DNA of 64,000 nt, taken from positions 14,504,149-14,568,148 of the forward strand of contig NC_052027.1 of assembly GCF_015832195.1 (NCBI RefSeq). Direction: 5' to 3'. Both the position numbers and the translations under genes were made by a program. The notes beneath the pieces were generated by a model that saw only the letters and a program-made list of their open reading frames with translations, was not told the origin of the DNA and ran no database searches. This document shows positions 1-64,000 of the stretch, piece by piece; position 1 is the first letter of the stretch; each line of letters begins with the position of its first letter. This stretch comes from Motacilla alba alba. Lineage: Eukaryota; Chordata; Aves; Passeriformes; Motacillidae.

Positions 1-1019
1 CCTGCACACCAGTGCCTGGACCAGAACCTGACCGGTGAGAGACTGGGGCCCCAGGGCTGAGGGGCTCCTCCCAGTGCCCCAAGATGGCCTGACACGCACA
101 GCCCTAGCACACGGAGGGGCTTGTGGCCATTCCATGTGGGCACCCTCATCTGCCCGTCTCATAGACCAGGGCATGCCCCAAGAGAAGGTGGGAGCTGCTG
201 GGGCTGGGGCTGGCCACTGGGAGAGAAGGGCATGAAGCCACACAGTGGCCTAGGGGGGCTGGCACCGAGCAGGTGGAAACCTGGCTCTGCCCTCGCTGCG
301 AGCCCGTGCCTGTCTTTGCCCTAGTGGACGATTTTGAGAGCGTTGAGGAGAAGGTGCTTTATGGGGCAGAGGACAACAGCACCTTCCTGGAGTGCGTGCC
401 CCGCTCCCCGCAGGCCAGCGTGCAGTGGTTTGTCCAGAGGCCCCCCGACGAGCAGCGGGACGAGGTGAGGCTCCCCTGCACTGCTCCCGTTGTGGGGACC
501 CAGGAGGGACGTGGGGCCAGAGCTGGACCCTCCCAACCGCACGGTGGCCCACAGGTGAAGACGGACGAGCGGATCCTGCAGACGGAGCACGGGCTACTGT
601 TCCGCAGGCTGCACCGGCACGATGCCGGCATCTACTACTGCAAAACGCTGGAGCACGGCTTCACCCAGACCGTGGCCAAGACCGCCCTGCGGGTGATCGC
701 CAGCGAGCAGCTGGCACACACCTTCCCCCGGGGCCGAGGCGACGAGCTCCCGCACCTGCTCTGCTCCGAGCCCCGGCTGCTGCCACAGGCTCCCAAAACC
801 TGGTTCAAGGACATCATGCACCTGGTCAGCTCCCAAAACCCACGGCGGGTGGAGGAGTACTGCGCCCGCCTCTGGTGCAGCAGCCGGCCTCACCCCCGCA
901 AGGGCAAACTGGCCCAGGCCAAGCTGGTCCTGGCTGGTGTGGATGTGGCCAAGAAGGGACGGGCAGCCAAAGCCCACGGCGAGAGGAACCGTGTGCCCCG
1001 GCAAGCACCGGCCTCTTAG
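1..1019 (+). CDS. SEMA3G: Class 3 semaphorin, C-terminal part (SEMA3G-like)
   Basis: Partial gene; its 5' part lies off the left edge. Three coding exons fit: 1-34, 325-464 and 555-1019. They have GT donors at 35 and 465, AG acceptors before 325 and 555, and phases that join to about 212 residues ending at TAG 1017-1019. Class 3 semaphorins are secreted guidance ligands acting through neuropilin/plexin receptors. Visible are the end of the PSI region, one Ig-like domain (paired cysteines in FLEC and IYYC, core EHGLLFRRL and LEHGFTQTV), and a basic tail with KTWFKDIMHL and EEYCARLWC. The wording of the Ig domain (VKTDERILQTEHGLLFRRL) is closest to what I know of SEMA3G rather than SEMA3A/B/F. 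Synteny with BAP1 and DNAH1 agrees. The family call is very secure; the exact paralogue is slightly less so. Confidence 0.9.
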
Positions 1020-2580
1020 GGAGGGCAGGGGAACGGACATGGGGCAGCCGTGGGCAGGTGCCAGCTCCATGTGCTGCTGGTGGGGCCTCTTGACCTGCTG
1101 GGTGGCTTGCAGTGCTGCCAGCCTGGTCCCCCTGGCCGGAGTGGATGGGCAGGTCCCTGTCACCCTCACTGGTTGCAGGGCCACCTCACAAATAGGCAGT
1201 GAGGTGGGACACATTGGCCCCCCTTGCTCTTGAAGGTGATTAGCAGGTGGGGGCCGTACTGCCTGGGTGGGCTGGGGCACCGTGGCACGGTGCCACCCAG
1301 GCCATGCTGTCACCCAGATGCTGCCTGGATCCCTCTGTGAATACTGGGGCCATGTGTGCTGCTGTGGGGAGCGGTTGATGGCTCCAGGCTCTTTCCACAC
1401 CAGCACAGAGCCTGGGGAAGATGATGCCTGCTTGTATGGGGGAAAGCCAGCATCATCCCAAAAAGCCTCTGTGTGCAGGAGGAGCTCTGTCACCTGCTGT
1501 GCCTGGGGAGCCAGAGCTGTGCTGTGCCACCCAGGGTGTATCCTGTGGGACAGGGCTACTTCCTACCTTCCCATGGCACTGGGGCACACTCAGCAGTGCC
1601 AGCTGTTCCTGGGTGCAGCTCCCCACTTCCCCTCTGTCTGCCCCACAGCTCCCAGTTTTAGGGCTGGACAGGGCTGGGGAGAAGAGCAAACGGCTGTGGG
1701 CAGGTTAGACCTGTTCCTGGGTAAACACTGGGAGAGGCACTAATGCCACCGCTGTCACTGTGCCCAGGTGGGAGCAGGGACAGGCAGAAGGCAGCCCCAG
1801 CAGAGTTTGGGGGGCTGCACCACACCTGGGCTGGTTCCTGCTGGTTGGTGGCCCTGCAGGGCTGGGTGGGACACGGCTGGTTTGGGTGGGCTCCTGCTGC
1901 CTGGCCGAGCTAAAGCAGCACCCAGGGCCTCCCCCAAAGGCATGGGTTGGGGCTAGGCGCATGGGGGGCACCTCCAGGCTGCCAGCAAGGTGTTCCTTGC
2001 TTTCCTCAGCCGGCATGAGCTCACTCCCTCAGCCCGGGGTGATAAAGATCTGCCCCTTCCTGAGGCAGGGCAGCCCCACACAATGGTGTGAACCGCGGCC
2101 CCGCCGGGACGGGCATTGTTCAGAGCTGGAGGAACGGGAAAGAAAAATAATAATAATAATAATAATAATTAAAAGGCCCTAAATAGCTCACACAAAGCCA
2201 GGTGGTGATATCATCTCTCCTCCCTGTGTGTGTTTGTGCTGCAGCAGTGGCTCCCCGGGAGCAAAGTCCCTCGGCAGCACTGCCCCATCCCACGGAGACG
2301 GGCTGGGAGTCCTGGCCCTCTTCCCCTGGTCCCTGTCCCACCTCTCCTGCAACCTCCGTGTGTCCCTGGGATGGGAGAGCTGTGGTGGGGCTGGCAGGCT
2401 GGGATATTTTCTGCAGGGAGGGGAGTGGTTATGGGGCCTGATGGGAGCCAAGCTCGTGGATCTGGATAATTGCAGGCCTGGGGGGCACAGGTGAACAACA
2501 GCCAGCAAGCAGAGACAAGGAGGGACCTGGGTGAAAAGCCTGAAATGAGACAGGGGTGTGATTCCTCAGGGCCTGGATTA
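1020..2580 (+). other. SEMA3G 3' UTR and downstream sequence
   Basis: GC-rich sequence following the SEMA3G stop with no supported reading frame. The 3' end of the transcript cannot be fixed. Candidate poly(A) signals are ATTAAA at 2168-2173, just after an AAT microsatellite, and ATTAAA at 2577-2582; no AATAAA lies close to the stop. The many short open frames here are chance frames in GC-rich DNA. Confidence 0.4.
2146..2169. repeat. (AAT)n microsatellite
   Basis: About eight AAT units in a row, immediately followed by ATTAAA. It lies in the region downstream of SEMA3G. Confidence 0.9.
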
Positions 2581-2778
2581 AAGAGCTCTGCAGTGCCTGC
2601 ACTGACCCGTGGAGTGACCCCTGTGCCCCACGGAGCAGGGGCTGGGCTGCCCACGTTGGGGAGGCAGCAAGAGGGGGCCTGGAGGCTCTGCTGCCTTTAG
2701 GACCTGGCCCTGAGGCGAACTGTGACAGGCTGGAAGTGGCACCAAGGCCAGCAATGCTTCAAACTGAGCAGGACCAGA

Positions 2779-3007
2779 CACCAGGAGCAAACAGCCCCCT
2801 AAACAGTCCCCCCTTCTGGGGGTACACTAGGAGCAAACAGCCCCCTAAACAGACCCCCCTTCTGGGGGTACACCAGGAGCAAACAGCCCCCTAAACAGAC
2901 CCCCCTTCTGGGGGTACACCAGGAGCAAACAGCCCCCTAAACAGACCCCCTTCTGGGGGTACACCAGGAGCAAACAGCCCCCTAAACAGACCCCCTTCTG
3001 GGGGTAC
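2779..3007. repeat. 46-bp minisatellite, about five copies
   Basis: About five head-to-tail copies of a 45-47 bp unit containing CACCAGGAGCAAACAGCC, then CCTAAACAGAC, then a C-run and CTTCTGGGGGTA. Copies differ mainly in C-run length and single bases. Each unit contains a self-complementary core (C-run, TTCT, G-run) able to fold into a short hairpin. Open frames crossing it on the - strand translate to a repeating peptide and are not genes. Confidence 0.93.
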
Positions 3008-3579
3008 TTTGTCCCTGCTCCCGGTAAATCTCCGGGGTGGCTGAGCCTGGTCCTCCCGGGTGGATTTACCCCTAAGGCTGGAGCAGGAGAGATTTTGTCA
3101 GGGCTGCATTCCACAGGCTTCCAGCCTTGCCTCTGGTGACCACCAGCCAGCTGAGGCAACCCGTGTCCCAAGGAACTTCCAGGGCTGAGCAGCCGTGAGC
3201 ACAGGCGGCAAGGAGACGGGAGGTTTCTGGTTTCTGCAGGAGGAGCCGTCCTGCCCGGGCTCGGCGCTGTCCCCGGGCTGAGGGGAGCGCGGGGCCGGGC
3301 GTGGGAACACACGAGAACAAAGCCACTCCTATTTTTATCCCGCTTCCTAAGGAAGCGCGGCGCGGGCCGCACGCTCCCCCGGCAGCCTGCCAGCTCCCGG
3401 GCGGCCACAGCGGAGCCGGTCAGGGCTGGCCCCGGCCCCGCCAGCAGCCCCACACCCCGGCACACAACCACACAACCCACGGGGCTGCAAGAGACCCCTG
3501 AGCCCAGCCTGTGACCCGACAGCACCGCGACACCCGACCGCGGCACCCAGAGCCACAGCCAGCCTAGCCTCGAACACCC

Positions 3580-3760
3580 CCGGGACAGTGACCCCACATC
3601 TCCCTGGGCAGCCTGCTCCAAGGTCTGATCACGCCTGCTGTGAAGAAATTCTCCCTGATGTCCAGCATGAGCCTCCCCCGGTGCAGCTCGAGACTGTGTC
3701 CCTGTCCCTCTGTCTCTAGCTGCTGGGGAGGAGAGGCTGGGCAGTACAGCCCATCCTCAA
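3580..3760 (-). mobile_element. CR1 LINE 3' fragment, antisense
   Basis: On the + strand the stretch with CCCTGGGCAGCCTGCTCC and GTGAAGAAATTCTCCCTGATGT reads as the reverse complement of the 3' part of avian CR1 LINEs (the 'lagging wound / group of hens' style tail common in bird genomes). It is short, diverged and 5'-truncated, as most CR1 copies are. Edges are approximate. Confidence 0.75.
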
Positions 3761-3795
3761 CAGGGCAGCCCAGGCTGCTGAGCCTGAGTGAGCCC

Positions 3796-3800
3796 CATCG

Positions 3801-3838
<38 letters not shown>
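3796..3838. repeat. (CAT)n microsatellite
   Basis: About 14 CAT/ATC units abutting the antisense CR1 fragment. It gives poly-His, poly-Ile and poly-Asp frames on the two strands, none of which is supported as a gene. Confidence 0.95.
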
Positions 3839-4189
3839 GCCCCCAGACAACCCCGCAGACAAACAGAGCACCACGACTCCAGCAGGCAGATGCAGCCGCA
3901 TTATTTCTCATCCTTGCTATTTCTTTCTGCCCAACATGCCCCTTTCCAGAGCCCCGTTAGGAGCGCTGGGCCCGGGGGCCATCCGGCAGCCCTGGAGGCT
4001 GCAGGCTCTGTGGAGGCTGTTCCCCAGCAGTGCTGAGGAGTTACAGAGAGCAGATGTCCTTGAGGCACAGGGGCAGAACTGAGCAGGTACCCAGTACCAC
4101 AATGTCTGCAGAATTCCAGGCATGGAGTTGATAGAGATGTACTAATGGCGCTAAATTCCCCAGACAATAGAGGGAAGTAGCAGCACACA

Positions 4190-4900
4190 GCGAGGAAAGG
4201 GAGAGAAGAGAGGCTGGGAATCGGTCACCAGAAAACGCAGAGATGTGACAAACCCTATTGCTTTAGAGGCAATAAACTCCAGACATCCATCCTTCCTGCA
4301 CACCCTACACCAGAAAGAATGTGAAAAACAGGTTTACTGTCCTGTGAAACTTCAAACAGTTCCATAAAGGACAATAGGAGACAAAGACCATAAAGCAAAG
4401 ATTATTATGGCCGGGTGTGTCTCAGCCAAGAGCACACCTGCTATTGTGCAAACACCCTTTATGTACCATTTCTATGGCATCAGCCTGTTACATATTCATA
4501 AGCAATAATGCATAGCAAACTTTCCCCCAAACTATTTTACATATTCCAAGAACTGTTTAGCATGGCTCCTCCCCAGTTTCACCTTTTTGGGGCACGTGTA
4601 TTCCCTGGCTGTGGTTTTGGTCCATTTTATCATCACCTGCAGTTCGGGCCCTGGCCCACAGTGCCTTCCCAGGGTGAGTGCTGATGGCTGGCACATGTGT
4701 ACGGGTGTCCTCATCCTGTGTCCATTGGGTGTTATCCCATCCAAGCAGGGGGTTTAACACAAGCACACTTACATCCGTGCTGTTATTAGCTATTAGTGAA
4801 ATTAGCTATTTCACTAAGCTTAATGAACAATGGAAATAAAAATTGTATCTTTACAACAAAGTTGCTTTAACACCACACATGTAAAATCCATTTTAATATT
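4190..4900. other. AT-richer block, possible degenerate LTR remnant
   Basis: A 0.7-kb AT-rich block set in otherwise GC-rich intergenic DNA. It has AATAAA-like signals, phrases such as GGCCGGGTGTGTCTCAGCC that remind me of avian endogenous-retrovirus LTRs, and an inverted repeat at 4793-4817 (10-bp arms, 5-nt loop). There is no reading frame and no clear target duplication. The LTR assignment is a weak impression; it may simply be unannotated interspersed repeat. Confidence 0.25.
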
Positions 4901-4959
4901 TGTGAAAAGCCAACATTACGGTATGTATCGGGAGCAGTAAAGCTCCGGGTCCTCTCCCT

Positions 4960-5291
4960 GCTCGGAGCGGTTCTCCGGGCACACCGGGCCAATGCCGGGC
5001 CATTCCCGGGGCTCTCCCTCTGCTCGGAGCGGTTCTCCGGGCATGCCGGGCCGTTCCCGGGGCTGTGTCCCCGCTCGGAGCGGTTCTCCAGGGAATGCCG
5101 GGCCGTTCCCGGGGCTGTGTCCCCGCTCGGAGCGGCTCTCCGGGCACACCGGGCCATTCCCGGGCCGTTCCCGGGGCTGTGTCCCCGCTCGGAGCGGCTC
5201 TCCGGGCACACCGGGCCGTTCCCGGGGCTGTGTCCCCGTTCGGAGCGGTTCTCCGGGCACACCGGGCCATTCCCGGGCCGTTCCCGGTCCC
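4960..5291. repeat. GC-rich minisatellite before BAP1, about six copies
   Basis: About six copies of a 51-62 bp unit starting CGGAGCGGTTCTCCGGGCA and ending GGGGCTGTGTCCCCG. Some copies carry one extra 11-bp ATTCCCGGGCC subunit, which explains the length differences. The array stops about 140 bp before the BAP1 start codon. Long open frames on both strands here are by-products of the repeat and lack stops because of GC content. Confidence 0.93.
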
Positions 5292-5316
5292 GCGCGCGCC
5301 TCCGCCCCTCCACCAT

Positions 5317-5322
5317 CACGTG
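5317..5322. promoter_or_regulatory. E-box CACGTG
   Basis: Perfect CACGTG palindrome between the GC minisatellite and the CRE in the BAP1 promoter. It is a possible MYC/MAX or USF site, by motif only. Confidence 0.4.
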
Positions 5323-5341
5323 TCGGCGTGTCGCGGCCGGG

Positions 5342-5349
5342 TGACGTCA
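5342..5349. promoter_or_regulatory. Palindromic cAMP-response element
   Basis: TGACGTCA, a full CREB/ATF consensus palindrome, lies 85 bp upstream of the BAP1 ATG. A second half-site GTGACGCAA follows at about 5359. Occupancy is inferred from the motif only. Confidence 0.6.
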
Positions 5350-5433
5350 CCGCGCGCCGTGACGCAAGCGGCGAGCGCCGGCGGGGCCCGCAGCGGGGGC
5401 CGGCGATGGCGGCGGGGCCCGGCCCGCGGGAAG

Positions 5434-15911
<10,478 letters not shown>

Positions 15912-17215
15912 CCAGAGAGCCAAGACTGGCAAACAGAACTTGGGCTTTGTGGCTTTGGGCACTGGCACTTGGATCTATGTTACCTTTTGCCCAAGGAAGA
16001 GGGACCACAGTGACAGGCCCTCTGCCCAGGTGGAGCCTGGGGACAAAGGGAAATTGGGTTTTTCTCTGCGCCTAAGCTGTGAAAGGCAAGAACCTGTCTG
16101 GAGGAGTCCCCGCAGCAGAAGGGAGTCTGGAGTGCTCAGCTGCTTGACCATGCCATGGCAGCAGCCACACGTTGTCACCTCTGTCTCAGTGCCCTGGCTG
16201 AGGGCTGTGACTGGAGCGAAAGAGCCCACCCAGCTGGGGATGGGTCTGGCCTTGTGGGAAGGCTGGCAATGCCCGTGTGAGGCTGTGCTGGCCGCAGCTG
16301 GCTGTGGCTTGTGTCCTCCTGTGTCCAGGCCTTCAGCTCTGCTTCCCTGGGATGTTCATGTGTGTGTTTTCTATCCTTCTTCCTTTCCCCAAACTGATTT
16401 TTGGTCCTAACCCAGACTTTGGCCATTCTTAGCAAGGTGGCTCCAGGACAGAGCCGCTTCTGCACCCACCCCACACTGCACTGCCCAGTGCCTGGTGCTG
16501 GCTGAGCTCCTGGGGATGGTGACACCTTCCCGTGTAGCTTGGCTCCTCAGAGGGCCATGGCAGCTCTGTTGCTGGATGAGGGTGGGTAGGCTCATCTGTG
16601 GAGCTGGGCCTTGTCCCCTGCCCTCTGTGCTGGTGTTGGGGGTGGCCTGTGCCTCTTGCTGCCCTGGCTGCTCTCCTTGGGACCAGCTCTGTGGCCCTGG
16701 CAATGCCTGTGGGTCACACAGCATTGCATCAGGCCCCAGAGAAACCCCGTGAATGATGAACAGACCGGGTGCATATGGTGGCCTTGGTGGTGCTGGGCAT
16801 GGCATGAGGGTGGACTCTGGCTGTGGCTTGGCAAAGCCTCTTGGCAGGGGAAGATGTGGCTGGTTGCTGCCCTGGTGGAGGCAGGAGGGGGGGAGCAGCA
16901 GAGGGAGCCCACATCTCTTCCCCCTGGCTGGCTGCTAACCAGAGCTTGCTGGTAACAGCCTAGCTGCCTCTTGCCTGCCCCCAGGAGCCTGGCAGAAATC
17001 TGAGATACCAGAGGTGAGCACTGCTCCCCAACACTGTCCTGGGCTACAGGCGAGGACTGAATTTTTTCAATATGTGTCCAGATCTTGACTATGAAACAGT
17101 TCTTTTGGTATTTGTTGAAGGAAAGAAAATCCTTCTGTCTCTTGCTGTGTCTAATATCAAGTGCTGTAAATAATGGATCTGTCTGAAGGAATAAAGCTAT
17201 CCTGTAATGGCCAGC
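15912..17215 (+). other. BAP1 3' UTR
   Basis: About 1.3 kb from the TAG to a canonical AATAAA at 17190-17195, which predicts cleavage near 17210-17215. No competing gene is present; open frames here are short and chance. It faces the DNAH1 3' end about 130 bp further on. Confidence 0.75.
17190..17195 (+). terminator. BAP1 poly(A) signal
   Basis: AATAAA followed within 20 bases by a CCTGTAATGG context and then a GT-rich stretch (GAGGTGTGTGAGG), the usual layout of a cleavage site. It is the only AATAAA downstream of the BAP1 stop. Confidence 0.75.
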
Positions 17216-17364
17216 CACGGAGGAGGTGTGTGAGGGAAGGGGGTGGGGGGCAGTGGGGCTGGATGCACCACGTGCCAGCTCCAGGCCCTGTTACCCCTGC
17301 TGGCAGCTCTTTCTGGTGTAGAGATTTGAAGTAATAATGGGGAGTGCAACAATACCAGGCTCCG

Positions 17365-17370
17365 TTTATT
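17365..17370 (-). terminator. DNAH1 poly(A) signal
   Basis: TTTATT on the + strand, AATAAA on the - strand, 128 bases after the DNAH1 stop at 17498. It implies a very short 3' UTR ending near 17345-17355. The signal lies only about 170 bp from the opposing BAP1 signal. Confidence 0.7.
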
Positions 17371-17497
17371 GATGCACCTCACCAGGGGAAGGGCAGGACT
17401 CACCTCAACAGAAGGAGGGCAGGAGGAGAGGGGGCAGCAGCCCGGCTCAGGCCCTCAGCTGCAGTGGGTTCCTGGGCTGGCTCACTGCATTTTCTGG

Positions 17498-20400
17498 CTA
17501 AAAGTCCAGGGCACAGATCAAGGCCGTGCCCCGTTTGATCCAGTGCTTCTCTGGCTTGTCCGTAGGGATCTCCACAGCAATCACGTAGTTGGTGGAGTGG
17601 CCCGTTGTTGACAACGTGCCTGTAATGGGGGGAAGCAAGGGTGAGAGCGTGGTGCTGCTGCACACTGACCAGACAAGTGACCCTATCCAGGAGCCCTTGT
17701 CCCCACCCTAAGCCAGGTGGCCGGCTGAGCAGGGCTGGGGAAAATGGGCTTGAGGGGAGCCTGGCCATGGGCACTGTTGCAGAGCCAGGGTGCCTGGCTG
17801 CTCCATCTCCTCAACCACAGCAGGAACAATCTTTTCTCCCTAGCTGGCTACTGCCAGCAGTGCCTTCTGTATGCCCATGTATGGCAGGAGGAACTCCCTA
17901 CTGCCCCTCCCTACTGCCCCTCCGAGCTGCTCCTGCAGCTCCCGTGCTTCTGGAAGTGTGCCTTTAGGGCACCTACCTGCGCGAGTGAGAGTCTTATAGA
18001 TGGGGCACAGGTAGGAGCCGGATTCTGGAGGCTTGCGGTTGGCGACAGGCATCAGCCAGATGACAGCCATGTCCGTGTAGAGCTCCTTGGGGCGTGACTC
18101 CGCCAGTTTACCCGCAGCGGCGTCCCAGCGGGCGCCCTCCAGGAACAAGCCGTGGATGTAGCAGCCCACGTTGGGCTGGCGCGTCAGCTCCTTCACCGAC
18201 TCCTTCATGACCTGCCATAGGGAGGGGCCCCGGGCCGTCGCTCAAGGCGTGTCCCTGGCGGCTCAGCCCCAAGAAGCCTCTTAAGCAGCTCTTAGTCAAG
18301 CCAGCGCTGCCAAGAGAGAGCGTGCCAAAGCTCTCAGAGGGGCAGCCTGGGACAGAGCTGGTGGAGGGGAATGTGAGCATTCTGGAAGCGGAAGCCTCTG
18401 CCAGCCTTGGGGAGGTGTCTGGCAATGTGGGTGGGTAGGTGTATCCAAGCACAAAGAGGATGATGGAGCCATAGGCAGCTGGGTAGCCTGGTGGCTTCAC
18501 CTCTTGGGCAGGTCAGGGCTTTTGTGGCTTTCTAGCAGGAGATTCCAAATAAATTCAGACTTTCCACCTGATTTACTGACCTTGAAACTAAACGAGATGG
18601 TGTCGATGGAGATGACAGACTTCCTGGCAAAGTTCTGCAGTGTCCCGGTGAGGAAGGCTTGGGGGAAGAAGAATCCACTGATCCAGAACACAGAGGGGAT
18701 CCCATGGCTGATCCAGTTCTGCAGGAATTCAATCCGCTGCACCAAGTCATTCACCCACGATGCCAACGGCTTCAGGGATGGATAGGCCTGTGGGGCACCA
18801 CAGACAGAGGTGCTGAATGCAGTCAAGGACAGCCTAGACCTTGTGCCTCAGCTGCTGAGAGCTGCCCAGAGCACAGGGGCTGGCAACAACTGGGAGCTGC
18901 ACTAGGCAGGAGACACCTCCGTGCCAGGGGACCAAGAGCCAGCTCCACAGGAGACAGCCCAGTCCAGCAGCAGCTGACAGCCCATTTCTCTGGTTTGGGT
19001 GAGCTCTGGCAGGCAGCTGGGCTGGCTGGGGCACATACCTTGGCATTCCATATTTCAGGAACAGTGTTGTTGTACAAACTGCTGGCCATCAGCTCCAGCC
19101 GAGAGGACATCACGACCAGGCCCTTGAGAGCTTTCAGCAAATCCTTCAGACTTAATGCAACCTCCTCCAGGAGCTTGTTGTACCTATGGAGAAGGGGCAG
19201 AGGGAGCACAGTGACCCCGTGCAGTGGTTTATCACCCATAGCCTGCCCAGAGGGGGTGTGGATCTTTATACACAAGTGAAGCTCCTCCATGTTTAACTCC
19301 ATGTTTACCCCACTCCTCTTCAATAGGGCTCACAGCTGCACCCCAAGCCCTAAAAAGCTGACTGTTACAGACAGAGACAGAATCAGCTAACGATCCTGGC
19401 TGGGACAACACAGTTATTAGTGTGACTGTCAACCCCACTGTAGTGCTCAGTACTGAGGTTCCCCAAAGGTGAGTGGCAGCAGGGGCCTGCACATCTCTGC
19501 TGTTCCCTAGGATGTGATCCCACAGGAGTTTTACCTGATCACCTCCTGCACCAGCACTGTGTTCATGGATTCTTCATAGAGCAGTGGGTATTTCTGGATC
19601 ACTTCCTGCACGTTCATGGGGTCAGGCAGCTTTGCCAGGATGTCCTTGGAGGTCTCCTCCACAATCTGGAAGGAAAGCAGCAAGTGGCAGCATCCTTCTA
19701 ATCCAGCCCCATGGCTGCTGAGAAGAGGGAGAGCTAACGTTGGCACGACAGTGCCATCGCTGGCCCCCAGCAGGCAGGGTGGCACCTGCTGAGAGCTGGT
19801 GCTTGTGGTCACTGCCCACACTGGGCTCTGGCTGCCAGAGCATGGTCAGGACTGGGGCACCCACCTCTTCCCTGCTGCGGCCTCCCAGCGTGATGGTCTT
19901 GGGCTGCAGCTGTGCAATGGCCCCCAGCAGTGCAAAGGTCTCGTTCTGAGCGAAGGTGATGTCGGCATTGTCGTGTAAACCAAAGAGCTCCGGGCTGTCG
20001 TTCAGAGGCAGGCCCTTGACATATTGGAGGTAGCCCTGGAGAGGAATCCACACAGACTCTGAGACCAAGACCAGCTGAAAATCCCCAGGTTCTTACAAAC
20101 TTATACTCCCCCAAGGACCTAAAAACACAGTGGGTTTCAGAGAGGAGAGATACCCTTTGCACTGTGACAATCCCCCTGGATTTATGAGCTGCAATTTGTG
20201 ACTCGAGTACTTACATTGAGGTCAGAAGAGGTACTGATCTGCTTGTAGATACCTGATTCGGAATAGGCAAAGTCAGGACTTAAAACCTCAGGTTTGTAGA
20301 AATCTTCCAAAATGCTCATGATGCAGCGCCGGTCCCAGTCGTCGGTCACGCGGCCGCCGTAGTTGATCTCCCCAGCTGTGTATTTCAGAACCTGCAAGAG

Positions 20401-23400
20401 ACCCCACTGTGGTTCTGATCCATGCCTGCATCATGAGCCTGTTCCCTCGCAGGAGGGGCAGCTCTCACCTTGTAGGGAATTTCTGCATATTCATTCAAGA
20501 ACATTTGCAGCTGACTGATGCAGATGCGGAGGTCTCCGTCTGTGAACTCATAGGGGATATTGAACCCCAGAGGCCCAAACTTTCTCCTCTCCAGCATGTT
20601 CCCGTGGAAGAAGCAGAGTGACAGCAACAAGGATTTAAACTCTGTGACCTGTGGGAAACAGGGAGAGTTGCTCAGCTTGGGAAGAGACATCCTTGGAGGG
20701 AGCTGGGTTCTGCTGGGACCTGGCAGAGCAAATGTGCCAGTTCAGGAGTGCCAACTGGAGCTTGGAGAGGGGGAAACCTCAGTCAGTGCTGCTGTGCTGG
20801 GGAAGGCCATGGCTCATTCCTTGCTTAAAGAGAGCTGCAAGTGCCTTGTGCCAGGCCTCTAAAATACTCCTGCTTCTGTTTCTCAAAGCAAAACTTCCAA
20901 GTGGCTCTTCACAGATGTGAGTTTATGAGAAACACCTCCTTTAGCACATGGATTCTCTAATGGGGAGGAAGATCTATGCCTAGAGAGGAGCAACATCCAG
21001 GTGGAAAACATATATTGCAGCAGGCACAGAATGGGGACAGCAAGCCAAAGCATAATCTGGGTCTTACCTTGGAGCAAGAATTCAAGAAGTCATCACTGAA
21101 ACTAATGTAGGACTTGAGCAGGTTGGCCTTGACCCCACGGGGGGGCTCGATGGTCATCTTGGAGCCATTCTGGAGAATGGACACAGGGAAGTGGTTGCTC
21201 GGTAGGCTGGTGAGCCACAGGCGAAAGTCGGGATGCACCTGGAGGTCCAGAAGGCAGCCAGTGCTCAGAGGGTGCAGGCACAGCCCCTACAGCTGCTCCT
21301 GCACTGACCCTCTGGTTCTATAAGGAGCCTATGGATTGGACTGAACTAGAGCTGGGCTCCTGCCAGGCTCCAGCCTCCTGCCTGCTATCCCCAGAGTGGG
21401 CACCTGCTCAGTGAAACACCTCACCTTGCTGGGGTCAATGGCCTCGATGAGTCTCTCCAGGGAAGGCATCCAGCTGGGGGCCAGGTGGCAGTTCTGGAAG
21501 AAGACCCAGTTGCCCTGCTCCATGGCACTGTGCAACATGGCTTCAGCACGGGGGCCCTGCAGAGGCAGAAAGGGAGAGCTCAGACCCTTCCTGTGGTGTG
21601 CTGTGTTCTACTGAGCAGGACAGGGAGGCAGCTCCCTGGAGCTGGCTGGAAGGACCTCTGTCCAGAGCTATGGCCTGGCTTTGCCCCCATGGCTCAGCTG
21701 GATCTTTGCTGTTTGATGGCACAGCAACATTTTTTTCACAGCTTTTACAAGCCTGTGGGGGAGGGTGGAAGGGAATAGAAGGACTGCAGATGGATTTGGG
21801 AAGTTAGAAGGCACTGTAGTGGGAGCTGCTGCAGCTCCCACCCCAAGGGGGTAAAAGCAGAAGGTTGGTGAGTAAGGGCCCTGGGGCATGAGGGTATTTT
21901 CACAGTGCTGCCAAGTGTTTGATCTGCTTGGAGCTTGGTGAGGTTGATACGAGTGCCAAGCCACTGCTGTGCCAGGTATGCACTGACAGCCTACCTGTCC
22001 TTGGCCCAGAGAAATGGCAGAGAGCTTTTGTGTGAATTTCATTTCTTCAGCAAACTTGTAGAGGTCGGCAGCGGGGTCAGTGCCTGGGGACAGCACGAAC
22101 ACCAGGGGGGTGGTGGCATTGGACTCCTTGAACACGACTGAGAGGTCAGTGGTCTGCAATTGAGAATTGGTTAGAGTGGAGAGGCTGTAGTGGAACACAC
22201 CTCAGCACCTCCTCAACCTTCCTGGCCTCCAGCTCTCCAAGGCTCCAGTGTCCTCCTGGGTGCCAAGGCCAGGAACATGATCAGTGAGAACCACGTACAG
22301 GTCTCCTCTGGCTGCATTATGGTCAGGCCATGAACCACTTTCCCATTTGTCATTTGAACTCTTCCCTTGTACACCTGCAGTATCTGCCCCCTCCTAGTGT
22401 GGTTTAACTGGTGGGCATCAGAAAGGCTATCCCTCATCCGAGACATAGGTATTTCCCCAGCTATGGGAGGAACACCGTGGCTGTAGAGGGGCACGAGCAC
22501 CCTCACTGCTATTGGTGGCCCATTCATCACAAGCCTGAGGCCTCCTGCTCCTTTCCTGTCCCCACCAGCACCTGCTCTTGGCTGGCTACCTGCGGCTCGA
22601 TGAAGCGCTCATCCAGGTTCCGCACCACAAAGTCCTGCATGGCATTGGTGACCTTGTCTCCACGCAGACACCGCAGAACCAGCAGCTTCTGGAAGGCATC
22701 GAGCTCATCTTCCCACTTCCCGGGCAAAGGCTCTCTGCAAAGCAATTAGGTGCATTCTGGGGGGATGTGGCAGATCCCACACTCCACAAGAAGTACCCAA
22801 GTTGTCTGCAGCAGCCATTGGGGCTTCATAAGGGACAAGGACCTTCCAGTCCCTTGGCTGAGGTTGTTGTCTGTAGCTCTGAAACCATCAGCAGGCAAGC
22901 CAGAACTGCTTCCACTGTGGAAGCAGCAAATACTGCTGGGATAAGGCACTGGGATAAGGCTCTGCCCCGGGCAATGGTCACCCCTGAGGAGACAAGGCAA
23001 TGCCTCATCCTTTCCCTTGTGTGGCACTGCACTGGGAGCAGAGCTGGCACTGTGGCTGTATCAGCTCCTCTTGCTCTCCCAGGGATGTCACGTGCAGTAG
23101 AGCTGAGCTGACAAAGCAGGGGACACTTGCCTGTGAGGGCTCTGGCTGTCAAAAATGGTCCTGAACCCTTCAAGGCTATTTGCAAAATCGTTGTCAAAGC
23201 CAGAGAAATTCTTCAAGCTGCTCAAGGCCAGGATGTCTCCCCACGCTCTCTCGTTCAGCCAGGCTGGAGCTGGGTTGTCCTTCATCTCCTTTATGGCCCC
23301 TCCTGACAGCAGGTACCGCCACTCATCCTGGGAACAGGATAGGATTTGGTCATGGACAATAGCCTACCCACCTGAGCCCATGGCACAGGGTGCCATATCC

Positions 23401-23956
23401 AATTAAAATCCCGTAGCATCCTTCTGGCTGCTCTCCTGACAGGTGTGTGTGTCAAGGAGTAGCTGAGCTGGAGGGTCTGGTCAGATCAACATAGTGACTG
23501 CTCAGCTGCCACTCTCTGCTAACCCCTGCCTGCTCCCTCTGAACTCATTAACCCTTGCGGCAGTCTGGCAGCAAACTGGCAAAAGCTGCAGGGGATTCAG
23601 GCAGCTCTGCATGTAGACACAGAGAAGAGTTTGAGAGCTGAATAAAGACAAAGGACCTGTGTTTGTCCAGCAGGCTGCCAAGCCCGTCGCTAACCCCAGG
23701 GAACAAGGCTCCTTTCCCACCCAGCACACAGCTCTAGGGGCTGAACAGGCTGCGCCTGAGCTGCCCTGATGGGATCCCCTTCAGCACTGAGGTGACTTGC
23801 TCACCATATCGATCTTCCCCTCATTCATCAGGATCCGGGCGCTGACCAGGAAGGCAAACATGAGCTTGTGCTTCTCAAAGAGGCTGCGGCACACGTTGCA
23901 GTACAGACTGAAGGTGATGTAGTTGTTGATGTTCTTCACCCGCTCCGTCAGCTCCT
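17498..23956 (-). CDS. DNAH1: DNAH1 AAA6 and C-terminal domain, exons E47-E60
   Basis: Fourteen closely packed exons. Landmarks are [19 protein letters not shown] (E47), [20 protein letters not shown] (E49), [20 protein letters not shown] (E50), [18 protein letters not shown] (E51), [17 protein letters not shown] (E52), [20 protein letters not shown] (E53), [19 protein letters not shown] (E54), [20 protein letters not shown] (E58), [18 protein letters not shown] (E59) and [18 protein letters not shown] (E60). E48 has a GC donor. Stop TAG is at 17500-17498. Confidence 0.96.
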
Positions 23957-26900
23957 CTGAAAGAAAGGCAACAACCAGACAAGGATGGCAGGTGCCATAG
24001 GGGTGTGGAGGGTGCCCTCCACGTCACCTCTGGGCTCCTGGTGACAGAGGCACACCCACACCCTGCCTGGGAAGGATAGATGCTGCTCTGACACGCAGAC
24101 CGGGTTCAGACGTGGGCTGAGGGAGGAGAGGAGGGGGCTGCTCTGGGCAGGCACCTGCTTTCTCAGAGTTACGGATCCCCAAGAGGAAGATGTTGAGGAA
24201 CCACTCGAGTGAATACTGGTACATGGGGTCCACGTTGGACAGGTCTGAGACACAGAAGTAGAGGATCTGCGAGCGGACAGCCACAGGCACATACTGCATG
24301 CGGGTGATGTTGATGTCCTTCTCTGTCTGCTCTGCCACCGCCACTTTGGCCTGGAGGACAGAAGCGATGCCATGGTTAGTGGAGTGCTGGCAGGGGATGC
24401 ACAGCTGCAGGGGGGACAGCACCTTTCACTTCTGACCTGGATCTCTCCTGCCTTCAGCTTGGATGCCTCCAACACTTTGATGAGCTCCAAGTCATCTACA
24501 GGGTTTCCTTCAGAAGTGCTGAGCCGATACAGGATCTGGTCTTCTATCACCTTTAGCTCCTGACGCATCTGGGCATTGCTAACAATTAGCTGGTTTCTAT
24601 CTTCTTCCAAGTCAGGCCGCTCTGCAGCCACCACTTCTCCCAACAGCTGGTCTTCCAAGCCACTACAACAAAAGCCATGGAAGTGAGGGTGGCAGATGAG
24701 GGGGCAACATGCCCGAGGGTCTGAGGACAGCAGAATGAGGCTGAGCAGCATGGGCAGCTAATGGGGTAAAAGCAGGTACCTGGGTGAGAGGGTGAAGTTG
24801 ATGAGGGTGAGCTTTGTGGAGACCTCAGGGCTGTAGTGAGGGTTGGGGAGCTTGGTGGTGATGTACATCTTGAAATCCTCATGGTAGGGGATCGTTGTAT
24901 CCCCCAGCCTCAGCACGGTGCTGCCTTGCTGTTTGAAGGTCTGTACCAGAGAAGGACAAATACAGGAAGACTGGCATGCCTACCTCTTGTGAGGGAAGGC
25001 ATCCTGCTCTGCCCTGGACTCTGCAGTCAGGAGACTCAGAAGGCTGTCAGGGACAGAGGAGCTCCAAGCTTCCCTGTGGAACTAAAGGCCTGAATGTGAA
25101 GACAGCAGTTGTGTTTCATGGCCCTGCCTCCCAGGCAGAGATGCCTGCTGGCAGACCACCAGTACATGCAGGAGGCTGTCAGGGTGTTGGAGCCCTGGCC
25201 AAGGCATGGGACTCACTCATCCATGTGAGTTCTGCCTGCCCATGGAGACCTACGAACACACCCCACCCCACGGCACCCTGGCCCTTACAGCTCAGCCAGG
25301 CACCCACTGCCCTCCTTGCCAAGGGGAGACACCAGACCTCTTTCAGCAGGACAGGCTCAAGGACTGGATCCAGCTCCTCGCCGACATTCTCCAGCAGGAA
25401 GGGCTTCCCAAAGCTAATGGCATTCTCCAGAGTGGAGAGGAAGTCCCGGTCATTCAGCTTGGACACTTCCAGGCTGTTTTCCCTCTCCTGAAAGGCAGCA
25501 GGGAAGGGCAGGGTTTCTGTGGTGTCCTGCCACCTTCACATCCAGCTCTGATTCACAGTACACCTCTCACTGGCCTGATTTAGCTCCCTGGGGCAGCAGA
25601 AATAATATATTTTCTTGCTCAGCTAGACTTTGGCTATTTTGGCAAGTTTATCCTACATCAGCAGGCACTAGAGACAGCTGAATGAGGCAGCAGAAACGGG
25701 GGGAAATAGGGACAATCTCCTTCACAGAGCAATACCCCTCTGGAGCCTCACACTGCTAATTCAGGGCAGAGCCTACAAAGTGAGAGCAGGTGGGTGGGAA
25801 AAGCTCTCAGGGAGCAAAGCAGGAGCAGCTGCCTCAGCCCCCTGCCTGATCCTTCAAAAGGGCAGAAGAGGTACTGTTGAGTGTTTTCAGCACTTTGGCA
25901 GTAGGGAATGTACTCAGCAGCCAGGTAATCCCACCCTGACCCCTCTGTGTGAGAAATCTGAAAACCATTATGGGAGATGCTGGTGTTGTTTTGTGAGGTG
26001 AAGGCTCCCAGAATGTTAGTGGACTGCCAGAGTGGGAACCTGATTTGCTTGCTGCCTTGCTTGCTTAAATGAGGGCTCTTCCTGCCCTGTGCTGCTTACC
26101 CTGAGAAGGGAAATCCACCTGGGGTGAATGTGGATGTGGAGACTGTCTGTTGTTGGTTGGGTTGGGCTGGCACAGCATAGGGCTTTGCAGCTCTAGAGCC
26201 CAAAGCCTGAGGTTGCTCTGCACAGCTCCTGACAGAAAGCTGTTTCCCCTATCCTGGCAGATCCGGTTTTCCTCCCCACAGCTCTTACCAGATTCTTGAT
26301 CCACTTGTTTGCTTGTCCTTGTGGGTCTATGTAGTGATTCCAGCGCAGGGAGAATCGGGTTATTACCCCGTTATCCACAGACAGGGCATCGTTGGGTAAA
26401 CCAGCAATCTAACAGGGTAGAAAAAGTTGTTGGAATACCTGCTAGTGCACATCGGTGACCAGAGAGAAGCCCTTGCTGCCCTGGCCCCAGAGTGCTCCCA
26501 GCAGATGGACAGGGGATGGTGGTGAAGGTACCTCTGCCAGCAGCCAAGCCCTGGGCTGTGCTGTGGGGTCAGGCTTGGGCAGGCTATGGCCAGAGCTTAG
26601 CTCAGGGCCTGGCACTGGTAAAGGACAAGCCTTACAGGTCAAGGCTGATCCCCTTTTCACTGCTGCCCAGCCTGGCAGCAATTCCAGTTCTGCAGTGTGG
26701 CCACTACCCAGCTGCTTGGTGTGGGGGCCTGTCCTTTGGTCCAGGGGATCCTGGTGAGTGCTGAGCTGACTGTTTTGGACTTTACCTGAGGGCCCTTCTT
26801 CCCCAAGTATTGTTTGGTTTGGGTTTTTTTTTGAAACTTGCCTGCCAGGAGCGGATTTCCACAGGGTCTCCAAGGGTGTTGATGAGGCTTGCATCCTCAC

Positions 26901-29900
26901 TGTGGGGAATGTTGTTTTTGGCCAGCTCCTCCATCCACTCTGCGGACAGTGCTGCACGGTAGTCTCCCTGTCATGAGAAACACCACCATAGCCTTTCTTT
27001 AAGTTGCAGCTAATGTGTTGTGAGTATCTAAACCCTCCTGCTCCCATTCAAATGGGCCTTGTGCAGCCTCTTGCACAAGCGGAGAGAGATCCTGGAGGGA
27101 TCTTGTTCCCTTGTGTCCTGTTCCTTTCTCCCTGGCCAGGACAGCAGAGCTGTAAACGGAGTGCTGACCACTGCACACTTACTGTGAAAGGGCCCAGGTA
27201 GGCCACAAAGCCAGCTGCCACCAGCACATCCCCAGAGCTGTTGTTGATTTTGTCATCCAGGCTCTCCACAGTGTCCTGCCAGCGCACCTTCTCATCAGCC
27301 AAGCTGTTGATGAGCTGTGGGATAAGTTGCACATGTGAGAGCTGCTGTGAGGTCTAACCTTGTGTCCTGGACCTGCTGTTCTCTGGGTAATGCTGCAGGT
27401 GACTTTGGTGACCAGAGGTTGGGGTGGCCCCTGAAATACTCTGAATTCTATCTGGCTTTAAGCACTCAATCCAGGGATTACTGGGCTGCTTTCAGATATG
27501 CTGGAAGACCTATTGTTAGCTGAGAAAGCTGTGCACAGGAGGACAGCAGCTTTTTACATCAGTGCCTGGCTAGCTTAGCTTTCCAGTCCTGTTGAGCTGC
27601 TGAGATCAGGCCAGGTAGCTTCAGCCTAGGATTGTCATGAGCTGCAGGCACGTGGATGTTTTCACCACTGTGCTGCTTGATCTGGAATTGAGTTGCCTCA
27701 TATAAGCAGGCAGAAGCTAGCTCTGTCCCTTACCACGTCGGCACGGGCCAATCTCTCCAGACACTGCTCACACTTCCTCTCCAACTCCTCCTTATTGGCT
27801 TTGCAGGCCTCGTACTTGGCTTGCAGCATGGCAATGCCATCTTCAACCTCCTTCAGGCGTTGCTTAGCTTCGTCCAGGACCAGCTGGGTGGCACGCAGGT
27901 CCTCCTCTGCCTCCCGCAAGGCTTGCTGGGGACATGCACAAGGAAACAGTGGGTATGTGGTCAGGCTCTTCCCCCACAAGCCAGAGATCTTGAAGCAAGA
28001 GTGGGCTTTCCATGAAAGCTCTTGCTGATAAGTGCTAGCTACTGATATCTCAATATCTCAGTCAATCCAATCCCTGGATGACAAAGGCATTACATCCTGA
28101 CCTGCAGAATGTAGTGATTCCCAGCATCTCCTGCAGAAGGGAGCTGCCAGTTCTGTGTTCCTGAACACCAAAGGCAACTGGGTCACACAGTTTCTTACCC
28201 GCTTGGGCTCCACGACCTTGGCCACAAAGTGGTACTTGTGCATGGCACGCACCCACTGGCAGATGGAGGTACAGGCTTTGGAGACCTTGGCAATGGCAGC
28301 TGGCTGAAACTCGTCATTGTCAATGTAGGGCTGGATGGCCTTGATCACACTCTCTGGAATATTGTCCTGCAAAGAATGGTGGGAGAGAAGGAGACTCTCC
28401 TTAGTCAGATCTCTAGCATGCTCATCACTGATCTCCTAAGGGCTTCCCCCAGAGGCAGCAGCACCCCAGGACCTGACAGGATGGTCAAGGCATCACACTG
28501 GAGCAAAAAGAATCAAATGACTGCATGTTGAGGTCTGGGAGCCACAGCTGTGGGATTGGGTAATTCCTTTCCCATACCACTTCTACCTAGCTCCTCCCCA
28601 CAAGAGAGCAGGGGGACAATGTGAAGAGCTGTGTGTCTGGGTCCCGTTGCCCAAGGCAACGAAGTGCACCCAACTCACATGAGAGCTTCCAGGCCAAACA
28701 CACCCTCGACCTTGGTGGTGCTGAAGGGTGTTGCACACAAGGAGCTCAATTTGTTACTGCTGTGAGAAGGATGTCTGTGAGGCAATACCTGATCCCAGCC
28801 ACAGCTTCCTTCTGCTACTGCTTACCTTATCATAATCATACAGGCTGTTTAGGAACTGCACTGGGTCCTGGAGAAGGGCCCTGCCTGGCTCCCAGTAATC
28901 ATCCACCTTGGTGCCTATCTTTTCTCCTGCCACCTTTTTGGGCTTTTTTCCATGCATAATGCAGACAGCTTCAATCACAATCTTCACACCAGGGGGAGGC
29001 CGCTGCAGGGCTCGTACCTGCAAAACCCAAATGAAAAACAGGGTTAACCTGATTCTCTGGGAGATGGGGTGCTTCTCCCTCCCTCAGCTGGGCCAGAGGA
29101 GACTGGGACCAGAGGCAGGAACAAGAGGCATTTGAAGGGAAAGCTGGTTATCAGAAAGGGCGTGGAGCAAACTAAACATAGGCTGAAAAAGCCTGCTCTG
29201 CTCCTCTAATAGGTGTATCCCTATGGCTGAATATGTCTTGGCAAAGGAGAAAAATCTGTATGGCCCTAGGGAGAACGCTGTATGGAAATGGGACACAGGC
29301 AGGCTTTCTCCCTTGTTCTGTGGGCTCTCATTTGTCTTGTACCCCACCACAGCGATGAGCTGGTCTTCAGCACTTGTGGAGGGACTGCTTGAGTCTTCCA
29401 TCAAGCAGGCATCTAGGAGTGCTGCTGCAGCACCCTTGAGAGGACTGTGGGTGTCAGGACCTCTGAGGATGACTCCTTCTTCTTCCCTTCTAGTGCTGAC
29501 CATCCTTGCCATGTTTAGCTGGAGGTATTCCCAGGCCTTCCCACTGGACACTGTCAACAGAGCAGCAGACTTTATGGCAAAGCTGAGGCTGATCTGCCCC
29601 CATGCAGACACCTTCTGTGAGAATGACTTTGAGTGGCTCTTTGACTGCCCTGAATCAAAGCAGTTCCTGGAGTGGTTCTGCAGCACGGTGGGTGAGGAGA
29701 ACGTGCTGAGCCCAGCTGAGGTGGAGGCTTATGAGGCCCTGCTGGCTGCAGGCAAACCCATCCTGGAAGGAGATGCCTTGGACGAGGCCCTGCAGATGTG
29801 CTGCCAGGTCCTGCAGCTCCCGAGCTCCATAGTGGATGAGGGGCCCTCTCAAGAGGCCCTGCAGCAGGAGCTTCAGGAGCTGAAGCACCACCGTGACTGC

Positions 29901-32900
29901 CAGCTCTGGAGGTACAGGAAGCTGTTGGCTTGGACAAACAAGCTGCAGCAGGAGCAGAAGTATATGGAGGAGGAGGAGAAAGTGGTGAAGCAGGAGTTGA
30001 GGGTGGCTCATATGGACTTGAAAGCAAAGATCTTCAAAACCAGAGCTGTCTTGAGCCAGGTCAGCAAGGCTGCAAAGCAGGTGTCTGAGTGTCCGGGGGA
30101 CATGGGGATGGGCCAGCTGCCAACACTGCTGTGCCAGATGGATCTTGCTCCTTACCTGGAGCAAGAACAACAGGCCACTGATGCATTTGAGAGCTTCATC
30201 CAGGAGGTCCTGCCACAGAGTGTTCAGGCTCCAGATGTTTGGGAAGCAAGTGCACAGGGAGAGAGCAGCCTGAAGGAAGGGCTGGAGGCTGAGACACAAA
30301 TGGACTCATACTGTGAAATACCAGAAGAAAGAAGAGGAGCTCCTTATCAAGAATGCACAAAAACGCTGTGGGGGGTGGCACCAGCAAGCTGGGGAAAATT
30401 GGTCCAAGGCTCAAAGGCAGAGCTCCTAGTGGAGGGAAGGAATGAGAAAGACATGGTGAGCATGGAGAGTGAGGAGAGAGATGGCAGCCAGGAAGTCATG
30501 GAGAGAAGGGACACCAAGAAAACATCAACACCAAAAAGTCTTGGGACTAATGAAGATGAGCTGCTGGAGGATCAAGACAGCTTCTGGAAGGAGCTGGGCC
30601 GAATAGAGACAGCATATATCTGTGCCCGGAGGGAGGTTATAGTCACAGCAGCAAAAGTGGAAGGCGCCCGTGCTGCGCTGGAGTGGGCCCAGAGGACTCT
30701 GGAAGCTCTTGAGGATAACCAGGTAAGGCCAGTGCCCCCATTCCTCCCCCATCCTGTGTGGCAGGGTCTGCCTGTGCCTCCTGCTGAGCGCTGGAGCCCA
30801 GCTGACAGGTTGGGAGGGGGTGGCAGAGGCAGGCGGCGCCGTGTCACCAGGCTGTTTGTGTCCCCGCACAGCAGGCCGTGGAGGCCGAGCTGCAGAGCCA
30901 GGCTGCCGTGCTGCAGAGGCAGCTCCACGTGCTGCGCTGGGACATCGCGCACACGCTGGCACACCAGCTGCTGCCCCTGCTGCAGGCAGAGGCCCGCCGC
31001 CTTCGCCTGCCCATCCTGCACAGGCACTTCAGCCTGCAAGTCGCCCGGCTCCAGAGCACTGCCAGGAGGCAGGAGGAGGCGGCTGCGTGGCTGCTGAGCC
31101 AGCACAGCCGCCTGGACCTGCTGGAGCTCCTGCTGAAACGGGAGAGACAGGAGCTGGAACACAAGGCTGCTTGGCTGGAGAAGATCGAAACTGTCGCGAG
31201 GGAATCCCAGACCAGGCTGCAGAAGCAGCAGATCTACTTCAGAGGTGCCAGGCCCTCCCAGAAGGGTCATCCGCACAAATGGATAGACCCCAAAGACCTC
31301 ACTGCTGTACGGTAAGGGCCTGGGGGGTCTGAGCTTGAAGAACAAACTAGGTGTGGGGACAGTGGCGTGGGAATGGCCGAGACAGGCAGCAGACCCAAGC
31401 TAGCAGAGAGACTAGCAGTGCTCTTCTGCCGGTGCAGAGCCCCTGTGACTCCATGGTGGTGTGAAATGCCCCAGATTTGCTTCTTTCTGCCTGACTTGGA
31501 CTGATGAAGCCAAGTATGGGCTTGGAGAATGGAATGAGTACAGAGAACAGAAATTTTTTATAGAATGTTAAGGTAGAGGGTGTAGAGGCAAGTCTTCAGC
31601 CATGGAGAAAGAGAGCTGGGCCACAAGAAACCACAAGCTGCTTAGAGCAAGACCTTTCTCTGACTAGGTGTTCTGCATTGCCTGGGTCTTCTCAGTCTTC
31701 CCCCACACAGTTTTGCAGCAGCTGGTGCCAGTGTCTGCCAAAAAGCAATCACACACTGGCTCTTGAGCCAGCCTGCTCCTTTATGGAGCTCTTCCCGGAG
31801 CTCCATGACATGGGATGCTCACCAGGACTGGCTGTCTTCTCACTGCTGACACACATCAGCTTGCATCCCAGTCTTACAGTGCACAACAACCTCAGAGCTC
31901 TGTTCTTGCTCCGTACTGGTGCTTCACTCACAGCTCCGGCTGGCTGTCCCCTCTCACAGGCTCTGGGACATGCTTATGGGGAAGGATCAGAAGAAGCAGC
32001 AGCTCTTCCGCAGTTATGCAGCCTTGGCAGCCAAGTGCTCCCAGCTGGTTCAGGACAAGAGGGCACTGGAAGCCCAGCTGGAAGCTCCTATGCTCCAGGT
32101 GTCTGCCCTGGAGTCCTCCATGGAAGTGCTCTATCACCAGCTGTACAACAGCTCCAACCAGCTGCAGCTCTCCTCGCCGGTAAGGCAGCACTTCCCCTCC
32201 CCTGGGCCTTGCTGGGTGGCAGCAGGTCAGCACTGGGGGCCCTCTGCCATCCCCTCTGGGTGCAGCGGGGACACCTCACTGCCTCTCGGCCACAGAGGGA
32301 GAGGAGCTTGGCCTCATCCTTGCCTTGCCCCAAAAACCCTCCAGTGAGGCAGCGGCTGGCTATGGGACAAAGGTGATTCTCACTGTGTCTCACATGTGCT
32401 GTTCAGTGTTGAGACTGGGGTGCCTTAGCCAAGGTGTCCCAGAAAGCCTCCTCTGCTCCTTGGACTGGGAGGGTTTGGAGGCCAGAGCTGGTGGGTAGTT
32501 TGTTTCTGGGGGGCTGAGCTGTTCCACAGGCATTAAGAAAATCCCCTTATTTCTCCATGTTCACGTGAGTTTGGGCTCTGTCCCTTAGGAGATGTCTGAG
32601 CTGATGCAGCAATTGATCATCATGGAGGATGACCTCTACCAAAAACTGACAGACCTCCTGAGTGACTTGGAGGTGAAGCGCAGGTCTCTGGAGAACCCCA
32701 TCCTGCAGGCAGAGCGCAACCTTTATGTGTATTTTTACTGCAATGAGGACAGGCTGAGGCAGGAGGTGGAGGAGCTGGAGAAGCAGGCATCAGCTTCCTC
32801 CAAGGGACCCCTGAGGGAGCTGCCCTATGGAAAGGAGTAGGTCAAAGGGATCCTTGCTCCCTGCCACAGCAGTGGTGTCCTCTTTTGGTTGGGCTGGGTC

Positions 32901-35900
32901 CTTAATTCTGGACTGGGAGAGAACTCTGGTGGTCTCTGCTCTGGTGTCATGACCTGGCAGCTTGATTTAAAAGAAACTAGGAGCTTAATCCTTAAATACA
33001 GAGTTTCTGGGGGCTGGTTTAGATGACGTGTAAGAAATTGATCCATCTTGTGGCATTGGAAGCCTTGCACAGACAAGACACTTCTTGTGCCAGCTCTACA
33101 AGAGGGTGGGGGCTGGGGGCTAGTGGACTTACACCGTGTCTTTCCCCACTTTCTGATGAAAGGGGTTTTGTGTGTTTTTGGGAGAATAAAAAGGTCTGTT
33201 ACTCACAACTGCAGAGCAGTAAGCCCATCCCTGTGTGGTGAAATCTGTACTTATTGAGTGTGCTGTCTTGGCCTGTGATGCTTGCAGGTTCAGAATCACC
33301 CTTCTTTCTCTCACTAGCCTATTTCAAGCCACTATTCCTTGAATTCAGACTGCTGCCTCTTCTCTGCCTGTGGTGGATCCCTTTTCAAAGAGCCTGCAGG
33401 TTCAGGGCGCTGCCAGCTCTGTCCCTGTGTTGCACAGTCAGTACTTGGGGTTGTTTGGTGGTAGCTGCTGCCTGCCCCTGTGGACAGGCATGTAGGGTGA
33501 GCCCTCCTCCACAGCATCTCCAGGATATGCCAGAAACATCCAGGGGCCACTCCCTGCCTTTCTGCCCTTCAATTTGCATCTGAAGGAGTGAAGGTGAGGA
33601 GCTGCACAGGGAGCTGCCCAGAGTGAGCCCAGGGGGATGGATGGATAGAGGAAAAGGCTGGGGATGTTGCAGGCTTATTGAAAGGGAATTGCTGCAAAGG
33701 GGATGCTGTCCCTGACCAGCTTTGCCACCCTCTCCCTTGACACAGTTACCTCTGTAACATCATTTCTGTTGAGGTTCTTCAGGCTGGCAAGAGCAGCATC
33801 CAGGGCTGGGAGGGCTTCAGCCAAGTCCTTCTGAGCATCATCTGCAATGGCTTGGGCTGTCTGAGCTTTCTCATTGGCCTTTGCCTCCTCAGCCTGCACG
33901 GCACTTCTTGTCTTTTCAGCCACTGCTGTGTCCACCTGCAACACCAGAGACAGCCTCAGAAGCATGCTGGAGGCAGAGCTTGGCTTGGCACTGCTGGGAA
34001 AGGATCACAGCTGTCCTGGCAGCTTGTGTGTCTTCCCCCAGCAGACCTCAGGGACCTAACTGCTGCACGGGATGCCCTCCCTGCACCATACTGGGAGAAG
34101 GTTTTTGTCAGCCTGTATAAACCATCCACAAGCTGCAGCTCTGGTTGTGCCTGAAATGATGTTAGTCTTGCAGGAATTAGCTGCTCTGCTCATTTTTCAA
34201 TTGGCACAAGTAGAGGATGCATGGGGTTGCAAATTTGTAGGGAGATGGAGGAGTAGGAAGATATGCTTAGGGGTTTGTTTCTAAAGCTGCCACTTCTGCA
34301 TACCCCAAGAGTTAAAACACTACCAGGAGGCATAATGTGGAGTATAGCCAAATCCTTATCTGCTGTGTGGGAATTGAGGTGATTGCAGAGTCTTTCCACT
34401 CTCCATGCAGAGCTGTATTATGTTAGTGTCACTGTCCCAGTGTGGCCACCTCACAGCAGGAGACAGGCAGGGAGGAACACAAGGAGAGAAGGCAGTGACA
34501 GCCAACACAAACAGTTCCCTCTTGTGAAGTGGCATGAGTGACTGTGTGATGGTCCTTGAGGTCTGGGGGGCAGGCTGCAGCTGGGTCAGCTCCCTGTGGA
34601 TGGGATGTGGAGGAATGATCCTGTTCAGCAACGAGCCTGGCTTAGAGCTGCTCAGGCCACCTCAGGATTGTGTTAGTGTTGCTAGACTGTGCTTGCAAAA
34701 GCTTGGGAGCTCGGCTGGCTGACCCTGGGTGGTGCTTTTAGACAGGGCCATGGGAGCCATTTCTTCTACAACAACAGGTGCTCCCCAGCAGCAGAGCAGG
34801 ACCCCAGCAGGAGGCAGTTAGTGCGGTCACTGCAGCTCTGCACAAATATCTGCCGTGCCAATCGGAGCCTGTTTTTACCTCTGATCAAGCAGGATTTTGC
34901 ACAATCCCTGCCAGGCCCCTCCAGCCTGTGTCCAGTGTGAGCAGAGTTAGTGCAGGGCTGCCTGAAGCGGTACCTTGATCTGCTCGATGGTTGCCTCGGT
35001 GTCCTTGGCTGCCTGCGCCAGGAGAGGGCGGGAGTTCTCCAGCTCCTCCTGCATCTTCGCTACATCCTCTGCGGTTCGCAGGAGCTATGGGAGCAAAGCA
35101 GAGCTAAGAGCAGGGGCAGCAGCCATAGAAAGCCTTAGGAAAGGGCTGTGCTGCTCTGGAGGGTGCTCCCTGCCTGGCGCTGGGCTGTGCAAAGCACAGG
35201 TCTTGCCCTGGGTCCTGCTTAAGCAACAATCTGACACTGTGGTGTGCCTATGACCAGCAGTGTCTAACGTTGCCTGCACATGTTAGGCATTACTTCATGA
35301 GCTCATGGCAATGAGGCAGCAGAACAATGTTTCTGTTAGAGGGCTTTAAATTACAAGGTTAATAAGGAACATCCTGAGAGCTGAGCTACACAGAGGTCTG
35401 TGGTCCCCGAAGACTGGGGATCATTATTCTTTAGCGCTGTTACAGACTCAGACCTTCAGGAAGCCTGGTCCTGGCAGAAGGCACAGTTATCTCTTGCTTT
35501 AGCCTGAGTTTTTTCCTGTTACACAGGGCATGTGTAGGACATCTCACTGCATCTCTGCAGCTGTGAATACATTTCTCAGAGGGTGGCCCCAAAACTTTCC
35601 TGGGTAGGAGGAACAGACCTTGTCTAGGCCACTTTGCATCCTGTTCTTGGCTGTCTTCAGTTCCTGTTGCTTCTTTCCAATGAGGGAACTGAAGATGCTG
35701 AGGAACTCCAGGTAGCTTTTGGGAGTGATATAATTGTGTCTGCCCAGTTCTGCTAGGAACAACTGGCACTTCTTTGCCACGCTCTGGTGGATTGCTACGC
35801 ATACTTGAATCTACAAGGAGAAAGGAAAGCAACAAGGAAAGGAAAAGAAACAAAAGAAAGAAACATTCAGTAGTGAACATGTGAAAGGCAAATCTATGTG

Positions 35901-38900
35901 ATGCCCAGAGAGAGCAAAAGGGGCTTATGAAGAACCAAACCATACAGTCACAGCACAGCTTGTGTGTGGGGGGGGGAGCTTTAGTGCCACAGAGGGCTGA
36001 CAATTAGCCAAGCCCATTTCAAGGCATACAAAAGCTATGCAGCTCTGCACTTGAATGATCCTGCCATGGAACATTTCTGCTGCAGGGTAGGACAATTCTG
36101 AAGGTGTGCCCTGCATCTGTTGTCTTGGTGTAGGCAGAGACACAGCACACTGAACACGTGGGAGCAGAATATCCTCGCGTGTGGCACGTACCATCCCGCT
36201 GGTGTCCTCATTGCTGCTGCCAAGGAGCGGGAGCTCGTTCAGGAAGGAGGAGGCAACGCTCTGCAGGGCTTCAGCAGGCCACTCACTGAACCAGTCAATG
36301 GTGCAGCAGTTCACAAGAGAGGGGAACTGCCTCAAGCGGGCACGGAACACTTCTCCGATGGGGCTGAGGGCAAGGCGTGCAGAGAAGATGTGTTACAGCT
36401 GGCTCTACATACAGGACAAAGTATCTGTCCTTCTATGGAACCACCCTGACACTTTGTGGAGCAAGAGGGACAGAAATGCACCCAGGGAAGGAGGGAAAAG
36501 GGGAATGACAGTTCAGGCACTGAGCTGTGTGCCCAAAGTGGCATGTCTGAGCTAATTCCTTTGCTTGGGATATTCTGCAAGTATTAAGATGGTAGTAGGG
36601 TGATGTTTTAAGGGTCCTCTCTCTAGGGACAAACTTAAACTTCAGAACACATTTATTTTTTGTCCCTTATTTCCAGCAGGTGTGTGCAGAGATCACATCA
36701 CCAAACCATAACCATGGCCTTGATTTTTCTGCTTGTTCTTGCATTGAGAATGCCCTGTACCTTCTGCTATCCCTCCTGCAAGGGAGCAAGCTGGTTATGG
36801 ACTATGCATTGGATTAATGAGTAAACATGGTGCAACTGAGCCCCAAATGCAGTGGTGCAGAGAGGAGGAGGTACCTTGTGCTTCATCTGAATCACACATA
36901 ATCATACTCTTGAAAAATTCAAACTTCATCTTGAGATCAGCAAAGTGTAAAAAAAAAAATAAAATTCTAGTCCTAGGAGAAGGTGTTATGCAAACCATAC
37001 TCCTATTCTTCCTCCTTCTCCAAAGGCTGGGGCTTGGAAATAAAGATCCCATTACACAGTGATGAAAGGTAAAGGATAAGGAGGGAATAATTAGCATTAA
37101 AAGCACAGAGGTGGAGGCCTGAAGTGTACCTCATGCACAGGACCATGTGGATATTGCTGCGAACCCGTGCTACGTATGCAGCCATCAAATTGGCTTTGGT
37201 GGGCTGCTGTCCCAGGTCTCTAACAATGGGCTTCATAGCTGTCAGGATCTTGTCTTGGTCCTCGGGACTGTAAATGTTTGGAATGTCACCAGAGTTCAGC
37301 AAGTTGTTGATATCTTCGAGGAAGGATTCATTTTTAATCTAAGTAGATGGTAAAAAAAACAACAAAACAACAGTTTCTTAAGTCAGAAGACACTCATGTC
37401 TCACATGCCATGGAGATAATTTCTGCATAACTGCAGCCCTCAACCTCAGTTATTAGAAACAATTTTTGTGATGATTTGGCTCCAGAAAGGCACACTCTGA
37501 TTCTTGTCCAGCACTTCCAATTAAACAGCCATATTTCAGCCATTTCAGGGGTGGGAGGGTGTGTTTGAGAACAAACATCCTTCTGCCCATTCCCTATCTC
37601 CTTACAGACAAATTTAGCTCAGGCTCTTTTTCTCTGCCTCTGCAGCCAGACCCCAGACACCTCGGTTGCTCCAGGTCTTCGTTCCTCCTGCACAGAACAC
37701 TTCATTATTAAAATAAAGCGTATCAAGGTGGGAGACAGAGTAATCGTGGGGATGTGTCACAGGCTGTGGGAGGATCTCCCTCCAGCGCTACAGTCACCTC
37801 TCCACCTTTGCTACATCAGAAATACACAGCATCCATCTCCTTGACTAAATGCACCCTCTTGGGCCCCTTTGCTCCCACATATGCTTCTCACTGCAGGGAA
37901 AAGGCTGCAAGAACAAGTAGCATTTGACTGATGCTCATCTCACTGCTTAGGGCTCTGCCACAAGGGAATGGTTCCTATGATAATGAAGGCAGTAAAAAAG
38001 CCTATGGGGAACATAACTGTGATTCCAGAAGTGGAAATTGGCCTACTCATTAGCAAGTTACAGTTTACAGACAGCATTATCCTGTGGAACCAGCAGGCGT
38101 AAGGTCCTAAATCTACTCTCTTTTTGAAAAAGGAGAGAATAATTTTACTTAGGACTTCTAATCAGTGGCCAGTAGTGCTTAGTTTCAGACAGCTGAAATC
38201 TATGTACCCACCAAACCTTTGGACGGAGCTGAAAGAAGGTTCCTTGAGCAAGAGAAGAATCCACCCACTCACACACAGCTCTACAGACCCTCTAGCAATA
38301 AATGCACCACCTCTAGTTTCTCTGGGGCTATTTTATAAGATGATGAATATGGGCTACTGAAGAAATACAAGTCATGTCTGGTTTTGTCAAGTTCCTAAAT
38401 ACCCTGTAGGGGATTTTATTTAGCTTAGAGATGCGTTTCTGACTCCTTTTGAGATGGAATCCACCATGATAATAGTCCTGTACCTGTGTGTCTACAAAGA
38501 GGAAGGTCTTCGGTAGACTTTCAAGGCCTGCCTTCTTCATGACCTCCCTCACATCGTCTCGCCATTCGGTCATACCATAATTTTTGGACAGCTCAATCTG
38601 GAAACATTCATTTTCTGCCCTAAAGGAAAAAGAAGCCTGTGGAGTTACATCAAATTAAAGCATTTTCTTCTGTCAATTCCCAGTGTATCTTGTGGACTCA
38701 GGGTGAAAGGACTCAAGCAAGTTGTTCTCCTACAGTGAGTCCCGAGCACACGCTTGTCCTTGTGCACCAAGGACAGCCACCCACCCAGGAGCACGTTTTA
38801 CACAAAGCAGAGATACCTGAGCTAGCCAGAAACCCAGCGCAGAAGTGCATGTTAACTGAGCCCCCAGCTCCTGACTCATTTGAGGAGTCAGCAGTCAGAA

Positions 38901-41900
38901 AAACATGTAACTGGCAGTGGGAAGGGCAGAAAAAGAGATTCTCTGAAGGCATCCCCAATGGAGCTGCTCCCCACTGCATGCACAGGTGGGAGCGTGTTAC
39001 TTACATGTGAGATGCCAGCCTGGTGAGAGACTGTCTCCCACTCCCCCCAACCCCCAGCAGAAGAGCGTTCCCCGGAGCCTGCCGCAGGATCCGGCTGATT
39101 CGGCAGATGTGCTGAATCGCATCCATGAACAGCACAAGCTTCAGCTCTGAGGTGTGGTTTTGATTGTACTCCTCCAGGTAGTCTTCAATCACCTGCCTCA
39201 GCTGTGGGCAGAAACACTCAGTTGTGGCTACCAGATAAAAGCAATTGTGTGTGTGGGGGGTTACTGTCTGCTGGCACAGCCAGGAGAAGGGGAGGGCAGA
39301 GCCTGGAGCTTAAAAGAGTCTGGGAGCAGCTCTCCTCTGGACTCCTAAGGAACTGCCATTGGATGGGCTGAATTTAGTTAGTAGTGGTGGCAGCAGCTGC
39401 TCAATGGTGACCTTAAACTAACTCAGGCAAGTGACTATAGTCTGCTGTTCCCAACTGTGCTGTTTGCCTCAAGAAACAGCAGGGTGTAGCTCAAAATAAA
39501 AGAGCTTATGGCTGCCTGATCCATACTGCTCCAGGGCCTCCCTCTGGGTTGGTTTCCTTGCTCTAGAGCTGACCACTGCCTGCTGCTGAATCCTGTGGTT
39601 AGGATTCTAGCTGGAAAGCACAGGTGCTGGGGAAGAAAACAACACTGGCTGTAGATGAGTAGAGGAGCACACTCCTCTCCCAGTCCAGCCATCACATGGA
39701 ATAGCTGCAGGAGCAGTTTTTCTTGCCCTTCCCAGGGCTCTCTTCAACAGCACCCTCAGGCCAGAGAAGGAGATGAAGCATGAAGACATCTGGGATTGGA
39801 TCCTACCCCCTCAGCAATCTCACTGTGAAGCTGGGAAAGTAACACCAGCTGGAATTCATACAGCGCTGAGATCCCTGCCTAGATGCCAAAGTCCTGTGTG
39901 CATCACTGGAAACTGTGCAGCTGCCTCTGTGTCTGGCTGTCTCAGCTGGGCTCACCTTGGTGGGGGACAGGCCTACCTACTTTGCAAAAGGGGTTGGAAA
40001 GCTCAGTTAATTACCAGCCCTTGTCACACAGCTATCACAAGAGGAGAGACAACAAAATAATCATCTGTTTCTGATAATGAGTGCAAAACGCACCACTCAT
40101 TGCCTTTGCTTAATTACCACTATCCAAGTACTCCCAGTATCTTCTCCAACAGGGAGTCTGGCAGTAACATTAATTACTTGTAAAGGTCAATTGTGAAGTC
40201 TTTAATGGTGAAAGTAGTATTGTTTGGGGGTAATGTGCCATTTCTTTCCAGCAAATTTCACTTTTCAGTCCCAAGTGTGACTCATTTGGGAGATTTGGCA
40301 TAGCAGGCTGCCTCCAGGATTGCAATGCAGAGACAGCTTGTTCCACCTCAACTGCCCATCACAACTAATACAGCCACTATTCATGTATGTGGTAGGATTC
40401 CACAGGAGACCCCTGGGACGTTTTGTAGTTTCAGACACTGCTAATTAAAGCAACACTACTGTTGCTATTACTGTTTTCCTTTGCTTGTAGAAGACTGGGA
40501 AGGTGTGAACACAGTTCCCAACGTGATTCCCAGGGTCCTTACCTTATCCTGGCTGTCAATTGCTTGGTACACTTTGACATTGGCACCTGGCTCCATGAAG
40601 TCTCCAAACAGAACTGGCTGGGTGGGAATAACCTCCTCAAAAGTGGTGCCAAAATCCTGCATCTTCTTCGTCATCAGGTTGTCAAACCAGGTCCGGTCCT
40701 CGTCATTGACCAAGCGATCACGGAAGACCCGGCAGCTCTCATGGTACCACAGTCTCAGCAGGTGCTCTTTGCTCTGGTAGGAAATCCCAGAAAAATAGCA
40801 AAATAGTGAGAGAAGCAGAGAAGTGTTATGAGCATTGCTGTCAGCAAAGCTGGTTCCTGCCCAGCATGTGGCCAGCTCCACTCCCATTACAAGGCAACGG
40901 GAGCGGAGAAAGAACTGGGTGGAGGAAGCTGCTTTCCCTTCTCCTCTCAAAAACAATTGTCAAAACAGCTGCTTTGCAGAGAGCTCGTTACAGCATCAGT
41001 TTATCCCCCTCTATTTGCCCATATGTTGGGCTTTCTTTGAGAGCTTTAAATTTTATGTTCTTTGCTCTTATCTTTCACCAGTTTGATTTAATTTGTACTC
41101 TTTTCTTGTGTGTTTTTTGAAAGATCCTTTTATTTGGCTGATAGCACAGAACCTATAGTACTTAGGGTCCTAAGTCCTTCCTGTGATAATTCAGTCTCTA
41201 CTAGCCAGACTGGAGCCACAGCAAGGTCCCCAGGAGAGGTGAGGGGGCAGAAGCAGGTTATAGGACAACACCTCTGCCCCTACTTGGTCCCTGTCTGATC
41301 CCCCACGGCTCCATCCAGCCCTGAAAGGGTGGGCTGTGTCCTACTGACTCCCTGTGGCCACTCACCTGCTTTCATGCCAAGGAAGGACTGTGATGGAGGA
41401 GGCGTCTGCCTGCTACTGGTACCAGGCAATAGCCAAAGGGGCAGCCACCACACCCCTTGAGCAATATCAAAATGCATCTTCAATGGGACATTGAAGCCTG
41501 TTTGCAAGCCTGTGAATGAGGCCTCAACTAGAACATTTCAGTCATCAGTGGTGTCCCTCAGGGGTCTGTGCTGGGGCCAGCTCTAGTTCATATTTTTATT
41601 GATGACATGGATGAGGGTATTGAGTAAATTAGTAAATTTGCAGATGACACTGGGCTGGGAGCGTGTGTCCATCTGCTGGAGGGTAGGATGGCTCTGCAGA
41701 GAGACCTGGAATGGTTGGATGGATGGGCAGAGTCCAACAGGATGAAGTTTAATAAATCCAAGTGCTAAGTCCTAAATTTTGGCCACAATAACTCCCTGCA
41801 GCATTATAGGCTGGGGATGGTGTGGCTGGACAGTGCCCAGGCAGAAAGGGCCCTGGGGGTGCTGGTCAACAGTGACTGAACATGAGCCAGCAGCATGACT

Positions 41901-44900
41901 GAATATGGCAGCCAAGAAAGCCAATGGCACCCGGCCTGTATCAGGAATGGTGTGGCCAGCAGGAGCAGGGAGGTCATCCTTCCCCTGTGCTCAGCATTGG
42001 TGAGGACACACCTCGAGTGCTGTGTCCAGCTCTGGGCCCTCAGTTTGGGAAGGACGTTGAGATGCTGGAGCACATCCAGAGGAGGCAGCAAGGCTGGAGA
42101 GGGGCTGGGAACACAAACCCTGAGAGGAACCACTGGGGGAGCTGGGGGTGTTCAGCCTGGAGAAAAGGAGACTGAGGAGTGACCTTATCACTCTCTACAA
42201 CTCCCTGAAAGGTGGCTGTAGTCAGGTGGGGGCTGATCTCTTTCTCCAGGCAGTATTGACAGAACCAGAGGACACAGTCTTAAGATGTGCCTAGGGAAAT
42301 ATAGGTTGGATATTAGGAAAAAGTTTTTTTACAGAAAGAATGATAAAGTACTGGAATGGTTTGCCCAGGGAGGTGGTGGAGTCCCCATCCCTGGATGTGT
42401 TTAAAAAAAGACTGGATGTGGAACTCAGTGCCATGGTTTAGTTGAGGTGTTAGGACATGGGTTGGACTTGATGACCTTAAAAGTCTCTTCCAACCTGGTG
42501 ATTCTGTGATTCTGTGATTTCTGGTCTTGCCCTGGGTGGCAGGGCTGTGCTGATGGGAGGACTCACCTCAACCTTGCCAGGCTCAGCCATGAGCATGCCC
42601 TGGAACACCTTTGAGAGGTCTCTGAGGTTGAAGGTGTAATGTGACTTTGCTGGTGTGGGCAGCAGCTGGGATGTGATGGTCGTATACACGGAGATCGTGG
42701 CATCGACTAAGGGCTCGTTCAAGTCCTTCACTGCATCTGCTCCCGCTGCAGAGACAGAAGTAGTTGGAGAGGATGTCAAGATGGTAACTCTGGGCTGAGA
42801 AGGTCCTTGCAGCGCAGGAAGGTGGCACTCAGTGGCAGAGGTGCTGGCTAGGACTTGGGCAGGAACACACTTTTTCCTGCTTTTTTCTGAGAGACAGTGA
42901 GGGACCTGTCCAAGCACCTGCTCACTGCAGTGGACAGCTGCCAATGGGTTTATCAGCTACTGTGGACCAGATCTGGGGCTGGAAGAATGCTTTACAGTCA
43001 TTCTGCAGTGTGAAGACTTCATGACCCCCAGGAACAGAGGAGGCACTGCCAGACAGGTAACTGATGCCTACCTGAAATATTCCAGACAGGTATTCCTTCT
43101 CCTTCCTTGCACTCCCACAGTGAAATCTCAGCTACTTTTGAGCTAGAAGGTGTGAGTGCCCTCTTAGCTAAACCCCCTGCAATTCATTATGCTCAGCAAA
43201 TGCAAAGCCACTGAGGAATAATTTCTTATGCAACAGTCTGGCAAGATTTAAACACAGCTGCCAGTTTTAGAGCATAATTATTTTTTTCTCCCAATGAAGT
43301 TCATTACAAACACTCCTGGAGAAGTAGAGTCCTGTGACATCCCAGCATTTTGCACTTTTTTGCATGTTTTCAAAAATCCTTTAATTTCTTTCTAAATCAC
43401 AGCTAGATGTTTCAGTGTGCCCCTGAGATCACAGTCAGGTACTGGTGCTTCTGAATATTGCAAGCACTCAGAGAGCTCTGCTTTGCTTCTCCCATGGCTG
43501 ACTATTCTCACTCCTTTCTACTGGCAGATTTGCAGATGAGGGCATATTTGCAAAGATGATCCTCAATTCCCACCCTGTCAAGTATAAGAGGACTCATTTC
43601 ACTCCAAATGAACCCTTTTTTCATGGTGGCTGTAGCACCATGCTCAGATCCACCCTGCTCAGCTGTCCACAGGCTGCAGCAGATGGAGAGTAACAGAAGG
43701 CTCTGCTTCCACAGAAGGCTGTTGTCTGGACAAGTGTCTGTCTGCTGAATGCACAGGTAAGCTGTGCCATGCTGTGCTCACCAGCTTGTTCTGTTCACAG
43801 TCTCTCTCATCTTGCTGCTCTTACTTACGCACTGGATTTCTGTAACTTTTTTCTCCTAGGAATCCATCTAAAAAAAAGACAAAAAAAATTAGTTCCAGCT
43901 TTACCTGCTGAGGTTAAGAATATCTGCATCACCCATCACCAACAAAATCCTCTTTGAAAGGCCCAGGCTATAGGATAACATACTGAAACTGTGAAAGCCA
44001 AAGCTGAAGTTTACTGATTTGCACCAACAGAGTTTGGCCCTGAGACTAAATAGGGTATGAACTCTCTGTTTGCTAAGCCTCATAAAATACTTTCCCTAAA
44101 GCATCTTTGAGTGACTACTGCAAGTTCCAGCTTTCTACACTTTGATCAGATCATCAATATTAATTGCTCCCCTTCCAAACTCCATTGTCATCAAGGTGAC
44201 TTTCAACACGAGGAGAAGGTGGCAGTTTTCTGCAGGACTTACCCATCCAGCTGCCAAGGATGGTGGAGAAGATCTTCCTCTTGCTGCTGTCATCCATCTC
44301 AGTGAAAGAGAGGTAGTTGAAATGGCGAGTGAGGCGTGGAGTGACAGGATTCCTTCCCCCTCCAGGAGGTCCCATGGCACAGACAAAATTAATATCTACC
44401 AGCTTCTTAAAAGTACCTTTGAGAGTGCAAAATCGGGAATGAGTGCTGAGTTGCAGCTCAAATCCCTCACCACAAATCTCCACAGCAGTTGCACATATCT
44501 AACAGGCCAGCTCTTGCCAAGAGCTCTGGCCAAGGATCTGGGTCATACCGATCTGTTTGCGGTCGTACCAGCCGTGGTGGTCCATCCACTGCCGCAGCAG
44601 CTCGATGGGTGGCTGAGCTCCAAACTGCTCCAGCATGGGCATGTTCAAGTCGTCGATAAAAAATATGAAATATCGACCAACTGGAGGCCCAAACACTCCC
44701 TTCCGCCTGCAAGGACAGAACCCGTGTCAGGACACAGGAAAGGTACTTCTAATTTGATTCAAATGCATGTTTTTTTCCCTCTGGATGCTTTCTGAGTCAA
44801 CAGTTTCAGCTATTTTTTACCCTTGATACACTCCTTTGTAAGGGCCTTTGCACCGAAAAGATCTGGAGCAATGTTCGAGGCACTGGCTTCTCTCCAAGTG

Positions 44901-47900
44901 AAATTTTGTCTACTTATGCACAATGCCAAGGAGTAAACGGGTGCAAATAAAAGCAAAGCTTGAGCCCACGAACCTGTTGGAAACTTCAAACCAGTGGCTG
45001 ATCAGGGAGGGGAAATGGAAGCTGTTTACCATGGGGAGTGGGATTGCAGGTGGGCAGCCACATTTTCTCCCTTCATCACTTTCTGTAAAGATCCCACACC
45101 AGGGTTTGCAAACACCTGTGCTGTGAAATGTAGTATTTCTGGAATAACTAGAATTGGAGCAACTTTTACCGACCCTCACTAATCCTTGTCACTTTCTTGC
45201 CATTATAACAAGCTATTATTGGCTCTCACAATCCCAGCTCAGATGTGCTGTGTGTCCTACATGTTATCCACAGCTATATGTGCTCAGGGCCCTTTCAGGT
45301 CTTGGGATGAAACTAAATAGCCAAGTTGACAGAAACACTGAGCTCAGGGATACTGCTTTTGCACACACAGAAGGGAATCTTGCCTCTTATCCAGTTTGCT
45401 GTCGATGAGATCCTGGGTTTGGTTAGAAGAGGTGCGTGCTGAGAACGTCAGGAAGTGGGCGATGTATTTGTTAGGCAAGTTCTTCAAGAGCTTGTCCGCA
45501 ATTGTGAGAGTCTTCCCAGTGCCAGTGGGACCAATGCAAAGAACCTAGAAGCACAATCAGCAATGCAGCATAATCATAGGCAAGCAGCCTGTGCTTCCCA
45601 GAACTCTGACACCAGCTGGAGTAAATGCAGCCAGAAAAGAAGTTACTGCTCTTTTAGGCATTTGGAGGTTGGGAGAGGACTCCTGGACTTGCTTCTTCAA
45701 TAAGGGCAGCTGCCCAACACCAAAATCTCTTGGTGTGGATGGGATCCAACCAGAGAAGTACGAAATGGAACTGTAGGAAACAGGTAAAGAGAGATGGTGA
45801 TGGGCTACCTAGCAATTGCTGCATTTTGATTGAACAACAGAGTGTTGATATTTCTTTGGGGTGCTGGCATGGTGCCTGGGGACTGAATGGATAACTCGTA
45901 GTGCTTAAGCACAGATTTGGTGCACAGAAATGCAAATCCATGGAAGTGGGAAATAATCTCAAAGTATTAGGCAGCTGTTAAGTTCTGACTGCACTGGGAG
46001 AAGAAGAGGTTGAATCAAAAATTCAAAAACAAGGCTGGGCACGTACTGGCTTATAGTTGGTGAGCAACAGCTCCAGCAGATAGGCCATTCGGACTGTGTT
46101 CATTGTGGGCACAATAACGTCACAGAAGTTGGTGTCTGGAACCATGGTGAACTTTGCTGTAGCATCCAGCCACACCTCCCAGTGCACCTGAAAGATTGGA
46201 GTCTGCTTAGGGGGGGTATCTATCCCTTCTAAGAAAAGGAAAACTATTTCTTCTATTTTCCCTGTCACTGCTCCTTGTGTAATAGCTCAGATTCTGATGA
46301 GAAATTCAGGTTTCCAGCCCCTCTGTTGAGTCTTGCCACCCTTACCTTCCTGTATGGAAATGCTGGGAGTGTTTGACTCGTTGCTTTTGGGATGGACAGA
46401 GCCCAAGACTTAGAGGTCATTGCCCCAACAGCAACACACCTGCCCTCCCTTCTGAGAATTGGGATCAAAGCAGGATGGAGCACTTGTGGTATCTGCAAGA
46501 GTAGGGATTCTGCCCATGGCAGAGGGCCAAAGGGGGCTTATCTGGGCTCCTGTCTTTCTGTTCCACGCCATCACCCACGACACACTCAGAGGCACATGTG
46601 GTTTTCTACTTGTACAAGATATGGATCTCTTGTGCTAGACTGAAGCTGCAGATGAGCCTCCCAGAGGCCACTATACAAATGAGACAGAGCTTCTGCCAGG
46701 GCAGTGCTGGAGAATACAGGAGAAAATCTACTTTCCTGACCACCCCATGTAGCCTTCCCACAGAGGCCACACTGGCACCTTCTGTTAAGCACCTGACAGT
46801 CACGTAGGTTTTTTGTTTCATTTCAGGAAGGGGAAGCATTTTCTCTCCTTTTTAAATTCCTTTTAGCCCAGAGTCAGGTGACTGTCAGCCAAGATGACCC
46901 TGACATGCTCTACACTGCTGTCTCTTGTGAAAAAGATGGAATATTTATCTGCCTTGTTGCTATTCCAGACTCTGCTGCACATAGCTCTTCTGCTGGTCAC
47001 TGCTTTCTAACACAGACAGATCTATCCATATGAAATCCTCCCTGTCCTCCAGCAGCCACATCTGTGCCACTGCTCACTTTTCTGAGCACTCACAGACATA
47101 CTCAAGTCTCAACTGACCAGCTCTCAGCTCAGCTTTGAAAGATCTGGTTCACAACTCTGAAGGCAAGAACCTGCCTTCTTGATTCAATGAAAAGCTTAAT
47201 TTTGATTTAAACATTCCTGTTTGCTTTCTATAGGCCTTTCTTCTTTGCCCTTAATGAGAAAATCCTACCAAATCCTGTAGGACTGTGTTGCTTCCTGATC
47301 CCTCCTCTTAAATTACTCAGCTTGGTATTAAAAGTTAAATATTTTACCTCTTTACGAACTTCCTCATCCACATCTTCTTCAGTATTGCTAAGCCCAGCAT
47401 CATCCAGTTTATAGTCATAAACCAGTCCTTCTTCTGGGAAGAGTAAGCGGATCTGTGAGAATAAAGCTGTGGTGAACCTGGCTGCCACTCAGCTGAATTC
47501 ACAGGAGGATTGGCACTACTTCAAGGAAGACTTTACTAATGGGATGCTACCCAGGCCAGGGGGCTCAGGTCTCTCCCAGAGAGAGACTTCCAGCTCCAGG
47601 GGTCCCTGTGAGAGAGTGGCATACCAGATGCCCACAGGAAGTCAATCCAAAGCCTCCAGGCATTCAGCTCTGATCCCCATTCCTCACTACTAATTTCTCT
47701 ATAATGAGAGAAGATCTGGTTTTCCTTTACTCACCCTTTCCTTTGCCATCTTCTTCCTGAGCCATGAGCTAAAGGCCTCACGACCTAGGGAATCTCCAGT
47801 AGCGCCCACACTCCAGATCAAGGCAAATATAAACCAAGGTTCAATCAGCTCTCCCATACGAGCAATCTTCTCCCGGGGAATTGTCTTAAGTCCCTTAGAA

Positions 47901-50900
47901 CCAGAGACAAGCAGAAGAAAAATTCTCAGGTATAATTATGGCACACAAACCCCAGACTCTTCTTAATTTGCTCATAATTCTATTCAGCTTCTATGTAGTT
48001 TTTTCTAGCCAGTTTTTCACAGGCCTTGTAAATACATTATGTGGATTAAAATTTGTTGTTTCATTGGTGTACTTGAGAGACTCCCTTTGCTGAACTAACG
48101 TTACTTAACAGGAGATGGGAGAAGAATTTAGTCTTAGGTTTTTAATTTGAAAATTGTCCAGCCTTCCTCAATACTAATTCTCAAAGGACCTGCAATCTGA
48201 AGTGCATCACTGCTCAGCTCTGATCTCTGCTTTCCCCTCATTCTCCAATTCCCTCTGCTATAAATAAAAGTGAACCTCTACCCTCCAGCCTGGTAGGCAC
48301 GGAGCTTATCTTGTGCTCCTTCAGTGGGCAGAGCATAATCCTTCCAGGTTTACCTGCGATTTGCTGGATGCTGTATTACCTTCTGCCACGTAGATGAGCT
48401 ACAGCATGACCTTTCTGCACCAACATCTTGTTCTCTGGTGACTAACCCTTTCCATGACTTAGCATCCTTAAGAGTTACAGACACAAGGAACAGGGATACA
48501 GGTAGCAAAATCTACCTTAATGGGAACGAAAGGCTGATACAAACATTCCAAGAGCGTGAGGAGGCTCATTGTGAGGTTACCGTCTGTAGAAGTAATTATC
48601 TCCTTCACAGAGCTTCGTAAAAAGTCAATGGCCTCCTGGAAAGACAGGCAGGGACAGCTCAGTGTCACCATCCAGCAGAGCTGTCTTTGGTTTTACCTTC
48701 TTGTTCACCTCCATCGCGTTATGTTTAGCAGGGAGATCGTGACTGAGAATGCTGCCATTTCCAACTGCATCCCAAGTACCACCATTTTTACTGGAGAAAA
48801 GCAAGACAAGCTCCTTGGTTCAGTCTTAATACCAAGAAACCTCTGGGCCTCCCTTTTGGTTCTGTGCAACAATTATGTGCATCTTGTGCTATCACTGCTG
48901 TTAAATGGTTTGCTCCCTTTAGAGCCTTCTTTGTAGCTCCAGGTTCTTCATTAAAATAATGGCTTATCAGCAGAGTAAAAATAACAAGAGTTGTTTGTAC
49001 AACCTTCTCCCTGGAGGGGCTCCACTCTAAGCTACAGAACTGCACTAGGGATGGTTTTTTCCAGAAGATAATTTTAAAATGAAATAAAACCAACTATAAT
49101 GACCAATAAGACTTAGTCACATCTACAGAGATCAGTGAGTAACCTCTGTTAAAGCCACAAAATTCACAGAGAAGTTTCCATGATAGGTATTATGGTTGGA
49201 AATGTTCCCACAATGTCATTTAAATCCAGGCCTTGACATGTCTGGGCTGGTTGATGACCAAGATGACATGGAAAGGCTGGAACAGAACAGTAGCTCACCT
49301 GGAGGAATCTCTTGAAGAGAGATGCCAGTTGCTGTGCGTAGCGCTGCATGACTTCTGGCACATTTTTCAGCCAGCATTCAATGAAAGGGTCCAGCCCCAA
49401 AATGCTGGGTTCCAGGTAAACCATACCACAGCGGGAGACTGTGGCAGGGGAGGCAACAGCCAAATCCTGGACTTCAAACATCATGGTCATGCCCTAGAAA
49501 TTAGAAAAGAAAAGAAAGGATAAGGACCTGCTCAGTTTTGATAAGTATTTCAGTGCAGGGAGGAAGGAGTACAGACTACAAGCAGCAGAAGTGGGAGGGA
49601 TGAGTTACCTCTGTCATCTTGATGATTTCCCCCGAGCTAAGGCACAGCTTCTTATTGTCATCAAGTACTGTGTTCATGTTCTCAATCCACAAAGCATCCA
49701 CTGGCCCATCAAACATGTACCACTTCTTGCTGGAGTCAGCCGCCACGGTTCCCCGGCGCATGAGTGTGGAAAAGATCCCATCTGTCCTGAAAGGGAGGAG
49801 GAAGGCAGGGCTTGGCCCATTCTGGTTTTGCTGAAATAAATGGCAAAGTTCCCACCACAAAAGGCAATCTTATCCTGCTTCATGTGTGTTCCTTATCCAT
49901 GAGCTGCAGAAAGGTCCACCTCATTCTTTTTTTTACGGAGACACATCCCAGCCTGAGTGACACCACAAAGCAATTTCTTTGGGCATCAGGATCTGGAATT
50001 CATGTCATTTAACTATAAGATGTCAAGCTTCCCTTTAACATCTCTGTCCTCAGTGAAGAGTAAAGAGGCCTTGCTAGCATCCAGTTCAGGTCACAGGAAG
50101 ATTATCTGCTCTTTGGAAGTGCCTCCTTTTCTCTTTTTCTCAAGGTTAAAAGGGTAAATCCAGGCTAAAGAGCATGACTCGACCCTCTTTATAACTGAAG
50201 TTCCCCATCCTCAGCTGCCTGTGAACCCGGGTGGTGCTGGAGCTGGTGACCAGGAGAGCAGACACAAGGAATGCTGGCTGTTGACAGCAAGAATTTAATC
50301 TGTACATGGAAACCTTGAGCACAGTTTCCATTCAGACCCTGGACTCGACTCCTGCTATTAAATAATTATTTGGTTTTTTTTAGTGTACTAGTGAATTCCA
50401 GGGTATTGTCATTGAGATCAAGGGAAAACAGTCTGTTCTAAAGCTCAGCTGATTAAAGCAGATGGATTTGTCTGTAAATATATTTTACACAATTGCTGTA
50501 TTTTTCTTTTTTGTCACATTGACATACCCGTGTAGAGTCACATCATAAATAAACTGTTGAGCTTAATTGGAGCTCCTATAGAATGTCTTTCAGTAAATAT
50601 GTACCAGATCCTAAGCTGGGAAGCTCTGGTCACAGCACCAGTAATGTTTACTCGCTTGCACTTTTCCTAGAGGTAGTTAGTTTTGTGTATGTTTAGTTAC
50701 CCTCATTTTACAGAACACAGTCTTTAGCTTTGCCCTGAGACAAGTGCTGGCTGACAGGGCCAAAGGGAGATTCACACTGCTTCTCACATCCTAGCTTATG
50801 GATAAAGTGAGCTGCAAAGTCAACCTCAGGTCACGTATGGAAACATAAGCAGTGGGACCTGGCTATAAAGAGGGCAAGTGGGCTATTGGTTCTTGTTTCC

Positions 50901-53900
50901 AAACCATGTAAACAAGCAGGAGCCCTGGCAACAGGAATGAAATTCCTCTTTATGCCTCAAAGTCATTCCTCATCACTCAAGGATACCAGAGCATTTATAC
51001 AGAACAATCCAAGTGCGCAGTACAGAGGTCACTTTTCTTCAGAACCAAAGCAAGTGTTTTTAAGCTGCTGTATCTTAGGAGCAGGGGCATGTGCTCCAAA
51101 GCTATTGAATTATTGTTCTGCAGTTAATGCTGCGAGCTGAGCTGCAGGAACTGCCTGAGCATGTGCTGGCAGACGAGCCAAGAGCACAATGAGGGATGTC
51201 AGCTTAAATCGCCGTGACTGGCTATTGTAGCTTGGTGGGGATAAGGACTTGATCGCTTCTGGTTTCATGCCACCACCCCAAACGGTTCTCAGCCTTGGAG
51301 AGAAGACGCTCAAGACCAGAAAAGTGTTTTCTGTCTGGAAGAAAGGAAAGAAGGTTTTGTACTTTACCATTCATGCGTTAGCAAGTTGAACTCTCCATAA
51401 AGCTGGCCCATTGTGATGGATTTGGGATTCAGTACAAAGTAGCTGACTGCTTCGTAATTCCCACCACTGGCTGCAGGCTGACCTTTCAGTGATGTCATTG
51501 CAGCTGCCAGGACTTCATAACTCTGCAAAAGCAGGACAGCCAGAGACTTAACTGCCATGGCTCCAGAACAACAAAGTCACTTGCTCTCACAGCAACTGCA
51601 TTCAAATGCAGTGAGAAAAGAGACACAGTGAAGGGTAATATCATAGTTCGGAGATACCTGGCTGAAATAAAAGCACAGAAATTAAGCACTCTATCTGCAG
51701 TGGAGGAGGAAGGTACATCTTCTGTGCAAGAGGCCTGAAGCACCTAAAGAGGTCAAAGTATGTCTCAGCCTTAGAAATGTGCAGGAGAACTAATGAGCCT
51801 CAGTCTAATCTCACAGCTCAAAAGTGACCAGTAATATACCTCCCCATGGCTGTAAATTATTACTAACAGGCAGAATCTTTGTGCCCTGACTTCTATCTGA
51901 GAGAAGCTTTAAACGCCAGTATGGGTCTTCTGTGAAACTTAACCCACTGCATCACTAGGTAGGTGATGGTTTGCTGGGGCCAGCACAGTGTCTCACGCAT
52001 ACCTTTGTCTTCCCAGAACCTGTTGGTCCCACCAGCATCAGGCCGTGACGAACGACGGTGGTCTCATACAGCTGGATGCATTTAGTCACAAAACCTGTAC
52101 AGGAAGATGATGCAGAGTGGGTCTGGGAAAACATCTCTTTCCTAGGGAAGCATGCTGGACTAAAAGCCCAGGTCCAGAGGGAGCTTATGGAGAGCCTTTC
52201 CCCTCACCGTCAACATCCTTCAGATTTGCCTGGATGCAGGATTTGCGGATGGCTTCTTCCAGGATGCCATAATCAACAGGTGTCTCTTTGATATTTGGAA
52301 ATAAATCTGAGACAATACCATTGAAGAGCTTGAGGTCATCCTGCAGGAATTTGGGTACGTTGGCATCCCTAATAGCTCTCAGGCAGATCAGCTCCTGCAA
52401 GGATTTGAGAACTCAGGACTTCAGAGATCTTTCCTCTTGTATGAGGCTGCAGAAAAGGCCCCATAAGTCTATGGCAGTGTGAAATATAAGCACGTTTACC
52501 TCATCCATATTAGGATTCTCTCTTTTGAGATTGCCAGCTGTTGAGATGACAGTCTTCACAGCTCTCATCCCAAAGTCATAGTGGTCCTGAGAAAGGCACA
52601 GAGGAAACAATATCATCAGATAGAGGAGCACCATCTAAAAAAGTAAACTTAGGCATGCACTCAGCTAGCAGGTGAGAAAAGAAAAATGAAAGAGTTATGC
52701 CTTCAGAACAATTCCTCCTTCATCCAACCCTATACTCAGTATCCTTCAAACAACTAATTAGTCCTCAGCTGTACAGTCTATGAATGAGGAAGATGAGAAT
52801 AAGTACACAATGAAAAATCCTAGATGGAAGGAAAAGCAGGCAGGGCTGTTTAGCTCAACTGTCCTGCCACTGTAATCCTAAATAGGATTTAAGGTGTCCA
52901 GCCACAGGAGCAGAAATGAGAATTAGAAAGAAAGAAAGAAAGAAAGAAAGAGGGAGGATGAAGAATGGGTGTAGTGACCTTTCTGAGATATGCTATCACA
53001 AGGCACCAAGAAAACCATCTGGGTATTTCATCCTAGGCTGAGAAAGTCTCACATTTAAAAAAAACAGTCTTGGACATTAAGGCATCTACCTGGGAGCTGA
53101 GCTGTTCTGACAATAGTTTGAATGTTGTGGTGATCTTCTTTGCAAGGACTTTGGCTTCATTAAACCCAAAGGAGTAGAGTGAGATCTCAGCAATCATGGA
53201 GTAATCTGGGACCATCATAGCCACAGGACGAAAGAGAGCCTGGAACATACAGATCCAATACAACGCTCAAAACAATGTCATTTCTTGCTTTTTTCCTAGC
53301 AAACTGAAAAGGCTGAGTATCCATCCCAGACTGTTTAGAGGACACAACATGAGTGTGCCTGGCAGCTGTCACTGCAGCATCCCTGCAGACTGCAATCCGA
53401 ACAGCGCCATTTCCTTACACATGAGGTTCAAATATCAAAGTCATCCTGGAGACTCTCCAAAAGCATCACACCTTAACTCTTGTCATGGACACACTGGTGG
53501 GTGTGTCCATGACACACCAGCACCTTTGCTGCCCCTCTTCTTTCTGTCTGTGCAGCATACCCTCCTTACCTTCAGGTTATCGGGCAGTTCGGTGCGCCCA
53601 GCGTACCCTGGGTTCATTGTGATGAAGACTGCACAGGATGGGACCAGTGGGATCTCTGTGCCTTCAAATATGAAGGTTTCCACCTGGAAAATTAAAAATA
53701 TGATCATCCTCGAAGAACAGAGCCTGACCTGCAAAGTAAATAATGTAGCAGAATCTTCCAAGAGGAGAACAATAGCTTTTAGTTGTTAAATTATAAAGCA
53801 CAAACACACAGAGCTGCCCACAACAGTAGTGACTCAATCTGGTCCCACTGCAGGAACCCAGTATTACCAGCAATATTTTTCCCTGCATAAAAGACTGGGC

Positions 53901-56900
53901 TTGTGGAAGATTTACTGATAGGTTAAATTTTCCTTTTTTTTCTTTAAACTCTCGAACAGACTTCTATCCCTTCAGCTGTAAACAAACGTCTTTCCATTTA
54001 TTTTGCACTAGAGATCAGTCCTGAATTAATTCATGGCAAAGAGGGCAAAGAGAAACCTAAATCCTTTTTAAAGCTGTGTAGGTAGTAATTTCAGATGGGG
54101 GATAAAGTAATGCAGAAGAATTTACGGAGAGCAAGTTTCTAATTCCAAGCCAAAGTCAAGGAGATTCAGGTCTTAACCCTTCTGGGCCTCCAGAGAACAA
54201 AGCAGAAGCTGGCTGCTAGACTGGCTGACAGCTGAATCTCCATTAAAACCAAGAGTTCACAACAATTCGCTTTACAATGCAACTCTGTGTGCACCAATAT
54301 GTGTTTTTCTGCACATACTGTGTTTTGTGAATCCACCAAAGCTTGGTTAACATATTTAGACAAATTTGGTGCAGAGCACCTCATGTCAGAACACTGACTG
54401 CCTTTATCACAGCTCCAGTTTTGATCATCTCAGTGGATCTGTATCAGACTGTCTCCCACACCAAAGCCTGCTGGCACTACAGCTCAAGCTGAGAGGTACT
54501 TCAGCCTGTGAGAGAGTGGGCAACTCTGGCAGCACAGACTTGGGTGAAGTTAAAAATTCCCCTGAGGATGTTGACTGTAATGGACTGATACGATGTACCA
54601 TAGTTAGGACATTGTTCAAACCTCTCCTCAAGGGTGTCTGTTAAGAGTTGCCCCTGAGAAATGAAGCTTGAGGGTGTGTGCAGAGACAAGGACTTGCCTG
54701 AACTAGCTCAAGTGGAGATTTTTTTGCCTGCCTTTGCATCCACATGTTCCTTACATACCCTCTGCTGCTGTGCTTTCTGGATGGTTGTGATCTGCTGGGC
54801 CACCACAGACAGCACCTCGATATCGATGCGGTTGAACTCATCGAAGCAAGCCCAGGCACCAGAGCTGCGCAGGGAAGGAAGAATGGAGGGAGTCAGGAAC
54901 AACACACAGGAGCAAACTTGCAGTCAAAAGTTCAGCTAGATCTAGAAGTTATATATCCACATGCTGGGTAGGCATAACAGAGACTGGAAGTGAACACAAA
55001 AGGGTCCCAATGTCCCATGGCAAACAATGACCCAGCCAGTGTGTCCTGGTTCAGTGGACACCCCAACTGTGCATCCCAGGCCCTGTGATGAGTGCCCATG
55101 GCAGTATCCAATCCTACAGCCTGGGACAAATTCTCCATGTTACACATTTGAGCTTTAAAGAGGTGTCTCGTTGAATTCCTGGTTTGTACCTGAGCTGTAA
55201 GTGCAGCAAATACAGTTTAGACAACACTTAAGTCCATTTTTCAAGTTTGGAAAACTATGTATCAAGCTGGAAGCATGCATATGAGGAAGGTGATCTTCCC
55301 ACAAGGCATGGCTTAAGAAAGAAGTTAAATTACTTACAAAGAAAACATCTGAGAAAAGAATATCAGCTTTTGTTGGAGTAACTAATTCAGATTCACCAGT
55401 GTGCAACAGACTAATTGGACCAGCTCTGTTTGAAATGTAGAGAAGAGAGAAGCCTCTCTGAGAGGATCCCTCAGGGCTTAGAGCAGTCTCTCTTGGCTGC
55501 TCAATTTTGAATACTCTCAGCAGATTCTCTTCTTCTTAAGATTAAGCAGCTTGTGGGCTGAATCTCAGTCCAACATGGATGATATTAAAATAAAGGACAA
55601 AGCTGCAAACATTTGCACAGGTGGATTAGTGCATTGTGGATTAGTGCAAAGCATTTTAATTTTGCCTTAAATGAACAAGGATCTCTTTTTATCTCTTTTT
55701 TTTTTTTTATAATTGGATCAACTGTTCCTCCTTTCTGGCTGGAATTTTGTAACCTTGCTCATTCTGGAACTCAGTAACCTTACTAGGGCTTTTCTTGTTC
55801 TTTTGGGCTGCTATGAAAAAATACCCACCAATTCCCAGTGTGCAGCATCCCTCAAAAATGACACTCAGCATTTCACTGTACCTGGCTAGTCCCTTAAAAA
55901 ACTTGCCCATTGCCATAAAGTCAAGTTGGTCAGAGCAGTTGAACACTACAGTTTGGATTGCCAGTGCTTTGCCCAGGTCTTTTGTTGTTTCTGTTTTGCC
56001 TGTTCCTGCTGGTCCTGCAGGTGCTCCTCCGAATTTCAGGTGCAGAGCTCCTGTTAGTGTCAGATAACACCTACAACAAAGAAGAGACCAGGTGATGAAA
56101 AAAAGCATTTGTACTACTGATTTCAGCAAGAAGACATATGATCTATACAGCTGGAGACAATGAGGAATCTATCATCCATAATTCTACAAAACTGCTTAGA
56201 TATGCAGCATTCTGCAAAGGAGTTAGAGCCATGTAGCCTTGATTAGTATTCATGGGGGCCTGCATGGATAAATCCTTCTGCCACTGGCTACAAATTCATT
56301 CTGCAGAAAAAAGGACAGTTACAAAAGGGTAAAACTATTATTTCTGCTGCATATTCTAGAGTACTAGCTGGTTTCTAGAAGAGCTCCTTAGCTATCAGGT
56401 GGGCATTTTATATGAGAGCACTACATTAAGAATTAGGAGAGTGGAAGCAATCAGTCTGAGCACTGCCCACTCGGAATACAGTAGCAACCAATGACAGGGT
56501 GCTCCTGTGCACTTGTCTCAAGTAGCCCTTTACTGTACAAATGGATTCTATTTACATACATTAAGATGTAGGACCTGAATGGTCAGATCCTTGGTTTAAT
56601 CCTCTTCATCCAGAACAAGGAAAAAAAGTGCATTTGTTACCCAGAAAACAATGTCTTTACCTGTCAGTGAGGGGTGTGATAACCAGACGGCCAGTGTTGC
56701 CCAGATACTCATAGCCATAGATAAACTCAGCATTGACTGCTCTGACGTACAGGTCTCCCCTTGTCCAGTAGTATCTAATGGTGAGTGAACATGGCATCAG
56801 AAAGATAAACACTGCCTGGCAGACAAAGCAGCAGCTCACGAGATTATAGCCTGCAGGTTTGGAGACCTGATTGGCAAGGAATTTCCCTCTCGAGGGCAGA

Positions 56901-59900
56901 AAGGATAAAGTAGCATAACAGGGTGGACCGGAGTGCCCACAGGACCTGGGATCAAGCACTGCACCCCTTGGGCAGGAGCACGGCCTTTCACAGTGACACA
57001 TCATGGTATGGGTTAGTTTATATTGCCAAAAAGGGTGCCATCAAAGCTAGATCTGTTTCATTCCCCGTTTCCATTTGCCATGGACACAGCTGAAGGGTAA
57101 GGAGAATGGAGACTGGCCAGGGAGGCCAGGTGAGGTTCAACAGCTGTGCTCTCTAACCTGAGCTGGGAGATCCACTCAAAATCATTCATGCTCGTTATAT
57201 TCTCCTCAACCAGCTTTGCTGCAACGTCCTTGGCATGGACCTCGATGACAATGAGAGCTGACAGCACTGCTCGCTGCATCTTGGACAGCTTCCCACGGAC
57301 CAGGGCCACCAGATCTCCCAGCTGGGGAACGAAAGGAAAGTACCCTGGAGCAATGCACTCTGTACCAACACAATGCAATCAAACTCAGGGCATGCTGAGC
57401 CTCAGATCGTATGCTGTGCTCAGGCAACTTCTGCCTCTTCTCTTTTCAGAAGTACAAATGGTTGCTCAGAAAGCAAATACTACTCAGGGCTGGCACAGAG
57501 CTGAGTTTTGCCTACACCATTACCATGTTCAGGTGAAAAGAAAAAGTCAGAGTCACTATGAAGTCCAGAGCTAATAACTCTCAGGTAGTAGGTGTGATTA
57601 GATGCACAGAACTGAAATGAAGGGTGCAGTTTCCTCCACTGTCCATCACTTCAGTTCTTCACCTTTGGCTTCTTGGGTAACCCTTGAGAAGTTATCTTTC
57701 ACCTTGTTATAGTGTTCAGGTGGTGATCACATTATCAATCCTGTATATTATTTGAGATTTATTATGACAAATACCCTAATAACTAAGAAGACAACCTGTT
57801 ATATCACCTGTTTTGAACAGTGCTATGCAAAATTGTGTCTCTGTTTCCCCACCAGTATTGTCCTGGCTGTATTTATAACTTGTCTAAGGTCTGATGACTG
57901 AAAATCTGGCAAAATCTCACCCTTACATTCTTTTTCATACCTGAGCACTCAGCTGTGGGTAAAGCCTGCTGGACAAATCTCCAGCTTCCAGAGCTTCAGA
58001 CACTTCCTTTGTCCAGAAAATCTGGCAGCCAGCAATGACCACTTGGCCAGGCCATTCCAAGACCCATGTGGTACGTGGAGTCTTAAAACAGAAAAAAATA
58101 GGTGTGAGAAAGGGGGAAAAAAGGTGGTAAGACTATTTATTTATTTGTTCATTTATTTATTTATTTATTTATTTCTATGTCCTCTTGCTCTGTGAGGCAT
58201 GAGTAACAAATCAGCATTGAATTCTTGTGTAAGAGGCTTTCCTTTTCTTTCCTTTCCACTTGCTGTGAAGAAATCACCTTCAGGCACTGGGTGCAGCAGG
58301 TACCTTCTCTCCACTATGCCACTTGCAGTAACCAGTTACAAGTAGCCATTAGCAGGTGAAGAGCAGAAATCTGTGAGACCCAAAAGAATGTTTCCCCTCC
58401 TCTGGCCTATTCTAACTTTCCTACTTTCAAATTTTCAGTCTGAATAAGAAAAAGTAACAGAAATATCTGAGGCCTCTTTATTTTTCAGCCTTTCTCCCTA
58501 CCTAGATTAGAAATTTCAATTTTACGCCAGCATAGCTTTTATACAGAAACCAGGGCCATGATGCATCCCCTATGCACTGACTGAAACCAACAGTCCATGT
58601 GCCTTGATTATTTTTACCAGCCCCTAGCACCCTGCATGAGACATGAGAGCTGAAGCAGAAGATCCTTACAAAGAGGAAGTAGCCTGGAGAGATGAATAGA
58701 TATGGATTCATACAGGGTTGTTCCATGCTGTAGGAAAGCTGTGAGGGAGTGTGCAGGGTTTGCATTCTGCTGGACCACTAGATTTTTGCCTAGCTGCCCA
58801 TTCTGCACTTACAGGCACACAACTGTATTAAAGGCTGTGTTTTGAAAGTGGAATAGAATAGCATAGAATAGCACAGAATATCTCATAGAATACATCCCAA
58901 GTTCATCATCCCCACCTCTGGTGATCTCTGTGGCAAGCCTGGAACCAAGACATCAGAGATCTGCTAGTTTGTGATAAAACTCTTACCTCTGGATAAACAC
59001 CAATTGATTTTTCTATGTTGTCCCGAACACTGCCCTTCATGGATTTCTCCACTTCCACCAGCCAGTCTTCCACATTCTCAGTGGGAGTGATGGCAGAAAA
59101 CAGCTTCACCTCTTCTCCTTCAGCAGAGTACATGTGTGTGATCTGTAGGTCTTCCTGGAATTTTAGCTAATGGAAGAAGCACAACAGGAGATATGAGTGG
59201 AGGATTTCTTATATGAGTGGAGGATTTCTTTTCTATCCCTGCCTTCCTGCCCCTGGGGAACAGCCAGCCTACACCAGTGTTTGCTCATTATAAACCTGGT
59301 GCCAAACTTGATTGCCAGTAGTGATAATAAAGTGTGAGACAGACGTGCAAAATGACCTCTCCAAATAATGGAAGACGATTGTATGAAAACAAGAGATTCA
59401 CATTGCTGGTGTGACTTGAGTGAAGCAAATCAAATTATAGGTAGGATGAACATTTCTCATCGCCTGTCTAGGATTCAGACCCTTGACTCCTGCTCAATTC
59501 TGTAGATTCAAATAATTTCCCTTGATGTCACAGTGCCTGGGTTTAAGAGTAAAATTTTAACAGCTTCTCTGGTGCCCCAGCATATCACTGAAAGTCCCCT
59601 TATTTATTCCAATGGCTTTGCACCATGTTTCCAGTTCAATTTCCTTTCTATTTTTCCAAACTAATGACTAGGAGATTGGTTTTACTGTCTGAGTATTGTG
59701 GTGGTTTGAGCTGTGACTAGCTATGGAGTCTGAAGTCTATTAGGAATAACAAAGAGGAAAAAATAGCCAGGTTAACTCCAGCTCCTAAGTAGGGATGAAG
59801 GCAGAAACTTAATTCAGCTCAGGCTTGTTCAGTGCTTGTCCCTTCTGGGGCTGTCAGCAGGAGTGGGATTCAATCCTAACAAGGTGCCTGTGAGTAGAAA

Positions 59901-62900
59901 GCTAAGTCAGAGCTATTTCTCCTGGCCTTCATGGTGAGATGGACACACATTTCCAGAGGGAGTGTCCTCCCCTCCTAGGATAGCTAAGGAAATTTCTCTA
60001 AGTCACCCTTTGCAGATGCCTATATCCCCCCATTGTCTGAAGGACAACCAAGGGTACCCAGCTCATGGGCAGATGCCTGGCTTTGAAACGTCTTAAGTGA
60101 GGTTGTTAGAATTTCACTTCAGGACAGGCAGCACCTTCCAATGCCTATGTACAGGTACAGGTTCCCAGGAGACATATTTCCATAGAGCAGAACGTGAACA
60201 TTCCTCCAGACCTCAGAACACCTCCAACTCCCACGACATAGCTTCCCAAAGGTGGGCAAAGCCACTCGTGTGCTTGCTGCGCCTACCCGTGCAATGTTCT
60301 CAAAGCACTTGTGGAGGTGAGGTTGTACAGCAGTGGGGTCTTTTGTCTGGGACAGGATTTCCAGCAGCTCATCATCTGAAAGGAAGTAGAACCTACAAAC
60401 ACAGAGAGAAGCATGAGGAGAGGCTCTATTTACTGCAGCAGCAAGAGCTAAGTGCCGGCATGATGGGGAACAAGCCTTTTGCTAAAGACACTGTTTCTGA
60501 CTGCTCACTGATCTCCTTGTATTTGTGTAGATGAGTAGCCACCATCCAGCCCTCTCCCTTTCTGTAGAGACAGACTTCTCCCTCTGCAGAAGTCAGTTAT
60601 TTCCAAGCAAAGAGGGTTTATATGAGTATCAAAGAATAGAAGTCTTCCTTCAGGGAACAAGAGACAAAGTTACTTGGAGGTTTTCATTTTACCCCACCTT
60701 TTCTACATAAATCCTGAGGCACAGATATTCAACAATGCTACCAGACTGCCCTTAACTCACCACACTTGTGTGTGCCTGTTTTCTCCCCATGAGATGGCAG
60801 CATTGAAAGGCACAGCTTTGCTTATGTTTGCAGGCCATGAATAAATCCTAAGCTTAGGTGGTTTTGCCCTTTCTTGGCAGAATGAGCTGCAGTGAGCCTC
60901 TCCTTTCATATTTTCTGAAAGAGGGAGTGCAATCTAGCCCAGTGAAATTTGGGGTTACCTGGGAAAAGCTGCTCTCTTTGTCTCCAGATATTCACTCAGC
61001 CCTTTCTGCACAAGTTCAAGCTCTTCGTTGCACTTTTGCAGCATCTTCAGTAGCTCTGGATCAGGGCACAAAGAAATCACCTACAACAGAATGTGTAACA
61101 GAGGAAGCATCAGTATTCTGAGCATGTGTGAGATAAGGCAGTGGAGACAATTGGGTTGCCCAGTGATCTTACTGATGGGATTTAAATGACTCATTCACAG
61201 GAATTCTCAGGGATCTGGAGAGGTGTAAGCTTTGCGGGTAAGGAGGGTAAACAGCCCTTATGGAGACAAGCATTTCTGGCTTCCCCTAAATACCAACATT
61301 TGTAATATGGAATACAAGCAGTGAAGGAGTCCTGGGAAATGGAGACTGGAGAACCGAAGACAGCAGAGCACTGCCACGAGGACACAAAAACAGACAAAAA
61401 CAATGGTTCTAAAAAACTTAGAGAATCAGTCTTGAGGAGGAATTGAAGGAGTTACCTTGTGGATTACAACCACTGCAGGTTACAAGAGTCATTAAGAGGC
61501 AGGGAGTCTGTGTGTTGAGGAGGAGGAACCTGGTGGGGTGGAGACTTTGGTGGAAGGCACTACAGGGAATGGCTCTATCCATTCCGGCACCAGAAAAAAA
61601 GGCCAAGTTCCAAGAGAAGAGACCCAGCACAATGCCCTGGGCAAGGCTACACAGTCAATACAGTGCTGCTCGTGTCCAAAACATTATGAAAACAATGAGT
61701 CAAAGACACAGTCCTTGTGTGAGCACAGCTCCAAGGTGTTTTGACCTGCACTGGCTTTCATCAAGGCGCATACCTCAGGGTTTGCATTAGCATTCTTCAT
61801 GACAAGCCTCCAGTTCTTATCCACAGTCTTGTAGCGCTGGCTTTCCACGGGGAGCTGTCTTTTGATGTCCTCTGAGCTAAAGATTGGCTCCAAGTAGAGC
61901 CAAGAGCGCTGACAGTTCAGCCACTCCTCTAGGACATCCTAGTGGGGAGCAAGAAAAGCATATCAGGACACCATGCTATGAATCTGTTCAACAAAACCAT
62001 TCAAACTGTGCACCATAATATGTTTAAAAAAAAACAAGAAAGAAAGAAAAAAAAGAGGTGATGCAGCACTTACACCTTCCGTACTTCTAAAATCTATCTA
62101 CAGGGTCAGGAACTGGAATTTCCTTTCCAAATAATTAACAACTTCCTAGCACTCCCTTTCCAAAAGTTTTGGAACTTTTCTCCTGCAGCATTGCTATTTT
62201 GCTGTCAGAGTCCTGCTGGGTGCTGGTTTGATGAGCAAGTGCTGGCACAGTCTGGCAGATCCTGCTTAAAAAGTAGTCTCCCATGTGCTCTCCTACGCTG
62301 AGATGTGGAAGACTAGCATGGATTTCACAGGGTCTGTAAGAATCTGTAAGGTTCACTTAGCACAATATGATTAGAGAGACCAGGAACCTTACTCACAGCA
62401 ATAGGCAAGCTCTGGCCCCACTAAAACATGTTGCAATAGGCAGCAAAAGGGCTGCATTCCTAGAGTCAGAGGGCTTTCACAGGCCCTATTCTTCCCTAAA
62501 GACTGACAGTCTCTTGCTAACTGCCCTCCCAGTTCCCAGCAGCAACTGCACAGCGTCCACGTCCAGGCACGGCAGCACAGCCCAGTTGCCTGCCTCCACC
62601 ACACTTGTGTGGGTAAAAACCAGTACCTGTGTCATCTTCAGCTTAGTTTCCCACAAGTTCATCCTTTCCTCAAAAGGTTTCTTGAAGGGTGAGAAAGACA
62701 TGCTCTGAACCAGGACAATATGATCATCTAGGAGCTGAGAAATGTCATCGGTGCTTTTCAGAATATAGGTATTGGTGTTTTTGTAAAGCACCACAATGAA
62801 TGAAACAGATTTCCATTCAGCCTCTATCTTGTTGAGTGCCTGGAACAGAGGGACAAGCAATTTAATTTTCAGATACAACCTCTGCAAATGGTTATCCCAG

Positions 62901-64000
62901 CTTCCACAACTCACTTAATGCCACTCTCTAGAAAATGACAGATTTTCGCTCCTGGAATCCACTGGAAACTGCAGCTCTGTATTTTATGCATGACACAATC
63001 AGCAACAGCACATTTCCTCTGCATTGCCCACAGGTTCAACACCTCTACACCAGTGCTGAAACAAACATCTTGAGGGGAAAAAAAAGCAATTTCACCTCCA
63101 GGCCTGTTTATGCTCTAGACTCACAGAGGCTGCCAGCAAAGGGCTTATTAATGACTATGATTAATGACAGCTTTGACAAAAGGGGAACTATCCATTGGGA
63201 ACCTGCCTGAGATTTCAGAGAACAAGAGCTGCCAGAAGGTCAAGACCATCTTAGATCACATCTGAACTGATGAACTGAAGCTGAAAGACTATTTAATCTA
63301 TGAATCTCCAGAGCTAGAAAGGTTTCCCTGCACTTTTACTGGTTTAAAGGATTTGCTATCTCTGTTTCCAGTCACAACTAATCCTTCTGACATAACATTT
63401 GAATGGCAGAGTGCAGACAATCAATTTATTTTAACTTAACCAGTCACTAATCCCACAGTGATGAGTGAGACCCTAGCAGTGTATCAACATAACCATAAGG
63501 CAGTGCTGTTAATGCCACAACTGAAATTCTGCACAAGACAGAATAAGTTCTTCTATGTGTGGAAGTTGTGCGGTCATCACTCCCTTCTGTAAGGACAGCA
63601 ACCTTTTGACTTGTGCTGCAGAATGTGTCTAACACTCTGGGACAACAGGAACATCACCCAAGGCAATGACTGCCTGCTCAACAGAAACCTATTTGAGAAG
63701 CAAGCAGAGACACAACAAGTCCTCTCTCCTCACATTTTCAATGGCGTATTCCTTGCTGGCTGTCTCAGCTACTTTGAGAACACTCTCCATGTGGTCCTGC
63801 AGGTTCAGTTCCAAGCAGTGACCAAATGTCATGCTGGGCTCCAGCGTGACATCGGCCTTGACCTGCTCTGACAGCATCTCCCAGTGCCGACTCCTCATGC
63901 CAGGGTTGCGCAGCCCTTGGATTAAGGGCACGTACTGCTTGAAATCAGTCATCTTGTCTCGAAAGTCCATGGCCACACTCTGGCAGTCTTTCAGGGAGAA
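17498..64000 (-). CDS. DNAH1: DNAH1 axonemal dynein heavy chain 1, 3' three quarters
   Basis: Inner-arm dynein motor of cilia and sperm flagella. The 5' end lies beyond the right edge. Sixty exons in transcript order (E1-E60): 63734-64000 (partial), 62627-62839, 61774-61938, 60959-61080, 60287-60392, 58987-59166, 57941-58081, 57158-57321, 56661-56774, 55882-56070, 54759-54864, 53570-53683, 53090-53239, 52500-52586, 52208-52394, 52003-52094, 51368-51522, 49609-49786, 49299-49493, 48516-48635, 47735-47893, 47348-47452, 46047-46187, 45384-45544, 44549-44706, 44243-44416, 43829-43867, 42567-42745, 40543-40773, 39005-39201, 38484-38619, 37130-37338, 36192-36363, 35619-35810, 34974-35084, 33750-33935, 28826-29017, 28199-28366, 27734-27925, 27183-27314, 26842-26967, 26289-26408, 25338-25487, 24780-24940, 24437-24662, 24155-24350, 23805-23956, 23131-23327, 22590-22734, 21995-22153, 21425-21556, 21068-21238, 20469-20648, 20215-20391, 19865-20035, 19535-19665, 19039-19183, 18581-18787, 17977-18211, 17498-17619. 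Phases join to 3,193 residues (human protein about 4,265), ending ALICALDF. All four P-loops are present. Paralogue choice rests on the match to DNAH1 wording and on BAP1 synteny. Confidence 0.97.
24155..26967 (-). CDS. DNAH1: DNAH1 AAA5 module, exons E41-E46
   Basis: Carries the AAA5 region: [21 protein letters not shown] across E41/E42, then [20 protein letters not shown] and [16 protein letters not shown] (E43), [20 protein letters not shown] (E44), [20 protein letters not shown] (E45) and [20 protein letters not shown] (E46). E41 ends CAG and uses GCAAGT as donor instead of GT. The 0.85-kb intron 25488-26288 shows nothing else. Confidence 0.94.
27183..35810 (-). CDS. DNAH1: DNAH1 stalk and microtubule-binding domain, exons E34-E40
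   Basis: E34-E36 encode the rising stalk coiled coil ([20 protein letters not shown], then [20 protein letters not shown]). E37 begins [20 protein letters not shown]38 covers the microtubule-binding tip ([18 protein letters not shown]), and E39 the descending coil rich in Glu/Lys ([20 protein letters not shown]). E36 and E37 join as TEV-RALQ. The 4.7-kb intron between them (29018-33749) is by far the largest in this gene portion and contains the nested + strand HAUS3-like gene. Confidence 0.95.
29018..29493 (+). promoter_or_regulatory. Presumed 5' region of the nested HAUS3-like gene
   Basis: Sequence between the DNAH1 E37 boundary and the likely acceptor TTCTTCCCTTCTAG (ending 29493) of the first coding exon. 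That strong acceptor implies a non-coding 5' exon somewhere here or earlier in the intron, but I cannot place it. An open frame continues upstream to 29223 without a stop, so a longer N-terminus is possible. There is no CpG island or TATA box to mark the promoter. Confidence 0.35.
29511..32840 (+). CDS. HAUS3-like augmin subunit, nested antisense in DNAH1
   Basis: Four coding exons: 29511-30722, 30872-31311, 31960-32179 and 32589-32840. All have GT donors and AG acceptors, and phases 0, 2, 0 close to 707 residues. Homology to HAUS3 (about 603 aa in human), the subunit pairing with HAUS1/4/5 in augmin, which nucleates branching microtubules: [20 protein letters not shown] and [19 protein letters not shown] near the N-terminus, [12 protein letters not shown] in mid-protein, [19 protein letters not shown] across exons 2/3, and [19 protein letters not shown] near the end. 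The rest is Leu/Glu/Gln-rich coiled coil. Residues about 240-355 form a charged insertion with no HAUS3 counterpart I recognise. The start at 29511 was chosen because it follows a good splice acceptor and precedes the homology; 29223 or 29574 are alternatives. No stop or frameshift. Whether it replaces or joins canonical HAUS3 is unknown. Confidence 0.86.
32841..33210 (+). other. 3' UTR of the HAUS3-like gene
   Basis: About 0.35 kb from the TAG to AATAAA at 33185-33190, then a GT-rich context (GGTCTGTTACTC). It ends about 540 bp before the DNAH1 E36 boundary, so the whole transcript fits inside one DNAH1 intron. Confidence 0.65.
33185..33190 (+). terminator. Poly(A) signal of the HAUS3-like gene
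   Basis: Canonical AATAAA 345 bases after the stop codon. Together with the open frame and splice sites it supports a functional transcription unit rather than a relic. Confidence 0.65.
36192..39201 (-). CDS. DNAH1: DNAH1 AAA4 module, exons E30-E33
   Basis: E30 carries the fourth P-loop as GVGGSGRQS (about residues 1514-1522), with Arg where a canonical Walker A has Lys. Mammalian DNAH1 shows the same Arg, so this is family-specific. E31 has [18 protein letters not shown]32 has [18 protein letters not shown] and [12 protein letters not shown], and E33 has [20 protein letters not shown]. The E30 acceptor was chosen at the distal AG (after 39201) because it has the better pyrimidine tract and gives [13 protein letters not shown]. 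Introns of 1.1-1.3 kb on either side show nothing. Confidence 0.93.
37339..38483 (-). other. DNAH1 intron, nothing recognised
   Basis: A 1.1-kb intron between E31 and E32. It has short chance frames only and no repeat, RNA or conserved coding stretch on either strand. Confidence 0.55.
39202..40542 (-). other. DNAH1 intron, nothing recognised
   Basis: A 1.3-kb intron between E29 and E30. It has only chance frames; the right half is AT-richer. No repeat family was recognised. Confidence 0.55.
40543..47893 (-). CDS. DNAH1: DNAH1 AAA3 module, exons E21-E29
   Basis: E21 reads [18 protein letters not shown]24 holds the AAA3 P-loop GPTGTGKT (about residues 1155-1162) and [21 protein letters not shown]25 has [20 protein letters not shown], and E26 has [19 protein letters not shown]27 is a 39-nt micro-exon. 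E28 has [20 protein letters not shown], and E29 has [19 protein letters not shown]24 has a GC donor. A truncated CR1 sits in the intron between E28 and E29. Confidence 0.94.
41515..42522 (+). mobile_element. CR1 LINE, 5'-truncated, in DNAH1 intron
   Basis: A 1-kb sense-orientation CR1 element in the E28-E29 intron, antisense to DNAH1. Its left part translates as degenerate reverse transcriptase: [18 protein letters not shown], then after an in-frame stop KFADDTGLG, including the catalytic FADD. The right part has the standard CR1 3' sequence (CTGGGCCCTCAGTTTGGGA, CACATCCAGAGGAGGC, CAGCCTGGAGAAAAGGAGAC, GTCTCTTCCAACCTGGTG), ending in two and a half ATTCTGTG-type repeats at 42499-42520. It is truncated and inactive. 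The left edge is approximate. Confidence 0.93.
42746..43828 (-). other. DNAH1 intron between E27 and E28, nothing recognised
   Basis: A 1.1-kb intron on the E28 side of the micro-exon; the other side, 43868-44242, is 0.4 kb. No repeats or further exons were identified. Confidence 0.5.
43829..43867 (-). CDS. DNAH1: DNAH1 39-nt micro-exon E27
   Basis: On the - strand a pyrimidine tract ending in TTTAG is followed by 39 bases and a strong donor GTAAGTAAG. Spliced between E26 (ends in one base, G) and E28 (starts CG), it adds 13 codons. The joined product reads [22 protein letters not shown], which restores the DGLLGEKSYR...VPGA segment of mammalian DNAH1. Without it the protein would be 13 residues short but still in frame. 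The match to the family makes the exon call strong despite its size. Confidence 0.9.
46188..47347 (-). other. DNAH1 intron, nothing recognised
   Basis: A 1.2-kb intron between E22 and E23 with only chance frames. Confidence 0.5.
48516..52586 (-). CDS. DNAH1: DNAH1 AAA1-AAA2 module, exons E14-E20
   Basis: E14 begins [14 protein letters not shown], the end of AAA1. E16, only 92 nt, carries the second P-loop GPTGSGKT (about residues 791-798). E18 and E19 hold [20 protein letters not shown] and [17 protein letters not shown], the conserved AAA2 Walker B/sensor region. E20 closes the module. The 1.6-kb intron 49787-51367 contains only chance frames. Confidence 0.94.
49787..51367 (-). other. DNAH1 intron, nothing recognised
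   Basis: A 1.6-kb intron between E17 and E18. It has an AT-rich centre (about 50340-50600) and no coding or repeat signal I can name. Confidence 0.5.
52926..52951. repeat. (GAAA)n microsatellite
   Basis: About six GAAA units in the DNAH1 intron between E13 and E14. Confidence 0.9.
53090..56774 (-). CDS. DNAH1: DNAH1 AAA1 motor module, exons E9-E13
   Basis: AAA1 is the main ATP hydrolysis site of dyneins. E10 carries the Walker A loop [18 protein letters not shown] (about residues 510-527). E11 carries [20 protein letters not shown] with the Walker B Asp-Glu. E12 has the [19 protein letters not shown] sensor/arginine-finger region, and E13 has [21 protein letters not shown]10 ends AG and E11 begins C, giving [13 protein letters not shown] across the splice. 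All key residues are present, so the motor should be active. Confidence 0.96.
53481..53514. repeat. Perfect inverted repeat, 14-bp arms
   Basis: TGTCATGGACACAC (53481-53494) and its exact reverse complement (53501-53514) flank a 6-nt loop TGGTGG. It lies 55-89 bases beyond the E12 donor, in the intron between E12 and E13, and would form a stable hairpin in pre-mRNA. Confidence 0.9.
53684..54758 (-). other. DNAH1 intron, nothing recognised
   Basis: A 1.1-kb intron between E11 and E12. The neighbouring introns 54865-55881 and 56071-56660 are equally empty apart from a T-run near 55700. Confidence 0.5.
57158..64000 (-). CDS. DNAH1: DNAH1 tail end and linker, exons E1-E8
   Basis: These eight exons encode about residues 1-452 of the visible protein, the linker that swings across the AAA ring. 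Recognisable family stretches are [13 protein letters not shown] and [19 protein letters not shown] (E1), [18 protein letters not shown] (E3), [20 protein letters not shown] (E4/E5), [17 protein letters not shown] (E5) and [17 protein letters not shown] (E7). E1 stays open to the window edge at TTC 63998-64000, so its acceptor is not visible. Introns of 0.6-1.1 kb separate the exons; apart from a TTTA repeat and a TAGAA-rich tract they show nothing. Confidence 0.93.
58134..58174. repeat. (TTTA)n microsatellite
   Basis: About ten ATTT/TTTA units, one interrupted, in the DNAH1 intron between E6 and E7. Confidence 0.92.
58848..58895. repeat. Degenerate TAGAA-rich tract
   Basis: Repeats of ATAGAATAGC-like units next to DNAH1 E6. 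Such tracts often border avian CR1 ends, but no CR1 body is recognisable here, so it is listed only as a simple repeat. Confidence 0.6.
59167..60286 (-). other. DNAH1 intron, nothing recognised
   Basis: A 1.1-kb intron between E5 and E6. It has a short local duplication near 59195-59230 (TTATATGAGTGGAGGATTTC twice) and is otherwise featureless. Confidence 0.55.
62020..62056. repeat. A-rich/GAAA simple repeat
   Basis: A-run with interspersed GAAAG units in the DNAH1 intron between E2 and E3. Confidence 0.8.

Follow-up and report, generated by a model that had tools for sequence, protein, structure and literature searches.

HAUS3 is part of augmin, the machine that branches spindle microtubules, and DNAH1 is a cilia motor gene. 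Testis-specific paralogues of gamma-tubulin complex subunits exist in Drosophila, and they offer a parallel for germ-line use of a duplicated subunit of a microtubule-nucleation complex, although the complex and the animal differ from ours, for which the tissue is presumed. In vertebrates, augmin has been described as a complex of eight subunits, HAUS1-8 (PMC10102177). Here we describe a HAUS3-type gene that lies antisense within a DNAH1 intron, in a window of 64,000 nucleotides (the whole stretch of DNA analysed) from Motacilla alba alba. It resembles described HAUS3 (chains 7sqk_C and 8at2_C, and a second gene on contig C4 of the same genome) in its Pfam HAUS-augmin3 match and its full-length alignment, and it has three introns as in the C4 gene, but it differs in its 31% identity, a private insertion of 85 residues and its DNAH1 location. 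If its protein is made and enters augmin, the HAUS1-8 complex would have an alternative subunit specific to this lineage, and the copy would show, as an experiment of nature, which parts of HAUS3 are free to vary.

A HAUS3-type gene inside a DNAH1 intron

The original prediction placed a complete four-exon HAUS3 gene of the plus strand within a single DNAH1 intron, and splice sites, Pfam and structure-chain matches agree with it. Positions 29018-33749 are exactly one minus-strand DNAH1 intron, with the whole gene inside. On the donor side the exon ends at 33750 (...ACAGAG/GTAACT, with the slash at the junction; splice sites read in sequence), and on the acceptor side (TTTTGCAG/GTACGA) the following exon starts at 29017. 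The joined peptide of the two flanking exons (126 aa) has an equal-length match to dynein axonemal heavy chain 1 in chain 8i3j_A (33-158, E 2e-61) and another in 8j07_g6 (2876-3001, E 4e-60), and the top four among its 76 matches all bear that name. The features are as follows.

28826-29017, minus strand: DNAH1 exon following the intron (outer end read by eye)
29018-33749, minus strand: DNAH1 intron enclosing the nested gene (splice sites; flanking-peptide match)
29485-29493, plus strand: candidate 3' splice site of a putative 5' non-coding exon, CCCTTCTAG (sequence)
29511-30722, plus strand: coding exon 1, with the N-terminal bundle, the start of the HAUS3/HAUS5 arm and the private insertion (gene model, Pfam, structure-chain match)
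30333-30587, plus strand: private 85-codon insertion within the arm (alignments; ends alignment-dependent)
30872-31311, plus strand: coding exon 2 (gene model, comparison with C4 HAUS3)
31960-32179, plus strand: coding exon 3, starting after a phase-2 intron common to C4 HAUS3 (gene model)
32589-32840, plus strand: coding exon 4, with the stop TAG at 32838-32840 (gene model)
33185-33190, plus strand: AATAAA polyadenylation signal (sequence)
33750-33935, minus strand: DNAH1 exon preceding the intron, stalk region (outer end read by eye)

The gene runs from an ATG at 29511 through 707 codons to TAG in four coding exons, and its three introns are all GT...AG, with GTAAGG donors and phases 0, 2 and 0; the intact frame of about 707 codons, the GT-AG introns and the AATAAA that had been proposed are all present in the sequence. 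Because the frame is open upstream of the ATG as far as 29187 and there is a pyrimidine-rich acceptor with its end at 29493 (CCCTTCTAG), an unseen non-coding first exon is likely upstream of the coding part, and the true N-terminus is uncertain. In the 64-kb window, neither a tRNA scan with bacterial settings nor an Rfam search at the gathering score gave a hit.

Family profile, whole-length homology and gene structure all identify the product as HAUS3. The protein matches Pfam PF14932 (HAUS-augmin3) over profile positions 1-260 of 260 at 229.4 bits (E 6.8e-68; curated cut-off 29.4 bits). It matches chain 7sqk_C, which we take to be human HAUS3, in two stretches that cover both halves (21-249 and 350-692; E 1.3e-58), and chain 8at2_C, presumably Xenopus HAUS3, also in two (29-233 and 353-695). 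When the gene was read for pseudogene lesions, frame 0 held the final stop only and GT and AG stood at all three introns, while the other plus-strand frames of the coding sequence hold 24 and 27 stops and the reverse frames 6, 20 and 17. In 300 order-1 resamples of this sequence, the longest open run averaged 122 aa and never exceeded 267 aa; GC by codon position is 0.63, 0.37 and 0.71. When the C4 coding sequence was drifted neutrally to 50% identity in 200 runs, stops averaged 18.6 and never numbered fewer than 9, against none internal to the nested frame. Finally, of 194 sites with one and the same residue in the C4, human and frog proteins, the nested copy keeps 103; of 149 at which C4 agrees with just one of human and frog, it keeps 42 (Fisher p 4e-6). 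The intact frame and the retained conserved sites thus point to past selection, and together with the retained introns they support, at the level of sequence, the proposal that the copy is likely functional.

A second HAUS3 locus and the mode of duplication

The nested gene had been proposed to be an additional copy, a reading that would fail in a genome without a second HAUS3. A second, better conserved HAUS3 was found on C4, intact, encoding 615 aa, with POLN exons downstream on the same strand, so the copy reading stands. The opposing view, that the nested gene is the single HAUS3 of this genome, relocated, found no point in its support and is already refuted by this locus; we give it virtually no weight. 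C4 HAUS3 is 50.5% identical to human HAUS3 (287 of 568 aligned), whereas the nested copy is 31.0% identical to C4 HAUS3 (186 of 600), 30.8% to human HAUS3 (173 of 562) and 29.1% to frog HAUS3. The POLN neighbourhood of canonical HAUS3 also sets the two apart, since POLN exons stand beside the C4 gene in the search made there, and the nested copy lies in DNAH1. In three protein searches of the genome, 2 of 6, 6 of 14 and 8 of 11 scored candidates matched, all at C12 or C4, and no third HAUS3 locus was matched. Searches for bird 'HAUS3' can therefore return two very different genes. Among viral and prokaryote contigs, 1 and 10 stretches fit a pattern for relatives, and none was confirmed.

All three introns are common to the two genes and have the same phases; two of the positions coincide in the alignment, and the third is off by one column. 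The duplication thus arose from DNA rather than RNA, and a processed retrocopy is ruled out. The 85-codon insertion is absent from C4, human and frog HAUS3 in our alignments. When 6 kb of the window were compared as DNA with 20 kb of C4, the two matches under an E of 1e-4 both fell in coding exons, and introns and flanks gave no clear match. A CpG island of 1,050 bp lies upstream of C4 HAUS3, and none was found near the nested gene. The original prediction also raised replacement of the canonical subunit, which is unlikely, since the C4 gene is intact and its rate of change is far lower.

Age of the copy

Under maximum likelihood, the nested copy is placed as the sister of C4 HAUS3, with a split after the bird-mammal divergence, and this placement disfavours an older origin. 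All 20 combinations of alignment and model gave the pair of window and C4 copies as the best quartet. A rooted five-taxon test with a plant sequence also preferred this pair (three other trees, AU 0.011, 0.035 and 0.008), and in 99 scored simulations on the rival tree its margin never exceeded 3.5 log units, against 12.5 observed under the same model. At 148 sites where C4, human and frog all differ, the nested copy matches C4 27 times, human 13 times and frog 9 times.

The copy could instead have split off before birds and mammals parted and been lost in mammals, or at least in human. Its nearly equal distance to C4, human and frog HAUS3 would fit such a history, as would the counts of quartet-informative sites, which do not favour the bird clade (7 for window with C4, 9 and 11 for the alternatives). 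So would the 87 sites at which C4 differs from a state common to human and frog, where the nested copy has that common state 20 times and the C4 state 7 times. AU values for rival quartets were 0.05 or more in 10 of 40 cases, namely all 8 with Q.bird (0.057-0.18), under which the older placement is not rejected, and 2 of 8 with JTT (0.056 and 0.063). Set against the likelihood comparisons, the rooted test, the simulations and the 148 sites, a pre-amniote origin is disfavoured, and we hold it to be doubtful.

Rate, arm divergence and candidate use

The window copy has evolved about five times faster than C4 HAUS3 (median ratio 5.0; 3.5-9.2 over 100 bootstraps, fixed tree). Its branch lengths are 1.14 for residues 1-95, 2.50 for 96-434 (the arm) and 1.05 for 435-603, compared with 0.33, 0.40 and 0.28 for C4. 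The HAUS3/HAUS5 arm, with limits taken from PMC9512787, is thus the most altered part, and the C-terminal part and the N-terminus are the least. When exon 1 and the matching part of C4 HAUS3 were modelled with AlphaFold, the mean pLDDT was 43, too poor for use. A HAUS5 family search of the genome gave no match among 7 scored candidates, but also none in its 14 controls, so this blank carries no information on a second partner copy.

Such very fast evolution, and the missing CpG-island promoter, might mark a once-working copy that recently lost its role without yet acquiring lesions. The 707 intact codons, splice sites, poly(A) signal, codon-position GC and retained conserved sites speak against a pseudogene of this kind, as does the chicken HAUS3L transcript, if it is from the same gene; we disfavour this reading and think it improbable.

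In our preferred account, HAUS3 was duplicated at the DNA level on the line towards birds, which would have left a complete, intron-containing copy antisense in the DNAH1 intron. This copy kept the family features and the frame, and most likely yields an alternative HAUS3 subunit. From the conservation of its segments, we predict that it would join HAUS5, HAUS1 and HAUS4 in the tetramer TIII through its N-terminus and its C-terminal helices, the better-kept parts; the resulting augmin would have a changed HAUS3/HAUS5 arm. It may also have a role in gamma-TuRC-dependent microtubule branching. Use would be tissue-restricted, with germ cells the most probable site and the oocyte a first guess. 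Taken as a whole, from duplication to restricted germ-cell use, this account seems to us probable, with appreciable room for error. A bolder version is speculative: birds might have a second, germ-line augmin of the oocyte that is evolving rapidly under reproductive selection and in which a remodelled HAUS3/HAUS5 arm, the docking surface of the microtubule-binding half, tunes branching to the spindles of meiosis or early cleavage in a very large, yolk-rich egg.

The location suggests another use, along the lines of the original prediction: the product might be a subunit for cilia or testis, expressed together with DNAH1 in ciliated and spermatogenic cells, where the nested gene would profit from the open chromatin around its host. 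Duplicates that evolve fast are commonly testis genes, which would suit this idea. However, the nested gene is antisense to DNAH1 and so needs its own promoter, and the ovary is the source of the one expression lead; we consider such a use unlikely.

That lead, from ovary rather than cilia, is a table row for chicken HAUS3L (GeneID 101751348). POU4F3, LHX3 and CDH15 are not known as oocyte genes. All three are on the same chicken list of falling genes (PMC7367319), in which HAUS3L, a gene named HAUS3-like and measured in ovarian follicles, has a log2 fold change of -6.1 in F6 versus small yellow follicles, a drop of about 70-fold between stages that BMP15 also shows in direction (PMC7367319). 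The link to the nested locus is by name, from which we infer that HAUS3L is the same gene, and the drop hints at ovarian expression of a HAUS3 of the nested type. Beyond this row, the titles, abstracts and passages of the literature that we covered held no work on an additional HAUS3 in birds. A rainbow trout egg-transcriptome paper (PMC6486991) contains the phrase 'augmin-like complex subunit 3-like'.

A HAUS3 gene within a DNAH1 intron

Splice sites read in the sequence (ACAGAG|GTAACT at 33750/33749 and TTTTGCAG|GTACGA at 29018/29017) define 29018-33749 as a single intron of minus-strand DNAH1, and DNAH1 chains in the PDB match the 126-residue peptide of the two flanking exons over equally long stretches. 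Inside this intron, on the + strand, lies a gene with four coding exons and 707 codons, introns in phases 0/2/0 with GTAAGG donors, and an AATAAA at 33185. Its product matches Pfam HAUS-augmin3 (229 bits) and, over both halves, two HAUS3 chains, which we take to be human and frog. The other two + frames of the coding sequence contain 24 and 27 stops, and GC by codon position is 0.63, 0.37 and 0.71. The original prediction of an intact HAUS3 nested antisense within DNAH1 was correct. A good acceptor with its end at 29493 lies 17 bases upstream of the ATG and makes an additional, untranslated exon at the 5' end likely. Two 200-base bins at 30800-31199, which run from the last part of intron 1 through the greater part of exon 2, have GC of 0.71 and 0.65, markedly above the rest of the gene.

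A second HAUS3 locus and the origin of the copy

We searched the 1.07 Gb assembly, in which the window occupies C12:14504149-14568148, scoring only the best candidates, so that a very diverged third copy could escape. Exon 1 matched its own locus and C4:8442755-8443531 (2 of 6 scored candidates); exons 2-4 matched only loci on C12, the contig of the nested gene, and C4 (6 of 14), and the C4 protein found the same two loci alone (8 of 11). At C4, four coding exons specify a 615-aa protein that shares 50.5% of 568 aligned residues with human HAUS3. When a human POLN sequence was searched in the 80 kb around this gene, 12 pieces matched downstream on the same strand (8.374-8.419 Mb, E 8e-13 to 0.003). 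This HAUS3/POLN arrangement has been described for vertebrates (PMC4591814). Its POLN neighbour and its identity to human HAUS3 mark the C4 gene as the canonical HAUS3 and the nested gene as the additional one, which supports the proposal of an extra intact copy.

Introns of the nested and C4 genes fall at alignment columns 408/407, 554/554 and 632/632, with phases 0, 2 and 0 in both; this agreement suggests that the coding part was copied in full, as DNA. Such a copy could predate the split of birds from mammals, and plain quartet site counts run against pairing the nested gene with C4 (7, versus 9 and 11 for the other groupings). Yet this pairing, against human plus frog, was the best quartet in all 20 combinations of four alignments and five models, by 4.7-12.7 log units over the second-best; AU values of the alternatives were 0.003-0.18, with 10 of 40 at or above 0.05. 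Rooting with Arabidopsis gave (frog,(human,(nested,C4))) as the best tree (AU 0.011, 0.035 and 0.008 for three others). When the data were fitted to the tree joining the nested gene with frog, the inner branch went to zero; among 99 scorable simulations of 100 from this tree, the three quartets were best 36, 31 and 32 times, and the lead of the nested-C4 pairing never exceeded 3.5 log units, against 12.5 observed. On balance, we prefer a duplication that took place on the bird lineage once it had separated from mammals, and keep the older origin as the alternative. On the fixed tree, the duplication point lies at 0.43 (0.22-0.66, 100 bootstraps) along the bird branch; taking this branch as 320 million years and assuming an even rate, the duplication would very roughly be 110-250 million years old.

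Constraint and divergence of the arm

Since the split, the nested copy has changed about five times as much as C4 (3.5-9.2; tree and gamma shape fixed). It keeps 103 of 194 residues found in C4, human and frog alike, versus 42 of the 149 common to C4 and just one of human and frog (p 4e-6), and when the C4 coding sequence was allowed to drift neutrally to 50% identity in simulation, at least 9 stops arose in 200 of 200 runs. Both results indicate that the copy is still constrained. Judged by its sequence, it is a lineage-specific, fast-evolving HAUS3 paralogue.

Branch lengths and nested-C4 identity by segment (human residue numbering)
1-95, N-bundle: branch nested 1.14, C4 0.33; identity 36/92
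96-434, HAUS3/HAUS5 arm: branch nested 2.50, C4 0.40; identity 75/330
435-603, 4H-arm: branch nested 1.05, C4 0.28; identity 68/156

The arm limits follow the augmin structure paper, where the augmin sub-complex TII binds this arm and all four subunits of TIII build the 4H-arm (PMC9512787); the names N-bundle (1-95) and 4H-arm (435-603) for these segments are our extension of its text. Relative to C4, the nested copy carries a private 85-residue insertion inside the arm. The copy may thus still join TIII, but with an altered arm. A predicted structure of exon 1 was of too poor quality for use.

Expression leads and neighbouring features

At thresholds of 200 bp, GC 0.55 and observed/expected 0.6, the window shows no CpG island beyond 18300, and so none near the nested gene, whereas a 1,050 bp island lies about 1.3 kb ahead of the ATG of C4 HAUS3; this difference fits restricted rather than broad expression of the nested gene.

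The nested gene may already bear a name in chicken annotation. Chicken HAUS3L (GeneID 101751348) shares a published table of reduced genes with EIF4E1B, an oocyte gene, and with POU4F3, LHX3 and CDH15, which to our knowledge are not known as oocyte genes. In that table, comparing F6 with small yellow follicles, HAUS3L is among the ten with the steepest fall in F6 (log2 -6.13, adjusted p 0.0005); BMP15, which is oocyte-secreted (PMC4648498), is likewise lower in that study, and the portion examined names no HAUS3L-expressing cell type (PMC7367319). By term search, the main text of a chicken oocyte-gene paper lacks HAUS, but equally lacks EIF4E1B and BMP15 (PMC9570461). Title and abstract searches (HAUS3 with DNAH1, zebra finch or chicken testis; 'HAUS3-like'; the GeneID) returned no study of such a gene, functional work on this paralogue included; the chicken testis matches concern POLN.

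Elsewhere in the window, BAP1 coding exons (5434-10570, + strand), matched by human peptides, begin inside a 1.1 kb CpG island (4851-5950). A 284-aa open frame at 165-1016 (+ strand) is possibly an immunoglobulin-like gene: it resembles JAM1 weakly (E 9e-4) and has a V-set match that falls short of the Pfam cut-off. Its match to DUF2656 likewise stays under the cut-off and is probably fortuitous. Tandem arrays occupy 2778-3007 (five copies of a 46-base unit) and, within the BAP1 island, 4955-5287 (GC-rich units of 51/113/165 bases).
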